Source: an uncultured Flavobacteriaceae bacterium (GTDB lineage: Bacteria; Bacteroidota; Bacteroidia; Flavobacteriales; Flavobacteriaceae). Taken from it: DNA of 64,000 nucleotides. The stretch is taken from assembly GCA_947493535.1 (NCBI GenBank), contig CANLRK010000006.1:62001-126000 (forward strand), given 5' to 3'. The notes under the pieces were generated by a model. It had not been told where the DNA came from and searched no databases. It worked only from the letters and a program-made list of their open reading frames with translations. Positions 1 to 64,000 of the stretch are shown piece by piece (position 1 is the stretch's first letter; the number at the start of each line of letters is the position of its first letter). Both the position numbers and the translations under genes were made by a program.

Positions 1-785
1 TCTTCACAAACTAAAGCCAACCTATCAACATCTGGATCTACTACAATTCCCAAGTCGGCATTTTCTTTTACTACTAATTCTGATATTTCTGTAAGATGTT
101 CTTTTAAAGGCTCTGGATTATGAGGGAACTCTCCATTTGGTTCACAATACAATTTTACAACATGTACACCTAAACGTTCTAATAATAAAGGTATTGCAAT
201 ACCTCCAGTAGAGTTTACTGCATCTACTACTACCTTAAAATTAGCATTTTTAATTGCAGAAATATTTACTAAATCTAAGTTTAAAACCTCATCGATATGA
301 ATATCAATATAGGCATCATTTATTGTTATTTTACCTAAATCATCAACTTGAGCAAAATCAAAATCATCTTGTTCGGCAATAGTTAATATTTTAGCTCCTT
401 CTACTCCATTTAAAAACTCTCCTTTACTATTTAATAGTTTTAATGCATTCCATTGTTTTGGGTTGTGTGATGCTGTTAAAATTATTCCCCCATCAGCATG
501 CTCTAAAGGCACAGCAACCTCTACAGTTGGTGTTGTAGATAAACCTAAATCAATTACATGTATTCCTAACCCTATTAATGTATTCATTACTAAATCTTGA
601 ATCATATTTCCTGAAATACGAGCATCTCTACCTACCACAACACGATACGTCTCTTTTTTTCTATCATTTTTTAACCATGTTCCGTAAGCCGCAGCAAATT
701 TTACGGCATCAATTGGCGTTAAATTTTCACCTACACCACCTCCTATTGTTCCTCTTATTCCAGATATCGATTTAATTAAGGTCAT
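1..785 (-). CDS. glmM: Phosphoglucosamine/phosphomannomutase, 5' part (partial at window edge)
   Basis: Alpha-D-phosphohexomutase family; interconverts hexose 6- and 1-phosphates, probably glucosamine-phosphate for peptidoglycan and lipid precursors. Read on the minus strand from ATG at 785, the protein begins MTLIKSISGIRGTIGG and carries the phosphoserine active-site loop TASHNP (about residues 102-107) and the metal-binding DPDVDR loop near the window edge (about residues 250-255). The C-terminal half lies outside the window, so GlmM and phosphomannomutase (ManB) cannot be separated firmly. Transcription is probably from the TATATTTG box at 807-814, divergent from the ACP phosphodiesterase gene. 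Confidence 0.88.
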   Translation of the reverse strand, partial: MTLIKSISGIRGTIGGGVGENLTPIDAVKFAAAYGTWLKNDRKKETYRVVVGRDARISGNMIQDLVMNTLIGLGIHVIDLGLSTTPTVEVAVPLEHADGGIILTASHNPKQWNALKLLNSKGEFLNGVEGAKILTIAEQDDFDFAQVDDLGKITINDAYIDIHIDEVLNLDLVNISAIKNANFKVVVDAVNSTGGIAIPLLLERLGVHVVKLYCEPNGEFPHNPEPLKEHLTEISELVVKENADLGIVVDPDVDRLALVCE

Positions 786-806
786 TCTTTATATTTTAAG
801 TTTACA

Positions 807-814
807 CAAATATA
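807..814 (-). promoter_or_regulatory. Bacteroidota-type -7 box for the phosphohexomutase gene
   Basis: On the minus strand the sequence reads TATATTTG, an exact match to TAnnTTTG, 22 bases upstream of the mutase ATG. No clear TTG -33 box is seen at the usual 17-23 base distance, so the call rests on one box and its position. Confidence 0.45.
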
Positions 815-860
815 CAATTAGAAAACTTATTTATTAATTCTGATTTCATAAATTAGAAGC

Positions 861-1457
861 ATGAATTTTTTAGCCCATATTTACCTTTCTGGAAATAACG
901 ACTTGTTAAAAATTGGTAATTTTATTGCTGATAGTATTAGAGGTAAACAGTACTTAAACTATCCTGAAGAAATACAAAAGGGAATTTTATTACACCGTAA
1001 AATAGATAGTTATACAGACAGCCATCCCACAGTGAAATTAAGTAAGCAAAAACTTTATGCAAAATACAGCCACTACGCTAGTGTAATTGTTGATATTTTA
1101 TACGATCATTTTTTAGCAAAAAATTGGAATAGTTATTCTGACATTCCTCTATCGCAATATGTTGATGATTTTTACACCATTTTAAAAATGCATTTTGAAT
1201 TACTTCCTAACCAAGTAAAAAAAATGTACCCGTATATGGTACATGATAATTGGTTGGTAAGTTATGCCAGCATTGAAGGTATAACTAAAGTACTTGATGG
1301 TATGAACCGTAGAACTAAAAATAAATCTAAAATGAATGATGCAGTAATTGAACTACAAGAATTTTACGATGATTTTGAAAATGAATTTACCTTATTTTTT
1401 AACCAACTGATACTTTTTACACAAGACGAACTTAAAAAACCCTATATACAAGTTTAA
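861..1457 (+). CDS. acpH: Acyl carrier protein phosphodiesterase family protein
   Basis: ACP phosphodiesterase (AcpH, DUF479) family; the E. coli enzyme removes the 4'-phosphopantetheine arm from holo-ACP. The 198-residue protein has the family start MNFLAHIYLSG and conserved D-H pairs that belong to the HD-like metal site: NFIADSIRG, LLHRKIDSYTDSHP and VDILYDHFLAKNW. The length matches the family. The ATG at 861 is the only start that keeps the conserved N-terminus. It is divergent from the mutase gene and is followed 46 bases later by the DUF4197 lipoprotein gene, which has its own likely promoter. Activity in Bacteroidota is inferred from family only. Confidence 0.85.
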   Translation: MNFLAHIYLSGNNDLLKIGNFIADSIRGKQYLNYPEEIQKGILLHRKIDSYTDSHPTVKLSKQKLYAKYSHYASVIVDILYDHFLAKNWNSYSDIPLSQYVDDFYTILKMHFELLPNQVKKMYPYMVHDNWLVSYASIEGITKVLDGMNRRTKNKSKMNDAVIELQEFYDDFENEFTLFFNQLILFTQDELKKPYIQV

Positions 1458-1462
1458 TGTTG

Positions 1463-1470
1463 TACCTTTG
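1463..1470 (+). promoter_or_regulatory. Bacteroidota-type -7 box upstream of the DUF4197 gene
   Basis: TACCTTTG matches TAnnTTTG exactly and ends 33 bases before the lipoprotein ATG at 1503, just after the acpH stop. No convincing -33 TTG is present. Confidence 0.45.
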
Positions 1471-1502
1471 GTTTTAATACAAACACTCATAAATAATAGT
1501 AT

Positions 1503-2213
1503 ATGACACGTAATTTTTTAGCTGTAATTGCACTTTTTATTATTACAAGTTGTGCAGAATTACAACAAGTAGTAGATAGCTTACCAGAACAAACCGGAGG
1601 AGTATTAAGTAACGTAGATATTGCATCTGGATTAAGAGAAGCTTTAGATTTAGGAATAGATAAACAAGTATCTAAATTAACTCAAAAAGATGGTTTTTTA
1701 GCAAACGAATTAGTTAAGATTGTACTTCCTGAAGAACTAAAAAAAGTAGACAAAGGATTGCGTGATATCGGACTAAGTAGTTTAGCCGATGAAGGCATAA
1801 AAATGCTGAATAGAGCAGCCGAAGATGCTGTTGGAGAAGCTACACCTATTTTTATTAATGCTGTAAAAGGAATTACTTTCAACGATGCTAAAAATATATT
1901 ATTAGGCAATGATTCTGCTGCTACTAACTATTTACAAAGTGGAACACAACAAGCTTTATATAGCAAATTCAGTCCGGTTATTAAAAACTCTTTTGCAAAA
2001 GTTGGGGCAGATCAAGTATGGACAAACATAATAACAAAATACAATAGCATTCCTTTTGTTAAAAAAGTAAATCCTGATTTAACAGATTATACAACTAATG
2101 AAGCTCTAAAAGGGGTATACACTATGATTGCTGTTGAAGAAAAAGAAATTAGAAATAAAGTAAGTTCCAGAACTACGGCACTACTTCAAAAAGTATTTGC
2201 TTTACAAGATTAA
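1503..2213 (+). CDS. DUF4197 domain lipoprotein
   Basis: Probable lipoprotein of the DUF4197 family, function unknown. The N-terminus is a short signal peptide ending in a lipobox, I-T-S-C, with the acylated Cys at residue 17. The remaining 220 residues are predicted mostly helical and span the whole mature protein. Family features include the IASGLREALDLGIDKQVSKL segment near the start of the mature protein and the NDAKNILLG segment in the middle. It has its own -7 box upstream and a strong terminator downstream (2243-2278), so it is probably monocistronic. It likely sits at the periplasmic side of the outer membrane; no substrate is known. Confidence 0.82.
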   Translation: MTRNFLAVIALFIITSCAELQQVVDSLPEQTGGVLSNVDIASGLREALDLGIDKQVSKLTQKDGFLANELVKIVLPEELKKVDKGLRDIGLSSLADEGIKMLNRAAEDAVGEATPIFINAVKGITFNDAKNILLGNDSAATNYLQSGTQQALYSKFSPVIKNSFAKVGADQVWTNIITKYNSIPFVKKVNPDLTDYTTNEALKGVYTMIAVEEKEIRNKVSSRTTALLQKVFALQD

Positions 2214-2242
2214 CAATAAAAATTTATACAATATATTGCTTT

Positions 2243-2278
2243 AAAAGCCCTTTAACACCAGTGTTAGAGGGCTTTTTT
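2243..2278 (+). terminator. Rho-independent terminator after the DUF4197 gene
   Basis: Arms 2243-2258 and 2261-2276 pair almost perfectly (AAAAGCCCTTTAACAC against GTGTTAGAGGGCTTTT, one G-T wobble). The right arm runs into a six-T tract. Confidence 0.9.
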
Positions 2279-2403
2279 ACATCTTCATCGCTTACAAAAC
2301 TCAACTAAAAGCATAAAAATTTCACTTTTACCTCTTTTGTTATTGTAGATAAGGTATTTTTTAACTAACTTTAAACATCTTATAATCAACAACTTAAATC
2401 GTC

Positions 2404-2577
2404 ATGCCAGTAACATTAGATACCTACAGAGACACCTCAAGGTTAGAAGCACGCTATAAAAAGTTAGTAGAAAAAGCATATAATTTTAAATATACCAATA
2501 GTTCTATTAGTGATTTAGCAGCGTATAAAGCAATGCGTTTGTTAGAAAAAATAAATCGAATCAAATTCGGTTACTAA
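2404..2577 (+). CDS. Small hypothetical protein, 57 aa
   Basis: An open frame from ATG 2404 to TAA 2577 encodes 57 residues, MPVTLDTYRDTSRLEARY... ending INRIKFGY. It is rich in Lys, Arg, Tyr and Ala and predicted helical, with no signal peptide or membrane segment. It sits alone after a terminator in an otherwise empty 360-base gap. Its stop codon overlaps the stop of the convergent BtuF-like gene by three bases (2574-2576). That tight fit and normal codon use suggest a real gene. I do not recognise the family. Confidence 0.6.
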   Translation: MPVTLDTYRDTSRLEARYKKLVEKAYNFKYTNSSISDLAAYKAMRLLEKINRIKFGY

Positions 2578-3377
2578 AATTTAGCCTCTAATATAGCATG
2601 CAGGTTTTTGAAATAATCAAAAGCCCCTAATAATCTTGTGCCATACCAAGAGAAATATTCACCATTAACTAATATTATTTTAGCCTTAGGGTTTAATAAT
2701 TGTAGCTCTTCTACATCTTTTTGTTTAAAGGGATAGGGTTCGCTTGATAAAAAAATTAACTCAGGTTTTTTTTCTTCCATCATTTGTTCAACATCTATTT
2801 CAGGGTACCTTTCAAGCTTACCATAAACATTTTCAAAATTATTAATACTTAACAAATGATTAATAATTGTATTATTAGCAGCAACCATCCAAGGATTTTT
2901 CCATATAAAATATGCAACACTACGAACAGGAATTGTACACATATATGAGGTAAAGTCTTTTAATAAATAAATAAGCTCATTTGTTATTTCTGTTGCTTTA
3001 TCCTCTACCGAAAATATTGCCCCATACTGAGCAATCAATTCTATAGTATCATCAATAGTAGAAATATCAGAAACATGTACTTGAGCAATTTGCTCAAGTT
3101 TAATCACCATTTCTTTCGTATTTTCTTCCTTATTACATAAAATGATATCAGGTTGTAATTCTTTTATTTTGTCATAATGTACTTGCTTTGTCCCACCAAC
3201 TATTGTCTTTTTCTTTCTTAGGGATTCAGGGTGTATACAAAATTTAGTTACCCCTACAATTACGTCTTCTAATCCCAAATCAACCAATAACTCAGTTTGC
3301 GAAGGAACCAAAGAAATAATCCTCTTCGGTACACTCTCTATTTGTAGTAATCTATTTAATTGGTCTTTATATAACAT
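2574..3377 (-). CDS. BtuF-like helical-backbone metal/cofactor receptor protein
   Basis: ABC-transporter substrate-binding fold of the BtuF/FecB type (helical backbone metal receptor). The N-terminal lobe begins VPKRIISLVPSQTELLVDLGLEDVIVGVTKFCIHP, the typical SLVPS-TE-L start of this family, and the second lobe holds the GEYFSWYGTRLLGA segment. At 267 residues it is family length but lacks a signal peptide, so it may act in the cytoplasm or be exported another way. No permease or ATPase gene is nearby. It starts within the pyrF stop codon (TAATG overlap at 3377), so the two are translationally coupled. Ligand unknown; cobalamin or a chelate are options. Confidence 0.75.
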   Translation of the reverse strand: MLYKDQLNRLLQIESVPKRIISLVPSQTELLVDLGLEDVIVGVTKFCIHPESLRKKKTIVGGTKQVHYDKIKELQPDIILCNKEENTKEMVIKLEQIAQVHVSDISTIDDTIELIAQYGAIFSVEDKATEITNELIYLLKDFTSYMCTIPVRSVAYFIWKNPWMVAANNTIINHLLSINNFENVYGKLERYPEIDVEQMMEEKKPELIFLSSEPYPFKQKDVEELQLLNPKAKIILVNGEYFSWYGTRLLGAFDYFKNLHAILEAKF

Positions 3378-4204
3378 TATATGCTTTCTTGTAACCTAAG
3401 TATTTCTTCCATTTGCTGTTGCAATTCTTTAGCTTTAATTGCAGCAGTTTGAGCAAAATCTACACCACTAGAAGCATATATAATTCCTCGTGAAGAATTA
3501 ATTAACAACCCCACATTTGAAGCCATCCCATATTGACAAACATCTTTTAAATTTCCTCCTTGAGCCCCTACTCCTGGCACTAGTAAAAAATTATTTGGCA
3601 CAATTTCACGTATTGCTTTAAAATATTCGGCTTTTGTTGCACCAACTACGTACATTAAATTTTCAGAATTTTTCCATGTTTTAGAAGTTTCTAACACCTG
3701 TTTGTACAACTCTTGCCCTTTTGTTGGTAATGTTTGAAAATCAAACGCTCCTTTATTTGAAGTTAGTGCTAACATAATGGTATGCTTATCTTTAAACGCT
3801 AAAAAAGGCTCAATAGAATCTTTTCCCATATAAGGAGCAACAGTAACAGAATCAAAGGCTAAATCTTCAAAAAAAGCCTTTGCATACATAGAAGACGTAT
3901 TTCCAATGTCTCCACGTTTTGCATCGGCAATTGTATAAATTTCTGGATATTCTGAGTTAATATACTGAATTGTTTTTTCTAATGATTTCCAACCTTTTAA
4001 CCCATAAGCTTCATAAAAAGCTGTATTAGGCTTATATGAGACACATAAATGATGGGTAGCATCAATAATAGCCTTGTTAAACTCAAAAATAGGATCTTCA
4101 GTCTGCAATAAATGTTGTGGTATTTTGTTTAGATCTACATCTAAACCTATGCATAAAAATGACTTTTTTCTACGTATTTGTTCAGTTAATTGTGTTGTTG
4201 TCAT
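3377..4204 (-). CDS. pyrF: Orotidine 5'-phosphate decarboxylase (type 2)
   Basis: Last step of UMP synthesis, OMP to UMP plus CO2, in the cytoplasm. The 275-residue protein has the family start [14 protein letters not shown] and the catalytic Asp-Lys cluster [12 protein letters not shown] (around residues 93-104). The phosphate-binding segments [11 protein letters not shown] and NSSRGI sit toward the C-terminus. The length and the [10 protein letters not shown] motif fit the long type 2 PyrF group. It is separated from prfA by a hairpin terminator at 4223-4244 and overlaps the next gene by one base, so transcription probably starts locally or by partial readthrough. Confidence 0.95.
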
Positions 4205-4222
4205 GTACTTTATATATATAAA

Positions 4223-4244
4223 AATTCCCGCATTTGCGGGAATT
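4223..4244 (-). terminator. Terminator after prfA
   Basis: Perfect 9-bp stem AATTCCCGC / GCGGGAATT (4223-4231 and 4236-4244) with a 4-base loop. On the minus strand it lies just after the prfA stop and is followed by a short T run. Confidence 0.8.
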
Positions 4245-4251
4245 GTTTTTC

Positions 4252-5328
4252 TTAAATTTCGTCAGAAGCTGCCTTTAACTTTTCAGTATTTACAACTATT
4301 TTTAGCTCGTCAATTATTTTCTGAATATCACCGTTCACAATATTTGGTAAGTCATATAATGTTAAGCCAATTCTATGATCTGTTACCCTTCCTTGTGGAT
4401 AATTATAGGTTCTAATTTTAGCCGATCGATCTCCAGAAGAAACTAAACTTTTACGTGCAGCAGAATCTGCCGCTTGTTTTTTAGCCAACTCTAACTCATA
4501 TAAACGAGAACGTAATACTTTTAAAGCCTTCTCTAAGTTTTTATGTGATGATTTTTGGTCTTGACAACTTACTATCATTCCTGTAGGCTCGTGGTGCAAT
4601 TTAATTGCTGAATACGTTGTATTTACTGATTGTCCACCTGGCCCTGTAGATGTAGTACGTTCAATACGTACTTCTTGCATGTTTAACTCTACATCAAACT
4701 CTTCCGCTTCCGGAAGTACAATAACTGTAGCTGCAGAGGTATGCACCCTACCTTGTGTTTCGGTTTGTGGTACACGTTGTACACGGTGCACTCCCGATTC
4801 ATATTTCATGGTTCCATACACATCCTCTCCAGAAACTTCAAAAATAATTTCTTTAAATCCTCCAGAAGTTCCTTCACTAGAACTTACCACATCAACTTTC
4901 CATCCTTTATCACTAGCATATTTGGTATACATACGATACAAATCACCAGCAAAAATACTAGCCTCATCACCTCCTGTTCCTGCTCTAACTTCTACTACAA
5001 CATTTTTAGCATCTTCAGGATCTTTAGGTATCATTAAAAGATTTATTTCTTCTTCTAATGCTGGTAACTGCTCCTTAGCTTCTTCTAATTGCATCTTAGC
5101 CATTTCAACCATTTCAGCGTCAGAACCGTCTGCTATAATTTCATTTGACTCGTTTATATTGTCAGTTAGCGTAATATATTGTTCACGCTTATCCATTATG
5201 GTTCGTAAATCTTTATACTCTCTATTTAAAGCTATATAACGTTTCTGGTCAGAAATGATATCTGGTTGAATTATCAAATCAGAAACCTCATCAAAACGTT
5301 GTTTTACAATTTGTAATCTTTCTAACAT
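4252..5328 (-). CDS. prfA: Peptide chain release factor 1
   Basis: RF1 reads UAA and UAG stop codons and triggers release of the finished peptide from the ribosome. The 358-residue protein contains the GGQ peptidyl-hydrolysis motif in [16 protein letters not shown] (about residue 231), which is the usual RF1 context, and the [14 protein letters not shown] segment of the core. The length is standard. The ATG at 5328 gives the normal start [16 protein letters not shown] good promoter lies at 5351-5380 and a terminator follows the gene. The partner prfB is also in this window at 59163. Confidence 0.96.
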
Positions 5329-5350
5329 TATTCTTTCTATAATTTGAACG

Positions 5351-5380
5351 CAAATTTAAGCATTTGATTTCGTTTTTCAA
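5351..5380 (-). promoter_or_regulatory. Bacteroidota-type promoter of prfA
   Basis: On the minus strand TTG (5378-5380) is followed after 19 bases by TAAATTTG (5351-5358). Both boxes and the spacing match TTG-N19-TAnnTTTG. The predicted start gives a leader of about 15-20 bases. Confidence 0.65.
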
Positions 5381-5403
5381 GTATTAAAATTAGGCTTGTT
5401 TTA

Positions 5404-6009
5404 TTAACTTAAATCAGAGGTAATTAATTTTAAAAACTCATTCCTAGTTTCTTGATTTTTGAAAGCTCCGGTAAAACCAGATGTTGTAGTTACTGAGTTT
5501 TGTTTTTGTACACCCCGCATCATCATACACATATGCGACGCTTCAATAACAACAGCTACTCCTTGTGGTTGTAATGTTTCATCTATACATTTTAGTATCT
5601 GATCCGTTAAACGTTCTTGCACTTGTAGCCTTCTTGAGTAAACATCTACTATTCTTGGCAATTTACTTAAACCTACTATATGGCCATTAGGTATATAAGC
5701 TATGTGTGCTTTTCCGAAAAAAGGGAGCATATGATGTTCACACAACGAGTACAACTCAATATCTTTAACTATAACCATGTTATTATAATCTTCTTTAAAC
5801 ATGGCGCTTTTCAAAATTTCTTCGGCATTTAAATCATACCCTTGAGTAAGAAATTGCATTGCTTTTGATGCACGTTCAGGTGTTTTAACCAGTCCTTCTC
5901 TTGTTACATCTTCTCCAACTTCTTCTATGATTTTACTATATCTCTTCTTAATTTCTTTAGTAATTTTTTCATTATAATCTTCAAAATTTCTATATCCCAT
6001 TGTTTTCAT
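5404..6009 (-). CDS. folE: GTP cyclohydrolase I
   Basis: Converts GTP to 7,8-dihydroneopterin triphosphate, the first step of folate and pterin synthesis. The zinc ligands are all visible: Cys and His in LCEHHMLPF and the distal Cys in SHMCMMMRG. Other family segments are [39 protein letters not shown] and the C-terminal F-x-x-NxxTRxEFL. The length of 201 residues is typical. The start at 6009 (MKTMGYRNF) is chosen, but a second ATG three codons later is also possible. A TATATTTG box at 6087-6094 probably drives it, divergent from the DUF5916 gene. Confidence 0.95.
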
Positions 6010-6086
6010 TTTTTCATAACAAACTTAACAAAACCTGTTACATGTTTTCAATATAAAGCTGCATGATTTTAACATTATAGCTCTCC

Positions 6087-6094
6087 CAAATATA
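6087..6094 (-). promoter_or_regulatory. -7 box of folE
   Basis: Minus-strand TATATTTG matches TAnnTTTG, 77 bases upstream of the folE ATG. The -33 region has no clear TTG. Confidence 0.45.
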
Positions 6095-6137
6095 ATCTTT
6101 TAACTTTTATTTAGCACAGTACATTATGGGTATAAAG

Positions 6138-6145
6138 TAGTTTTG
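6138..6145 (+). promoter_or_regulatory. -7 box of the DUF5916 gene
   Basis: TAGTTTTG matches TAnnTTTG and lies 30 bases before the chosen ATG at 6176. Its position over an upstream in-frame TTG codon (6143) argues that this TTG is not the translation start. Confidence 0.5.
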
Positions 6146-6175
6146 TACCGAAATAAATTTACTATCAAGATTTAC

Positions 6176-8638
6176 ATGAATAAATTTTTAATTACGGTAT
6201 TGCTTTTATTCTCAGTATTAAGTTATGGTCAAGATAAAAAAGCATATTCTATCCAAAAAACAAGTATTGCTCCTAAGATAGATGGTATTTTAAATGATGC
6301 TATCTGGGAACAAGCACAAGAGGCAAGTAACTTTATTCAATTTAAACCTACAATGGGAGTTGCAGAAACTCAAGAAAACAGAAGTATTGTTAAGCTTAGT
6401 TATGATGATAGTGCTATATATATTGCTGCCTATTTATATGACGACCCCACAAAAATTATGCGCCAATTTAATCCCAGAGATAATTTTGGACAATCTGATT
6501 TTTTTGGGGTAATAATTAACCCTAATAATGATGGACAAAACGATACAGAGTTTTTTGTTTTTAGTTCAGGAGCACAGGCAGATGCCATAGCTACCCCAAG
6601 TAGTGGAGAAGATTTTAGTTGGAATGCTGTATGGGATAGTGCTGTGAAAATTGTAGCTAATGGATGGATAGTAGAGCTGAAAATACCCTATGCTGCCCTG
6701 CGATTTTCTAATAAAGAACCGCAAACATGGGGGATCAATTTTCATAGACATATACGCAGATCTCAAGAACAATATGCATGGAATCCTATTGATATAACTA
6801 TTGGTCATCCAAGCTTATATCATGGAGAATTACAAGGGTTGAAAAACATTACTCCTCCTACTCGCTTAAGTTTTTATCCCTTCTTATCTGGAACAGAAAC
6901 ACGTTTTGAAAGCCAAAAAGAAAGTAATTATAGTGCTGGTTTAGATGTAAAATACGGAATTAGCGAAAGCTTTACATTAGACGCTACTTTAATACCTGAT
7001 TTTAGCCAAACAGGAGTTGACAATGTAACATTAAATCTAGGTCCTTTTGAACAAACTTTTGCCGAACAACGCCAGTTCTTTACTGAAGGAGTAGATTTAT
7101 TTAACAAAGGTGGTTTATTTTATTCTAGAAGAATTGGTAACCAACCCAGTGGCTATAATAGCATAGAAAATAAACTAGAAGCTAATGAAGTAATCGTTGA
7201 CAATCCGGAAACTGTAAAAATGCTTAATGCTATAAAAGTTTCTGGAAGAACAAAAAAAGGATTAGGTATAGGAGTATTTAACGCTATTACTGAAAAAACA
7301 AAGGCTTTAGTGAAAAACAACAATACTAATGAAACCAAAACAATTGTTACCGAACCTTTTACTAATTACAATATTGTTGTTTTTGACCAGCAGTTTAATA
7401 AAAATTCTTCTATAAGTCTTATAAACACTAACGTAACAAGAAACGGACATTTTAAAGATGCTAATGTTACTGCTGCATTGATTAGTCTGGCCAACAAAGC
7501 TAATTCTTACCGTGTTAGTGGACATATAAAAATAAGTAACTTAAACATTGAATCTGGCACCCAAACTGGTTTTAATACTAGCTTATCTTTAGCTAAAATT
7601 AGTGGTAATTATCAGTTTAACATTAATCATTTTTTAGCTGATAAAAAATACGATATAAATGATTTTGGTGTTTCATGGCGTAATAATTATAACAATTTCT
7701 CTTTTAATGGTTCCTATAGAATATTTAAACCTACCACACATTTCAATAATTTAAGTATAAATACTTGGGCTGAATACAGACAATTATATAAACCTAATAC
7801 CTATACAGGTAATAGCATTGGCGGGAATTTTTATGCAAAAACAAAAACTTTGCACGACTTTGGAGGAAATATTAACTTTCAAGCAGGTAAACAGTTTGAT
7901 TATTTTGAACCCAGAACAGAAGGACGATTTTTTGTATATGAGAACTTTATAAATTCCGGAATATGGATTTCTTCTAACTATAATAACACCTTTGCTATAG
8001 ATGCTAATACGGGGTTCAGCACTTATTTAGAGAACAACAGAAACACCTTTAATTATTGGTATAAAATAACCCCTATAGTAAGACTTAATGACAAAATTAA
8101 ATTGAGTTACACCTATGAATTTATAGAAAAGAAAAAAGATAGAGGTTACGTAACTACTTACAGCAACGACGATATACTTTTTGGACAACGAAACCAAAAA
8201 ACAACTGTTAACAGTCTTTCCGGAAGCTACAACTTTAACACCCTAAACGGACTTACCCTTATATTACGTAATTATTGGACTGCAGTTAATTATGAAGATA
8301 AATTATATACCTTAGGAAATAACGGACGCTTAACATCAGCCAACAATTATACCGTAAATAACAGTTTAATAAATGATGTGAATTATAGCAACCCAAACAT
8401 TAATTATAGTATCTGGGATTTTAACTTACAATATTCATGGCAATTTGCTCCTGGAAGTCAGCTAATAGCAGTATATCGTAACAAACTATTTAACCAAACA
8501 GAAAACGCCGCATTAGGGTACTTGGATAGCACAAACAACCTATTTAAAGAAGCCTTAAAACAAACATTTTCATTAAAAGTAATTTACTATTTAGACTACA
8601 ATAGCATCAAAAAAACTTTTAAAAAGTCGCATGCTTAA
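6176..8638 (+). CDS. DUF5916 outer-membrane protein with N-terminal CBM9-like domain
   Basis: Exported protein of 820 residues, common in Bacteroidota. A cleavable signal peptide (MNKFLITVLLLFSVLSYGQ) leads to a carbohydrate-binding-like (CBM9/DOMON) domain, about residues 30-220, with IDGILNDAIWEQAQEASNFIQFKP typical of its start. The rest is DUF5916, rich in alternating hydrophobic and aromatic strands that look like an outer-membrane beta-barrel. The TLDATLIPDFSQTGVDN and EQRQFFTEG segments are hallmarks of the family. I start it at ATG 6176 because this begins the signal peptide directly. The ligand is unknown, with glycans a guess from the N-terminal fold. Confidence 0.85.
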   Translation: MNKFLITVLLLFSVLSYGQDKKAYSIQKTSIAPKIDGILNDAIWEQAQEASNFIQFKPTMGVAETQENRSIVKLSYDDSAIYIAAYLYDDPTKIMRQFNPRDNFGQSDFFGVIINPNNDGQNDTEFFVFSSGAQADAIATPSSGEDFSWNAVWDSAVKIVANGWIVELKIPYAALRFSNKEPQTWGINFHRHIRRSQEQYAWNPIDITIGHPSLYHGELQGLKNITPPTRLSFYPFLSGTETRFESQKESNYSAGLDVKYGISESFTLDATLIPDFSQTGVDNVTLNLGPFEQTFAEQRQFFTEGVDLFNKGGLFYSRRIGNQPSGYNSIENKLEANEVIVDNPETVKMLNAIKVSGRTKKGLGIGVFNAITEKTKALVKNNNTNETKTIVTEPFTNYNIVVFDQQFNKNSSISLINTNVTRNGHFKDANVTAALISLANKANSYRVSGHIKISNLNIESGTQTGFNTSLSLAKISGNYQFNINHFLADKKYDINDFGVSWRNNYNNFSFNGSYRIFKPTTHFNNLSINTWAEYRQLYKPNTYTGNSIGGNFYAKTKTLHDFGGNINFQAGKQFDYFEPRTEGRFFVYENFINSGIWISSNYNNTFAIDANTGFSTYLENNRNTFNYWYKITPIVRLNDKIKLSYTYEFIEKKKDRGYVTTYSNDDILFGQRNQKTTVNSLSGSYNFNTLNGLTLILRNYWTAVNYEDKLYTLGNNGRLTSANNYTVNNSLINDVNYSNPNINYSIWDFNLQYSWQFAPGSQLIAVYRNKLFNQTENAALGYLDSTNNLFKEALKQTFSLKVIYYLDYNSIKKTFKKSHA

Positions 8639-8689
8639 TTGGTTAACTTTTGCTTTTTAAGTAAATTCACTGCTTAATTTTTAGATAAA

Positions 8690-9355
8690 ATGATTGTAGC
8701 AAAAAATATCCATAAGTATTATGACAATTTACACGTTTTAAAAGGTGTGAATTTACATATAAAAAAAGGAGAAATTGTTTCGGTTGTAGGAAGTTCTGGT
8801 GCCGGAAAAACAACTTTGCTTCAAATTTTAGGAACTTTAGATTTTATTGATAAAAAGGATACAAATAGTGCTTTAATTATTAATAATCAAGAAATCAACA
8901 CTTTAAAAGAAAAAAAACTAGCACAATTCAGAAACGAACATATTGGTTTTATATTTCAGTTTCATCAATTATTGCCAGAATTTACCGCACTAGAAAACGT
9001 ATGTATTCCTGCTTATATTGGAGGAAAAAGTAAACAAGAAACAGAAACTAAAGCTAAGGAGTTATTAGATTTTCTAGGACTTTCACACCGTTGGCATCAT
9101 AAACCCTCTGAACTATCAGGAGGAGAGCAGCAACGCGTAGCTGTTGCCAGAGCTTTAATAAATAACCCTAAAGTTATTTTTGCCGATGAACCCTCAGGAA
9201 ACTTAGACTCTGAAAGCGCAGAAAACCTTCATAATCTTTTTTTTGAACTTCGTGATAAATATGGACAAACATTTGTTATTGTTACTCATAACGAAACTTT
9301 AGCTAATATGGCTGATAGAAAACTAGTTATGAAGGATGGTGTCATTCTTGATTAA
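8690..9355 (+). CDS. lolD: ABC transporter ATP-binding protein, LolD-like
   Basis: ATPase of the LolCDE/MacB type; LolD powers release of lipoproteins from the inner membrane. The 221-residue protein has Walker [10 protein letters not shown] (about residues 35-43), a Q-loop [18 protein letters not shown], signature LSGGEQQR, Walker B VIFADEP, D-loop SGNLDS and H-loop VTHN. The [11 protein letters not shown] segment is typical of LolD. The membrane partner (LolC/E) is not in this window, so assignment to LolD and not another MacB-like ATPase is by similarity. It is followed four bases later by the TIGR02757 gene, probably one operon. Confidence 0.85.
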
Positions 9356-9359
9356 AAAT

Positions 9360-10124
9360 ATGCAACAACAAGAGTTAAAAGATTTTCTTGATCAAAAAGT
9401 ACTTCAGTATAATACTCCTCAATTTATTAAAGATGATCCTATACAAATTCCTCATTCATTTCAACTAAAGGAAGATATAGAAATAGCTGGGTTTTTAGCC
9501 GCAACTATTGCTTGGGGAAATCGTAAAATGATTCTCAAAAATGCAAAACGTATGATGGATTTATTGGGTAATTCACCATATGACTTTGTAATGAATCATA
9601 AAGAACATCATTTAGAACAGTTAGAAGGTTTTGTTCACCGAACATTTAATTCAATAGATTTTGTTTTTTTCATAAAGGCCTTACAGCATATATATAATAA
9701 TCACAAGGGGTTAGAAGCTATTTTTACCTCCTATGCTACCGAGGAATCATTACAACCTGCTATACATCAATTTAAAAATATTTTCTTTGAAATACCACAC
9801 CCTTCGCGAACTACCAAACACGTATCAGACCCATTTAAGGGTTCTGCGGCCAAGAAAATTAATATGTGGCTAAGATGGTTAATTCGTGACGATAATGCTG
9901 GTGTGGACTTTGGCATTTGGAAAAATATTTCACCCTCAATACTTTCTTGCCCACTAGACGTCCATTCTGGTAATGTAGCTCGTAAATTAGGAATTTTAAC
10001 TCGAAAACAAAACGATGCAAAAGCCTTAATTGAACTTGATACTAATTTACGTAAATTAGACCCTTCAGACCCTACAAAATATGACTTTGCCTTATTTGGC
10101 TTAGGTGTTTTTGAGAAATTTTAA
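9360..10124 (+). CDS. TIGR02757 family protein
   Basis: Conserved protein of 254 residues in the TIGR02757 (DUF2400) family, with no known function. Family features visible are EIAGFLAATIAWGNRKMILKNAKRM near the N-terminus, HRTFNSIDFVFFIKALQHIY in the middle, and KINMWLRWLIRDDNAGVDFGIW with SCPLDVHSGNVARKLGILTRK toward the C-terminus. The last part resembles DNA-glycosylase-like HhH proteins, so a nucleic-acid role is possible but unproven. I take the ATG at 9360, four bases after the lolD stop; an upstream ATG at 9336 would overlap lolD by 20 bases. Confidence 0.8.
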   Translation: MQQQELKDFLDQKVLQYNTPQFIKDDPIQIPHSFQLKEDIEIAGFLAATIAWGNRKMILKNAKRMMDLLGNSPYDFVMNHKEHHLEQLEGFVHRTFNSIDFVFFIKALQHIYNNHKGLEAIFTSYATEESLQPAIHQFKNIFFEIPHPSRTTKHVSDPFKGSAAKKINMWLRWLIRDDNAGVDFGIWKNISPSILSCPLDVHSGNVARKLGILTRKQNDAKALIELDTNLRKLDPSDPTKYDFALFGLGVFEKF

Positions 10125-10173
10125 CCCTCACTAATCACCAAAATTAGTTACATAAAATACCTAAAAACAACTA

Positions 10174-10290
10174 TTTCAAAACATCTAATTGTTTCGTAAC
10201 TTTACACTACTTACATAAGTAAAATTATGGAAGTTAGTAAGTTTTTTTGGGGTGAAAATATCTGTTAGTTTTACTAACAGATATTTTTGT
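10174..10290 (+). ncRNA. Candidate short leader or small RNA with terminator hairpin and 13-codon ORF
   Basis: The 306-base gap before the BatA gene holds a compact unit. A weak promoter is TTTC (10174-10177), 19 bases, TAACTTTA (10197-10204). A 13-codon ORF follows, ATG 10227 to TAG 10266-10268, peptide MEVSKFFWGENIC. A perfect 12-bp hairpin ATATCTGTTAGT / ACTAACAGATAT (10258-10284) with T5 ends it. The stop codon lies in the left arm of the hairpin. GTTAGT of the left arm is repeated at 10233-10238 and could pair with ACTAAC instead, giving two exclusive folds. It may be a small RNA or an attenuator for the downstream operon. No family recognised. Confidence 0.4.
10258..10290 (+). terminator. 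Strong hairpin terminator upstream of the BatA-domain gene
   Basis: Perfect 12-bp stem (10258-10269 with 10273-10284), 3-base loop, then TTTTTGTTT. It could end the TIGR02757 transcript or the short leader unit at 10205-10290. Confidence 0.8.
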
Positions 10291-10430
10291 TTAAAACATA
10301 TTTTTTTCTCAAAAAAATTATTAGTCAGTTACTCGCCCAAATACTACAATTAAGCATCATTTCTTTATTTACAGTAAAAACAAACAAGTATGCCATAAAT
10401 AAATTTTAAATGATATATTTGAGTAGTATA

Positions 10431-12353
10431 ATGCAATTTAACAACCCTAACATATTATATGCCTTAGCAGCACTAGTTATTCCTATTGTTGTGCATCTTT
10501 TTCAATTACGAAAGTTTCAAAAAACTTCGTTTACTAATGTTAAGTTCTTAAAAGAAATTAGTGTTGAAACCCGAAAAAGTTCACAGCTTAAAAAATGGCT
10601 TATTTTATGTTGCCGTTTGTTAATTTTTACTTGTATTATTTTTGCCTTTTCTGAACCTTATCTTACCCACAAAAAAACAACAAATAGAACAACAGAAACT
10701 GTATTATACATAGATAATTCTTTTAGTAATAAAATGAAGGGGGCCAAAGGAGAACTTTTAAAGGTAAAAATTCAAGAAGTTTTAGAACACTTTCCTTTAC
10801 ATGAAAAAATAACAGTCCTTACCAACACTAAAACATATACAAAAAAAACATTAGATGAATTAAACCAAGAGCTTATAGCCATTGATTATTCACCTACTCA
10901 ATTAAGTTATAAAACCGTTGCGCTTAAAGCTGAAAAACTTTTTAGTAAAAATAACAACACTGAAAAACATTTTATTTACCTATCTGACTTTCAAAAGAAC
11001 AACGCAATAGACACAAGTTTTTTCAGTAAAAACTATAAAACTACTTTACTACAATCTTCTCCAGTTTCTAAAAGTAATATTAGCATTGATAGCGCTTATT
11101 TTTCAAGTGAACATGCAAATAATAATAAATTAAATGTAGTTGTTAGACAACAACACAACTCACTTAAAACTGTACCTATTTCTGTGTATAATAATGATAG
11201 CTTGGTTAGCAAAACATCAGTAGTTTTAAAAAAAGTAACAAATACTATTGCTCTAAATTTAGGGACAGAAACCAATTTAAATATTAAAATTCAATTAACC
11301 TACCCTAAAAACACTCTAGGTAATACATTATATATTAATAAACAGAAGCCTAGAAAACAAAATGTTTTAGCAATAGGTAGTCGCGAAAACAACTTGTTTT
11401 TAACAAAAATTTACACTCAAAATGAGTTTAATTTTTCTCAAAACACTATAAACAATATTGATTATAGTCTAATCAATCAACAGCACCTCATTATTCTAAA
11501 CGAATTAGAATTACTTCCTGTAAACTTAATAAGAAACATTATCAGTTTTTCCAAAAACGGAGGAACCGTTATATGTATACCCTCACAAAAAATTGACATT
11601 TCCAATTACAATACATTGACTCCTGTTTTCCACCAGCCAAATGCTTTTGAAAGTCGATTAACTAAAATCAATTATGCTCACCCTCTATTTTCTGGTGTTT
11701 TCGAAAAACAAGTAGATCACTTTCAATACCCTACAATTAAAACACATTATACACTTAAACAATACCAAACTGTATTGCTAAGTTTAGAAAACCAAAACCC
11801 ATTTCTTGTAAAGAAAAACTCTTTTTATATTTTTTCATCAGCATTAAACAATCAAAATTCTAATTTCAAGCAAGCTCCTCTTATAGTGCCTATCTTATAT
11901 AATATTGCTAAAAACAGCTTAAAAAGCTCCGTAAATTATTATCATATAGGAAAGGAAAATATCATCGATATTCCTCTAACACTTTCAAAAGATGAAGTGG
12001 TTAGTTTACATCGTCAAACAGAAAGCTTTATTCCTTTACAACAGGTTAAAAAAAATACTGTACGAATTCAAACAAACGAAACCCCAAGTAGTGCAGGATT
12101 TTACCGTATAAAAACACCTAGAGCAAACACGCCTCATTGGCTAGCTTTCAATTATGACAACTCAGAAAATTTAATGACCTATCATAATATAAAATCTTAT
12201 GAAAATCAACACATAAAAGCTAGCAATTCTTTACACAACACCATAAACGAAATAATTTCTAGTAACGATGTAGCAGCACTTTGGAAATGGTTTGTTATTT
12301 TTGCCTTATTATTTTTGTTCATCGAATTACTCATTTTAAAATATTTTAAATGA
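10431..12353 (+). CDS. BatA-domain membrane protein
   Basis: Inner-membrane protein of 640 residues. The N-terminus MQFNNPNILYALAALVIPIVVHLFQLRKFQKTSFTNVKFL is the BatA/aerotolerance N-terminal domain. It has one membrane helix, a Lys/Arg-rich bend and a second helix (WLILCCRLLIFTCIIFAFS, about residues 55-75). A von Willebrand-like/glutamine-amidotransferase-like periplasmic part follows, and a last helix lies at the C-terminus (WKWFVIFALLFLFIELLIL). In Bacteroidota such proteins are conserved but uncharacterised. The start at 10431 is preferred to an in-frame ATG at 10410. It overlaps the next gene by four bases (ATGA), so the two are translationally coupled. Confidence 0.82.
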   Translation: MQFNNPNILYALAALVIPIVVHLFQLRKFQKTSFTNVKFLKEISVETRKSSQLKKWLILCCRLLIFTCIIFAFSEPYLTHKKTTNRTTETVLYIDNSFSNKMKGAKGELLKVKIQEVLEHFPLHEKITVLTNTKTYTKKTLDELNQELIAIDYSPTQLSYKTVALKAEKLFSKNNNTEKHFIYLSDFQKNNAIDTSFFSKNYKTTLLQSSPVSKSNISIDSAYFSSEHANNNKLNVVVRQQHNSLKTVPISVYNNDSLVSKTSVVLKKVTNTIALNLGTETNLNIKIQLTYPKNTLGNTLYINKQKPRKQNVLAIGSRENNLFLTKIYTQNEFNFSQNTINNIDYSLINQQHLIILNELELLPVNLIRNIISFSKNGGTVICIPSQKIDISNYNTLTPVFHQPNAFESRLTKINYAHPLFSGVFEKQVDHFQYPTIKTHYTLKQYQTVLLSLENQNPFLVKKNSFYIFSSALNNQNSNFKQAPLIVPILYNIAKNSLKSSVNYYHIGKENIIDIPLTLSKDEVVSLHRQTESFIPLQQVKKNTVRIQTNETPSSAGFYRIKTPRANTPHWLAFNYDNSENLMTYHNIKSYENQHIKASNSLHNTINEIISSNDVAALWKWFVIFALLFLFIELLILKYFK

Positions 12354-13600
12354 CTATCCTGATTAAATCAGCAACAATTCTGGATGAATCCAGCCCTTAC
12401 CACAACAAAACAAAAGATATTCTTATTGAAAACGGTGTTATTTCTAAAATAGAAGACACCATAACAAATACTAAAGCTACAAAAGTTACTTTTGAAAACT
12501 TGCATATTTCTCAAGGTTGGTTTGATAGCTCGGTATGCTTTGGTGAGCCAGGTTTTGAAGAAAGAGAAACGATTACTAACGGATTGAAAACTGCAGGATT
12601 AAGTGGTTTTACAAATATTGCAATTAACCCAAATACAAATCCGGTTATTGACAATAACGCTACCGTTACTTTTATAAAAAACAAAGCTTTACAAAACGCT
12701 GTAACTGTTCATCCTATTGGCGCATTAACCAAAGAAGCTAAAGGGGTAGATTTAGCTGAGTTATACGACATGCAACAAGCCGGAGCTGTTGCTTTTGGTG
12801 ATTATCAATCAGCAATAGAAAACCCTAACATGCTAAAAATAGCACTACAGTATGCACAAAACTTTGATGGTTTAATACTCTCTTATCCTCAAGAAAATAA
12901 AATTGCAGGAAAAGGAATTGTTAACGAAGAAGAAACTTCCACAACCCTAGGTCTTAAAGGTATTCCTAATTTAGCTGAAGAACTGCAAGTATCTCGTGAT
13001 TTATTTTTGTTAGAATATACTAACGGAAAACTTCATATACCTACTATTTCTACTAGTAAATCAGTAGCACTTATTCGAGAGGCCAAAACAAAAGGGTTAA
13101 ATGTAAGTTGTTCCGTAGCAATTACAAACCTTGTCTTAACAGACGATGTCCTTTCTAGTTTTGACACTAATTTTAAACTTGCTCCACCATTAAGGACTGC
13201 TGAAGACAGAAAAGCACTATTAGAAGGATTGCAAGATGGAACTATTGATTATGTTACAAGTAATCATACACCAATTGACATAGAGTTTAAAAATATAGAA
13301 TTTGATCATGCTCAAAACGGAAGTATTGGTTTAGAATCTATATTCGGAGCCTTAAACAGTATTTTACCTACAAGTCAAGTTATTACTATTTTAACACAAA
13401 AGAAAGAGCGCTTTGGTGTGCCGCAAGCAAATATTCAAGAAGGACAGCGCGCTTGCATAACTCTTTTTGAACCAGATACAACTTATCAATTTTCTAAAAA
13501 CCACATACACTCTAGTTCTAAAAACGCAGCTTTTTTAGGAAGCACTTTAAAAGGAAAAGCTATAGGAATTATTAACAACAACCAGTTCATACTTAACTAA
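12350..13600 (+). CDS. Dihydroorotase-family protein lacking metal ligands (probable pseudoenzyme)
   Basis: Cyclic amidohydrolase fold of the dihydroorotase family, 416 residues. The overall family pattern is clear: WFDSSVCFGEPGFEERETI, LGLKGIPNLAEE, LAPPLRTAEDRKALLEGL. The metal ligands are not. The usual D-x-H-x-H is D59-S-S-V-C, the H-C-E segment is SYPQENK, the second-shell HxxH is HIPT, and the catalytic TDHAPH is SNHTPI. An inactive PyrC' subunit is known in other bacteria as a partner of aspartate carbamoyltransferase, and this protein may play such a structural role. The overlap with the BatA gene is conserved-looking coupling of unknown meaning. Confidence 0.8.
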   Translation: MTILIKSATILDESSPYHNKTKDILIENGVISKIEDTITNTKATKVTFENLHISQGWFDSSVCFGEPGFEERETITNGLKTAGLSGFTNIAINPNTNPVIDNNATVTFIKNKALQNAVTVHPIGALTKEAKGVDLAELYDMQQAGAVAFGDYQSAIENPNMLKIALQYAQNFDGLILSYPQENKIAGKGIVNEEETSTTLGLKGIPNLAEELQVSRDLFLLEYTNGKLHIPTISTSKSVALIREAKTKGLNVSCSVAITNLVLTDDVLSSFDTNFKLAPPLRTAEDRKALLEGLQDGTIDYVTSNHTPIDIEFKNIEFDHAQNGSIGLESIFGALNSILPTSQVITILTQKKERFGVPQANIQEGQRACITLFEPDTTYQFSKNHIHSSSKNAAFLGSTLKGKAIGIINNNQFILN

Positions 13601-13601
13601 A

Positions 13602-13940
13602 ATGACTACCGCAAAAAACAAAGGAAAAACAGCAGCTATAGTTGCCTACATAACTATTTTCGGAACCATTGCTGCTTTTTTTATCAACTATGATGAAAAG
13701 AGCGATTATGCCTATTTTCATATCCGACAAGCTATGGGCTTATTTGCTACATTCTTTTTAATTTCAATTTTTGTAGGCTATTTTAATAGTATAATGATTT
13801 CATCGTCTTTTTATATATTTTTTAGCGTATTATGGTTTTACGGTTTCTTAAGCGCTTTGAACAACAGCACCAAACCTGTACCATTAGTAGGTGAATTTTA
13901 TCAAAATTTATTTAAAATGGTAGGGCAAAACAATAACTAA
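13602..13940 (+). CDS. DUF4870/Tic20-like small membrane protein
   Basis: Integral membrane protein of 112 residues with three predicted helices (about residues 10-30, 45-65 and 68-88). The FHIRQAMGL segment after the first helix is the recurrent H-x-R-Q-A-x-G motif of DUF4870/Tic20-like proteins, which are often annotated as import components. It starts one base after the dihydroorotase homologue ends, so it is probably the third gene of the BatA operon. Its function is not known. Confidence 0.7.
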   Translation: MTTAKNKGKTAAIVAYITIFGTIAAFFINYDEKSDYAYFHIRQAMGLFATFFLISIFVGYFNSIMISSSFYIFFSVLWFYGFLSALNNSTKPVPLVGEFYQNLFKMVGQNNN

Positions 13941-13972
13941 ATAAGTTACTCTTACAACTCAAACAAATAACA

Positions 13973-14629
13973 ATGGCGAAATCATTAGCACTTTATCACT
14001 TAACAAAACCTGCAAAAACAAGTCAAGAAAAAGCTCCTTTAATAATATTGCTACATGGATATGGGAGTAATGAAGAGGATTTATTTTCTTTTGCTAGTGA
14101 ATTACCTGACACTTATTTTATTGTTTCAGCTAGAGCTCCATACAACTTACAACCTTTTGGCCATAGCTGGTATGATATACATTTCACCGCTGATAACGAA
14201 AAATTTTCTAACGATGAGCAAGCTAAAACATCAAGAGATGTAATAGCTACTTTTATTGACGAGCTGATTGCCAACTACCCTGTAGACGCTAATAATGTTA
14301 CACTAATAGGTTTTAGTCAAGGAACTATTTTAAGCTATGCTGTAGCCTTATCTTACCCAGAAAAAATAAAAAATGTGGTTGCACTAAGTGGCTATTTAAA
14401 TGAAACTATTTTAGTTGATGATTACGCAAGTAAAAATCATGAAAACTTAAATTTCTATATTTCTCATGGTAGTGCCGACCAGGTTATCCCAAATTTTTGG
14501 GCAAATAAAGCTCCTGAATTTTTAACTAATTTAAATATTAAAAATTCCTATCGTGAATTTCCTGTAGGGCATGGTGTTGCTCCTCAAAACTTTTATGAAT
14601 TTAAAAACTGGTTGGCAGAACATATTTAA
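13973..14629 (+). CDS. Alpha/beta hydrolase, phospholipase/carboxylesterase family
   Basis: Cytoplasmic serine esterase of 218 residues, YpfH/lysophospholipase-carboxylesterase type. The oxyanion strand is LIILLHGYGSNEEDLFSFA, the nucleophile elbow is GFSQG (about residues 107-111), the Asp is in HGSADQVIP and the catalytic His is in FPVGHGVAP. All three catalytic residues are present and the length is typical. It has no signal peptide. It lies 32 bases after the DUF4870-like gene, perhaps in the same operon, and overlaps the convergent ydeI-like gene by four bases. Substrate unknown. Confidence 0.85.
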   Translation: MAKSLALYHLTKPAKTSQEKAPLIILLHGYGSNEEDLFSFASELPDTYFIVSARAPYNLQPFGHSWYDIHFTADNEKFSNDEQAKTSRDVIATFIDELIANYPVDANNVTLIGFSQGTILSYAVALSYPEKIKNVVALSGYLNETILVDDYASKNHENLNFYISHGSADQVIPNFWANKAPEFLTNLNIKNSYREFPVGHGVAPQNFYEFKNWLAEHI

Positions 14630-15195
14630 TTTCGGGTTTTTATATTTGCTGCGCAAAGCCTAATTATTTCATTAATTCTTTTTTCGCGCGTTGTAACCCG
14701 TTTTGCAGAATTTAACCAATATAAATACCCTTTTTTATAGCTTTTACTAAATGCTTGATAGTTTACATAGGCTAATTTATTACTCATAAAAGCTTGTTGT
14801 AAATCATCAGGGATAATTAAGTCTTCAACGGCATCTAAAGCAATCCATGAACCATCTTTTTTAGCTGCTTCAATCTTTTTTAAACCACTTTCATGTATCA
14901 ATTTTTCCAAAAGTAATTCTTCTATATGCGTTTTATTTAATTTACTCCACACACTTTTGGGTTTACGTGGAGTAAATAATTGCCGCCTACATTCATCGTC
15001 TATCCGTTTTACTGTAGAGTCAATCCACCCAAAACACAAAGCTACACGAACAGCCTCTTCCCAACGCATTGACTGTTTTTCACTGCTCACTTTATAAAAA
15101 ATAAGATAAACACCTTTTGATGTGTTATGATGTTCCAATAACCACTTACGCCATTCAATATCATTCTTAAAATAATGCTCTTCTAAAGTACACAT
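14626..15195 (-). CDS. YdeI/OmpD-associated family protein
   Basis: Protein of 189 residues in the YdeI/OmpD-associated (bacteriocin-protection-like) family. Visible features are the N-terminal KGVYLIFYKV, the central VALCFGWIDSTVKRIDDE and FTPRKPKSVWSKLNKTHIE segments, and the C-terminal YWLNSAKRVTTREKRINEI. These repeat the family order. The molecular function is unknown. It is two bases from the XRE regulator gene upstream, so they are very probably one operon. The stop overlaps the convergent esterase stop. Confidence 0.8.
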   Translation of the reverse strand: MCTLEEHYFKNDIEWRKWLLEHHNTSKGVYLIFYKVSSEKQSMRWEEAVRVALCFGWIDSTVKRIDDECRRQLFTPRKPKSVWSKLNKTHIEELLLEKLIHESGLKKIEAAKKDGSWIALDAVEDLIIPDDLQQAFMSNKLAYVNYQAFSKSYKKGYLYWLNSAKRVTTREKRINEIIRLCAANIKTRN

Positions 15196-15197
15196 AG

Positions 15198-15767
15198 CTA
15201 ATTGCGTATAATTTTTAAGTAGTTAAACTTTATGTATAGCGGAGCAGTATTCCCGTTATAAGTTTTAATAGCAAATACTATTGGCATAATAATATTTAAA
15301 ATAAATATGATAACTACGCTATATAAAAACAAACTAAAACTGGTATGTGATAATTTACCTAAAACACCTATAATCATTACTGCAAAATATAACACCGACC
15401 ATAGTATTTGAAAATTAAGCAAGTTTGCGCCTATCTTTTCTAAACCTACAATTTTATCCTTATTAGTTAACCATAAAATCAAGGGTACTATTATGTTTCC
15501 TAAAGGAAGTATAATAAAAACCAAAACTGATAAATGAAAAAGGACTAAAAAAGTTCTGTCTTGATGTTTTCCGTATTCAAAAAAATACTCTACATTAATT
15601 TCCAAGGCTTCACAAATTAAGCGAACTGTTTTACCGCTAGGCGAATTTTCATTATTCTCTATACGCTGTATTGTTCTCAAATTTACTTTAGCGCGCTCTG
15701 CAAGTTCTTCTTGTGACCATCCTTTTTTAAGCCTAATTTCTTTGAGTTTTTTACCTGTCTCTTTCAT
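15198..15767 (-). CDS. Membrane-tethered XRE-family regulator (HTH plus DUF4870-like helices)
   Basis: A 189-residue fusion. Residues 1-65 are a Cro/C1-type helix-turn-helix (LKEIRLKKGWSQEELAERAKVNLRTIQRIENNENSPS). Residues 70-175 hold four hydrophobic helices with a DUF4870-like pattern. The design suggests a DNA-binding domain held at the inner membrane, perhaps sensing membrane state. Such fusions are common in Flavobacteriaceae. It is followed two bases later by ydeI, which may be its regulatory target or simply its operon partner. Confidence 0.8.
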   Translation of the reverse strand: MKETGKKLKEIRLKKGWSQEELAERAKVNLRTIQRIENNENSPSGKTVRLICEALEINVEYFFEYGKHQDRTFLVLFHLSVLVFIILPLGNIIVPLILWLTNKDKIVGLEKIGANLLNFQILWSVLYFAVMIIGVLGKLSHTSFSLFLYSVVIIFILNIIMPIVFAIKTYNGNTAPLYIKFNYLKIIRN

Positions 15768-15894
15768 GCTAACATTTTTTTACAATTTTGAGGTAAAATT
15801 AAAAGTTATAACAGCTTTTTGATAACGGTTGTTTTACGACATTTTTACGACAATACTGACTTTTAGTAAGTTTAAAGTATATTTTTAATCATAT

Positions 15895-16416
15895 CTAATC
15901 TACAACATCAATAGGATATAAGAACGAATCTTTAGTTTCAAAACTAATGGTCTTATCTTCATTATAGGTACAAGCTACTATAATTTGCCCCCAATACTTA
16001 CCATCGGTAAAATCAGCAATAACCCATTTATGATTTAGCATTTTAATACTATTCAACATTATTCTATCGCCATGCATTGCTGCGTATGGCACTAATGGGT
16101 TACCTCCTTCTTGTGTATTTAAACTAATTAATTGGTCTTGTATATGCGGTATTAATTCTTTATAGTCAATTCCTTCTTTATACAAATGCTCAATAGCATA
16201 AGCATCTTCTTGCAAACTAAATTTACCAAGTTCCATAGCTTCTATTCTTAAATCAGCAATAGTGTCTTGATATTTTTTATCTTGATCGGTATTAAAAACT
16301 CTAAGTTTTTCAATTTTATCCTCATACATTTTCATTTCTCTCTTTGTGTTTACAAAAAGGAATAATAACAATAAGGCTGTTAGTAAGAATAAGTATAAAA
16401 ACAATTGCTTTTTCAT
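15895..16416 (-). CDS. Unknown membrane-anchored protein with coiled coil
   Basis: Protein of 173 residues. One N-terminal membrane helix (about residues 4-22), a Lys/Glu-rich stretch to residue 65 that looks like a coiled coil, and a C-terminal domain of about 90 residues containing MLNHKWVIADFTDGKYWGQ. The last part reads like a small mixed alpha/beta domain, probably periplasmic. I do not recognise the family. It lies 12 bases after the MBL hydrolase gene on the same strand, so they are likely co-transcribed. Confidence 0.6.
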   Translation of the reverse strand: MKKQLFLYLFLLTALLLLFLFVNTKREMKMYEDKIEKLRVFNTDQDKKYQDTIADLRIEAMELGKFSLQEDAYAIEHLYKEGIDYKELIPHIQDQLISLNTQEGGNPLVPYAAMHGDRIMLNSIKMLNHKWVIADFTDGKYWGQIIVACTYNEDKTISFETKDSFLYPIDVVD

Positions 16417-16428
16417 AAAATTTAATTT

Positions 16429-17199
16429 TTAAGGAATAGTTAGAGTTAACATATCGTAAGCCAAAAATACATTTTTTGGTAGTTTTTTTTGCACTTCTTC
16501 ATGAAATCCTAATTCATGACTTAAATGGGTTAGGTAAGCTTTCTTCGGTGCTACATTTTCAATAAAACTCAATGCTTCAGAAAGTGTAAAATGCGAATGA
16601 TGCTCTTGTTCACGCAAAGCATTAATTACAACAACTTTTGCCCCCTTAATTTTAGCAATTTCTTCCTCAGTAATGGTTTTAACATCCGTCATATACACAA
16701 AGTCCTTTATTCGATAACCAAACACCTGAAGCATATTGTGACTTGCATTAATTGGAGTAATTGTAGCAGTGCCAACAGTAAATGGCATATTATTAGTTAC
16801 CTCGTTTAATACTACTGTTGGAGCTCCAGGATACTTATTTTTAGTCTCAAAAATATAAGCGTAGCGCTGTTTTAATGATTCAAAAACTCTTTGATGTCCG
16901 TACAATTGAAAATCTCCTTCTTGCCTAAAATAAAACGGTCGTATATCATCTAATCCAGCAGTATGATCAGAATGTTCATGAGTAAATAAAATTGCATCTA
17001 AATGAGTAGGGTTTTCACGCAGCATTTGCATTCTAAAATCTGGCCCACAATCAATCACTATAATAGTATCATCAACGGTTATCATTACTGATGAGCGTAA
17101 ACGTTTATCTCTTTTATCGTTACTCAAACAAACTGGGTGTTTACTTCCTATTACAGGAATTCCTTGTGATGTACCAGTACCCAAAAATGTAACTTTCAT
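16429..17199 (-). CDS. MBL-fold metallo-hydrolase, PhnP-like
   Basis: Beta-lactamase-fold phosphodiesterase of the PhnP/RNase Z-like group, 256 residues. It starts MKVTFLGTGTSQGIPVIGSKHPVC, a usual PhnP opening, and has the metal-binding THEHSDHTAGLDD motif (about residues 74-86). Further ligands are in INASHNM and LTHLSHELGFHEE, and the Asp in VYMTDVK. All expected ligands are present. The Cys-rich zinc loop of PhnP is reduced. The substrate is probably a cyclic or phosphodiester small molecule. First gene of a two-gene unit with the membrane protein at 15895. Confidence 0.83.
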   Translation of the reverse strand: MKVTFLGTGTSQGIPVIGSKHPVCLSNDKRDKRLRSSVMITVDDTIIVIDCGPDFRMQMLRENPTHLDAILFTHEHSDHTAGLDDIRPFYFRQEGDFQLYGHQRVFESLKQRYAYIFETKNKYPGAPTVVLNEVTNNMPFTVGTATITPINASHNMLQVFGYRIKDFVYMTDVKTITEEEIAKIKGAKVVVINALREQEHHSHFTLSEALSFIENVAPKKAYLTHLSHELGFHEEVQKKLPKNVFLAYDMLTLTIP

Positions 17200-17312
17200 T
17201 TACTTTTAAATAAAAAAATATACGTATATTAATATACCATTAAACAACAGTAAATGTATTAAATTATAAGTAAAAAAGCTTGTTTTCTATGTTGAATAAA
17301 AACATTAAATAT

Positions 17313-17345
17313 TTTGCTTAAAAAGCTAGTTATTTACTATTTTTG
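17313..17345 (+). promoter_or_regulatory. Bacteroidota-type promoter for the 17381 gene
   Basis: TTTG (17313-17316), 21 bases, then TATTTTTG (17338-17345). Both boxes match the group consensus and the distance is inside the usual range. The ATG is 35 bases further on. Confidence 0.6.
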
Positions 17346-17380
17346 TTACTAGACAGTAAGAGAATAAACCTCAATAAAAT

Positions 17381-18865
17381 ATGACCATCAAGATTAAAGG
17401 TGACAGAGCTTTTGAAGCAGCACCATCGCTAAAAAACAAAGCACTTCGTATTAACTTAAATGAAAACATTTACGGAACCTTTGCCGAAATAGGTGCAGGA
17501 CAAGAAACTGTTCGTAATTTTTTCCGTGCTGGCGGTGGCTCTGGTACTATTGCTAAGGCAATGTCTGCTTATGACAAAGATTTTAGTGATGCAATTTATG
17601 GTATAGAAGACGATAAAAGATATGTTACCGAAGCACGTTTAAAAAAGATGTTAGATCATGAAATGAGCTTATTAGAAGAGCGTATCTCGCGTGATAAACA
17701 TCCTAATAAATTATTCTTCAGCTACGCAAATACCGTAGCTACCATTGATTTTGCAAAGAAATATAAAGGTCATGGATGGGTTGGTTTGCGTTTTCAGGTA
17801 GACGCTACCGAAGAATTTAGTGATATTATATTACACGTAAGGTTTAAAGAAAATGATGCTCGTCTACAGCAAAATACATTAGGTATTTTAGGTACAAACT
17901 TAATTTATGGTGCCTTTTACAAACATAATAATCCTAAAAAATTACTTACCTACTTATACGACCATCTAGATAAAGATCAAATTGAAATTGATACTATCAA
18001 CTTCTCTGGGCCTTTATTTAAAAATGTTGATAACCGATTAATGAGTTTACAATTAGTTAAACACGGTATGACAGATGCCGTTATGTTTAGCCCTGAAGGA
18101 AATAATTTATTAGCCGGAAAAATACTTTATAAGAAAAACATTTTAGCTTTAAGAGGAAGCTTTCGTCCTGTTACAAAAGTAAATATGGACATGTTTAAGA
18201 AATCTTATGAGATGTTTATTAATGATAATAAGGTAGATGAAAAGAAAACAGAAGTAATTTTTGAAATTACGTTATCAAACCTAAAAGAGGGGCAAAATGA
18301 AATTAATGAACGAGATTTTCTAGACAGAGCTGAGTTGCTTTGTTCATTAGGTCATACCGTAATGATTTCTAACTTTAAAGAATACTATAAAGTAGCACAG
18401 TATTTTAACAAATTCACCAAAAAGAGATTAGGTTTAGCTATGGGAGCACTAAATTTAATTGAACTTTTTGATGAAAAATACTACCGAGATTTACCTGGAG
18501 GTATCCTTGAAGCTTTTGGACGATTAGCAACTAGTGATGTACGTGTATTTGTATATCCGTATATTAATGAAGATGGTGAGTTTATGACTATTGATAATAT
18601 TAAAGTTCACCCACGAATGAAAGATTTATATAAATTTTTCAAGTACAACGGAAAAATGATTGATATTAAAGGAGCTGACAAAAGCATTTTAAACATCTAT
18701 TCACGTAAAGTTCTTAAGATGATTGAAAACGGAAAAGAAGGTTGGGAAGGTATGCTTCCTGATGGAATTTCTGAATTAATAAAAAAACAGAGTCTTTTCG
18801 GTTATGAAGCTGAAGATGAATATGGTTATGATGAAACCGAAAGCGAATATTCTGATTCTTTTTAA
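17381..18865 (+). CDS. Conserved cytoplasmic protein of unknown function
   Basis: A 494-residue soluble protein without signal peptide or membrane helices. It contains ENIYGTFAEIGAGQETVRNFFRAGGGSGTIAKAMSAYD near the N-terminus, a Gly-rich stretch reminiscent of a nucleotide or SAM loop. The end is acidic and Tyr-rich. I recall close homologues widespread in Bacteroidota and cyanobacteria with inconsistent names (TonB-dependent receptor, nicotinate-nucleotide adenylyltransferase) that the sequence does not support. It has its own promoter and a shared terminator with rny, so it is monocistronic. No function is assigned. Confidence 0.75.
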   Translation: MTIKIKGDRAFEAAPSLKNKALRINLNENIYGTFAEIGAGQETVRNFFRAGGGSGTIAKAMSAYDKDFSDAIYGIEDDKRYVTEARLKKMLDHEMSLLEERISRDKHPNKLFFSYANTVATIDFAKKYKGHGWVGLRFQVDATEEFSDIILHVRFKENDARLQQNTLGILGTNLIYGAFYKHNNPKKLLTYLYDHLDKDQIEIDTINFSGPLFKNVDNRLMSLQLVKHGMTDAVMFSPEGNNLLAGKILYKKNILALRGSFRPVTKVNMDMFKKSYEMFINDNKVDEKKTEVIFEITLSNLKEGQNEINERDFLDRAELLCSLGHTVMISNFKEYYKVAQYFNKFTKKRLGLAMGALNLIELFDEKYYRDLPGGILEAFGRLATSDVRVFVYPYINEDGEFMTIDNIKVHPRMKDLYKFFKYNGKMIDIKGADKSILNIYSRKVLKMIENGKEGWEGMLPDGISELIKKQSLFGYEAEDEYGYDETESEYSDSF

Positions 18866-18885
18866 AAACTTTAAATACACCATAT

Positions 18886-18921
18886 AAAAAAGCGCTGCAA
18901 ATTTTTGCAGCGCTTTTTTTA
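18886..18921. terminator. Bidirectional terminator between the 17381 gene and rny
   Basis: Perfect stem AGCGCTGCAAA / TTTGCAGCGCT (18891-18901 and 18904-18914), flanked by A-tract on the left and T-tract on the right. This suits both convergent transcripts. Confidence 0.88.
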
Positions 18922-18952
18922 TAATTAAATTAAACCGTGTTTAAATTGCTTT

Positions 18953-20518
18953 TTATTTAGCAATGTTCACAGCTCTAGTTTCTCGAATAACAGTGATTTT
19001 TACTTGACCCGGATAAGTCATATCTGTTTGTATTTTTTGTGAAATTTCAAACGATAGGTTTGCTGCTTTTTCATCACTCACTTTTTCACTTTCTACAATT
19101 ACACGAAGTTCTCTACCTGCTTGAATAGCATAAGCCTTTTTAACTCCTGTAAAGCCAAAAGCTATTTCTTCTAAATCTTTCAAACGCTGTATATAAGAGT
19201 CTAATACTTGTCTACGTGCTCCAGGTCTTGCTCCTGATATAGCATCACATACTTGTACAATTGGCGCCAATAACGATTTCATTTCTACTTCATCATGGTG
19301 CGCTCCTATAGCATTACAAACATCTGGCTTTTCTCCATGCTTTTCTGCCCATTGCATACCTAAAATAGCGTGAGGCAATTCAGTCTCTTCTTCAGGCACC
19401 TTTCCGATATCATGTAACAATCCTGCTCTTTTTGCTAATTTAGGGTTCAGTCCTAACTCAGAAGCCATAACTCCACAAAGTTTGGCTACTTCTCTAGAGT
19501 GCTGCAATAAGTTTTGCCCGTAAGAAGAACGATACTTCATACGCCCAACCATTTTTATTAATTCTGGATGTAAACCATGAATACCTAAATCTATTACTGT
19601 ACGCTTACCTACTTCAGCTATTTCTGATTCAATTTGTTTTCTTGTCTTCTTAACAACTTCTTCAATACGCGCCGGATGTATTCTTCCGTCAGTAACTAAT
19701 TTATGTAATGATAATCGTGCAATCTCTCTTCGCACAGAATCAAAACATGAAAGTATTATAGCATCAGGAGTATCATCAACTATAATCTCTACACCTGTAG
19801 CAGCTTCTATAGCTCTAATGTTTCGCCCTTCTCTACCAATAATTCTACCTTTTACGTCGTCAGATTCTAAGTTAAAAACTGACACGCAATTCTCCACCGC
19901 TTCTTCTGTTCCTATACGCTGTATTGTATTGATAATAATCTTTTTCGCCTCTTGTTGAGCTGTTAATTTAGCCTCTTCAATACTATCTTGCACAAAAGAC
20001 ATAGCATCTGTTTTTGCTTCTTCTTTTAAAGAAACTATTAACTCTTCCTTAGCTTCTTCTGCTGATAAACCAGAAATAATTTCAAGTTGTTCTATTTGCT
20101 TCTTATGAATACGTTCTACTTCATTTTGTTTTTTATCTAAAAACTCAATTCTATAGTCATAATCTTTTTTCTTTTCTTCTATTTCCTTATTTGCTTTTTT
20201 ACTTTTAGCTAATTCACTAGAAACCTGCGATTCTTTATCCCTTACTCGTTTTTCAGCATCAGCTATTTTTTTATCTTTTCCCAAGATTACTTTTTCATGC
20301 TCTGCTTTTAATTCAATAAAACGCTCTTTAGCTTGTAATAACTTATCTTTTTTAAGAGACTCACCTTCCTTTTTTGCTTCTCTCAAAATTGATTTAGCCT
20401 CTTTTTCTGCTGAGGCTATAACACCTGAAGCTTTATTTTTTGCCATTAGTTTTGCTATTACAAAACCTACTATAATACCCACCACACATAGTGCTATTGG
20501 TAACATTATTTCACTCAT
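18953..20518 (-). CDS. rny: Ribonuclease Y
   Basis: Membrane-anchored endoribonuclease that starts mRNA decay. The 521-residue protein has an N-terminal membrane helix (about residues 5-22), a long Lys/Glu coiled coil to about residue 200, a KH domain with [24 protein letters not shown], and an HD domain with the metal ligands in HSREVA, LLHDIGK and AHHDE. The order and length are those of the family. It follows the 6S-like RNA on the same strand and ends at a bidirectional terminator. Confidence 0.95.
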
Positions 20519-20534
20519 ATCTATTATTTATTTA

Positions 20535-20682
20535 TATAAAAAAACCCACATCAGTATGAGTTTTGTATAAACTCCTATAAACAGGTTTAAAGCTAACTTA
20601 TTGGTCAAGGATCTGTAATAAAAACAGCTTGCTTTTGCAATAAAGACTCACTTTTTCTAATTGAAACTTGTTGAGTTTATCA
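20535..20682 (-). ncRNA. ssrS: 6S-like RNA (6S-Flavo type) between zapA and rny
   Basis: The gap between zapA and rny (minus strand) folds like 6S RNA. A closing stem pairs ATAAACTC (20673-20680) with GAGTTTAT (20567-20574). Next is AACAaGTTT with AAACcTGTT (one mismatch), then a large open central region. A terminal hairpin has CAAG-CTGT paired with ACAG-ATC-CTTG. A 3' terminator hairpin (20537-20564) ends in seven T. 6S RNA inhibits sigma-70-type RNA polymerase; in E. coli ssrS also neighbours zapA. The Rfam family 6S-Flavo is known from this group. The exact ends are estimated. Confidence 0.68.
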
Positions 20683-20730
20683 AAAAATTATAACTAATGC
20701 GGGTAGTAATTTTTACGCTATTTAAAAGAA

Positions 20731-21021
20731 CTATTCTATATAGTTATCAAGAAGTTTATACATTGTTTCCAACTTCTCTACTACTAAATTATTATCTTCA
20801 TGGGCATCCAAACTTTCTTGCTCAACTTTGGCAGCAAACTGTAAGGCACACATGGCCAACACATCTTGCTTATCTCTAACGGCATAATTTTGCTCAAACT
20901 GCTTTAAAAGCTTGTCTATGCTTTTAGCTGCTTTTCGCAAGCCTTCTTCTTGTCTTGGCTCTATCGTTAACGGATACACCCTATCTGCTATAGAAATTTT
21001 AATCTTTAGCTTTTCAGACAT
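20731..21021 (-). CDS. zapA: Cell division protein ZapA
   Basis: Small cytoplasmic protein of 96 residues that promotes FtsZ ring bundling. The N-terminal half, LKIKISIADRVYPLTIEPRQEEGLRKAAKSIDKLL, is the ZapA dimerisation domain and the C-terminal half is a coiled coil with DVLAMCALQFAAKVEQ. The length is typical. It lies five bases after a second coiled-coil gene, which may be its partner, and directly upstream of the 6S-like RNA. Confidence 0.9.
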   Translation of the reverse strand: MSEKLKIKISIADRVYPLTIEPRQEEGLRKAAKSIDKLLKQFEQNYAVRDKQDVLAMCALQFAAKVEQESLDAHEDNNLVVEKLETMYKLLDNYIE

Positions 21022-21026
21022 CTATA

Positions 21027-21317
21027 TTATTTTGAAAGCTGTGCAATACACTGGTCAATTTCTCTTATTAGTGTATTAATTTTAAGCTTGGTTTCCCTTT
21101 TATAATCTTCACTACCCAACATAGAACTTGTAAGTTTTAAAGCTTCATATTTTTCCTGCCAATTGGCGATAGCTATATCTTGCTGCTTAGTTTTTTCTTC
21201 TTTTAACGCTAGTTCTAACCTTAGTTGTTTATTAACCTGTTCTTGTTTTTCTAAACGCAAAACAACTTTTTTTAGCCTAACTTCTAAAGAATCAACAAGT
21301 TTTAATACTTCACTCAT
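21027..21317 (-). CDS. Small coiled-coil protein upstream of zapA
   Basis: A 96-residue protein, almost entirely charged heptad-like helix (about residues 1-65). It contains LKLVDSLEVRLKKVVLRLEKQEQVNKQLRLEL and a short conserved-looking C-terminus with ETKLKINTLIREIDQCIAQL. The coiled coil and its place five bases before zapA suggest a ZapB-like or FtsZ-ring partner role, but this is from context only. Confidence 0.7.
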   Translation of the reverse strand: MSEVLKLVDSLEVRLKKVVLRLEKQEQVNKQLRLELALKEEKTKQQDIAIANWQEKYEALKLTSSMLGSEDYKRETKLKINTLIREIDQCIAQLSK

Positions 21318-21517
21318 TCAACCAACCTGTTCATATGTGTTAAACACAAAGTTAACATTTCAAAATTAATATTGCCATAATATTCTTATTTTTTTAAATA
21401 ATACTAGAAATGGCTTATTTTGGCTTATAATTTGTGCTGTTTCAAAAATAAATTTAACTTTATAACCCACATACCAAGCAATTATACCCCTCCATAATTA
21501 TTTAAATTTAAACACAA

Positions 21518-23212
21518 ATGAAACATACATTTTGCGTCATTGTAGTTAGCCTAGTTTTTTTATTCGGATTTTCGCAGGAAAACTATCCGAAAGACTATTT
21601 CAGTAACCCATTAGAAATTGGCTCTATTTTAGCCGGTACTTTTGCTGAATTACGTTCAAATCATTTTCATTCTGGAGTAGATATTAAAACTCAGCAACGA
21701 GAAGGTTTGAAAGTTTTTGCTACCGCTAATGGTTATGTTAGTCGTATTAAAATATCTCCGTGGGGGTATGGAAAAGCTTTATACATTCAGCATCCTAACG
21801 GATATACAACAGTTTATGGTCATTTAAAAGAGTTTGCTCCAGAAATTGAAGCCTATGTTAAGCAACAACAATATGCTAAAGAAAAATTTGCAATTGAATT
21901 ATTCCCTAAGTCAAACACACTAAAAGTTACTCAAAATCAACTCATAGCTTATTCGGGAAACACTGGAGGATCTGGCGGCCCACATTTACATTATGAAATT
22001 AGAGATAGTAGACAACACCCCATGAACCCAATGCTTTTTGGTTTTCATGTGAAAGATACCCGAAAACCAAGTATAAATAGCGTTTATGGATATAGCTTAA
22101 CCGATTCATCACAAATAAATCATCATAACAACAGAGTTAAACTTAAACTAACCAAAGGAAAAGATGGCAATTATTTAGCCGAAACCGTGCGTGCTTCAGG
22201 GTACATATCATTCGGAATAAACACATATGACAAACAAGATTTAGCACACAATAAAAATGGTGTTTATAACATAAAGTCGTATGTTAATGGCAAACAAAAT
22301 TACGAGTTAGATTTTAAAAAATTCTCTTTTAATGAAAGTAGGCACTTAAACCAACTTATTGATTATAGTTACTTCAAGAAAAAGAAATCCAGAATACAAA
22401 AACTATTCAAAAACGAGCGCAACCCTTTGAGTATTATCAAAAATGTAACAGATTACGGACAACTATATATTGAAGAAGGAGAGCAAATAAATTATAAAAT
22501 AGTGGTTGCAGATTATAGTGGTAATACCCGATGTGTGACCATTCCTATAATTGGTGAAAAACTTGAAATTACACATACTGAAGATAAATTAATTTCTGAC
22601 TATTATGTTTATACTGAAAAGCCTACTAATTTGGAACACGACGGGAAAAAAGTATACCTCCCAAAAGATGCATTATATGAAAATATACCAATCCGTTTTG
22701 AAACAGTAGGAGATACAATAATATTGGGAGAAAAAGACATCCCTTTACATAAAAATATAACTATCACCTATAACAGTAAAAAGTTCAGCAAAGAGGATCT
22801 TGCTAAGGTATACGTTAGTAGTCTTGGCTACAACAATAAACCCTTTTATATAAACACCTATAAAAAAGACGGTAATATTATAGGAAAAACTAAAAGTTTT
22901 GGAAAGTTTACACTTAGTTCAGATACAGAGGCTCCCATCATAAAACCAATAAACACACAAAATGGAAAGTGGATGAGTAAAAACACTTTCTTACAAATGA
23001 AAATAACCGATAAGCATTCTGGTATAAAAAAATATAGAGCTACTATTAATGGGAAATGGGCTTTAATGGAATACGATGCAAAAAAAGACTTATTAAGCTA
23101 TAAGTTTTCTGATAATATACATGTTGCTGGCGAAAATAAATTCAAGCTAATAGTTATCGATAATGTGGGAAATAATGCTATTTTTGAAATGACTTTTTTC
23201 AGAAACAACTAA
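21518..23212 (+). CDS. M23-family metallopeptidase (LytM domain), exported
   Basis: Exported protein of 564 residues. A signal peptide (MKHTFCVIVVSLVFLFGFSQ) is followed by an M23/LytM peptidase domain. The zinc ligands are visible: His and Asp in HFHSGVDIKT (about residues 49-58) and HLHYE in PHLHYEIRDSRQ. A long C-terminal part of unknown fold follows. The enzyme probably trims peptidoglycan cross-links in the periplasm. It ends three bases before a TonB receptor gene, with which it is almost certainly co-transcribed. Confidence 0.87.
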   Translation: MKHTFCVIVVSLVFLFGFSQENYPKDYFSNPLEIGSILAGTFAELRSNHFHSGVDIKTQQREGLKVFATANGYVSRIKISPWGYGKALYIQHPNGYTTVYGHLKEFAPEIEAYVKQQQYAKEKFAIELFPKSNTLKVTQNQLIAYSGNTGGSGGPHLHYEIRDSRQHPMNPMLFGFHVKDTRKPSINSVYGYSLTDSSQINHHNNRVKLKLTKGKDGNYLAETVRASGYISFGINTYDKQDLAHNKNGVYNIKSYVNGKQNYELDFKKFSFNESRHLNQLIDYSYFKKKKSRIQKLFKNERNPLSIIKNVTDYGQLYIEEGEQINYKIVVADYSGNTRCVTIPIIGEKLEITHTEDKLISDYYVYTEKPTNLEHDGKKVYLPKDALYENIPIRFETVGDTIILGEKDIPLHKNITITYNSKKFSKEDLAKVYVSSLGYNNKPFYINTYKKDGNIIGKTKSFGKFTLSSDTEAPIIKPINTQNGKWMSKNTFLQMKITDKHSGIKKYRATINGKWALMEYDAKKDLLSYKFSDNIHVAGENKFKLIVIDNVGNNAIFEMTFFRNN

Positions 23213-23215
23213 ATA

Positions 23216-25681
23216 ATGTACCCATACTTTAAAAAGCTTTTGAGCTTAGTATTTTTACTAACTTTATCTTCATCTTTAGCACAAAACGCTAGGGTTAGTG
23301 GAGTAATATTAGACGAATTTAACCAACCTATTGAAAATGTAACCATCACTTATGCAAATGAAGGTACAAAAACATCTGCAGATGGTGATTTTAGTATTAT
23401 TATACCCGCTAATACTGAGGTTACTTTAACTTTTTCTCATATAAGTTTTAAAAATGTGGTGCAAACCTTTCATTTGAAAGAAGGGGAATTATTTGAATTT
23501 AACCCTATATTAAACAATAGCCAAGAACAACTAGGAACAATAGTCATCACTGGTAATAAAAGACAAAGAATCGAGGGTGTTACCACCATATCACCAAAGA
23601 TGCTTCGTAAAATACCTGGAGGTAATGCAGGAGTAGAAAATATTTTAAAAACATTGGCTAGTGTTAGCGGTAATAACGAACTGAGTTCTCAATACAATGT
23701 TAGAGGAGGTAATTTTGACGAGAATCTAGTTTATGTTAATGAAATTGAAGTTTATCGTCCATTTTTAGTTCGTTCAGGTCAACAAGAAGGATTGAGTTTT
23801 GTTAATAGTGATTTGGTTCATAATGTTGATTTTTCCGCAGGAGGATTCCAAGCAAAGTATGGTGATAAATTATCTTCTGTATTAGATATTACATATAAAA
23901 AACCTAAAAAGTTTGCTGCAAGCATTGATGCTAGTTTATTAGGAGGTAGTGTTAGTGTTGAAGGTACTTCAAAAAACAAAAAGTTATCAGGAATTATTGG
24001 AGTTCGCTATCGTGACAATAGTCTTTTTGTTAAAGCAAAAGAAACAGAAACTAATTACGATCCTAAATTTGCAGATGTACAAAGTTTTTTAACTTATAAG
24101 TTAACCGATAGATTAGATCTTAATTTTTTAGGTAATATTGCTATTAATAAATACAATTACGAGCCTCAAACAAGGCAAACAAATTTCGGAACACTCTCTA
24201 ATCCAATAGCGTTATTGGTGCGTTATGAAGGTCAAGAAAAAGATCAATACAACTCTTATTTCGGAGCCTTAAAAGCAAATTATAAAGCAAACGACAATTT
24301 AACACTTAAATTTATTGGATCTGCTTATCATACCATTGAAGAGGAGTATTTTGACATCATGGCAAACTATGCGCTAGGAGAAGTTAATAGTAATATTGGC
24401 GATGAAGATTTTGGTGAAGTAGAATTTACCGAAGGCATAGGCTCACAATTAAACCATGCAAGAAACGATTTGGACGCACTAATTTTAAGTTTTGAACACA
24501 AAGGAGAGTATAAAAAAAATGACCGTAAAATTAGCTGGGGAGCGAAATATAATTATGAAAATATTAGAGATAAAATTATAGAATGGGAAGTTATTGATTC
24601 TGCAGGGTTTTCAGTTCGTCCGTTAGATGAAATAGCAAACTCTCAACCATATACAGCATATTCGGCTCCCTTAGTACCTTTTCAAAATATTCATGCAACC
24701 AATGATGTTTCTATAAATCGGTTTGCTGCTTTTGTACAATACAATGGAGAAGGAACGCTAGGAAGTCATGAAATTTTCTACAATGCAGGGGCACGCATAC
24801 AAAATTGGACAGTATCTGGCGACGGATTTACATCACATACGCAAACTGTTTTTAGCCCAAGGGCACAACTCTCCATAAAACCCGACTGGAAAAAAGATAT
24901 TACTTTACGTGTGGCAACTGGTGTATATCATCAATCGCCATTTTACAGAGAATTACGTGATGCGAATGGTACTGTAAACCCTAGCGTAAAAGCTCAACAA
25001 TCTGTTCATGTTATAGTTGGAGGTGATTATAATTTTAAATTATGGGATAGACCTTTTAAATTAGAATCTGATTTTTACTACAAAACCTTATCCAATGTAA
25101 ACCCATATACTGTAGATAATGTTCGGATACGATATGCGGCCAACAACAACGCCAAAGCTTTTGCTAGCGGATGGGACGTACGCTTAAATGGAGAGTTTGT
25201 GCCAGGAACAGAGTCATGGTTTAGTTTTGGCTATTTGAAAACTGAAGAAAATATTGACGACAGAGGGTATATTGCACGCCCTACAGATCAGCGTTTAAAA
25301 TTTGGAGCATTATTTCAAGATTATATGCCAAACCTTCCCAATATTAAAGTATACCTTAATATGGTATACAATACCGGCCTCCCCGGTGGTTCACCTAGCT
25401 ATGCCGATAAATATCAATATCAAAATAGACTTAGAGATTATAAACGTGCAGATGTTGGTTTTTCATATGTAATTGTAGATGATAGTAAAAAATTCAATAA
25501 AGGACATTTGTTTCACCATCTTAAAGAATTCCAAATTGGTTTTGAGATTTTCAATATTTTTGATGTACAAAATTCTATTACCAACACATGGGTTAGAGAT
25601 GTGTATACTAAGCAACAATACGCTGTACCTAATTACTTAACCCCTAGAATATTTAATATAAGAATGGGGTTGAAATTTTAA
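23216..25681 (+). CDS. TonB-dependent receptor with N-terminal carboxypeptidase-like domain
   Basis: Outer-membrane receptor of 821 residues. A signal peptide (to about ALA/QNA) is followed by a carboxypeptidase-D-like regulatory domain (VSGVILDEFNQPIENVTITYANEGTKTSADGDF). A plug domain has VENILKTLASVSGNNELSSQYNVRGGNFDENLVYVNEIEVYRP. The rest is a beta-barrel ending in the aromatic signature FNIRMGLKF. The NVRGGNFDENLVYVN plug motif is typical of this Bacteroidota group. The transported ligand cannot be told. Coupled to the M23 peptidase upstream. Confidence 0.88.
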   Translation: MYPYFKKLLSLVFLLTLSSSLAQNARVSGVILDEFNQPIENVTITYANEGTKTSADGDFSIIIPANTEVTLTFSHISFKNVVQTFHLKEGELFEFNPILNNSQEQLGTIVITGNKRQRIEGVTTISPKMLRKIPGGNAGVENILKTLASVSGNNELSSQYNVRGGNFDENLVYVNEIEVYRPFLVRSGQQEGLSFVNSDLVHNVDFSAGGFQAKYGDKLSSVLDITYKKPKKFAASIDASLLGGSVSVEGTSKNKKLSGIIGVRYRDNSLFVKAKETETNYDPKFADVQSFLTYKLTDRLDLNFLGNIAINKYNYEPQTRQTNFGTLSNPIALLVRYEGQEKDQYNSYFGALKANYKANDNLTLKFIGSAYHTIEEEYFDIMANYALGEVNSNIGDEDFGEVEFTEGIGSQLNHARNDLDALILSFEHKGEYKKNDRKISWGAKYNYENIRDKIIEWEVIDSAGFSVRPLDEIANSQPYTAYSAPLVPFQNIHATNDVSINRFAAFVQYNGEGTLGSHEIFYNAGARIQNWTVSGDGFTSHTQTVFSPRAQLSIKPDWKKDITLRVATGVYHQSPFYRELRDANGTVNPSVKAQQSVHVIVGGDYNFKLWDRPFKLESDFYYKTLSNVNPYTVDNVRIRYAANNNAKAFASGWDVRLNGEFVPGTESWFSFGYLKTEENIDDRGYIARPTDQRLKFGALFQDYMPNLPNIKVYLNMVYNTGLPGGSPSYADKYQYQNRLRDYKRADVGFSYVIVDDSKKFNKGHLFHHLKEFQIGFEIFNIFDVQNSITNTWVRDVYTKQQYAVPNYLTPRIFNIRMGLKF

Positions 25682-25807
25682 GAAAAAAAAATCATTTCAT
25701 CTAAAATAATTACACTTAACCGATTAACAAATTCAATACAAGTAAGTTACACGAATAGATACAGAAATAATTAGTAAATTGTACATACAACTAATTAATT
25801 ATTTCTT

Positions 25808-26740
25808 ATGAAAAATTTCCTTTTCTCATTCCTAATATTCCTCTTATGGGCTTTTTTAGGTATGTGGTGGTACTACTCCTGCCCTATGTGCAGTAACTAC
25901 GCTACAGATGCAGTTAATCAGCCTCCTGCTGTTGTTCAAGAAAATACTGTGAACGAAAACACAATACAGCAAAATAATTCATCCGCAATTACCGAAAATG
26001 CAACGGCATTTAACATTGCTAATGAAATAGGTGCTGATGTATTTAATTTTGCAGATAACCTTCAAATTTTTAGTACTAATACCAATGTACACATTCCAGC
26101 TACAAGCATAGCTTTTAAAGATTCTATATTTTCATACCTAAACAAATATCAAAATAAAGAATTACAAATTACAGGATGGTATAAAGATCAAGAATGGAAA
26201 GAAAATGAAGCATCTGACAATTACGGATTATATAGAGCCGAATATCTTAAAGATGTTTTAACTGACTTTGGTATTAACCCTGACAAAATTAGCATCGCAG
26301 CTAAAAAAGAACATTACACTTATAGCGATGGAGTTTTTATAGGTGGAGTGCAACTGATGTTTAAAGAGTTGAACGAATCGCGCCTAGAGCAAGTTAATAA
26401 AGGTATTACAAACAAAACATTATACACTAGATTCAATGCACGCGAGTTTATACCCGACAATACGCTTATTGGTTACACTGCCGACTTAAAAAATTACTTA
26501 AAAAACAATCCAAATAAATTAGTGAAAATTACTGGTCATACTGATAATGTAGGTGAAGAAAGTGATAATCAAATTATAGGCTATGACAGAGCTGTAAACG
26601 TTATGAATCATTTTATAAATAATGGAATCGCTAAAGAAAAACTACAGGCTTTTTCAAAAGGAGAAAATGCGCCTATAGCAGACAATGCTACAAAAGAAGG
26701 GCGTGCTAAAAACAGAAGAATTGAAATTAACATAAACTAA
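25808..26740 (+). CDS. OmpA-family protein with N-terminal membrane anchor
   Basis: Protein of 310 residues. The N-terminus is a hydrophobic helix, MKNFLFSFLIFLLWAFLGMWWYYSC, with a CPMC motif right after it and no clear cleavage site, so it may stay anchored. A first OmpA-like half and a C-terminal OmpA domain with VKITGHTDNVGEESDNQIIGYDRA and the NRRIEI end bind peptidoglycan. The tandem OmpA-like layout is unusual. It is followed eight bases later by the helix-hairpin-helix protein gene. Confidence 0.8.
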   Translation: MKNFLFSFLIFLLWAFLGMWWYYSCPMCSNYATDAVNQPPAVVQENTVNENTIQQNNSSAITENATAFNIANEIGADVFNFADNLQIFSTNTNVHIPATSIAFKDSIFSYLNKYQNKELQITGWYKDQEWKENEASDNYGLYRAEYLKDVLTDFGINPDKISIAAKKEHYTYSDGVFIGGVQLMFKELNESRLEQVNKGITNKTLYTRFNAREFIPDNTLIGYTADLKNYLKNNPNKLVKITGHTDNVGEESDNQIIGYDRAVNVMNHFINNGIAKEKLQAFSKGENAPIADNATKEGRAKNRRIEININ

Positions 26741-26748
26741 ACTAACAT

Positions 26749-27348
26749 ATGTCAACAATATTTAACTCAGAAAATTGCCCGAATTGGTGGTGCCTATTAT
26801 TATTAATGTTTCTATCATTTTTATTAGGCTGGTTATTAGCATCATGGTTTGCCTACAAACGCTCAAAAAAAGTTTTAGATGATTGTCTTGAAGAAAACAA
26901 AAAGCTACAAGCAGAAGCAAATGATGCAATTCATGAAATGCAACACGCAAGAAGTACCTTTACTGATTCATCTATTAAAGCTAAAAAAACCATGGAAAGA
27001 TCAGGGGTAGCTGTAGAAAAACCAAAATTAAACTTTGCTAGTTTTGGTGCAGCTACCGAAGCTGATAAAGATGATTTAAAACGAATTAGTGGTGTTGGTC
27101 CCTTTATAGAAAAAAAACTTAACAGTATTGGCATTTATACCTTTAACCAAATAAGTAACTTCTCTGATGAAGATATTCAAACAGTTACTGACTTGATAGA
27201 ATTTTTCCCAGGTAGAATATTACGCGACGATTGGCGAGGCCAAGCTTTGATTCTAAAAGAAGGGGGAGAAACTAGCTTTAGCAAACGTGTAGACAATAAA
27301 GAAGTTGATTATGATAAAGACGGAGATGTACGTTATAACGACAAATAA
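26749..27348 (+). CDS. Membrane-anchored protein with helix-hairpin-helix domain
   Basis: Protein of 199 residues. An N-terminal helix (about residues 14-34) follows ENCPNWWCLL. A charged stretch with coiled-coil character comes next. Around residues 107-150 is a helix-hairpin-helix segment, DDLKRISGVGPFIEKKLNSIGIYTFNQIS, like those fused to ribosomal L21-type proteins. The HhH could bind DNA or act as a protein fold at the cytoplasmic side. It is paired with the upstream OmpA gene. Function unknown. Confidence 0.7.
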   Translation: MSTIFNSENCPNWWCLLLLMFLSFLLGWLLASWFAYKRSKKVLDDCLEENKKLQAEANDAIHEMQHARSTFTDSSIKAKKTMERSGVAVEKPKLNFASFGAATEADKDDLKRISGVGPFIEKKLNSIGIYTFNQISNFSDEDIQTVTDLIEFFPGRILRDDWRGQALILKEGGETSFSKRVDNKEVDYDKDGDVRYNDK

Positions 27349-27371
27349 ACTTTTCTTTTAAATAATGTATA

Positions 27372-27398
27372 AAAACCTCAAGCTATTCTTGAGGTTTT
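27372..27398 (+). terminator. Terminator between the HhH gene and xerD
   Basis: Perfect 11-bp stem AAAACCTCAAG / CTTGAGGTTTT (27372-27382 and 27388-27398), 5-base loop, T-run at its end. It also overlaps an in-frame upstream ATG of xerD (27365), which argues that this ATG is not used. Confidence 0.8.
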
Positions 27399-27415
27399 GT
27401 ACTTTTACTACCAGT

Positions 27416-28312
27416 ATGAAATGGAAAAGCGCATTAATAGATTATAAACATTATTTAAAGCTTGAACGCGGGCTTTCTGAAAACTCTATCACCAATTATG
27501 AGCTTGATGTTATAAAACTAATTCGTTTTTTAGATGATAATAACTATAAGGATAGTCCGTTAACTATTAGCTCAAAAACTATCAAAGAATTTATTTATCA
27601 ACTAGCTAAAGTAGTTAATGAACGGTCACAATCAAGAATTATTTCCGGCTTAAAAAGTTTTTTTAACTACTTAATTTTTGAAGACTACAGAGCTGATAAT
27701 CCGTTAGAGCTTATCGAATCGCCAAAAATTGGAAGAAAATTACCCGACACCTTATCAATAAATGATATAGACAAACTTACTGAAGCTATTGATTTAAGTA
27801 CCTTAGAAGGTGAACGCAACAGAGCAATTATTGAAACATTGTACGGGTGCGGATTACGTGTTTCTGAGTTAACCTCTCTAAAATTATCTGACTTATTTTT
27901 TGACGAAGGATTTATAAAAGTTACCGGAAAAGGTAATAAAGAACGTTTTGTCCCTATTAGTGAATTAACACAGAAATACATAAATATTTATCGAAAAGAA
28001 ATTCGGATTCACCTCAATATACAACCAGGGCATGAGGATACGCTCTTTTTAAACCGAAGAGGAAAACAGCTTACACGTGCCATGATATTTACCATTGTTA
28101 AAAGGCTTGCTGAAAAAATTGGTTTACAAAAAAATATTAGTCCACATACTTTTCGTCATTCCTTTGCTACTCATTTATTGGAAAATGGCGCCGATTTAAG
28201 CGCCATTCAATTAATGTTAGGACATGAAAGTATTACAACAACCGAAATTTATATGCATGTTGATCGTACTCACTTAGCCAAAGTTATTGCTGAATTTCAT
28301 CCCAGAAAATAA
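27416..28312 (+). CDS. xerD: Tyrosine recombinase XerD
   Basis: Site-specific recombinase that resolves chromosome dimers at dif with XerC-like partners. At 298 residues from ATG 27416 it has normal XerD length and the start MKWKSALIDYKHYLKLERGLSENSITNY. The catalytic residues are visible: Arg in GCGLRVSEL, Lys in VTGKGNKERFVP, HxxR in HTFRHSFATHLL, and the His/Tyr in LGHESITTTEIYMHV. An earlier ATG at 27365 falls inside a terminator hairpin and adds 17 unusual residues, so I reject it. Confidence 0.93.
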   Translation: MKWKSALIDYKHYLKLERGLSENSITNYELDVIKLIRFLDDNNYKDSPLTISSKTIKEFIYQLAKVVNERSQSRIISGLKSFFNYLIFEDYRADNPLELIESPKIGRKLPDTLSINDIDKLTEAIDLSTLEGERNRAIIETLYGCGLRVSELTSLKLSDLFFDEGFIKVTGKGNKERFVPISELTQKYINIYRKEIRIHLNIQPGHEDTLFLNRRGKQLTRAMIFTIVKRLAEKIGLQKNISPHTFRHSFATHLLENGADLSAIQLMLGHESITTTEIYMHVDRTHLAKVIAEFHPRK

Positions 28313-28316
28313 GCTC

Positions 28317-28772
28317 TTACTCGCCTAAAATTTGAGCTGCATGTTCTTTAGTTTTTACTTTAGTAATAACTTCTTCTATAATTCCGTTTTCATCTATTAT
28401 AAAAGTAATCCGATGAATACCATCGTATACACGTCCCATAAACTTCTTTTCTCCCCATACACCAAAAGCATTTATTACTTTTTTATCTTCATCTGCTAAT
28501 AACGGAAATGGCAACTCTTTTTTATCTATAAAGTTTTGCTGACGCTTTGCAGAATCGGCGCTAACCCCTAAAACATCATAACCCTTGGCTAAAAAAGTTT
28601 GATAATTATCACGTAAGTTGCATGCCTCTGTTGTACATCCTGGTGTACTTGCTTTCGGATAAAAGAAAAGTACCAGTTTTTTTCCTGAGTAATCAGATAA
28701 TTTTATCCTATTTCCTGCGTTATCTAGCGCTTCAAAATTTGGAGCCTTATCTCCTGCTTTTAATGTATTCAT
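28317..28772 (-). CDS. bcp: Thioredoxin-dependent thiol peroxidase (Bcp-type peroxiredoxin)
   Basis: Reduces peroxides with thioredoxin as donor. The 151-residue protein has the peroxidatic and resolving Cys in the STPGCTTEACNLRDNYQ motif (spacing C-x4-C, atypical 2-Cys PrxQ type) and the family segments VLFFYPKAST and VWGEKKFMGRVYDGIHRITFIID. Length typical. It is divergent from nth with only 41 bases between the start codons, so their promoters must overlap or be very close. Confidence 0.93.
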   Translation of the reverse strand: MNTLKAGDKAPNFEALDNAGNRIKLSDYSGKKLVLFFYPKASTPGCTTEACNLRDNYQTFLAKGYDVLGVSADSAKRQQNFIDKKELPFPLLADEDKKVINAFGVWGEKKFMGRVYDGIHRITFIIDENGIIEEVITKVKTKEHAAQILGE

Positions 28773-28813
28773 CAGTTAAATTTTTCTATTTTTACACTTG
28801 TAAAGATACAACT

Positions 28814-29464
28814 ATGACTAAGCAAGAAAAAGTAAATTTTGTAATAAATACACTCGCCGAAAAATATCCTGAAATTCCTATTCCCTTAGATCACAAAGAT
28901 CCATACACTCTTTTAATTGCTGTGCTTCTTTCAGCACAAAGCACTGATGTACGAGTAAATAAAATTACACCTTTGTTATTTGCTAAAGCGGACAACCCTT
29001 ATGACATGGTGAAATTAACCATTGACGAAATTAGAGAAATTATAAAACCCGTTGGATTATCTCCTATGAAATCTAAAGGTATTCATGGACTATCACGAAT
29101 ATTAATTGACAAACATCAAGGTAAAGTTCCTAAAACTTACGAAGAGTTAGAAGCTCTACCAGCTGTAGGACATAAAACTGCTGCGGTAGTTTTATCACAA
29201 GCTTTTGGTATTCCTGCATTTCCTGTTGACACGCATATACACCGGTTAATGTATCGTTGGAATTTAAGTAATGGTAAAAATGTAGTGCAAACAGAAAAAG
29301 ATGCTAAACGCTTATTCCCTAAAGAATTATGGAATGATTTACACTTGCAAATTATTTGGTATGGTAGAGAATATTCGCCTGCAAGAGGTTGGAATTTAGA
29401 CAATGATATTATAACAAAAACTATTGGTCGTAAAAGCGTTATAAACGCATACTATAAGAAGTAG
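28814..29464 (+). CDS. nth: Endonuclease III, lacking the 4Fe-4S cluster cysteines
   Basis: DNA glycosylase/AP lyase for oxidised pyrimidines, 216 residues. The helix-hairpin-helix LPAVGHKTAAVVLS holds the catalytic Lys (GHK) and the catalytic Asp is in PVDTHIHRL. The usual C-terminal C-x6-C-x2-C-x5-C cluster is missing. The C-terminus reads REYSPARGWNLDNDIITKTIGRKS, with no Cys at all. The catalytic centre is intact, so activity is expected without the cluster. The start ATG at 28814 gives the family N-terminus. A longer frame opening at 28622 runs antisense through bcp and is rejected. Confidence 0.9.
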   Translation: MTKQEKVNFVINTLAEKYPEIPIPLDHKDPYTLLIAVLLSAQSTDVRVNKITPLLFAKADNPYDMVKLTIDEIREIIKPVGLSPMKSKGIHGLSRILIDKHQGKVPKTYEELEALPAVGHKTAAVVLSQAFGIPAFPVDTHIHRLMYRWNLSNGKNVVQTEKDAKRLFPKELWNDLHLQIIWYGREYSPARGWNLDNDIITKTIGRKSVINAYYKK

Positions 29465-29473
29465 TAAAAAACT

Positions 29474-29529
29474 AATAAACAACTACTATTCGATTACTTA
29501 ACACTTAAAATGAATACTAGTTGTTTATT
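29474..29529 (-). terminator. Long hairpin, probable terminator of the sigma-factor unit
   Basis: Arms 29474-29491 and 29512-29529 pair over 18 bases with one mismatch (AATAAACAACTACTATTC against GAATACTAGTTGTTTATT), loop 20 bases. On the minus strand it is followed by AGTTTTTT, which suits termination of the small gene at 29552. Confidence 0.65.
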
Positions 29530-29551
29530 TCCTGACAAGGACTAAAGCATG

Positions 29552-29695
29552 CTAATTCTGATGCACTTCTACTTGTATGTTTCCTACACGTAATACACGC
29601 ATCGCTTTAGAGTAATTTAAAATGAAATTTATCGTTTCTTTTTTTGGTTGTAATACGTTCATTTTTCTTGAACCTTGAGCGTAAAGTTTTGGCAT
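29552..29695 (-). CDS. Small conserved-looking protein downstream of the sigma factor, 47 aa
   Basis: Open frame from ATG 29695 to TAG 29552-29554. It encodes 47 residues, MPKLYAQGSRKMNVLQPKKET, then INFILNYSKAMRVLRV and so on. It is basic, with mixed strand/helix character and no signal peptide. It lies 55 bases after the sigma-factor stop on the same strand and ends before an 18-bp hairpin, so it is probably the last gene of that unit. I do not know the family; a regulatory role beside the sigma factor is a guess. Confidence 0.6.
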   Translation of the reverse strand: MPKLYAQGSRKMNVLQPKKETINFILNYSKAMRVLRVGNIQVEVHQN

Positions 29696-29750
29696 ATATT
29701 ATACTTTTTAAAATTAGTACTCTTATAACGCTCAAAAATCTACTTTAGTA

Positions 29751-30335
29751 TTACATTGTTAAAATAATTTTATGTTCTTCTACTAAACGTCTTAAATTAA
29801 GTATTGCGTACCGCATTCTTCCTAACGCTGTATTGATACTAACGTTAGTGCTTTCGGCTATTTCTTTAAAACTCATATCTTTATACAAGCGCATTATGAC
29901 CACTTGCTTTTGATCTTCAGGGAGCTCATCTACAAGTTTACGAACATCACTAGCTATTTGATCGATAATTAATTGTCCTTCAGCATTAATATCTGCAGCT
30001 TTTAATAATGAAAAAATATCAAACTCCTTATCTTTTGATTCGAATTTTGGCATACGATTACTTTTCCTAAAATGATCAATAATCAAATTATGTGCAATAC
30101 GCATAAGCCATGGCAAGAATTTTCCTTCTTCATTGTAATTCCCTTTTTTAAGTGTTCTAATAACTTTTATAAAAGTATCTTGAAAAATATCTTCACTTAA
30201 ATCACGATCATAAACTTTAGAGTATATAAAGTTATAAACCCTATTCTTATGACGTTCTACAAGAATCTCTAATGATTTCTCATTTCCTTGTATATATTCT
30301 TTTACTAAATCTGAATCAGGAGCAGTTATTTTCAT
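29751..30335 (-). CDS. ECF-type RNA polymerase sigma factor
   Basis: Sigma-70 family, ECF type, 194 residues from the chosen ATG 30335. Region 2 is VYNFIYSKVYDRDLSEDIFQDTFIKVIRTL followed by FLPWLMRIAHNLIIDHFRK. Region 4 is LPEDQKQVVIMRLYKDMSFKEIAESTNVSINTALGRMRYAILNLRR. No anti-sigma gene adjoins it; instead a 47-residue protein follows. Upstream ATGs at 30341 and 30362 are also in frame, so the exact start is uncertain by up to nine codons. Its regulon cannot be seen here. Confidence 0.9.
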   Translation of the reverse strand: MKITAPDSDLVKEYIQGNEKSLEILVERHKNRVYNFIYSKVYDRDLSEDIFQDTFIKVIRTLKKGNYNEEGKFLPWLMRIAHNLIIDHFRKSNRMPKFESKDKEFDIFSLLKAADINAEGQLIIDQIASDVRKLVDELPEDQKQVVIMRLYKDMSFKEIAESTNVSINTALGRMRYAILNLRRLVEEHKIILTM

Positions 30336-30518
30336 AAACATTACTTTTATAACAGCACACAAAACATAGTATTTGTACTGTGATGAATTTCTTAATAATT
30401 AAAAGTAATGTTACGGTATAGGCAATTGAATAAAATGTTATTACTCAAATATAACAAAAAATTATTTTACTATGCGTTTTATCTTAAAAATTAGTATTTA
30501 ATCTGTTGATTTAATAAA

Positions 30519-31802
30519 TTACCTTAATGCTTTCTTGTAGGTATTAAGCGCTCTTTCTCTAGCAAATTTATGTTCAACTATAGGAAGTGGATAGGATAAC
30601 TCGTTCAAATCTTTAACCCATTTATTGACATAATTTAAGTTAGTGTCATATTTTTTTAATTGTTCTGTTGGGTTAAAAACACGAAAATACGGAGCTGCAT
30701 CGCAACCAGTACCAGCAACCCATTGCCAGTTTCCGTTATTGGCAGCCAAATCATAATCCAATAATTTTTTTGCAAAATATGCTTCCCCCATTCGCCAATC
30801 TATTAGTAAATGCTTACATAAAAAACTAGCTGTAACCATACGTACTCTGTTGTGCATGTATCCAGTTTTATTTAACTGTTGCATTCCAGCATCAACTAGC
30901 GGATAACCTGTTTTTCCATTACACCATTTTACAAATTCTTCTTGGTTATTACGCCATTGAATATTATTGTATTTAGGTTTAAAACTTTGAGTTACAACAT
31001 TAGGGTAATGAAAAAGTATATGCATAAAAAATTCTCGCCAAATTAACTCACTTAAAAAAATAGCATTTGTTTTTAAAGCAGTTTGTACAAGTGCCCTAAT
31101 ACTCAATAAGCCAAATCGTAAATACGGCGAGATATAAGATGTTTTATCATATTCCGGATAATCTCTACACTTATCATAATCATCTAAATGATTTAATTTG
31201 AATGGTTTAACTTTTATAGTGCTTTGCAGAAAACCTAAACTATTTATGCTTGGAAAACAGCTTTTAGTTTGATACAATTGTGATAAATTAGTTTGTTCTT
31301 TATTATATACAAATTCATTTTTCAACTTTAACAACCACTTGTTTTTATAATATGTAAACACACTATAAGGGGTACCATCTTTTTTAAGAATTTCATTTTC
31401 TTCAAAAATAACTTGGTCTTTAAATGCATATAATTTTATTTCTTTTTCATTTAACAACTTTTGTATAGCCTGATCTCTTTTAATAGCGTAAGGCTCATAA
31501 TCTTTATTAATAAACACCTTTTTTATGGGGAATTCTTTTAATAAATCTTGCCAAACCTGCACTACATTTCCTTTTCTAATTATTATTGATGAGCCTACTT
31601 TTTTAAATTCTTTATCCAGACTTTTTAATGTATTATAGATAAAACTAATTCTGGCATCATCTTTAGGTAAGTCATTAGTGATTTCATCATCAAAAATAAA
31701 AACAGGTAACACCTTTAATTCCGATTCTAATGCAAAGTTTAAGGCTGTATTATCAAAAGTTCTTAAATCTCTTCTAAACCAAAATATTGCTATATTATTC
31801 AT
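30519..31802 (-). CDS. phrB: Deoxyribodipyrimidine photolyase (class I / cryptochrome family)
   Basis: Light-driven repair of cyclobutane pyrimidine dimers. The 427-residue protein has the N-terminal antenna-fold domain (IAIFWFRRDLRTFDNTAL) and the FAD-binding C-terminal domain with LSELIWREFFMHILFHYP, TGYPLVDAGMQQLNKTGYMHNRVRM and the Trp-rich NNGNWQWVAGTGCDAAPYFRVFNP. All standard class I features are present. It is divergent from uvrA with about 175 bases between them, giving a small UV-repair cluster. Confidence 0.93.
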   Translation of the reverse strand: MNNIAIFWFRRDLRTFDNTALNFALESELKVLPVFIFDDEITNDLPKDDARISFIYNTLKSLDKEFKKVGSSIIIRKGNVVQVWQDLLKEFPIKKVFINKDYEPYAIKRDQAIQKLLNEKEIKLYAFKDQVIFEENEILKKDGTPYSVFTYYKNKWLLKLKNEFVYNKEQTNLSQLYQTKSCFPSINSLGFLQSTIKVKPFKLNHLDDYDKCRDYPEYDKTSYISPYLRFGLLSIRALVQTALKTNAIFLSELIWREFFMHILFHYPNVVTQSFKPKYNNIQWRNNQEEFVKWCNGKTGYPLVDAGMQQLNKTGYMHNRVRMVTASFLCKHLLIDWRMGEAYFAKKLLDYDLAANNGNWQWVAGTGCDAAPYFRVFNPTEQLKKYDTNLNYVNKWVKDLNELSYPLPIVEHKFARERALNTYKKALR

Positions 31803-31977
31803 TGAGTTATATTATTAACGCATAATATCGATATTAAAACAATTGCATACAAAAAAACATCTAGATATTCTCAGAAATTATTAAACATACTTTTATACTC
31901 AATATAAAAATAGACTTAAGTAATACTACAATTTTCCGTAAATTCGCAAGATTGTTTCAAACTACGAATTCAGGATT

Positions 31978-34770
31978 ATGCCAAAGCTTGATTTAACTAC
32001 TGTTAACCCAAAAGAAAACATCATTATTAAAGGCGCTAAATTGCACAACCTTAAAAATATTGATGTTGTTATACCACGAAATAAATTAGTAGTTATCACT
32101 GGTTTGTCTGGTTCTGGTAAATCATCTTTAGCTTTTGACACTCTTTACGCAGAAGGACAACGCCGTTACGTAGAGAGTTTATCATCTTATGCTCGTCAAT
32201 TTTTAGGACGATTAAATAAACCTAAAGTAGATTTTATTAAAGGTATAGCCCCAGCTATTGCCATTGAACAAAAAGTAAACTCTACCAACCCCAGAAGTAC
32301 TGTGGGTACCAGTACTGAAATATACGATTATCTAAAGTTACTTTTTGCACGTATTGGTAAAACTTACTCCCCTATTTCGGGTAATGAAGTAAAAAAGCAT
32401 ACCGTTAGTGATGTTATTAATCACATAAAAACCTTAGAAGAAAAAAGCAAATTGTTACTTACAGCTCCTATTTACGCTGATGATTCTAGAACAATTAGCC
32501 AAAAAGTAAAAATATTACAACAGCAAGGGTTTGCCCGAATTAAAGTAAATGATTCTGTTATTAGAATTGAAGATTTTGATGAAAATAATACTGCTACAGC
32601 AATAGATTTAGTAGTAGATAGAGTTATTGTAAATCAAAATGATGATGATTTTTACAACCGTTTAGCCGACGCTGTACAAGTTGCATTTTATGAAGGTAAA
32701 GGTTATTGTAGTATTGAAAATATTTCTACTAAAACAATTACCAATTTTAGCAATAAATTTGAATTAGATGGTATTAGCTTTTTAGAACCTAACATCCATT
32801 TATTCAGCTTTAATAATCCTTATGGAGCCTGCCCAACATGTGAAGGTTATGGCGATGTTATTGGGTTAGATAGAACATTGGTTGTACCCGATACCTCACT
32901 TTCTGTTTATGAAAATGCTATTTTCGCTTGGAGAGGTGAAAGCCTAAGTTGGTACAGAGACCAATTAGTTAATAGCGCTTATAAATTTGACTTCCCTATC
33001 CATAAGCCTTATTTTGAACTAACTGATGCACAAAAAGATTTACTATGGACTGGAAACAAGTACTTCACTGGCTTAACTGAATTCTTTAACGAACTAGAAG
33101 AAAAAAGTTATAAAATACAAAACCGCGTATTACTTTCTCGTTACCGAGGAAAAACCAAATGCCATACCTGTAATGGGAACAGGCTACGCCAAGAAGCCGA
33201 TTATGTTAAAATACAAGGCACCTCTATATCTAGTTTAGTTAACAAATCAATAAAAGATTTGATTACTTTTTTTAATGACTTGTATTTAAATGAACACGAT
33301 ACAGTAATTGCAACAAGGCTTTTAAAAGAAATTAATAACCGCTTACTATTTTTATCAAATGTAGGATTGGAATATCTAACATTAAACCGAAAATCAAATT
33401 CACTTTCAGGAGGTGAAAGTCAACGAATCAACTTAGCAACCTCATTAGGAAGCAGTTTAGTAGGTTCAATGTACATTTTAGATGAGCCCAGTATTGGTTT
33501 GCATCCAAAAGATTCAGAAAAACTAATCGCAGTACTAAAATCGTTACGTGATTTAGGCAACACTGTAATTGTTGTTGAACATGATGAAGATATTATGAAA
33601 GCTGCCGATGAAATTATTGATATAGGACCAGAAGCTGGTAGTTTTGGAGGCGAGGTAGTAGCCACAGGAAGCTATAATGAAATTATAACTTCAAATTCTT
33701 TAACAGCACAATACCTAAACCAAAAACTTCAAATTGAAGTTCCAAAACAACGAAGAACATCTAAACACAGTATAACAATTACGGGAGCACGTGAAAACAA
33801 TTTAAAAAATATTGATGTAACCTTTCCGTTAGATATGCTAACTGTTGTTACAGGTGTTTCAGGTAGTGGAAAAAGTACTTTAGTTAAAAACATTTTATAT
33901 CCTGCTCTTCATAAAGAACTAGGTGGTTACGGAAATAAACCTGGTGAGTTCAATACAATTTCAGGAAGCTTTAAACATATTAAAAGCATTGAATTTGTAG
34001 ATCAAAATCCTATTGGTCGTTCATCAAGATCTAATCCTGTTACTTATATTAAAGCTTACGACGATATACGAAGTTTGTTTGCCGCTCAAAAGGTATCACT
34101 TATTAGAAATTACCAGCCAAAACATTTTTCTTTTAATGTAGATGGTGGTAGATGTGAAGTTTGTAAAGGTGAAGGTGAAGTTACTATTGAAATGCAATTT
34201 ATGGCAGATGTTCATTTAGAATGCGAAGCTTGTAAAGGGAAACGTTTTAAAAAAGAAGTACTTGAGGCTACTTTTGACGGAAAATCTATACATGATGTAC
34301 TAAGTATGACTATTGATGATGCCTTAACCTTTTTTAACAATAATCAACAAACTAAAATTGTAAACAAACTACAACCTTTGCAAGATGTTGGTTTAGGTTA
34401 TGTACAGTTAGGCCAATCTTCGTCTACATTGTCAGGAGGTGAAGCACAACGTATAAAACTTGCCTCCTTTTTAGTTAAAGGAAAAAGTAACGACAAAGTC
34501 TTATTTATTTTTGATGAACCTACAACCGGGTTGCATTTTCATGACATCCAAAAATTATTAAAATCATTTAATGCCTTACTTGACAAAGGGCACTCTATAC
34601 TTGTTATTGAACACAGTTTAGAACTTATTAAATGTGCCGATTATATTATTGATTTAGGCCCTGAGGGAGGTGATTTTGGTGGTGAGTTATTATTTTCAGG
34701 AACACCAGAAGCTTTAATTAAAAATAAAAAATCAGTAACAGCACAGTACCTAACAGATAAAATTAGTTAG
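31978..34770 (+). CDS. uvrA: Excinuclease ABC subunit A
   Basis: Damage-recognition ATPase of nucleotide excision repair, 930 residues, with two ABC ATPase modules. Walker A motifs are GLSGSGKSS and GVSGSGKST; signatures are LSGGESQR and LSGGEAQR; Walker B motifs are ILDEPS and FIFDEPT. Zinc module 2 ([15 protein letters not shown]...LECEACKG) is complete. In module 1 the pair CPTC is present but the first Cys pair found in E. coli is absent ([15 protein letters not shown]). This resembles other Bacteroidota UvrA as I recall them. A TAAATTCG box at 31939-31946 may be its -7 element. Confidence 0.94.
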
Positions 34771-34968
34771 CAAAAATCCATAAAAACAAAAATAACTAAA
34801 CCGCTATAAATAAGAGCGTTACAAACCTAAATCTAATTAGATGCGTCCATAAACCAACCGCGTGTTTATTGACGCAATGTTGTTTTGGCACACTCTTTGA
34901 AAAATTCATAATAAATAGCGAAAGCCGAAAAGCTAAAAATGAGTAGGCAAATTCTAAAACTAAATGTT

Positions 34969-35601
34969 ATGAAAAAAAATGTAGTAGTACTAGCCTTATT
35001 ACTAGGTATGTTTGGTATGGTAAATGCCAACGAAACAGCTAACAACAAAACAATTAGTTTGGAAACCTCACGCTACGGGTATATGGAACCTTTCGAATTT
35101 ACGGAACGTGGAGTTGTGTTTTATGTGTTTCCAAACGGAGAGTTTGATTTTAATACTCAACCACAATACAGAAGAACCCGTAGAGGAAATTCACATGTAA
35201 ACATTTCTTATGGAGCACCTAGAAGTTATACGCATGCAGGTGGTATTAGGATTGAACATGATCATTTAGGACGTATCAGGCGAGTTGGTAATGTGTTTAT
35301 GAACTATGATCGTTCAGGACGAATTAAACGTATTGGAAGTGTATATATGAACTATCGTTATAATTTATTACGCAACATTGGTGGCTTACATATATACTAC
35401 AACCCTCATCATAGAGTTATACGCACCACTGGTAGTATAAAACCTCGTATAGGATGCCATTTTTGTGGTAGTCATACTTGTAGTATAAACCATTACAGTA
35501 GTAATGATTATTATTACCATTCTGATTCTGACAATAATTGGCAAAATGATGATGATATGTATTATTACAAAAACGGTAAGGAAAAGAAAAAGAAGAAATA
35601 A
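34969..35601 (+). CDS. Secreted Tyr/His/Asn-rich protein of unknown function
   Basis: Exported protein of 210 residues from ATG 34969. The signal peptide is MKKNVVVLALLLGMFGMVNA. The mature part contains repeated strands: GRIRRVGNVFMNYDRSGR, then GRIKRIGSVYMNYRYN, then a related NIGGLHIYYNP. It ends in a Ser/Asn/Asp/Tyr-rich stretch and a Lys-only tail, and has Cys and His pairs (GCHFCGSHTC) that might bind metal. An upstream in-frame ATG at 34939 would destroy the signal peptide and is not used. No family recognised. A hairpin terminator follows (35625-35660). Confidence 0.7.
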   Translation: MKKNVVVLALLLGMFGMVNANETANNKTISLETSRYGYMEPFEFTERGVVFYVFPNGEFDFNTQPQYRRTRRGNSHVNISYGAPRSYTHAGGIRIEHDHLGRIRRVGNVFMNYDRSGRIKRIGSVYMNYRYNLLRNIGGLHIYYNPHHRVIRTTGSIKPRIGCHFCGSHTCSINHYSSNDYYYHSDSDNNWQNDDDMYYYKNGKEKKKKK

Positions 35602-35624
35602 ATTGATTTTGGTTGGTTAGGATG

Positions 35625-35660
35625 AAAAGCTCTGGAGGTATTGTACCAAAGGAGCTTTTT
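35625..35660 (+). terminator. Terminator after the secreted-protein gene
   Basis: Outer stem AAAAGCTC / GAGCTTTT (35625-35632 and 35652-35659) with an inner GGTA / TACC stem, followed by T. Confidence 0.7.
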
Positions 35661-35685
35661 ACATATCTATCAATCATATTTAAGT

Positions 35686-36435
35686 TTAATTAAAAAACCA
35701 TAATTTAATTGATAATATTGTAATCATTACTACAACAAAACGTTTTACCAACCTATCTCCTTTATCTACAGACCAACGGCTAGATACCCAAGCCCCAGTA
35801 GCATTACCAATAGCTAAAATTAACCCATAGCACCAGTTTATCTTATCGTTAATAGCAAACATAAATACCGCCCCTATAGTATATATACAAACCACAGCAA
35901 CTTTTGTTGCATTAGATTTTACTAAAGATAATCTATTTACATAAGGCAGTATAATCAACATCATAAATCCTATCCCCGCATTTATAAACCCACCGTATAT
36001 GCCCAAGAAGAAAAAAATTACTATTGAAATATATAAATATTTTCCTTGGGTACGTTCTGCCAAACTTGCTAAAGATATTTTTGGTTGAAACAACATTAGT
36101 ATTACAACCAATAACATAATAACCGCAAGAATTCTGTTAAATAGTTCCCCTTTTATATCCACAGCAATTTGCGCTCCAATTAATGAACCCAATAAAGCAG
36201 ATATTCCCAAATAAATACTAAATGGATATGTCGTTACACCTTTACTTTGAAACCCCTTTACTCCTATAGCTGTCTGAATGAGTATCGCTATTCTATTTGT
36301 TCCGTTAGCAATATTAGGAGGCAATCCCATAAAAATAAGCATCGGCATAGTTAATAATGTTCCTCCTCCAGCAATAGTATTAATAAAGCCTGCTAGAAAC
36401 CCAACAAATACCAACAATACAAAACTCCAATCCAT
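35686..36435 (-). CDS. TauE/SafE family permease (sulfite exporter type)
   Basis: Polytopic inner-membrane protein of 249 residues with seven or eight predicted helices. It has the TSUP start VFVGFLAGFINTIAGGGTLLTMPMLIFMGLPPNIANGTNR, and the second half repeats the pattern (GIYGGFINAGIGFMMLIILPYVNRLSLVKSNATK). The family moves sulfite, sulfolactate, taurine-derived or similar small anions; the substrate is not known. It lies just outside the left end of the integrative element, downstream of what was probably the original tRNA-Ser terminator. Confidence 0.88.
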   Translation of the reverse strand: MDWSFVLLVFVGFLAGFINTIAGGGTLLTMPMLIFMGLPPNIANGTNRIAILIQTAIGVKGFQSKGVTTYPFSIYLGISALLGSLIGAQIAVDIKGELFNRILAVIMLLVVILMLFQPKISLASLAERTQGKYLYISIVIFFFLGIYGGFINAGIGFMMLIILPYVNRLSLVKSNATKVAVVCIYTIGAVFMFAINDKINWCYGLILAIGNATGAWVSSRWSVDKGDRLVKRFVVVMITILSIKLWFFN

Positions 36436-36470
36436 TCCTTTTAACTTTTCAGCAATACTTATAAAAGCAA

Positions 36471-36498
36471 AAAACCTACAACATACGCTGTAGGTTTT
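36471..36498 (-). terminator. Hairpin beside the left attachment site (original tRNA-Ser terminator)
   Basis: Perfect 10-bp stem AAAACCTACA / TGTAGGTTTT (36471-36480 and 36489-36498), and on the minus strand a T6 run follows. It lies 4 bases outside the left att repeat. Before integration it would have followed the tRNA-Ser gene directly, so I read it as the ancestral tRNA terminator. Confidence 0.7.
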
Positions 36499-36501
36499 TC
36501 C

Positions 36502-36524
36502 TGCGGAGAAAGAGGTATTTGAAC
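36502..36524. repeat. Left attachment site (partial tRNA-Ser 3' end)
   Basis: TGCGGAGAAAGAGG at 36502-36515 is identical to 48596-48609, and the next nine bases (TATTTGAAC) differ from the tRNA copy (GATTCGAAC) at two positions. It is the distal remnant made on integration. Confidence 0.85.
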
Positions 36525-36634
36525 TTTTTGGTATTTAACATACCTTGTTTTACAAAAACCCCTAACTGTCAATAAGTTGTTAAAAACCTTAGTGCTAATT
36601 TGTATCGCAATATAGTATTAAAATATAACTTTAC

Positions 36635-36654
36635 TGTCAACTATACTGTCAACT
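36635..36654 (+). repeat. Left integrase arm-type repeat
   Basis: TGTCAACTATA followed by CTGTCAACT: two TGTCAACT units in tandem. The same 20 bases with one change occur at 48534-48553. A single TGTCAAT lies at 36567-36573. Their place just inside both ends and next to the integrase gene suggests arm-type integrase binding. Confidence 0.6.
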
Positions 36655-36665
36655 GATAAAAATAA

Positions 36666-37940
36666 ATGAGAAGTACTTTTAACCTTAAAGAACCTAAGAA
36701 AGATAAAGAATCATTAATCTTGTTTTCCTCATATTTTAAGAATGAAGGGCGAAAATTTGTATATTCTACTGGTGAATACATTCACCCCAATGATTGGGAC
36801 TTTGAAAACAAACAACCTAAAAACCTCAACGGCAGAACTGAAAAAGCTAACAAGCAACGAGGAATTAAAAGACAGTTGGACAGGTATTCAAATTTCTTTT
36901 CTGATATTATACAAAGTTATAAGCTTTCCAATAGAGAAATTATAATATCAGATATTAAAGATGATTTTGATATTGAATTTAAACGAACTAAGTCTATATC
37001 AAGTAAATTTTTTGAAGTATATGATATATTCTTAGCCGAAAAGAAAAATGATTATACAGAAGACGCCAATTCACAAACAACAATTAAACGATATGAGTAT
37101 AATAAAAAGTTGTTGAGTGAATTTCAAACTCATCGAAAGAAGAAACTGCATTTTAATCAAGTTAACAAAGCATTTTATAATTCATTTATAGATTTTTGCG
37201 TAAATCAAAAGAACCATTCCGCTAATACGTTAAGGAGAAATGTAGGTCTCTTTAAGACTTTTTTGTATTGGGCTTTAGAAAATGGGCATACATATAAAAC
37301 AGATTTTCAAAAATTCAAAGCTCCTAAGGCACAACAAACAGATGAAATAGCATTAAGCTTAGTTCAGGTTCAAGAAGTGTTTGAGTTTGACCTAAGTAAT
37401 AATGAGCGTTTAGAAAAAGTAAGAGATTTATTTGTTTTTGGTTGTGCAACAGGAATGCGTTACAGTAACTATTCAAAAGTAGAAAAGAAAGATATACAGA
37501 ATGGCATTATAAAAGTTCGAGATGAAAAGAACAATGATAAATCCTTAGAAGTACCTCTTAATGATTTTTCTAACTATATTCTTAAAAAATATGAATACAA
37601 GCTTCCTAAGTTATCAAATCAGAAGTTTAATGATTATATAAAAGAAGTGTTTGAATTAATAGGGTATGATGAGAATATTAAGAAGACTATTAAAATTGGT
37701 AAAGACCTAATCGAACAAATCAATCCGATGTACGAGCGTATTTCTTCACATACAGCAAGAAGAAGCTTTATCACAATAATGAAAAACAAAAAAATACCTG
37801 ACAAAGTGATAATGAGTTATACAGGACATAAAAGTTTGGAAGTGTTCAATAAATACTACAAACCAAATAATGATGATAGAAAAGATTTTATGCAAACAGT
37901 GTGGAAGTTTGAAGGTGTTCCATTGAAAAAAGCTGAGTAA
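36666..37940 (+). CDS. int: Tyrosine recombinase/integrase
   Basis: Integrase of 424 residues. An Arm DNA-binding-like N-terminus (KDKESLILFSSYFKNEGRKFVYSTGEYIHPNDWDF) is followed by a SAM-like core-binding domain (about residues 110-215) and the catalytic domain. Catalytic residues: Arg265 in GCATGMRYSNY, His362 and Arg365 in SHTARRSF, His388 in YTGHKSLEVF and Tyr397/398. The arm domain probably binds the TGTCAACT repeats close by. It lies next to the left att site and its stop overlaps the start of the next gene (TAATG). Confidence 0.92.
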   Translation: MRSTFNLKEPKKDKESLILFSSYFKNEGRKFVYSTGEYIHPNDWDFENKQPKNLNGRTEKANKQRGIKRQLDRYSNFFSDIIQSYKLSNREIIISDIKDDFDIEFKRTKSISSKFFEVYDIFLAEKKNDYTEDANSQTTIKRYEYNKKLLSEFQTHRKKKLHFNQVNKAFYNSFIDFCVNQKNHSANTLRRNVGLFKTFLYWALENGHTYKTDFQKFKAPKAQQTDEIALSLVQVQEVFEFDLSNNERLEKVRDLFVFGCATGMRYSNYSKVEKKDIQNGIIKVRDEKNNDKSLEVPLNDFSNYILKKYEYKLPKLSNQKFNDYIKEVFELIGYDENIKKTIKIGKDLIEQINPMYERISSHTARRSFITIMKNKKIPDKVIMSYTGHKSLEVFNKYYKPNNDDRKDFMQTVWKFEGVPLKKAE

Positions 37941-38983
37941 TGAAAAATAAAAAAATAGGTTATGAAATAAACATTCCTGAGAACTCAAAATTGGTATATG
38001 TACCATTTTCTGAAGAAATGAATGAATTCTTCACAACTCTAAATAAAAACAATTATACTCATTATTTGACTAAGTTCATAGGTGGTAAAAAAAACTATGA
38101 CATAGCATTTAATGCGGTTAAAGATTGTATGATAAAAGCTTTGCCAAAAAACAGAAAAGAAAATTGTAAGTTCTGTTTAGGGCATAGCAAAGAAAGAGGT
38201 GACAAATTATGTGAAAGATATAATAGCCAAATGATGTTTACATATTTCGTTGCAAGTATTGAATTTTTAAATATTGTATCAAAAAATAAGCATCTACAAA
38301 AAAACAGAGCCATCTTACAAAAATTAACCATAAACTTTTTTAAATGTTTACACTTTATTGAAGGTCAAGGAAAAATGTATTTTGATTTAGATAAAATGTG
38401 TCGCTATTGCCTACAAGCAGGCTTTTTATCATTATCAGAAATGTTTGCTAAATCGTCTAACCTTAATAATATAAAAGTTATAAATAATACTTTGAATGAA
38501 ATAGACAGTGGAATAATAGAAAACAAAGTGCTTCAAAGAGAAGATGACAATTATTTAGAACTACAAAGGGAGTTTTTTGATAATAAACTTCGATATTATA
38601 AAAACAAATTACTTATTGAAGAAAAAGAAAAAAAGAGTAACAATTCAGTCAGCAACGGGAATAAACAAAAAGAAGTAACTATTATACAATATGCTTTGTA
38701 TTATTATTATCTTCAACAAAGTGGAGATTTTGGTTATTTTGAAAATCATCCAGAAGGAAAAGTTAAAGCTATTAAGGAACTGATAACAAAAGAAAAGTTA
38801 AACACAACTCCTAAATACTTTCAAAAAGTATATAATAAAATAGCACATTATAATTCAAATAGAATAGCTAAAAAGCAAGTTTCAAACATAGATTTTGTGA
38901 TAAATATTATGTTGAAAAACTTTGACAAAGCTAAAGAAATAGCACTTCAAGAACTAAAAGAAGCCAAAACAAAGAATAGGTAA
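37940..38983 (+). CDS. Unknown element protein with Cys motifs, 347 aa
   Basis: Translationally coupled to the integrase by the TAATG overlap. It is Lys/Asn-rich. It has Cys clusters, CKFCLGHSKERGDKLCERY (about residues 72-90) and CRYCLQAGFLSLSEMF (about residues 154-169), that could bind zinc. The C-terminal third is helical and charged. I do not recognise the family. Its place between integrase and HTH gene suggests a role in integration, excision or replication control of the element. Confidence 0.7.
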   Translation: MKNKKIGYEINIPENSKLVYVPFSEEMNEFFTTLNKNNYTHYLTKFIGGKKNYDIAFNAVKDCMIKALPKNRKENCKFCLGHSKERGDKLCERYNSQMMFTYFVASIEFLNIVSKNKHLQKNRAILQKLTINFFKCLHFIEGQGKMYFDLDKMCRYCLQAGFLSLSEMFAKSSNLNNIKVINNTLNEIDSGIIENKVLQREDDNYLELQREFFDNKLRYYKNKLLIEEKEKKSNNSVSNGNKQKEVTIIQYALYYYYLQQSGDFGYFENHPEGKVKAIKELITKEKLNTTPKYFQKVYNKIAHYNSNRIAKKQVSNIDFVINIMLKNFDKAKEIALQELKEAKTKNR

Positions 38984-39015
38984 CTATAAATGGTAACCGT
39001 TACTTTATGGTTACC
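38979..39015. repeat. Imperfect inverted repeat between the Cys-motif gene and the HTH gene
   Basis: GGTAAC-T-ATAAA-TG-GTAAC (38979-38997) mirrors GTTAC-TTTAT-GGTTACC (38999-39015) around a central C. It includes the stop codon of the upstream gene. It may be a terminator stem without a T-run, an operator for the HTH protein, or a Rep/integrase site. Confidence 0.5.
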
Positions 39016-39038
39016 TCATCTTCACTAAAATAAGTTTG

Positions 39039-39064
39039 TAACAAATTGTTAATAAGATTTGTTA
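39039..39064. promoter_or_regulatory. Inverted repeat at the HTH gene start (possible operator)
   Basis: TAACAAAT (39039-39046) and ATTTGTTA (39057-39064) are a perfect 8-bp inverted repeat, spacing 10, reaching the first base of the HTH start codon. This suits binding by a small HTH dimer and autoregulation. Confidence 0.4.
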
Positions 39065-39339
39065 TGAATAATCCATTTGAGACAATCAATGAAAGGTTGT
39101 CAAACATAGAAAACCTACTGTTAGAAATTAAACATAAACCAGTAGAAGAAGAAAAGTCTGAAAATCTTACGGTAAAAGAAACCGCAGAATTTTTAAAGGT
39201 TTCTGAACAGTCTGTACACAACTACATCAAAAAAGGTTTTTTACCTGCTCAAAAAGTTGGTAGAATACTTCTTATCAAAAGACAAGATTTAGAGAATGCT
39301 TTAGCTGAGGTTAAGTCACTTAAATATAAAAGGGCTTAA
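39064..39339 (+). CDS. Helix-turn-helix (MerR/excisionase-like) protein
   Basis: Small DNA-binding protein of 91 residues. An N-terminal coiled-coil-like helix (MNNPFETINERLSNIENLLLEIK) leads into a winged HTH of the MerR/excisionase (DUF3853/HTH_17) type, LTVKETAEFLKVSEQSVHNYIKKGFLPAQKVGRILLIKRQDLENAL. In integrative elements of Bacteroidota such proteins act as excisionases or Rep regulators. I start it at ATG 39064; an earlier in-frame ATG at 39046 adds six residues and would cover the inverted repeat. Confidence 0.82.
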   Translation: MNNPFETINERLSNIENLLLEIKHKPVEEEKSENLTVKETAEFLKVSEQSVHNYIKKGFLPAQKVGRILLIKRQDLENALAEVKSLKYKRA

Positions 39340-39379
39340 CCTCTTTTTGTTCGTATCTAAAAATCTAAAAAATAGTAGT

Positions 39380-40399
39380 ATGTATACATTAGCAGAAAGC
39401 GGGACAAACAAAGCAGGACAAAATCATATAATTGTTAATGGAGAAGGCTCAGACTTAAACAAAATAGAAGCTCTAAAAGGTAGAGCAAAAAGAAAAACAA
39501 TTACACAAATTATGATGTTAAAATTAATTGAGGTAGCACAAGAAAAAGGAGAACCTGAATTAGAAAAGTCCTATTGGAATACGTATTACTGTCAACAAAA
39601 TATATTTACAGCTAACGGACGTTTATATGGTAAGTATTGTAAAAATCGTTTTTGTACTCTTTGTTGTAGTATTCGAAAAGCCGAATTAATAAATAAATAT
39701 TATCCAGTTATGAAAAACTGGGAAGAACCATATTTCCTTACACTAACTGTTAAGGCTTGTAAAGCAGATAAGTTAAAATTATACATAAAAAAGTTTATTC
39801 AAGGTTTTAAAAGAATAACAGAAAAATATAGAAAACGATACCAAAGAGGAAAAGGAAAGTTACTTATAGGGGTGCGGTCATTGGAATGCAATTTCAATCC
39901 AATTAAGAAAACATATAACCCTCATTTTCATATCATAACAAAAGATAAATATACTGCTGAGGTTTTACTCTATGAGTGGCTTAAATTATGGACAACAAAA
40001 TTTACTAACAAAAAAGGGCAAAACATTCAAAAGGTAACCAACTTAGAAAATGGATTAATTGAGATAATTAAATATGGAAGTAAAATTTTTACAGAACCCG
40101 ATTTAAAAAAAAGAGAAAAAGAAACCTCAACAACTTGCATCTATATAAAAGCGTTAGACACTATTTTAACTGCTATGAAGGGAAAAAGAATATTTGATAG
40201 GTTTGGATTTAACTTACCCAAAATAACTAATACACAAAAGAGTAAAACAAAATTATTACTCAACTACAACGAATGGGAGTATAATCTTAAAACATCTGAT
40301 TGGCAGAATGTTACAACAGGTGAGTGTTTAAGCGGATATAACACGCCTTCTCATTTACAAGCTTTACTTGAAAATAACATTGATAATATATCAAACTAG
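39380..40399 (+). CDS. rep: Rolling-circle replication initiator (HUH Rep)
   Basis: Replication protein of 339 residues of the pUB110-like HUH group. Motif 1 is YFLTLTVKA, motif 2 (the HUH) is NPHFHIITKD, and motif 3 with the nucleophilic Tyr is LIEIIKYGSKIF. The N-terminal half carries CKNRFCTLCCSIRK, a Cys cluster often seen before the HUH domain. All catalytic motifs are intact. An upstream TTG-initiated frame at 39347 is not needed. A Rep inside a chromosomal element suggests it can replicate as a circle after excision. Confidence 0.88.
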   Translation: MYTLAESGTNKAGQNHIIVNGEGSDLNKIEALKGRAKRKTITQIMMLKLIEVAQEKGEPELEKSYWNTYYCQQNIFTANGRLYGKYCKNRFCTLCCSIRKAELINKYYPVMKNWEEPYFLTLTVKACKADKLKLYIKKFIQGFKRITEKYRKRYQRGKGKLLIGVRSLECNFNPIKKTYNPHFHIITKDKYTAEVLLYEWLKLWTTKFTNKKGQNIQKVTNLENGLIEIIKYGSKIFTEPDLKKREKETSTTCIYIKALDTILTAMKGKRIFDRFGFNLPKITNTQKSKTKLLLNYNEWEYNLKTSDWQNVTTGECLSGYNTPSHLQALLENNIDNISN

Positions 40400-40506
40400 A
40401 ACATTCTACTTACTATAAGAAAAGAGTCAATATAAATGATTAAAAAAGTTTAATAAACCACAAAAAAAAATTACTTTAACGCATTAAAATTTTCCAAACA
40501 TAAAAA

Positions 40507-42054
40507 ATGACAAGTATAGACCAAAGAACACAATTACAAAATCAAATATGGAAAATAGCCAACGATGTCCGTGGCTCTGTAGATGGATGGGATTTTAAAC
40601 ACTTCGTTTTAGGGACATTATTTTATCGCTTTATAAGTGAAAATTTTACTGATTACATTGAGGCTGGTGACGATAGTATTGATTATGCAAGTTTACCAGA
40701 TACAGTAATAACACCCGAAATAAAAGAAGATGCCATTAAAACCAAAGGCTATTTTATATATCCAAGTCAGTTATTTGTAAATGTGGTTAAAAATGCAGAT
40801 GATAACGATAATCTAAATACAGATTTAGCAGCTATTTTTACAGCAATAGAAATTTCTGCAAATGGTTATCCGTCAGAAGAGGATATAAAAGGCTTATTCG
40901 CAGATTTTGATACCACCAGTAATCGATTAGGTAATACCGTTACAAATAAAAACAGCCGATTAGCAGACGTTTTAAAAGGTGTTGCAGGTTTAAATTTGGG
41001 TAATTTTCAAGACAATAAAATCGATTTGTTTGGCGATGCCTATGAGTTTCTAATTCATAAATATGCAGCCAATGCAGGTAAGTCTGGAGGTGAATTTTTT
41101 ACACCTACCAACGTGTCGCAATTAATTGCACAATTGGCTATGCACAAGCAAGAGAAAATCAATAAAATCTACGACCCAGCTGCAGGTTCTGGTTCATTAC
41201 TTCTACAAGCTAAAAAACATTTTGATAATCATGTAATTGAAGAAGGTTTCTTTGGGCAAGAAATAAACCATACTACCTATAACTTGGCACGTATGAACAT
41301 GTTTTTGCACAATGTAAACTACGATAAGTTTCATATCGTGTTGGGCGACACCTTAATGAACCCACAATTAGGAGACGATAAGCCTTTTGATGCTATCGTA
41401 TCTAATCCACCCTATTCTATAAAATGGAAAGGTAGTGACGACCCTACGCTAATTAATGACGACCGTTTTGCACCTGCAGGTGTATTAGCACCAAAATCTA
41501 AAGCAGATTTTGCGTTTGTACTACACTCGTTAAGCTATTTATCTAGTAAAGGTAGAGCAGCATTAGTATGTTTCCCTGGTATCTTTTACCGTGGTGGTGC
41601 AGAACAAAAAATTAGAAAGTATTTGGTAGATAACAACTATGTAGAAACCATTATCAATTTAGCACCTAATTTATTTTATGGTACTACTATAGCGGTAACC
41701 TTGTTAGTGCTTTCTAAAAGTAAAACCGACACCAAAACCCAGTTTATTGAGGCTAGTGGCGAAGACTTCTTTAAAAAAGAAACTAACAACAATGTGTTGT
41801 ATGACGACCACATTGAAAAGGTAATGCAATTGTTTGATAGCAAAGAAGATGTAAAACACGTAGCAAAATCTGTAGACAATAGCATAATTGCTAAAAACGA
41901 TTACAACCTTTCTGTGAGTTCTTATGTAGAAGCTAAAGACACCCGCGAAAAAATAGATATAAAAAAGCTGAATATAGAGGTTGCTAAAACAGTTGATAAG
42001 ATAGATAAACTACGTGCCGATATTGATAACATTGTAAAGGAAATTGAAGCATGA
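40507..42054 (+). CDS. hsdM: Type I restriction-modification methyltransferase subunit HsdM
   Basis: Adenine-N6 methyltransferase of a type I system, 515 residues. The SAM site is in [17 protein letters not shown] followed by [16 protein letters not shown], and the catalytic motif is NPPY in [13 protein letters not shown]. The N-terminal helical domain [33 protein letters not shown] is the usual one. The PrrA-type HsdM of the E. coli prr operon sits first in the same order. It is followed by hsdS with a four-base ATGA overlap. Confidence 0.95.
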
Positions 42055-43262
42055 GCAAGTTAGATGAATTATTGGATGAGGTTGATGTGGAATTTCAATC
42101 TTTAAAGAGTGTTTGTAGTGTATTTAAAGGAAAGCAATTGAATAAAACTGAACTTACAGAATTAGGTGAATATCCTGCTTATAACGGCGGAACTAATTAT
42201 TCTGGATTTACAAATAAATTTAATGTTGAAGAAAATACGACCATAATAAGTCAAGGAGGTGCTTCAGCTGGCTATGTTCAGTTTATCAAAAGAAAATTTT
42301 GGGCAAATGCACATTGTTATTATTTAAAACCTAATTTAGATGTAGTTGAAAATAAATATGTTTATTATTTTGTAAAAAATAAGCAGTACAACCTTATGAA
42401 TTTTCAATTTGGTGCAGGTATACCTGCATTAAAATCTGATGTAATTAAGAAACTTCAAATCCCAATCCCTTGTCCAGATAATCCAGAGAAATCACTCAAA
42501 ATCCAAAAAGAAATCGTTCGTATTTTAGATACCTTTACAGAACTTACTACAGAACTTACTACAGAACTTACTACAGAACTTACTGCACGTAAAAAACAAT
42601 ACGAGTATTATCGTGAGCAATTATTAACTTTTGAAGAATCAGAAGTTAAGCACTTACCTATGGGCGATGAAAGTTTAGGCGAATTTATTAGAGGTAAAAG
42701 ATTTGTGAAAACTGATATGATGTCAGAAGGTGTTCCATGTATACACTATGGTGAAATGTATACACATTATGGTACATGGGCAAGCAAAACAAAATCATTT
42801 GTTAGTAAAGAGTTGGTAGAAAGCAAAAAGTTAAGACGAGCATTAAAAGGGGATGTTGTAATTGTAGCAGCGGGTGAAACTATTGAAGATATAGGACAAG
42901 GAACTGCATGGTTAGGCGAAGAAGGTGCTGTTATTCATGATGCTTGTTTTTATTATAAAAGTAATTTAAATCCTAAATATGTTGCTTATTATACAAGAAC
43001 AAGGCAATTTCATGACCAAATAAAAAAACATATCCGCACTGGTAAAATTTCAGCAATTAACTCAGAGGGATTAGGTAAAGCATTAATTCCTATTCCATCG
43101 CCAGAAGAGCAAGAACGCATTGTAAACATCCTTGATAAATTTGATGTATTGACTACATCCATAAGCGAAGGTTTACCTAAAGAAATAGAGCTGAGAAAAA
43201 AGCAATACGAGTATTATAGAAACAAGCTATTAACATTTCCTAAAGAAACTGTAGAAGTATAA
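42051..43262 (+). CDS. hsdS: Type I specificity subunit HsdS with tandem spacer repeats
   Basis: DNA-recognition subunit of 403 residues with two target-recognition domains (about residues 10-155 and 205-370). Conserved regions [14 protein letters not shown] (centre) and [14 protein letters not shown] (C-terminus) follow them. The spacer between the halves carries four exact TTEL repeats (residues 163-178) from 12-bp DNA repeats. This is like EcoR124 (TAEL twice or three times), where repeat number sets the gap in the recognised sequence. The gene overlaps hsdM by four bases and prrC follows after one base. Confidence 0.93.
42537..42584 (+). repeat. Four perfect 12-bp tandem repeats in the HsdS spacer
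   Basis: ACAGAACTTACT repeated four times without change, each unit coding T-E-L-T. In-frame gain or loss would change the spacer by four residues. Perfect identity suggests recent expansion or ongoing slippage. Confidence 0.95.
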
Positions 43263-43263
43263 T

Positions 43264-44457
43264 ATGAGTAAGACTTTAAATAAAATTGCAGAAGAGTTAA
43301 GAGACGCCAATAAAAAAGTACAGTTAATATACGCTTTTAACGGTACAGGTAAAACACGTTTATCACGTAAGTTTAGGTTACTAGTAGACCCAAAAGTTTA
43401 TAGCGAAGAACAGGAAGAAGAACAAGAAGCATCAGGCATTAAAGTAATGTATTATAATGCTTTTACAGAAGATTTGTTTTATTGGGATAATGATTTAGAT
43501 GCTGATACCAACCGTAAGTTGTTAATTCGTCCTAACAATTTTACAGAGTTGGCATTAGGTTTTTTAAAAGACCAAGGTTTAGATGATAATATCGTAAAAA
43601 ACTTTCAACACTTTACAACAGATTCTATAACACCGCTATTCAATGAAGAATATACAACACAAGATAAAGATGGTAAAAATATTGTTGTAAAAGCATATTC
43701 TGAAGTAACATTCTCTGTTACAAGTGGTGACGACCGAAGTGAGAATAATATTAAAATATCAAAAGGAGAAGAAAGTAATTTTATTTGGTGTGTATATTAT
43801 AGTTTAATACAACAGATTGTTGAGCTTTTAAATATTCCAGAACCCGAAGATAGAGCAGACAATAAATTTGATGATTTAGAATATATTTTCATTGACGACC
43901 CAATAAGTTCTTTAGATGAAAATCACTTAATAGAGCTTGCTGTTAATTTAGCTGAATTGATTAGAAAATCAAATGGTATCAAATTTATAATTTCTACACA
44001 TAATCCACTTTTTTATAATGTGCTTTATAATGAGCTTGGTTTAGCTAAGAAAAAGGGTGCTTTTATGTTGAGCAAAAATGAAGATGGTACGTTTAATTTA
44101 GACCCTAAACATGGTGATTCTAACAAAAGCTTTTCATATCATCTGTATTTAAGAGACGTAATAAAAAATGCAATTGACAATAATGAAGTTTCAAAATTTC
44201 ATTTTGTGTTGTTGCGTAATTTGTATGAAAAAACAGCCAACTTTCTAGGTTATAGTAAATGGTCTGAATTATTACCAAATGATAATAGAGAAGGATATAT
44301 AAGTCGTATTATGAATTTTTATAGCCATAGTACGCTATCAAGTGAAGAAGTGAGAGAGCCAACACCACCTGAAAAAGAAATGGTTAATTATTTATTTAAA
44401 TATTTGTTAGATAATTCCAAATTTTTACAAGAAGAAATAGCAATAGAAGAAGCTTAA
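43264..44457 (+). CDS. prrC: PrrC-family anticodon nuclease (ATPase plus ACNase domain)
   Basis: E. coli PrrC cuts tRNA-Lys in its anticodon loop when phage disarms the restriction complex that holds it inactive. This 397-residue protein matches it (396 residues) throughout. The ABC-like ATPase has Walker [27 protein letters not shown], signature-like SKGEES and Walker [13 protein letters not shown]. The region [14 protein letters not shown] corresponds to the PrrC segment linked to tRNA recognition. The nuclease triad is Arg318-x3-Glu322 ([14 protein letters not shown]) and His355 (NFYSHSTLS); E. coli has R320, E324, H356. It sits between hsdS and hsdR as in prrABCD. All catalytic residues are intact. 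Confidence 0.93.
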
Positions 44458-44474
44458 AAAATAGTAGTAATCAA

Positions 44475-47400
44475 ATGAGTCAATACAAAACCATAGCAGA
44501 ATCAAACAATTTCATTGTTTTAGATAACTACAAAAAGTTTTCAGAAGTAAATGAAACACCTTCTGGGTATCAAACAGAAGCAGATTTAGAAAAAGAATTA
44601 GTAAAAGATTTAATAAATCAAGGCTATGAGTATGTAAAACACCTAACCACACCAACAGCTATGTTGGCTAATGTACGTGTACAATTGCAAAATCTAAATG
44701 ATATGCAATTTACAGATAAAGAATGGGCACGTTTTGTAGAAGAATATTTAGACAAACCAAGTGATAACCTTGTTGATAAAACACGTAAACTACACGATAA
44801 TTACATTTACGATTTTGTATTTGATGATGGACATATTCAAAACATTTATTTAGTAGATAAGAACAATATTTCACGCAATAAGGTTCAGGTTATTTCTCAG
44901 TTCGAGCAGAAAGGCACACATGCCAACCGATACGATGTTACAATTTTGGTAAACGGTTTACCTCTAGTACAAATAGAACTAAAAAAGCGAGGTGTTGCTA
45001 TTCGTGAAGCTTTTAATCAAGTACATCGTTATACAAAAGAGAGTTTTAATACAGAAAACTCTTTATTTAAGTACCTGCAAATTTTTGTGATTTCTAACGG
45101 TACAGACAGTCGTTATTTTGCCAATACTGTAAAGCGAAATAAAAACAGCTTCGACTTTACCATGAATTGGGCAGATGTGAAAAACAAGTCAATCAAAGAC
45201 TTAAAAGATTTTACAGTGACATTTTTTCAAAAACAAACACTTTTAAACGTGTTATTAACGTATTCTGTTTTTGATAGTAATGATACGTTATTAGTAATGC
45301 GTCCGTATCAAATTGCAGCAACAGAACGAATTATATGGAAAATTACAAGTTCATATAATGCTAAAAAATGGGCAACTACAGAAGGTGGTGGTTATATATG
45401 GCATACTACAGGTTCTGGTAAAACATTAACAAGTTTTAAAGCAGCACGTTTAGCAGCGACAAAATTAGAGTTTATAGACAAAGTGTTTTTTGTAGTAGAC
45501 CGTAAAGATTTGGATTTTCAAACCATGAAAGAATACCAACGCTTTTCACCAGATAGCGTAAACGGTTCTATAAATACAGCAGCATTAAAAAGAAATTTAG
45601 AAAAAGCCGACAATAAAATTGTGGTTACTACCATTCAAAAGTTAAATAACTTAATGAAAGGTGAAAATGATTTAGATATTTATCAAAAGCAAGTGGTCTT
45701 TATTTTTGATGAAGCACACCGCTCTCAATTTGGAGAAGCTCAAAAGAATTTAAAAAAGAAGTTTAAAAAATACTATCAATTTGGTTTTACAGGAACACCT
45801 ATTTTTCCTGAAAATGCTTTAGGTTCAGAAACTACACAAAGTGTGTTTGGTACAGAATTACATTCTTATGTAATAACAGATGCAATTAGAGATGAAAAAG
45901 TACTAAAGTTTAAAGTAGATTATAACGATGTTCGTCCTAAGTTTAAAGGCATTGAGTCAGAACAAGATTTAAAGAAATTATCGGCAGCAGAAAATAAAAA
46001 AGCCTTATTACATCCTGTACGTATCAAAGAAATTTCAGAATATATTTTAAAACAATATAGGCAAAAAACACACCGTACAAAAGGTAGTAATAGCGGTTTT
46101 AATGCCATGTTTGCAGTAAGTAGTGTAGATGCAGCAAAATGTTATTACGAAGAATTAAACAAGCTTCAAAAAGAAAACGATAAACCTTTAAGAATAGCAA
46201 CTATTTTTTCTTTTGCAGCAAATGAAGCACAAGGAGCAATTGGTGAAATACAAGACGAAACCTTTGAGCCTACAGCTATGGATGTAAGTGCTAAAGAGTT
46301 TTTAACAAAAGCTATTGATGATTATAATGCGGCATTTAAAATGAATTATAGCATCGATAGTAAAGGCTTTCAAGATTATTACCGTGACCTTGCCAAACGT
46401 GTAAAAAACAAAGAAGTAGATTTATTAATTGTAGTAGGGATGTTCTTAACAGGTTTTGATGCACCTACCTTAAATACCTTGTTTGTAGACAAAAATTTGC
46501 GTTATCATGGTTTAATGCAAGCATTCTCACGTACCAACCGTATTTACGATGCTACTAAAACCTTTGGTAATATTGTTACGTTTAGAGATTTAGAACAAGC
46601 AACAATAGATGCAATTACTTTATTTGGTGATAGCAGTACTAAAAATGTAGTATTAGAAAAAAGCTATAAAGAATATTTAGAAGGCTTCACAGATATTGCA
46701 ACAGGTAACGCACGTAGAGGTTATGTTGAAGTGGTAGCAGAATTAAAAGAAAAATTCCCCAATCCTGATGAGATAGAAACAGAAAAGGACAAAAAAGAAT
46801 TTTCTAAACTCTTTGGCGAATATTTACGCGTAGAAAACATATTGCAAAATTATGATGAGTTTAATCATCTGAAAGAACTACAAAGTATTGACCATACAGA
46901 TGAAGAGGCTATAGAAGCATTTAAAGAAGAAAACTTCTTAACAGACGATGATATTGCAAGTATGCAAGCTATTGAAGTACCTGCAGAAAGAACAATACAA
47001 GATTACCGCTCTACTTATAATGATATTCGAGATTGGTTAAGAAGAGAGAAAAAAGGTAATGAAGCAGAAGAATCAGATATTGATTGGGATGATGTGGTTT
47101 TTGAAGTCGATTTATTAAAATCTCAAGAAATAAACTTAGACTACATTTTAGAATTAATTTTTGATAGTAATAAGAAAACCAAGAATAAAGCAGATTTAGT
47201 AGAAGAAATAAGGCGTGTAATTCGTGCAAGTGTAGGCAATAGAGCAAAAGAAAGTTTAGTAGTAGATTTTATCAATGAAACAGATTTAGATAATATAAAA
47301 GAAAAAGCTACGATTATAGATGATTTCTACGCGTATGCCAAAGTAAAACAGAAAAAAGAAGCAGCAGAATTAATTGAAGAAGAGAATTTAAACGAAGAAG

Positions 47401-47585
47401 CGGCAAAACGTTATATTTTGGCATCTTTAAAACGTGAATATGCAAGCGAAAACGGTACGGAATTAAATTCTATTTTACCTAAAATGAGTCCTTTAAACCC
47501 GCAATATTTAACTAAAAAGCAAAGCGTATTTCAAAAGATTGTTTCATTTGTAGAAAAGTTTAAAAGAATTGGTAACGAATTGTAA
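44475..47585 (+). CDS. hsdR: Type I restriction endonuclease subunit HsdR
   Basis: Restriction/translocase subunit of 1036 residues. The N-terminal PD-(D/E)xK nuclease has [14 protein letters not shown] (catalytic E-x-K). The SF2 helicase motor has Walker [17 protein letters not shown] box [13 protein letters not shown], motif III FTGTP and motif VI region [14 protein letters not shown]-terminal helical domain of about 250 residues follows. It is the fourth gene of the hsdM-hsdS-prrC-hsdR operon, 17 bases after prrC. Length and order fit a type IC-like system. Confidence 0.95.
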
Positions 47586-47605
47586 ATCAAAGAAAAATAA
47601 TAGAA

Positions 47606-48514
47606 ATGCACTTATATAAATACAAAGAAAAAGAATCAATACAAGTTCTTAAAGAGAAACCTTTTAAATTAGAAAAGGAGATACAAGCTCTTTTTGAAAA
47701 TAATTTAAATGAGTTAATGAATTTGCAATTGGTAAAATCAGAGTTCTCTATTAAAAACAAACGCATAGATACTTTAGCTTATGATACACAATCAAATGCA
47801 TTCATTATTATTGAATACAAGAGAAGTAAAAATATAAGTGTAGTAGACCAAGGATTCACATATTTAAGTCTAATGCTTGAAAACAAAGCTGATTTTATTG
47901 TAGAGTATAACGAAACTTTAAAGCAAAACTTAAAACGTACCGATGTAGATTGGAGTCAAACAAGAGTAGTGTTTGTTTCAACAGGATTTACAGATAATCA
48001 AAAGGCAGCAACTAACTTTAAAGATATTGCTATTGAACTTTGGGAAGTTAAGCGTTATGAAAACAATTTAATTAGTGTTAATCAAATAAAGAAAAGTAAA
48101 TCAGCCGAAAGTATTAAGCCTATTACATCAAGTAATACACAATTAGAAGCAGTTACAAAAGAGATAAAAGTATATACAGAAGAAGACCATACCTCTAATA
48201 AATCTGATGATATAGTTGAACTGTATGAAACCTATAGAAGTGCGATAGTTGCTCTTACTGATGATATTGAGATAATTCCCAAAAAGCTCTATATAGCCTT
48301 TAAAAAGGAAAATAGAAATATTGCGTACCTACATTTACAAAAGAAAAACATAAAACTATGGATAAACGCTAAATGGGGTGAAATAGATGAGCCATCTAAC
48401 ATAGCCTACAATGTTTCAAATAAAGGGCATTATGGTTATGGAGATTATGAAATAGATTTAAAAAATGACTCGAAGATTGAATACATCATGAGTTTAATAA
48501 AACAAGTAATTTAA
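47606..48514 (+). CDS. PD-(D/E)xK nuclease-like protein with C-terminal DUF5655
   Basis: Protein of 302 residues. The N-terminal part is a NucS/DUF91-like nuclease fold with the motif IDTLAYDTQSNAFIIIEYKR (Asp55, Glu70, Lys72). The C-terminal part (about 190-302) is DUF5655, with the NIAYLHLQKKNIKLWINAKWGEIDEPSNIAYNVSNKGHYGYGDYEI segment. Genes of this type are often linked to type I systems. It lies 20 bases after hsdR, so it is probably the fifth gene of the operon. It ends just before the right arm-type repeat. Confidence 0.85.
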   Translation: MHLYKYKEKESIQVLKEKPFKLEKEIQALFENNLNELMNLQLVKSEFSIKNKRIDTLAYDTQSNAFIIIEYKRSKNISVVDQGFTYLSLMLENKADFIVEYNETLKQNLKRTDVDWSQTRVVFVSTGFTDNQKAATNFKDIAIELWEVKRYENNLISVNQIKKSKSAESIKPITSSNTQLEAVTKEIKVYTEEDHTSNKSDDIVELYETYRSAIVALTDDIEIIPKKLYIAFKKENRNIAYLHLQKKNIKLWINAKWGEIDEPSNIAYNVSNKGHYGYGDYEIDLKNDSKIEYIMSLIKQVI

Positions 48515-48533
48515 TATCTAAATATAGTTGAAT

Positions 48534-48553
48534 TGTCAACTATATTGTCAACT
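48534..48553 (+). repeat. Right integrase arm-type repeat
   Basis: TGTCAACTATATTGTCAACT, one base different from 36635-36654. It is preceded by TAGTTGA, which makes an inverted repeat with TCAACTA. It lies 42 bases inside the right att site. Confidence 0.6.
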
Positions 48554-48560
48554 ATAAAAC

Positions 48561-48595
48561 AAAACCCTTACGAATCATACGATTGTAAGGGTTTT
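48561..48595 (-). terminator. Element-borne terminator downstream of tRNA-Ser
   Basis: Stem AAAACCCTTAC / GTAAGGGTTTT (48561-48571 and 48585-48595). On the minus strand it follows the tRNA 3' end directly and ends in TTTTGTTTT. It replaces the original terminator, now separated at 36471-36498. Confidence 0.8.
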
Positions 48596-48618
48596 TGCGG
48601 AGAAAGAGGGATTCGAAC
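48596..48618. repeat. Right attachment site in the tRNA-Ser 3' end
   Basis: TGCGGAGAAAGAGG (48596-48609) equals the left copy; the following GATTCGAAC is the T-arm of the tRNA. The repeat covers the acceptor stem 3' strand and most of the T arm. Confidence 0.85.
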
Positions 48619-48682
48619 CCCCGGACCTGTTACAGTCAACAGTTTTCAAGACTGCCGCATTCGACCACTCTGCCATTTCTCC
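48598..48682 (-). tRNA. tRNA-Ser (UGA anticodon)
   Basis: 85-nt class II tRNA on the minus strand. Acceptor stem GGAGAAA / TTTCTCC with discriminator G; anticodon stem and loop CAGTC-TTGAAAA-CTG with anticodon TGA; long variable arm TTGACTGTAACAGG; T arm GGGGGTTCGAATCCCT. CCA is not encoded. It is intact and is the integration target of the element to its left. Confidence 0.93.
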
Positions 48683-48916
48683 TGAGTGTCTCATCAGCTA
48701 TTTGCTGATTGCGAGTGCAAATATAACAAGCTTTTTTGATTACAAAAGATTTTTTTGCACTTTTTTTGCCTGTTTTTTATAATCATCTCATAATAAGAAT
48801 ACTATAAAAAATTATTGATTTTTCTTTTTTTTAACCTACAGTAAAAAAACAATCCTTATAAAAAAACCGATTTTACCCTATAAAATCATTAAATTTATAC
48901 TACCAAAACATACCAT
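48683..48916. other. AT-rich intergenic region, no gene seen
   Basis: The 234 bases between tRNA-Ser and the dehydrogenase gene have stop codons in all frames and no small ORF of note. TAAATTTA near 48890 may be a degenerate -7 box for the dehydrogenase gene. The tRNA promoter must lie in the left part (minus strand), but no exact TAnnTTTG match is seen. Confidence 0.6.
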
Positions 48917-50200
48917 ATGAATATACCCCATATAGACCTTCCACGTGTCATAATTATTGGTGGTGGATTTGCAGGTTTACATCTTGCTAAAAAAATAAAT
49001 AAAAAGCAATATCAAGTTGTTTTAATAGACAAACACAATTATCACACTTTTCAACCATTATTATATCAAGTTGCTACCTCAGGGTTGGAACCGGACTCCA
49101 TTGCATACCCAATTAGACGCACCTTTAAAAAACAACCAAACTTCCATTTTCGTTTAGCTAAAGTTGAACAAATTCATCAAGACAAACAATATATTGAAAC
49201 CTCTTCCGGACAGCTTAATTATGATATTTTAATTATTGCTACTGGAGCAAAAACTAACTTTTTTGGTTTAGAAAACGTAGAGCAACATGCAATTCCAATG
49301 AAGTCTTTAGTAGAGTCATTGGACCTTAGAAGTAAAATTCTACAAAACTTTGAAAAAGCAATTTATGCAAGTAGCATAAAAGAACAAGAAAAGCTTATGA
49401 ATTTTGTTATAGTTGGTGGTGGTCCAACGGGAGTTGAACTTGCTGGGGCACTAGGAGAACTTAAAAAACAAGTTTTACCTGAGGATTTTCCTGATTTAGA
49501 TATTAGAAAAATGAAAATTCATTTATTAGAAGCCGCCCCAAGAGTTCTTGCGTCAATGAGTCAAGCAGCTTCTAACAAAGCTCACCAGTTTTTAAAAAAA
49601 CTCGATGTACATGTATGGACAAATACTCAAGTAACAAATTTTGATGGAGCCTTAGTTAGTACTAATGGTAAATCTAATTTTTATAGTGATACCCTCATTT
49701 GGGCAGCAGGTGTTAGTGGAGCTCCTATAAAAGGAATCAATGTTAAAGACATTGGCAAAGGAAACAGAATTCTTGTCAACAATTTTAATCAAATAAATAA
49801 CAGTAGTAATATTTATGCAATAGGAGATGTAGCTTTAATGCAAACTGAAAGTACTCCTAAAGGACACCCTATGCTTGGTTCTGTTGCTATGCAACAAGGT
49901 GCACACCTTGCTAAAAATTTAAATAGAATTGCCGCTAATAAAACAATGCTTCCGTTTAAATATAACGATAAAGGAACAATGGCCACGATAGGTAGAAATT
50001 TAGCTGTAGTTGATTTGCAAGGTTTAAAATTTCAAGGATTGTTTGCTTGGTTTGTTTGGATGTTTGTTCACCTTATGCTACTAGTTGGTTTTCGCAACAA
50101 GATTGTAGTTTTTATTAATTGGGCATGGTCTTATATCCGATTTGACAAAGGAACACCTTTAATTGTAAGACCTTATATAAAAAGAAAAAGTCTCAACTAA
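48917..50200 (+). CDS. ndh: NAD(P)/FAD-dependent oxidoreductase, NDH-2-like
   Basis: Type II NADH:quinone oxidoreductase-like flavoprotein, 427 residues, membrane-associated, passing electrons from NADH to quinone without pumping protons. FAD site VIIGGGFAGLHLAKKI at the N-terminus, NAD(P) site IVGGGPTGVELAGALGEL (about residues 165-182), second FAD motif IYAIGDVA. The CQQG-like quinone region reads AMQQGAHLAKNLN. Hydrophobic C-terminal helices FAWFVWMFVHLMLLVGF anchor it. The stop codon lies within the downstream terminator hairpin. Confidence 0.9.
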   Translation: MNIPHIDLPRVIIIGGGFAGLHLAKKINKKQYQVVLIDKHNYHTFQPLLYQVATSGLEPDSIAYPIRRTFKKQPNFHFRLAKVEQIHQDKQYIETSSGQLNYDILIIATGAKTNFFGLENVEQHAIPMKSLVESLDLRSKILQNFEKAIYASSIKEQEKLMNFVIVGGGPTGVELAGALGELKKQVLPEDFPDLDIRKMKIHLLEAAPRVLASMSQAASNKAHQFLKKLDVHVWTNTQVTNFDGALVSTNGKSNFYSDTLIWAAGVSGAPIKGINVKDIGKGNRILVNNFNQINNSSNIYAIGDVALMQTESTPKGHPMLGSVAMQQGAHLAKNLNRIAANKTMLPFKYNDKGTMATIGRNLAVVDLQGLKFQGLFAWFVWMFVHLMLLVGFRNKIVVFINWAWSYIRFDKGTPLIVRPYIKRKSLN

Positions 50201-50213
50201 TTTGAGACTTTTT
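50185..50213. terminator. Bidirectional terminator between the NDH-2 gene and rlmD
   Basis: Perfect 12-bp stem AAAAAGTCTCAA / TTGAGACTTTTT (50185-50196 and 50202-50213). It overlaps the last codons of the dehydrogenase gene and serves both convergent genes. Confidence 0.85.
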
Positions 50214-50218
50214 ACACT

Positions 50219-51670
50219 TTATTTTTCGAATAATGCAATAGTTTCTATATGTGCTGTATGCGGAAACTGATCAACCATACTTATTTTTTTTAATTCATAG
50301 CCCGCTTCAATTAATTGTTCAGTGTCTCTTGCCTGCGTTGCAGGGTTACAAGAAACATATACCATTCGTTGCGCTCCAAGTTTAATAACCTTTCGTAGGG
50401 TTTTAGGGGCTATACCGGCACGTGCAGGGTCGAGAATAATAGTTTCTATTTTATTGGTATACTCTGGATGTTCTAATAAAAACTTTCCTACATCAGCCGC
50501 ATAAAAACTAACACCTTCTATACCATTTCTTTTTGCGTTTTCTTTGGCATCTTCAATGGCAGAAGCTACAATATCTACTCCAACTATTTGGGCATTATTA
50601 CTGCGTGAAGCAACAATTTGACCAATGGTTCCTGTACCACAAAACAAATCCATTACTACTTTACCATCTACCGTTTCTTGTTTTTCCAACACATAATCTA
50701 CAACTTTACTATATAGCTTTTCTGCCGATTTAGGATTGGTTTGAAAAAAACTTTTCATGCTAATCTCAAAGTTTAAGCCAAGTAAATTTTCTACAATCTT
50801 TTCTTTACCGTATACCAATTTAGAGGTTCCTGCAGTAGCTAGTGTCCTATCTCCAACCTCATCATTTATTGAATGTAAAATACCTGCTAAACGATTCCCG
50901 AAAATTGTTTTAAACAAAGCTACAAAACCGTCCATATCAAACTTAGGTAAATCATATGAAGTAGTAACCAAATTAAATAGCAATTGATTACTTTCATAAG
51001 ATTTTCGAACAACTAAAAACCTAAAGAAACCTTCACGTTTTGGTGCATGCCATGGTGCTAAACCAGATACTTCACAAAACTCTCTTATTACTTTTAAATT
51101 ATCTTCTACTTGTTTATCAAACAAGCCCGAATCATTATCTAAATTCTCAGCACACCACCAAGTACCACGTTTTTTAAAACCTAAGGCAAATTCATCTACA
51201 TCAGTTCTTAACTCATGATCATACCGAATAGCAGAAAAACCGTATTCCATTTTATTACGATAATGATATACTACAGGAGAAGCTATAAACTCATCAAATT
51301 TGGCTTCAATGTCAGCAACTTTACCGATGCGCTTAAATAGCTGTAACGTACTTTCCTTTTTATACTTATGCTGTAAATCTATAGGTAATTTTATGTAAGG
51401 AGCTCCAGGTATAGCCTGAAAAGGAACTGCTACTTCTTCTTCAGAGCTCTGCAAAACCTCTTCCAACTTACATTCGGCATAACGTTTACTAGTTTTTTTC
51501 ACTTGAGCTTTAACTAATTGTCCCGGTAAAGTATTGGGGACAAAAATAACAAACTCACCTTCTTCATTTCTAATACGTCCAATCCCTTTACCACCAAAGG
51601 CATAATCTTCAATTAGAATTTCAATAAACTCTCCTCTTTTCACAAACTTATTCCGTTCTCTTCTTGGCAT
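50219..51670 (-). CDS. rlmD: 23S rRNA (uracil-5-)-methyltransferase RlmD, without Fe-S cysteines
   Basis: SAM-dependent methylation of U1939 of 23S rRNA, 483 residues. An N-terminal TRAM domain (FIEILIEDYAFGGKGIGRI) is followed by the methyltransferase with VMDLFCGTGTIGQIVA, IILDPARAGI and the catalytic Cys in YVSCNPATQARD. The 4Fe-4S motif C-x5-C-x2-C normally just after the TRAM domain is replaced by AIPGAPYIKLPIDLQHKYK, with no Cys. The methylation centre is intact. Strong terminators lie on both sides. Confidence 0.88.
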   Translation of the reverse strand: MPRRERNKFVKRGEFIEILIEDYAFGGKGIGRIRNEEGEFVIFVPNTLPGQLVKAQVKKTSKRYAECKLEEVLQSSEEEVAVPFQAIPGAPYIKLPIDLQHKYKKESTLQLFKRIGKVADIEAKFDEFIASPVVYHYRNKMEYGFSAIRYDHELRTDVDEFALGFKKRGTWWCAENLDNDSGLFDKQVEDNLKVIREFCEVSGLAPWHAPKREGFFRFLVVRKSYESNQLLFNLVTTSYDLPKFDMDGFVALFKTIFGNRLAGILHSINDEVGDRTLATAGTSKLVYGKEKIVENLLGLNFEISMKSFFQTNPKSAEKLYSKVVDYVLEKQETVDGKVVMDLFCGTGTIGQIVASRSNNAQIVGVDIVASAIEDAKENAKRNGIEGVSFYAADVGKFLLEHPEYTNKIETIILDPARAGIAPKTLRKVIKLGAQRMVYVSCNPATQARDTEQLIEAGYELKKISMVDQFPHTAHIETIALFEK

Positions 51671-51740
51671 TTTTAACTACATTATATAGACGCATACAAA
51701 GCTAACTATTTTTGCTCTAGAAAACTTAATAGCTACTTAT

Positions 51741-51784
51741 AAAAAAACGGCTTTTAGTATTTTTACCCAAAAGCCGTTTTTTTT
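51741..51784 (-). terminator. Terminator after the PLP aminotransferase-like gene
   Basis: Stem AAAAAAACGGCTTTT / AAAAGCCGTTTTTTT (51741-51755 and 51769-51783), 13-base loop. Flanking A and T tracts make it usable on both strands. Confidence 0.85.
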
Positions 51785-51802
51785 ATAAGTTATATATTAA
51801 AA

Positions 51803-53062
51803 TTACTCCCCCATTGCAGCAGCTACAGCGGCTGACAATCTTTTGTAAGTTCCATTTTCTAAACGTTCTCTAATACCAGAAAATGCATCTAATGTTTTTT
51901 CTACATCTTCCATTGTATGTGATGCTGTAGGAATTAAACGTAATAAAATCAATCCTTTTGGAATTACAGGATATACTACTATAGAACAGAAAATTCCGAA
52001 ATTTTCTCTTAAGTCCTTTACTAGTGCCATTGCTTCTGGTATACTTCCTTTTAAATATACTGGAGTTATACATGTTTGCGTTGTACCTAAATCAAATCCT
52101 CTCTCACGTAATCCTCCTTGTAAGGCTTTTACATTATTCCAAAGTTTTTCTTTAAGCTCTGGCATAGTGCGCAACATTTCTAAACGCTTTAACGCTCCTA
52201 CAACTAATTGCATTTGTAATGATTTTGCAAACATTTGTGAACGCATGTTGTATTTCATGAAATCAATTATTTCCTGATCAGCAGCAAAAAATGCTCCTGT
52301 ACTTGCCATTGACTTTGCAAAAGTAGCGAAATACACATCAATACCATCTTGACAACCTTGCTCTTCTCCTGTTCCTGCTCCTGTTTTTCCTAATGTTCCA
52401 AATCCATGAGCATCATCTACTAATAAGCGGAAGTTGTATTTTTCTTTTAAGGCTATTATTTCTTTAAGTTTTCCTTGCTCTCCTCGCATACCAAAAACTC
52501 CTTCAGAAATCAATAATATTCCTCCACCAGTTTTTTCAGCTAATTTAGTAGCTCTAGCAAGGTTTTTCTCTATACTTTCAATATCATTATGCTTATACGT
52601 AAAACGTTTACCCATGTGTAAACGCACACCATCTATAATACAAGCATGTGCATCAACATCATATACAATAATATCTTCTTTAGTAACTAATGAATCTATT
52701 GCAGACACCATACCTTGATATCCGAAGTTCACTAAATACGCTGCTTCTTTACTAACAAATGCAGCTAGTTCATTTTGCAACTGTTCATGTAGTTCTGTAT
52801 GCCCAGACATCATTCTAGCTCCCATAGGGTATGCTGAACCGTATGTAGCTGCAGCTTCAGCATCAACTTTTCTTACTTCAGGATGATTAGCAAGACCTAA
52901 ATAATCATTGATACTCCACGTAACAACCTCTTTTCCTTGAAACCTCATTCTGTTTGAAATTTCTCCTTCAAGCTTAGGAAATACAAAATACCCTTCTGCC
53001 TGCTCTGCCCACTTCCCTAGAGGTCCTTTATCTTTATAGATTTTATCAAATAAATCCTTCAT
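51803..53062 (-). CDS. Alpha-oxoamine synthase family PLP enzyme (KBL/SPT-like)
   Basis: Enzyme of 419 residues that joins an amino acid to an acyl thioester with loss of CO2 (glycine C-acetyltransferase, 8-amino-7-oxononanoate synthase and serine palmitoyltransferase group). PLP features: Asp in LLVDDAHGFGTLG, the Schiff-base Lys in FATFAKSMASTGAF, and HTELHEQLQNELA. The next upstream minus-strand gene is a cysteine-synthase-like PLP enzyme. Together they recall cysteate synthesis and cysteate-acyl condensation in Flavobacteriaceae sulfonolipid (capnine) formation. The enzyme's own substrate is not proved; KBL or SPT activity is equally possible. Confidence 0.82.
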   Translation of the reverse strand: MKDLFDKIYKDKGPLGKWAEQAEGYFVFPKLEGEISNRMRFQGKEVVTWSINDYLGLANHPEVRKVDAEAAATYGSAYPMGARMMSGHTELHEQLQNELAAFVSKEAAYLVNFGYQGMVSAIDSLVTKEDIIVYDVDAHACIIDGVRLHMGKRFTYKHNDIESIEKNLARATKLAEKTGGGILLISEGVFGMRGEQGKLKEIIALKEKYNFRLLVDDAHGFGTLGKTGAGTGEEQGCQDGIDVYFATFAKSMASTGAFFAADQEIIDFMKYNMRSQMFAKSLQMQLVVGALKRLEMLRTMPELKEKLWNNVKALQGGLRERGFDLGTTQTCITPVYLKGSIPEAMALVKDLRENFGIFCSIVVYPVIPKGLILLRLIPTASHTMEDVEKTLDAFSGIRERLENGTYKRLSAAVAAAMGE

Positions 53063-53134
53063 TTATATCATTTTTAGGTTTTACAACGGCGAAAATAATT
53101 AAATAAACCTTTTTATCATAATATTTTTACTAAC

Positions 53135-53170
53135 AAAAAAAGGTGTTAACTTATATTAACACCTTTTTTT
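53135..53170 (-). terminator. Terminator between the two PLP enzyme genes
   Basis: Stem AAAAAAAGGTGTTAA / TTAACACCTTTTTTT (53135-53149 and 53156-53170), 6-base loop. It separates the transcription of the two PLP genes, so they are not a simple operon. Confidence 0.88.
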
Positions 53171-53192
53171 ACTTATACTTACATTCTATAAT

Positions 53193-54233
53193 TTACTTTA
53201 CGTATTCAATTTTTTTAGGGTTCTCTAATTGAACGCTATCAAAAAATCCTTGTTCTTCCATCCAAGTATCGTTATAGATTTTACTCATATAACGTGATCC
53301 ATGATCTGGTAATATCACAACCACAACACTATTTTCGTCAAATTTATTTTCTTCTGAAAATTGTTTCACTGCTTGCACAGCGGCTCCACTGGTATAACCT
53401 ACAAACAAACCTTCTGTTTTAGCTAGTTCTCTGGCGGTATGTGCACTTTCTTGATCGGTAACTTTTGTAAATTCATCAATCACGTCAAAATCGGTAGCCG
53501 AAGGAATTAGGTTTTTTCCTAAACCTTCAATACGGTAAGGATAGATTTCATCTTTATCAAATTCTCGAGTTTCATGAAAACTTTTTAACACCGAACCAAA
53601 AGCGTCCACACCTAAAATTTTTACATCAGGGTTTTGTTCTTTTAAGTACTTTGCTGTACCAGAAATTGTCCCACCTGTACCACTACATGCAACTAAATGT
53701 GTTATTTGCCCTTTAGTTTGATTCCAAATTTCAGGTCCTGTAGAGTTGTAATGTGCATCAATATTTAATTCATTAAAATACTGGTTAATATACACTGAAC
53801 CTTTTATTTCTTTATGTAATCTTTTTGCTACTTCGTAATATGATCGCGGGTCATCTGCACTAACATTTGCAGGGCAAACATATACTTTAGCTCCCATAGT
53901 ACGTAGCATATCAATTTTATCTGGAGAAGATTTTGAACTTACTGCTAAAATACACTCATACCCTTTTATTATACTTACCATAGCAATACTAAACCCTGTA
54001 TTACCAGATGTAGTTTCAATAATAGTATCGCCAGGTTTTATAATTCCTTTCCTTTCTGCTTCTTCAATAATATATAAAGCTATTCTGTCTTTTGATGAGT
54101 GTCCTGGGTTAAAGGCTTCAACTTTAGCGAAAAAATTACCCTTTAAGTTTTTAGTTATTTTTTTAAGTTCTATTAACGGAGTGTTACCTATTAAATCTAA
54201 AACACTCGTATATGCTTGAATCTCTTCTCTCAT
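53193..54233 (-). CDS. PLP-dependent cysteine synthase family protein (possible cysteate synthase)
   Basis: Fold type II PLP enzyme of the O-acetylserine sulfhydrylase/cystathionine beta-synthase group, 346 residues. PLP Lys in [19 protein letters not shown], Asn-loop [13 protein letters not shown], phosphate loop [16 protein letters not shown], and the Ser/Thr in GYTSGAA near the C-terminus. The usual substrate is an activated serine plus a sulfur nucleophile. Near the alpha-oxoamine synthase gene it might use sulfite to make cysteate. TATCTTTG at 54286-54293 (minus) is a fitting -7 box. Plain cysteine synthase is also possible. Confidence 0.82.
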
Positions 54234-54285
54234 AAATGATATAAATATTGATGTTGTTCTTGTTTTTGATTACAAAACAACCGCA

Positions 54286-54293
54286 CAAAGATA
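54286..54293 (-). promoter_or_regulatory. -7 box of the cysteine-synthase-like gene
   Basis: Minus-strand TATCTTTG matches TAnnTTTG, 52 bases before the ATG at 54233, right after the oligopeptidase stop codon. Confidence 0.45.
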
Positions 54294-54304
54294 ATTATTT
54301 TTTT

Positions 54305-56440
54305 CTATTTAGAAATTCCTTCTAGATTCAACAAGAAAGCATATTCCTCTGCGATCTCCTTTAACGCCTCAAAACGCCCTGATGCACCTCCATGCCCAGA
54401 ATCCATATCACACTTAAATAACAATAAGTTATTATCGGTTTTAAGTTCTCTTAACTTAGCTGTCCATTTAGCAGGTTCAAAATATTGTACTTGCGAATCA
54501 TGAAACCCGGTAATGATTAACGTATTTGGATAATTTTGTGCAACTACATTATCATATGGCGAATAAGATTTCATGTAATCATAATATTTTTTTTCATTCG
54601 GATTTCCCCATTCATCATACTCACCAGTGGTTAAAGGAATAGAATCATCAAGCATGGTTGTAACAACATCTACAAAAGGAACAGATGCTACTACACCATT
54701 GTATAGCTCAGGATTCATATTCATCACTGCCCCCATTAATAAGCCTCCTGCACTTCCCCCCATAGCATATAAGTGTTTTGCTGAAGTATATTTTTCTGCA
54801 ATTAAATATTTTGAGCAGTCAATAAAATCCGTAAACGTATTCATTTTTTTAAATAGCTTCCCATCTTCATACCATTCTCTTCCTAAATATTCACTACCTC
54901 TAATATGAGCTAGAGCAAACACAAAACCTCTGTCTAACAAACTTAACCTCGTAGTACTAAAACTATCTGGTATTGTATATCCATAAGACCCGTAAGCATA
55001 TTGTAATAATGGTGTATTTTCATTTAATGGTGTATCTTTTCTATACACTAACGATATTGCTACCTTTGCTCCGTCTCGTGCAGTTGCCCATACACGTTTA
55101 GAAGTGTAATTTTCTTTATCAAATTTCCCTCCTAATACTTCCTGCTCTTTTTTTACCTCCTTCTCTTTTGTTTTCATATTAAAATCAATAGTTGAAGCTG
55201 GCGTTGTAAAGGAATTATATCCGTAACGTAATATATCAGTATCAAAATCAACATTTACAGAAGTATACGCAGCATATGTTTCACTATCAAAAGGCAAGTA
55301 ATATGATTCCGCTCCGTCCCAACGAGTTATTTTTATTTTAGATAGCCCTTTCTCACGTTCACTTACCACCAAATAATCTTTAAAAATCTCAATTTCTTCT
55401 AATAAAACATTTGCTCTATGTGGAATATAATCAGTCCAATTTTCTTTTAAGGTTTTATTTTCTGGAGTAACCATTAATTTAAAATTGGTAGCATTGTCTT
55501 TATTTGTTGTTATAAAAAACTTATCGTCAAAGTGTGCAATATCGTACTCTAAACCTCGTTCACGTGGCTGAAATATTTTAAAATCTGCTTCAGGTGTATT
55601 CGCATTTAAAATTCTATATTCATTAGTTAATGTGCTATTTGCTCCTATGATTAAATATTTTTTTGATTTTGTTTTATACACGAACGTACTAAAGGTTTCA
55701 TCAGTTTCGTGGTACACTTCTTTATCATTCTTAGGATTATCATTTAAAAAGTGCTTGTATATTCTGTTAGGACGTAAGGTTTCTTCATCTTTTTTAGTAT
55801 AAAACAACGTCATGTTATCATTTGCCCAAGTTGACCCTCCTGTAGTGTTTTCTATCTTATATGGCAACACCTCTCCTGTTGCTATATTTTTAACTTGAAT
55901 TACATACTGGCGTCTACTTACAGTGTCTACTCCAAAGGCAACGTATTTATTATTCGGACTCACATTAATACCACTTAGATGAAAATAAGATTGCCCTTTA
56001 GCCATTTCATTACAATCAAATAGTATTTCTTCATCTGCAGTTAAAGAATCTTTTTTTCTTGTATAAATAGGGTAATCTTTTCCTGTCTCAAATTTAGTAA
56101 TGTACCAATATCCGTTATATTTATAAGGAACTGAAGCATCATCTTCTTTAATTCTTCCTTTCATTTCATTAAACAAAACGCTTTGAAACTCTTTCGTTTC
56201 ATTGGTCATTTTATTATAATAATCATTCTCACGTTCTAGATAATCAATAACCTCTTCATTATCCTTTTCATTTAACCAATAATAATTATCCACTCTAACA
56301 TCTCCATGTTTTTCAAGAGTTTTAGGTTTCTTTTCTGCCATTGGAGCGGAAACTACTTCTATCGTTTTCATAGGTTTATCTTTTTTACAAGCGACTGCAA
56401 AAATAAGCGTAAGAATAAGTACTGAAAGCTTTTTTATCAT
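54305..56440 (-). CDS. S9-family oligopeptidase (PtrB-like) lipoprotein
   Basis: Serine oligopeptidase of 711 residues, cleaving short peptides at basic residues in the family prototype (oligopeptidase B). The N-terminus MIKKLSVLILTLIFAVACKK is a lipoprotein signal with the acylated Cys at residue 18. A seven-bladed propeller domain (about 80-430) is followed by the alpha/beta-hydrolase domain. The nucleophile Ser is in AMGGSAGGLLMGAV, the Asp in TGFHDSQVQYFEP and the His in DSGHGGASG. It probably works in the periplasm. Confidence 0.9.
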   Translation of the reverse strand: MIKKLSVLILTLIFAVACKKDKPMKTIEVVSAPMAEKKPKTLEKHGDVRVDNYYWLNEKDNEEVIDYLERENDYYNKMTNETKEFQSVLFNEMKGRIKEDDASVPYKYNGYWYITKFETGKDYPIYTRKKDSLTADEEILFDCNEMAKGQSYFHLSGINVSPNNKYVAFGVDTVSRRQYVIQVKNIATGEVLPYKIENTTGGSTWANDNMTLFYTKKDEETLRPNRIYKHFLNDNPKNDKEVYHETDETFSTFVYKTKSKKYLIIGANSTLTNEYRILNANTPEADFKIFQPRERGLEYDIAHFDDKFFITTNKDNATNFKLMVTPENKTLKENWTDYIPHRANVLLEEIEIFKDYLVVSEREKGLSKIKITRWDGAESYYLPFDSETYAAYTSVNVDFDTDILRYGYNSFTTPASTIDFNMKTKEKEVKKEQEVLGGKFDKENYTSKRVWATARDGAKVAISLVYRKDTPLNENTPLLQYAYGSYGYTIPDSFSTTRLSLLDRGFVFALAHIRGSEYLGREWYEDGKLFKKMNTFTDFIDCSKYLIAEKYTSAKHLYAMGGSAGGLLMGAVMNMNPELYNGVVASVPFVDVVTTMLDDSIPLTTGEYDEWGNPNEKKYYDYMKSYSPYDNVVAQNYPNTLIITGFHDSQVQYFEPAKWTAKLRELKTDNNLLLFKCDMDSGHGGASGRFEALKEIAEEYAFLLNLEGISK

Positions 56441-56506
56441 TTTATTTAGTATTTTCGAACTCTTAAAAGTACAAAATCTATTTACTAATACTAAAATTCA
56501 ATAGAA

Positions 56507-56830
56507 ATGTTTGGAGATTTAATGGGTATGATGGGTAAAATAAAAGAAACCCAAGCAAAAGTTGAAGCTACTAAGGAACGCTTAAACAATGTATTAATTG
56601 ACGAAAATAGTTCGGATAATCTTTTAAAAATAACTTTAACTGCTAACAGAGAAATAAAAAATATTTCGATTAGTGACGAATTATTAGAAGATAAAGAGCA
56701 ATTGGAAGACTATTTAATACTTACTTTAAATAAAGCTATTACCAAAGCCACTAATGTTCAAGAAGCTGAGCTTGGTGCTGTTGCGAAAGAAGGTATGCCC
56801 AACATACCAGGTATGGATATGTTTAAATAA
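56507..56830 (+). CDS. YbaB/EbfC family nucleoid-associated protein
   Basis: Small DNA-binding protein of 107 residues. The start [26 protein letters not shown] and C-terminal [18 protein letters not shown] are the Bacteroidota form of the family; the fold is a homodimer of mixed helix and strands. In E. coli ybaB is near recR and dnaX, but not here. The gene is between the oligopeptidase and OmpA genes and ends at a shared terminator. Confidence 0.9.
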
Positions 56831-56831
56831 T

Positions 56832-56859
56832 AAAAAAGGCTGCAATTGCAGCCTTTTTT
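56832..56859. terminator. Bidirectional terminator between ybaB and the OmpA gene
   Basis: Perfect palindrome AAAAAAGGCTGCAA / TTGCAGCCTTTTTT (56832-56845 and 56846-56859). It lies two bases after the ybaB stop. Confidence 0.88.
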
Positions 56860-56879
56860 ATTATTTAAACATTAATTTA

Positions 56880-57983
56880 TTACTCATTATTTATCATCCT
56901 AAACTGAGTCCTTCTATTAGCTCTGTGCTCTCTTTCTGTACATGAAACTCCATCAGAACATCTGTTTAATAGTTGGCGTTCACCATACCCATTAGAAACT
57001 AATCTGCTCGGGTTAATCCCTTTACTTATTAAATAATTTGAAACAGCTTGTGCTCTTCTTTCTGATAGTACTTGATTACTTTCTGCTGTACCTCTAGCAT
57101 CTGTATGTGAAGCTATTTCTACTTTTGAACCTGCATTATTATTTAAAACAGGTAGTAATTTTGCATCTATCTCAGCTTTAGCACTAGCAGTTAATGTTGC
57201 GCTTCCTAAATTCCAGTTAATATTCAAATTTGTGTACTCTAATAAAGCACAATCTACTTCCTTCCATTCAGTTAAACCTCCTTTTGTTTTTAACACTTCT
57301 TTGGTTACTGTTTTATAAACCGCTTCTACTGTTTCTTCTACAGTTTTTGCAGGAGTATCTACCACCGTTTTAGTAATTGTAGCATATTTAGCAGGAATTT
57401 CTATTTCTTCTACTCTTGCAGGTGCTGTAACAACCTTTTTAGTATATGAACTTGCTTTCTCTGCAATTGCACTACTAGATACTGAAGCATCGTTTGCTAA
57501 TACTTTAGTTTTTATCGTTACATACTCTGCAGGATAACCTTTATAACACCAATACCTACAATCATTAGGATCAGATGAGTCACAATCTGGAGCTTTAGCT
57601 CCAAGTTCCCATTGTGAATACGCTGGTTTAATTTCTACTGTTTCAGAACTTGGTGATAATCTTGCAGGATCAATACTCAGTGCGTCTGCTCCTTGTTTTT
57701 TAACGTAAGAAACCGCTTCTGTCCCCCAAACTGCAGGGATAACTCTTAATTGTTTACTAGCTTCTTTAACTACTACCTGTTCCGTAACTGTCTTATACGT
57801 TGCTGGTATAACCCTTAATTTCTTATATGCAGGGCTTATCATTACTTTTACTTCTTGATTTTCATACACATCAGGTGTTGTACAACGTACATAACATTTT
57901 CCTGGTTCAGGGTTAGCCGGTAAATCTTGTGCTAAAATTGTACCTGAAATCAACATTATTCCCCATAATAATACTTTTTTCAT
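56880..57983 (-). CDS. OmpA-family protein with internal repeats
   Basis: Exported protein of 367 residues. Signal peptide MKKVLLWGIMLISGTILA. The mature N-terminal half carries repeats of about 25-30 residues built around I-P-A-x-Y-x-T-V/I-T: LRVIPATYKTVTEQVVVKEA, LRVIPAVWGTEAVSYVKKQG, EIPAKYATITKTVVDTPA and EEAVYKTVTKEVLKTKGG. The C-terminal OmpA domain has EIASHTDARGTAESNQVLSERRAQAVSNYL and RTQFRMI. Cys pairs near PGKCYVRC and DCRYWCYKG suggest disulfides. It is probably an outer-membrane/peptidoglycan anchor; the repeat partner is unknown. Confidence 0.83.
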   Translation of the reverse strand: MKKVLLWGIMLISGTILAQDLPANPEPGKCYVRCTTPDVYENQEVKVMISPAYKKLRVIPATYKTVTEQVVVKEASKQLRVIPAVWGTEAVSYVKKQGADALSIDPARLSPSSETVEIKPAYSQWELGAKAPDCDSSDPNDCRYWCYKGYPAEYVTIKTKVLANDASVSSSAIAEKASSYTKKVVTAPARVEEIEIPAKYATITKTVVDTPAKTVEETVEAVYKTVTKEVLKTKGGLTEWKEVDCALLEYTNLNINWNLGSATLTASAKAEIDAKLLPVLNNNAGSKVEIASHTDARGTAESNQVLSERRAQAVSNYLISKGINPSRLVSNGYGERQLLNRCSDGVSCTEREHRANRRTQFRMINNE

Positions 57984-58094
57984 AATTCATTTGGTTTTTA
58001 GTTAGTTTAAAAAGTTTCATTTTAAATTTACAAAAAATGAACATAAAAACAAACTTAACCGGCTAAAAATCAATTAAATAAAATCCACCCTGCT

Positions 58095-59114
58095 CTAAAA
58101 ACCTCTCAATATATCAATACATTTTTGGTGCATCTCATCAGTATAATCTAAATGTGTTACCATACGCAACTTTCCTTCCCCCATACCAATAAAAAAAATG
58201 TTTTTTTCTTTCATTTTTGCAATAAAAAAATCATTATCAATATCATCTTGTATAGTGAATATTACAATGTTTGTTTCTACAGGCTCTACATGTTTTACAA
58301 AGTCACATTCAGTTAAAACAGCTGCTAAATCTTTGGCTTTTTCATGATCTTGAACTAAACGCTCTACATTATTATCTAATGCATAAATGGCCGCCGCTGC
58401 TAAATATCCTGCTTGGCGCATACCTCCTCCAAAAAGTTTTCTTATACGCGATGCTTTTTGCATATCTAGCTTACTTCCCATTAATACTGAACCTACAGGC
58501 GCCCCCAACCCTTTTGATAAACATATCGAAATTGTATCAAACAATGCTCCATACTGTTTGGGTGATTCATTTTTTGCTACTAATGCATTAAATAATCGAG
58601 CCCCATCCAAATGGTACTTGAGTTCATTTTCTTCACAAACGTGCTTTATTTTTTTCAACTCTTCAAAATCCCAACAAGCTCCACCTCCCTTATTCGTAGT
58701 GTTTTCTATGCATACCAAACTAGAATACGGCAAATGAATATTACCCTTATCTGTTAATGCTTGTTTTAATTGCATAGCTGTAAACATACCGCGCTTACCA
58801 TTTAATAAACTACAGGTTACTCCAGAATTAAAAGCAGCCCCACCTCCTTCAAAATTATATACATGTGCATATTTATCACAATACATTTTATCTCCTGGTT
58901 GTGTATGTAACTTTATAGCTACTTGATTTGCCATTGTTCCAGACGGAAAAAACAAGGCTGCTTCCATACCAAACATAGTTGCTACTTTTACTTGTAACTC
59001 ATTTACTGTAGGGTCATCTCCAAACACATCATCACCTACTTTTGCATGCATCATAGCAGCTAACATTTCTTTAGTTGGACGAGTAACAGTATCACTTATT
59101 AAATTAATTTCCAT
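58095..59114 (-). CDS. ltaE: Low-specificity threonine aldolase
   Basis: PLP enzyme that splits threonine or allo-threonine to glycine and acetaldehyde. The 340-residue protein starts [18 protein letters not shown] and has the Schiff-base Lys in [16 protein letters not shown], the Asp in [10 protein letters not shown] and the conserved [15 protein letters not shown]. The start at 59114 is preferred over MIMEI at 59120 because it gives the usual family N-terminus. It is divergent from prfB. Confidence 0.9.
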
Positions 59115-59132
59115 AATCAATGTTAAAAATTC

Positions 59133-59140
59133 TATTTTTG
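59133..59140 (+). promoter_or_regulatory. -7 box of prfB
   Basis: TATTTTTG matches TAnnTTTG, 23 bases before the prfB ATG at 59163, in the short divergent gap. Confidence 0.5.
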
Positions 59141-59162
59141 TGGTTTAAAAGTAAGCAATTAT

Positions 59163-60272
59163 ATGATATCATCAGAACAAAATAAAGACATAATAGCCCG
59201 CCTTAGCGCCCTGAAAAGATATCTGAATATCGATGCTAAAAAAATTGAAATTTCAAACGAAGAAGAAAAAACATTCGACCCTAATTTTTGGAACAATCCT
59301 AAAGAAGCTGAATTGGTAATGAAATCGCTTCGAGTGAAAAAAAAATGGGTAAACGATTACAATACAGCTAATAGTTTAGTAGAGGAACTTCAAATTCTTC
59401 TTGAATTTTATAACGATGGAGAAGTTTCTGAAAAGGAAATTACTTTACTTTACAACAAAGCCAATACACTTATTGAAGATTTAGAATTTAAAAATATGCT
59501 TTCTGAAGAAGGTGATTCTTTAAGTGCTGTGTTACAAATTACAGCTGGAGCTGGAGGTACTGAAAGCTGCGATTGGGCAGAAATGCTTTTACGCATGTAT
59601 CTTATGTATTGCGAAGACCAAGGTTTTAAGGTTAAAGAATTAAATTATCAAGCAGGAGATGTAGCAGGTATAAAAACCGTAACCATTGAAATTGAAGGAG
59701 ATTTTGCTTTTGGTTGGCTTAAAGGTGAAAATGGAGTACACCGTTTAGTACGCATCTCTCCTTTTGATAGCAACGCTAAACGTCATACTTCCTTTGCTTC
59801 AGTATATGTTTATCCTTCTGTTGACGATACTATAGAGATAGCCATAAACCCGGCAGATATTGAAATTGTTACTTCGCGCTCAAGCGGAGCCGGAGGACAA
59901 AATGTAAACAAAGTTGAAACAAAAGTTCAGTTAACGCATAAACCTACAGGTATACAAATTTCATGCTCTGAAACTCGATCGCAACAAGATAACCGTACGC
60001 GCGCCATGCAAATGTTAAAATCGCAACTGTATGAAATTGAACTTAAAAAACAACAAGAAGCGCGTTCTAGCATAGAAGATAGTAAAATGAAAATTGAATG
60101 GGGAAGCCAAATACGAAACTACGTAATGCACCCCTATAAATTAGTGAAAGACGTTAGAACAGCACACGAAACAGGTAATGTAGATGCTGTTATGAATGGA
60201 AAAATTGACAGCTTCTTAAAAGCTTATTTAATGATGATGGGGCAAAAAGAAACCAATAACAATACCATATAA
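59163..60272 (+). CDS. prfB: Peptide chain release factor 2, no programmed frameshift
   Basis: RF2 reads UAA and UGA stop codons. The 369-residue protein has the GGQ motif in [18 protein letters not shown] (about residue 246) and [23 protein letters not shown]. It is read in one frame. In many bacteria a +1 frameshift at CTT-TGA near codon 25 is needed, but here that site is AGATATCTGAATATC, coding R-Y-L-N-I in frame with no slippery stop. Expression is thus not autoregulated by that route. arsC-like gene follows two bases later. Confidence 0.95.
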
Positions 60273-60274
60273 TT

Positions 60275-60616
60275 ATGATAAAAATATACCACAATAACAG
60301 ATGTAGTAAATCACGTAACGGATTAGCTATTTTAGAACAGTCCGGAAAAGAATTTGAGGTTGTAAAATATTTAGAAACACCTCCTACTATTGAAGAGTTG
60401 ACACATATTATTTCCCTTTTAAAAATTAAACCCATTGAGTTGGTGCGTAAAAACGAAGCCATTTGGAAAGAAAATTTTAAAGGTAAAGAATTATCAGATT
60501 CACAAATAATTACTGCTATGGTAAATAACCCTAAGTTAATAGAGCGCCCTATAGTAGTTACCAATACCAAAGCTGTAGTTGGAAGACCTCCAGAAAAAAT
60601 AACTGATATCCTTTAA
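60275..60616 (+). CDS. ArsC-family (Spx/arsenate reductase-like) protein
   Basis: Thioredoxin-fold protein of 113 residues in the ArsC/Spx/YffB group. The active-site Cys is in NNRCSKSRNGLAIL (residue 10) and the Arg in LIERPIVVTNTKAVVGRPPE. Most members reduce arsenate with glutaredoxin, and some have other thiol roles. It starts two bases after prfB on the same strand, so it is co-transcribed. No other arsenic genes are nearby. Confidence 0.85.
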   Translation: MIKIYHNNRCSKSRNGLAILEQSGKEFEVVKYLETPPTIEELTHIISLLKIKPIELVRKNEAIWKENFKGKELSDSQIITAMVNNPKLIERPIVVTNTKAVVGRPPEKITDIL

Positions 60617-60649
60617 CACACATTTAACTATAACTCCTGCTTGTATTCG

Positions 60650-60657
60650 TATTTTTG
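60650..60657 (+). promoter_or_regulatory. -7 box of the beta-barrel receptor gene
   Basis: TATTTTTG matches TAnnTTTG, 21 bases before the ATG at 60679. Confidence 0.5.
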
Positions 60658-60678
60658 CAACTTCAACTATGTTATTAA

Positions 60679-63087
60679 ATGAAACTAATTTTCAAAATTT
60701 CTATTGTACTATTTTTAGTATGCACCAATAGTGTTTTTGCTCAAAATAGCGAAGTTACTGTTAATGGTAAAGTAATAGAAAAACTTAGCAACCAAGCTTT
60801 AGAATATGCTACTATAGTTTTAAAGAAAAACGATACAGGAAAAGTAACCGGAGGAATTACTGATGTAAATGGCAGTTTTTCCATTAAGGTGCCTAAAGGT
60901 ATTTATGAAATTTCAATTGAATTTTTAGGCTTTCAACCTGTTGTATTTAAAAACAAATTACTAAACGCAAACACTAATCTGGGTAATATTGTTTTAGAAG
61001 AAGATGCAAATAGCCTTGACGAAGTTGAGATTATTGCTGAAAAAAGTACAGTAGAAATCCGCTTGGATAAAAAAATATACAACGTAGGAAAAGACATGAC
61101 TGTTAAAGGAGGTTCTGCAGCAGATGTGCTAGCTAATGTACCCTCAGTAACGGTTGACATTGAAGGAGCTGTAGCGTTAAGAGGTAATGAAAATGTACGC
61201 ATTTTAATTAACGGTAAACCATCAACCTTTGCAAATGCTACTGATGCCTTACGCCAACTTCCTGCCGAGGCTATTGAAAAAGTAGAAGTTATCACCTCTC
61301 CATCTGCACGTTATGATGCCGAAGGAACAGCTGGTATTTTAAACATCGTGTTACGAAAAGGAAAAGCCTTAGGCTTTAATGGTTCTTTTACCTTAAACAC
61401 AGGGATCCCTACAAATTACGGAGCTTCAACAAACCTAAATTTACGAACAAAAAAAGTAAATTATTTTACTACCCTAGGCTATAATTATAGTGATGCTCCT
61501 GGTAACGCATATTTTGAAAATGAATATTTACAAAACACCCCCAATAATCGCTTTCAAATTGAAAACAGAACCTATGATAGAGAACGTAAAAACTTTAATG
61601 CTCGCTTTGGTTTAGAATATTTTTTAACCAATAAAACCTCTTTAACTACAAGTGTTTTATACCGCAACTCTAATAGGCTTACCGATACAGGAATCCGTAC
61701 CAGTACACAAGATGTAAACCATACTCAAGAAGCATTTAAGCAAAGAAATGAACTAGAAGACGAGCAAGATGAAAGCATTGAATTCAACCTGAATTTTATG
61801 CAAAAATTTAAAACTGACGGACACCAATTAAGTTTTGACTTTAAAGTAGAAGCTACTGAAGACGACGAACTTGCTACCATACTAGGACAACAAACTTTCC
61901 CTAGCATAGTTGACGACCCTACCGAAAAAACTTCTAACCTCGAAGATCAAATGCGCTATTTAATTCAGGCAGATTATGTACTGCCTATTGGTGAAAAAGC
62001 ACAGTTTGAAGCAGGGTTTAGAAGCAATATGAGTAATCAAGATAATGATTATGTGCTACAACGTGAGCAAAGTCCCGGAGTATTTGTTATAGATAGCTCC
62101 CTTTCAAACCTTTTTATTTATAATGAGCATGTACATGCCTTGTATTCGCAGTACGGAAATAAATTTGGAAAACTTTCAGCTTTAGTAGGTCTTCGTATGG
62201 AAATTTCTGATATAGACGTAAAAGTAGAAGGAACAACATTAGATAGTAATAAAAATTATACCGAGTTTTTCCCAACTTTAAACTTAGCTTATGAGCTTAA
62301 TGAAGATGAAAGCATAACCTTAGGCTATAACCGTCGTATCAGAAGGCCACGCTCATGGTTTATTAATCCTTTTCCTTCGAGAGCTAGTGAAAATAACATC
62401 TTTCAAGGAAACCCAGATTTAGATCCTTCTTATTCTAACGGAGCTGATTTAGGATACTTAAAAAAATGGGATAAACTAACTTTTAGTACTTCTGTGTATT
62501 ATAATCATGCTACAGATGTATTCCAATTTGTACGTCAAGCCGACTCTTCTGACCCAACAATAACAATTACTTCGCCTCAAAATATTGCTTCAGAAGACAG
62601 GTATGGTATTGAATTTTCTTTCAACTACAACCCGTTTAAATGGTGGAAATTAAATAGTAACTTCAACTTTTTTAGAAGTACTCTTGATGGTAAAAATATT
62701 ATTCCAAATTCTGAAAATAACAGCTGGTTTACGCGCTTAAACTCAAGAGTAAAACTACCTGCTAAAATTGATTGGCAAACTACTTTTAATTACAGAGGGC
62801 CGCAAGAAAACTTTCAAAGAAAAAACAAAGGAATAGCAACAATTAATCTTGCTTTTAGTAAAGATATTTTAAAAGACAAAGGAACACTCTCATTAAATGT
62901 AAGTGATCTTTTCAATTCAAGAAAAAGAATTTCAGACACTTATATAGATGGTGTTACCCAAAGCTATAGTGAGTTTCAATGGAGAGAACGTCAAATACGA
63001 CTAAATTTCACCTACCGTTTAAACCAAAAGAAAAAAAGAAATCCTTCACAAAGAGAAGATAACGGTGGTGGTGAAGGAGGCTTTTAA
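60679..63087 (+). CDS. Outer-membrane beta-barrel receptor (TonB-dependent-like)
   Basis: Outer-membrane protein of 802 residues. Signal peptide MKLIFKISIVLFLVCTNSVFA. A carboxypeptidase-like domain (VNGKVIEKLSNQALEYATIVLKKNDTGKVTGGITDVNG) precedes a plug (SAADVLANVPSVTVDIEGAVALRGNENVRILINGKPS). The barrel ends at IRLNFTYRLNQKKKR with a Gly/Glu-rich tail. This is the outer-membrane beta-barrel (OMP_b-brl_3) subgroup. Substrate unknown. A 23-bp palindrome covers its stop codon. Confidence 0.87.
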   Translation: MKLIFKISIVLFLVCTNSVFAQNSEVTVNGKVIEKLSNQALEYATIVLKKNDTGKVTGGITDVNGSFSIKVPKGIYEISIEFLGFQPVVFKNKLLNANTNLGNIVLEEDANSLDEVEIIAEKSTVEIRLDKKIYNVGKDMTVKGGSAADVLANVPSVTVDIEGAVALRGNENVRILINGKPSTFANATDALRQLPAEAIEKVEVITSPSARYDAEGTAGILNIVLRKGKALGFNGSFTLNTGIPTNYGASTNLNLRTKKVNYFTTLGYNYSDAPGNAYFENEYLQNTPNNRFQIENRTYDRERKNFNARFGLEYFLTNKTSLTTSVLYRNSNRLTDTGIRTSTQDVNHTQEAFKQRNELEDEQDESIEFNLNFMQKFKTDGHQLSFDFKVEATEDDELATILGQQTFPSIVDDPTEKTSNLEDQMRYLIQADYVLPIGEKAQFEAGFRSNMSNQDNDYVLQREQSPGVFVIDSSLSNLFIYNEHVHALYSQYGNKFGKLSALVGLRMEISDIDVKVEGTTLDSNKNYTEFFPTLNLAYELNEDESITLGYNRRIRRPRSWFINPFPSRASENNIFQGNPDLDPSYSNGADLGYLKKWDKLTFSTSVYYNHATDVFQFVRQADSSDPTITITSPQNIASEDRYGIEFSFNYNPFKWWKLNSNFNFFRSTLDGKNIIPNSENNSWFTRLNSRVKLPAKIDWQTTFNYRGPQENFQRKNKGIATINLAFSKDILKDKGTLSLNVSDLFNSRKRISDTYIDGVTQSYSEFQWRERQIRLNFTYRLNQKKKRNPSQREDNGGGEGGF

Positions 63088-63130
63088 CCATAAAAAAGGA
63101 AACTCAATGAGTTTCCTTTTTTATGGTTAA
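63084..63130. terminator. Bidirectional terminator overlapping the receptor stop codon
   Basis: Arms 63084-63106 and 63108-63130 are a perfect 23-bp inverted repeat with a one-base center. It contains AAAAAAGGAAACTCA and its complement plus T6. It serves the receptor gene and the small membrane protein gene on the other strand. Confidence 0.88.
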
Positions 63131-63145
63131 GCAATATATAATATA

Positions 63146-63316
63146 TTACTTATTTTTCGCTGAGCGCTCTTCTTTAAGTTCTTTTAATCTTTCCATTAAT
63201 GAACCTCCTACCCAATAAGGAATTACAAAAGTTGCTAAAAAAATCAACAACCAAAACCCTATTGTTAAAATAGTTAAAAACGCTAAAAAACCTAAGTATT
63301 GATCAAAATCAAACAT
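63146..63316 (-). CDS. Small membrane protein, 56 aa
   Basis: Open frame from ATG 63316 to TAA 63146-63148. The protein starts MFDFDQYLGFLAFLTILTIGF and has one long or two short membrane helices (about residues 7-40). The cytoplasmic C-terminus is charged: MERLKELKEERSAKNK. Codon use is normal and it shares the bidirectional terminator. Its length is too small for routine gene calls. Function unknown. It is divergent from fumC. Confidence 0.75.
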   Translation of the reverse strand: MFDFDQYLGFLAFLTILTIGFWLLIFLATFVIPYWVGGSLMERLKELKEERSAKNK

Positions 63317-63434
63317 AATTTCCGGAAAATTTGAATTCGAGTCAAATATACTAGTTTAAATTCATTTACACTATACTCAAAATCAAATTTATTAACAAAA
63401 AAGAACAATTCTATTTTGTACAAAAATAAATACT

Positions 63435-63442
63435 TAAATTTG
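63435..63442 (+). promoter_or_regulatory. -7 box of fumC
   Basis: TAAATTTG matches TAnnTTTG. TTTG at 63415-63418 gives a 16-base spacer, slightly short of the usual 17-23. Confidence 0.5.
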
Positions 63443-63471
63443 TGCTCATTGAAAAAAACAGCATAATTACT

Positions 63472-64000
63472 ATGAAATACAGAATAGAAAAAGATACCAT
63501 CGGTGAAGTTAAGGTACCTGCCGATAAACTATGGGGAGCACAAACCGAACGTTCTAGAAACAACTTTAAAATTGGTGCTGCCGCATCAATGCCAATAGAA
63601 ATTATTTACGGTTTTGCCTACTTAAAAAAAGCTGCAGCATATACCAATTGTGAATTAGGTGTTTTACCAGAAAACAAAAGAGATTTAATTGCTGCTGTAT
63701 GTGATGAAATTTTAGCAGGAAAACATAACGATCAGTTTCCTTTAGTAATATGGCAAACCGGATCGGGTACACAGTCTAACATGAACTGTAATGAAGTAAT
63801 TTCACACAGAGCCCAACAATTAGCAGGTGGTGTAATTGGTGAAGGCGATAAAATAATTTCCCCAAATGATGATGTTAACAAATCACAATCATCAAACGAC
63901 ACCTTTCCAACAGGAATGCATATTGCTGCTTATAAAAAAATAGTAGAAGTTACTATTCCAGGCGTAGAGCAATTACGAAATACTTTAAAAGCAAAATCAG
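63472..64000 (+). CDS. fumC: Class II fumarate hydratase, N-terminal part (partial at window edge)
   Basis: TCA-cycle enzyme, fumarate to malate. The visible 176 residues start [35 protein letters not shown], and include [21 protein letters not shown] and the [19 protein letters not shown] motif of fumarase C. The GSxxMPxKxNP signature lies beyond the window. Absence of Cys cluster residues fits the class II, iron-free enzyme. Confidence 0.93.

Follow-up and report, generated by a model that had tools for sequence, protein, structure and literature searches.

PrrC is a classic guardian: it punishes phages that disable restriction. In E. coli, this anticodon nuclease lies idle in the EcoprrI complex and cuts tRNA-Lys, 5' of the wobble base, once Stp of phage T4 disarms the system. 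PrrC is silenced by the restriction-modification (R-M) complex and released by an anti-restriction factor or dTTP. Residues 284-294 of the E. coli protein form the peptide that binds the tRNA-Lys anticodon, and the N-terminal domain (N-domain) includes the 15-residue PrrC box. Excerpts of a 2010 review (PMC3014915) start the nuclease domain at residue 265 of E. coli PrrC, give an Arg-Glu-His (R-E-H) set of residues as required for activity, and place orthologues in 19 distantly related bacteria. The length range of PrrC is 341-416 aa, according to excerpts of a further paper (PMC2610378).

We analyzed a PrrC homolog encoded in the window, a 64,000-nucleotide stretch of DNA from an uncultured Flavobacteriaceae bacterium. 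An earlier note, made from the letters alone, had described a PrrC-type nuclease as the third gene of an R-M operon, and the locus bears this out. The frame is intact on the plus strand, from an ATG at 43264 to a stop codon ending at 44457, and encodes 397 aa. All motifs named in that note are present (FNGTGKT at residues 25-31, a 16-residue stretch at 62-77, and a 14-residue block at 284-297), as are R318-x3-E322 and H355. Based on Pfam and NCBIfam matches, the operon reads hsdM, hsdS, prrC, and hsdR, with prrC between hsdS and hsdR in a prrABCD-like order, as had been claimed (Table 1). The hsdM and hsdS genes overlap by 4 bases, a single base separates the hsdS stop from the prrC start, and 17 bases separate the prrC stop from hsdR. 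The operon is of the EcoR124 (type IC) kind, with an HsdR that carries the EcoR124_C domain. Directly after hsdR, a PDC-S18/DUF5655 gene is found in the window, a Winogradskyella MAG (L001), Tenacibaculum (L002), L013, and L180 (64-80% identical); in L009, this gene sits 1.2 kb past hsdR. Spacer repeats of the TELT type fix the gap within type IC recognition sites. Four perfect 12-bp repeats (TELT) lie at 42536-42583 in hsdS, and L001 has four and L002 three. We considered these repeats as an unusual trait but dropped the idea, as they are known in type IC S subunits (excerpts of PMC3874165) and similar repeats occur in many relatives.

Table 1. Features of the element and its R-M operon in the window
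Feature	Position	Strand	Evidence or remark
attL, 14-bp exact copy of the tRNA-Ser 3' end (TGCGGAGAAAGAGG)	36502..36515	+	
Tyrosine recombinase (integrase)	36666..37940	+	Pfam PF00589 E 5.9e-15; 61-62% relatives in G015, G036
Element protein, 347 aa	37940..38983	+	No family in Pfam, PADLOC or NCBIfam
HTH_17 protein of the element	39046..39339	+	Pfam PF12728 E 2e-12, scanned from 39064
Rep_1 replication protein of the element	39347..40399	+	Pfam PF01446 E 6e-12
hsdM, type I modification subunit	40507..42054	+	TIGR00497 649 bits
hsdS, specificity subunit, four TELT repeats	42051..43262	+	Pfam PF01420 E 3.8e-43
prrC, anticodon nuclease	43264..44457	+	PADLOC PDLC02360 E 4.6e-137
prrC residues 1-262, ABC-type NTPase domain, apparent flavobacterial descent	43264..44049	+	
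prrC residues 263-397 and stop, tRNA recognition and nuclease domain, apparently exchanged	44050..44457	+	
Predicted tRNA-recognition block, residues 284-293	44113..44142	+	Identical in E. coli B1 PrrC
hsdR with EcoR124_C domain	44475..47585	+	TIGR00348 667 bits; PF12008 E 1e-73
Accessory gene, PADLOC candidate PDC-S18, DUF5655	47606..48514	+	PADLOC E = 6.2e-137
attR, 14-bp repeat at the tRNA-Ser 3' end	48596..48609	+	
tRNA-Ser(UGA), attachment site of the element	48597..48682	-	ARAGORN

Homology to PrrC spans the whole length of the protein, including the last 100 residues, where the earlier note had looked for a possible refutation. The PADLOC PrrC model covers residues 3-392 (E = 4.6e-137), and Pfam AAA_13 also matches (E = 1.7e-16). 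NCBIfam gave no family match for the protein, and a sequence search of solved structures returned none at E up to 1. We confirmed by alignment that R318, E322, and H355 correspond to R320, E324, and H356 of the 396-aa protein of E. coli strain B1 (WP_032251799.1, annotated "anticodon nuclease"). These three residues are invariant in an 87-row MAFFT alignment (the window, 80 genome-scan loci, four further loci that include the window a second time, and two proteins from E. coli) and in 98 of 98 rows of a later alignment. The predicted tRNA-recognition block at residues 284-293 is identical to residues 286-295 of the B1 protein. By this block, the 98 PrrC rows fall into class A (window-type, 83 rows), class B ("DS--PFSYH", 6 rows: L066, L095, which is E. 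coli C51, and L162-L165), and class C (other, 9 rows). In the N-domain, the columns of the NTPase motifs (Walker A, signature, Walker B, and H-motif) are conserved, and residues 62-78 form a nearly invariant block, a candidate for the PrrC box. The protein is inside the PrrC length range and has a single Cys. The gene as a whole is under purifying selection, with a dN/dS of 0.05 to 0.16 against four relatives.

We then turned to predicted structures. The full-length model is of moderate confidence, with a mean pLDDT of 77.7 and a pTM of 0.64, with residues 286-291 and 355-360 below 50, and its NTPase half resembles Rad50/SMC heads (best Z 11.7, rmsd 5.2, 229 aligned). Because the full-length structural comparison probes residues 1-290 only, the C-terminal domain (C-domain) was modeled separately. 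This 136-residue model (pLDDT 78.6, pTM 0.68) is mostly helical and places R318 and E322 on a helix at 311-328, R348 on a helix at 339-351, and H355 in the following loop. Members of the HEPN superfamily have an R-x4-6-H motif behind helix 3, and the window protein has R348-x6-H355, with R348 present in 93 of 98 rows and H355 in 98. In a structural comparison of the C-domain (VIA-align), ranks 1-7 are HEPN-type chains, including what we take to be HepT and SO_3166, at Z 6.3-7.4, which is below the safe mark of the tool, and a Vps28 domain ties at 6.3; the Foldseek match of the C-domain to HEPN was not significant. The HEPN-type top ranks agree with excerpts of PMC3710099, which place PrrC in the HEPN superfamily.

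As a kind of system, the PrrC operon is ordinary: it is well formed, conserved, and new only as a member. A genome scan confirmed at least 342 relatives, of which 80 were kept for comparison; hsdR lies downstream in all 80, with hsdS upstream in 79 of them and hsdM in 73. Across 66 complete operons, distances between PrrC proteins track those of HsdR (Spearman 0.64) and HsdM (0.59) more closely than those of HsdS (0.25). Matches to PrrC occur in 113 of 72,556 plasmid records and in none of 50,697 phage records. In E. coli, 20 of 5,426 genomes have a match, 6 of them holding most of the gene in class A form, and the class B form of strain C51 is found in 10 E. coli genomes. In the family of the host, 16 of 298 genomes match at E <= 1e-30, with the window's own counted. 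The kept relatives include many Bacteroidota, the remainder being distributed across several phyla. The earlier note had treated occurrence in a distant phylum as remarkable. This overstated the rarity, given the many Bacteroidota, the existing PADLOC model of PrrC, and orthologues long known, and we dropped phylum as a source of novelty. Other parts of its picture are supported, namely PrrC identity, the prrABCD gene order, R-E-H, a Lys-type block, and a mobile element, with the low dN/dS in its favor.

We confirmed the mobile element that carries the operon and defined where it attaches: it spans 12.1 kb, encodes an integrase, and sits at the 3' end of tRNA-Ser. The 14-bp repeats bracket the genes for the integrase, the 347-aa protein, the HTH protein, and Rep_1, together with the operon. 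A genome of the same genus, G003, keeps the tRNA-Ser site without the element: at this locus (L155), similarity to the TauE-like flanking gene (81%) runs out 45 bases short of that tRNA-Ser, and no gene of the element was found in the interval. An NADH-dehydrogenase-like gene at 48917-50200, between tRNA-Ser and the next gene of the window, was not found there in G003. Near both ends of the element, the stretches 36609-36665 and 48508-48564 are similar (74% identical) and contain repeated TGTCAACT motifs; these repeat stretches are perhaps arm-type integrase sites. Among 30 genomes searched, integrase relatives of 61-62% were found in G015 and G036. The G015 relative (61%; L153, 3651-17895) has McrC-like, AAA_5, SMC_N, and Eco57I-type methylase genes in the 14 kb after it, and this kind of integrase may therefore carry other defense cargo, the membership of the G015 genes in an element being putative. 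In L001 and L002, integrase or Rep_1 relatives were not seen in the flanking DNA examined (in L001, hsdM is 115 bases from the contig end).

The PrrC of the window looks like a natural chimera, with a flavobacterial N-part and a C-part from a lineage outside Bacteroidota. Residues 1-262 are 83-86% identical to the four nearest relatives beyond two near-copies (L005, L003, L160, and L004), but residues 263-397 are only 59-61% identical to the same four, even though the C-domain of L005 retains 76-80% to L003, L160, and L004. A Sulfurimonas MAG (L016) is 71% identical in the C-domain and 54% in the N-domain. In a 41-row tree of the C-domain, the window joins with L001 and L002 (together the window set) L016 (99/87, starred) and then a Lachnospiraceae MAG (99/97, starred); a Bacteroidota clade (100/97, starred) with 11 flavobacterial-type rows lies apart. 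For the C-domain, AU tests rejected grouping the window set with the 11 flavobacterial rows (p 0.005) or with the four nearest relatives (p 0.008). For the N-domain, grouping the window set with L016 was rejected with p 0.0015, and again with p 0.0008 on a tree built by a careful method without the long-branched class C rows that the first trees had contained. The A2 rows in the AU-test trees were chosen by a C-domain motif, and their C-domain clustering is therefore no independent evidence; the tests that hold the window set with flavobacterial rows do not depend on this choice. By sequence comparison, the nuclease domain has a history other than that of the NTPase domain and hsdR. L016 marks a lineage and not the donor, because its operon is fragmentary and from a MAG.

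When L005 and L016 were taken as parents, a maximum chi-square scan placed a break at residues 255-263 (0/2000 permutations), with 83 L005-like and 3 L016-like sites to the left of it and 8 and 23, respectively, to the right. The break fell in the same place with L003 or L160 as the first parent. With L037 as the second parent, the signal was weaker (chi-square 21-28, 0 to 1/2000) and the break lay at 270-343. The break at 255-263 is the border between sensor and nuclease and adjoins residue 265 of E. coli PrrC. Over 60-base segments, DNA identity to G273 (L180) and L005 lies at 68-93% in prrC as far as 44043 and at 58-79% between 44043 and 44463. Among the literature matches listed, which cover titles and abstract openings and leave the defining 2006 and 2007 papers outside their scope, there was no report of PrrC domain exchange.

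Fast evolution of the nuclease domain, in place of exchange, could also set the halves in conflict, since the C-domain is more variable in general, the best partner, L016, is a fragmentary MAG operon, and the signal with L037 is weaker. However, rate alone would not bring 23 of 31 informative C-domain sites to L016 with 83 of 86 N-domain sites going to L005, and L005 and L160 as test sequences lacked a significant break (391/2000 and 173/2000 permutations). DNA identity to G273 and L005 is also back to 83-87% at the start of hsdR (70-95% over the gene). Synonymous divergence of the N-part, the C-part, and hsdR is 0.51, 0.10, and 0.32 against L002 and 0.13, 0.05, and 0.29 against L001. On this evidence, we consider fast evolution unlikely and favor exchange of the C-part; the low synonymous divergence of the C-part hints that this exchange is the younger event.

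As to function, the window protein is very probably orthologous to E. coli PrrC, as a latent anticodon nuclease encoded within an hsdMSR operon that is type IC-like. If it acts as in E. coli, it would be kept silent within the R-M complex until a phage product disables that complex, upon which the NTPase domain (residues 1-262) would free the nuclease (263-397) to cut tRNA-Lys, and translation would stop in the infected cell. The host genome has 43 tRNA matches, one of them truncated by a contig start (C11:1-68). This truncated match aside, two identical tandem copies of tRNA-Lys(UUU), by eye with a CUUUUAA loop and discriminator A, are the only Lys tRNA reported by ARAGORN at the fetched places, and a single isoacceptor therefore appears to serve both Lys codons. 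With its exchanged nuclease domain, this PrrC might cut a different tRNA, as orthologue substrates may vary because the recognition sequence varies (excerpts of PMC3014915); the identity of the recognition block to that of E. coli B1 and the UUU anticodon of the host tRNA-Lys make this rather unlikely. A degenerate or repurposed PrrC without nuclease activity is improbable, as such a protein would hardly be expected to keep an intact frame, invariant catalytic residues, and, in comparison with L001 and L002, a dN/dS of 0.05 to 0.15 in both halves. Least probable of all is an RloC-like protein whose own Rad50-like part detects DNA breaks without involvement of the R-M enzyme. The NTPase half is indeed similar to Rad50 heads, but the hsd genes adjoin prrC in the scanned relatives, RloC has 658-897 aa (excerpts of PMC2610378) against 397, and the window protein has only one Cys and hence no CXXC hook. 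We ruled out identity with RloC itself by this size and single Cys, and we retain the reading as a latent PrrC.

Exchange is not confined to the window. Class B PrrC shares the operon kind (type IC) and R-E-H and is 59-66% identical to the window in the N-domain (class A median 61) but only 33-41% in the C-domain (class A median 57, range 44-100), where its block is shortened to "DS--PFSYH". In the careful N-domain tree, class B is scattered, with 6 changes, at least 5 of them forced by starred branches, and a single class B clade is rejected (p 5e-6). Class A is one clade (100, starred) in the C-domain tree with class B rows, which was built by the quick method only and has long branches. Judged from these trees, there are further exchanges in relatives, some apparently bringing another recognition block, and exchange recurs. 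The 298 genomes of the host family hold seven type IC PrrC operons, four of which are class B; the HsdR proteins of these four are 82-85% identical to that of the window. In class C operons (five fetched loci, L175-L179), the order is hsdR, hsdS, prrC, hsdM, with hsdS in L175 and L177 assigned by position only; HsdR and HsdM are distant, and extra genes are present in L177 (one before hsdM) and L179 (two before prrC). EcoR124_C is also present in both class C HsdR proteins scanned. Other tRNAs are the predicted targets of classes B and C. In E. coli, the class B protein (L095) is annotated only as an AAA family ATPase.

The interest of this locus thus goes beyond ordinary membership, in that the sensor and nuclease halves have different histories and exchange recurs. 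If separate histories cut at the sensor/nuclease border are true, the sensing of failure is generic and the tRNase interchangeable. Tentatively, PrrC may be a modular platform, in which a conserved NTPase senses restriction failure and nuclease cartridges are swapped between the domain border and hsdR, with the window as one chimera and sister cartridges cutting another tRNA; this reading is plausible, though we do not yet lean toward it. If true, one restriction alarm would fire differing tRNA-cutting warheads. The classes provide a natural matched set, with a like sensor and a different nuclease, for asking which targets PrrC homologues have and whether the change is driven by tRNA repair in phages or by tRNAs of phages. 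T4 RNA ligase 1 matches occur in 1759 phage records, a figure that says nothing on flavobacterial phages.

Compared with L001 and L002, the window operon has nearly the same PrrC (99% and 92% identical, respectively), HsdM (97% and 92%), and HsdR (97% and 97%), and both relatives share the apparently chimeric PrrC and the fifth gene, whereas their HsdS proteins are only 44% and 41% identical to the window's. RloC likewise combines a Rad50-like NTPase with an Arg-Glu-His anticodon nuclease, but it is twice the size of the window PrrC, has a coiled coil and a CXXC zinc hook, and is mostly unlinked to R-M genes (excerpts of PMC2610378). With the E. coli PrrC/EcoprrI system (prrABCD), the window operon shares gene order, R-E-H, the recognition block, and an EcoR124-type HsdR; the proteins have 396 and 397 aa, and E. 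coli B1 PrrC is 58% identical in the N-domain and 59% in the C-domain. Unlike the E. coli system, the window operon is part of an integrase element in tRNA-Ser and has a fifth gene.
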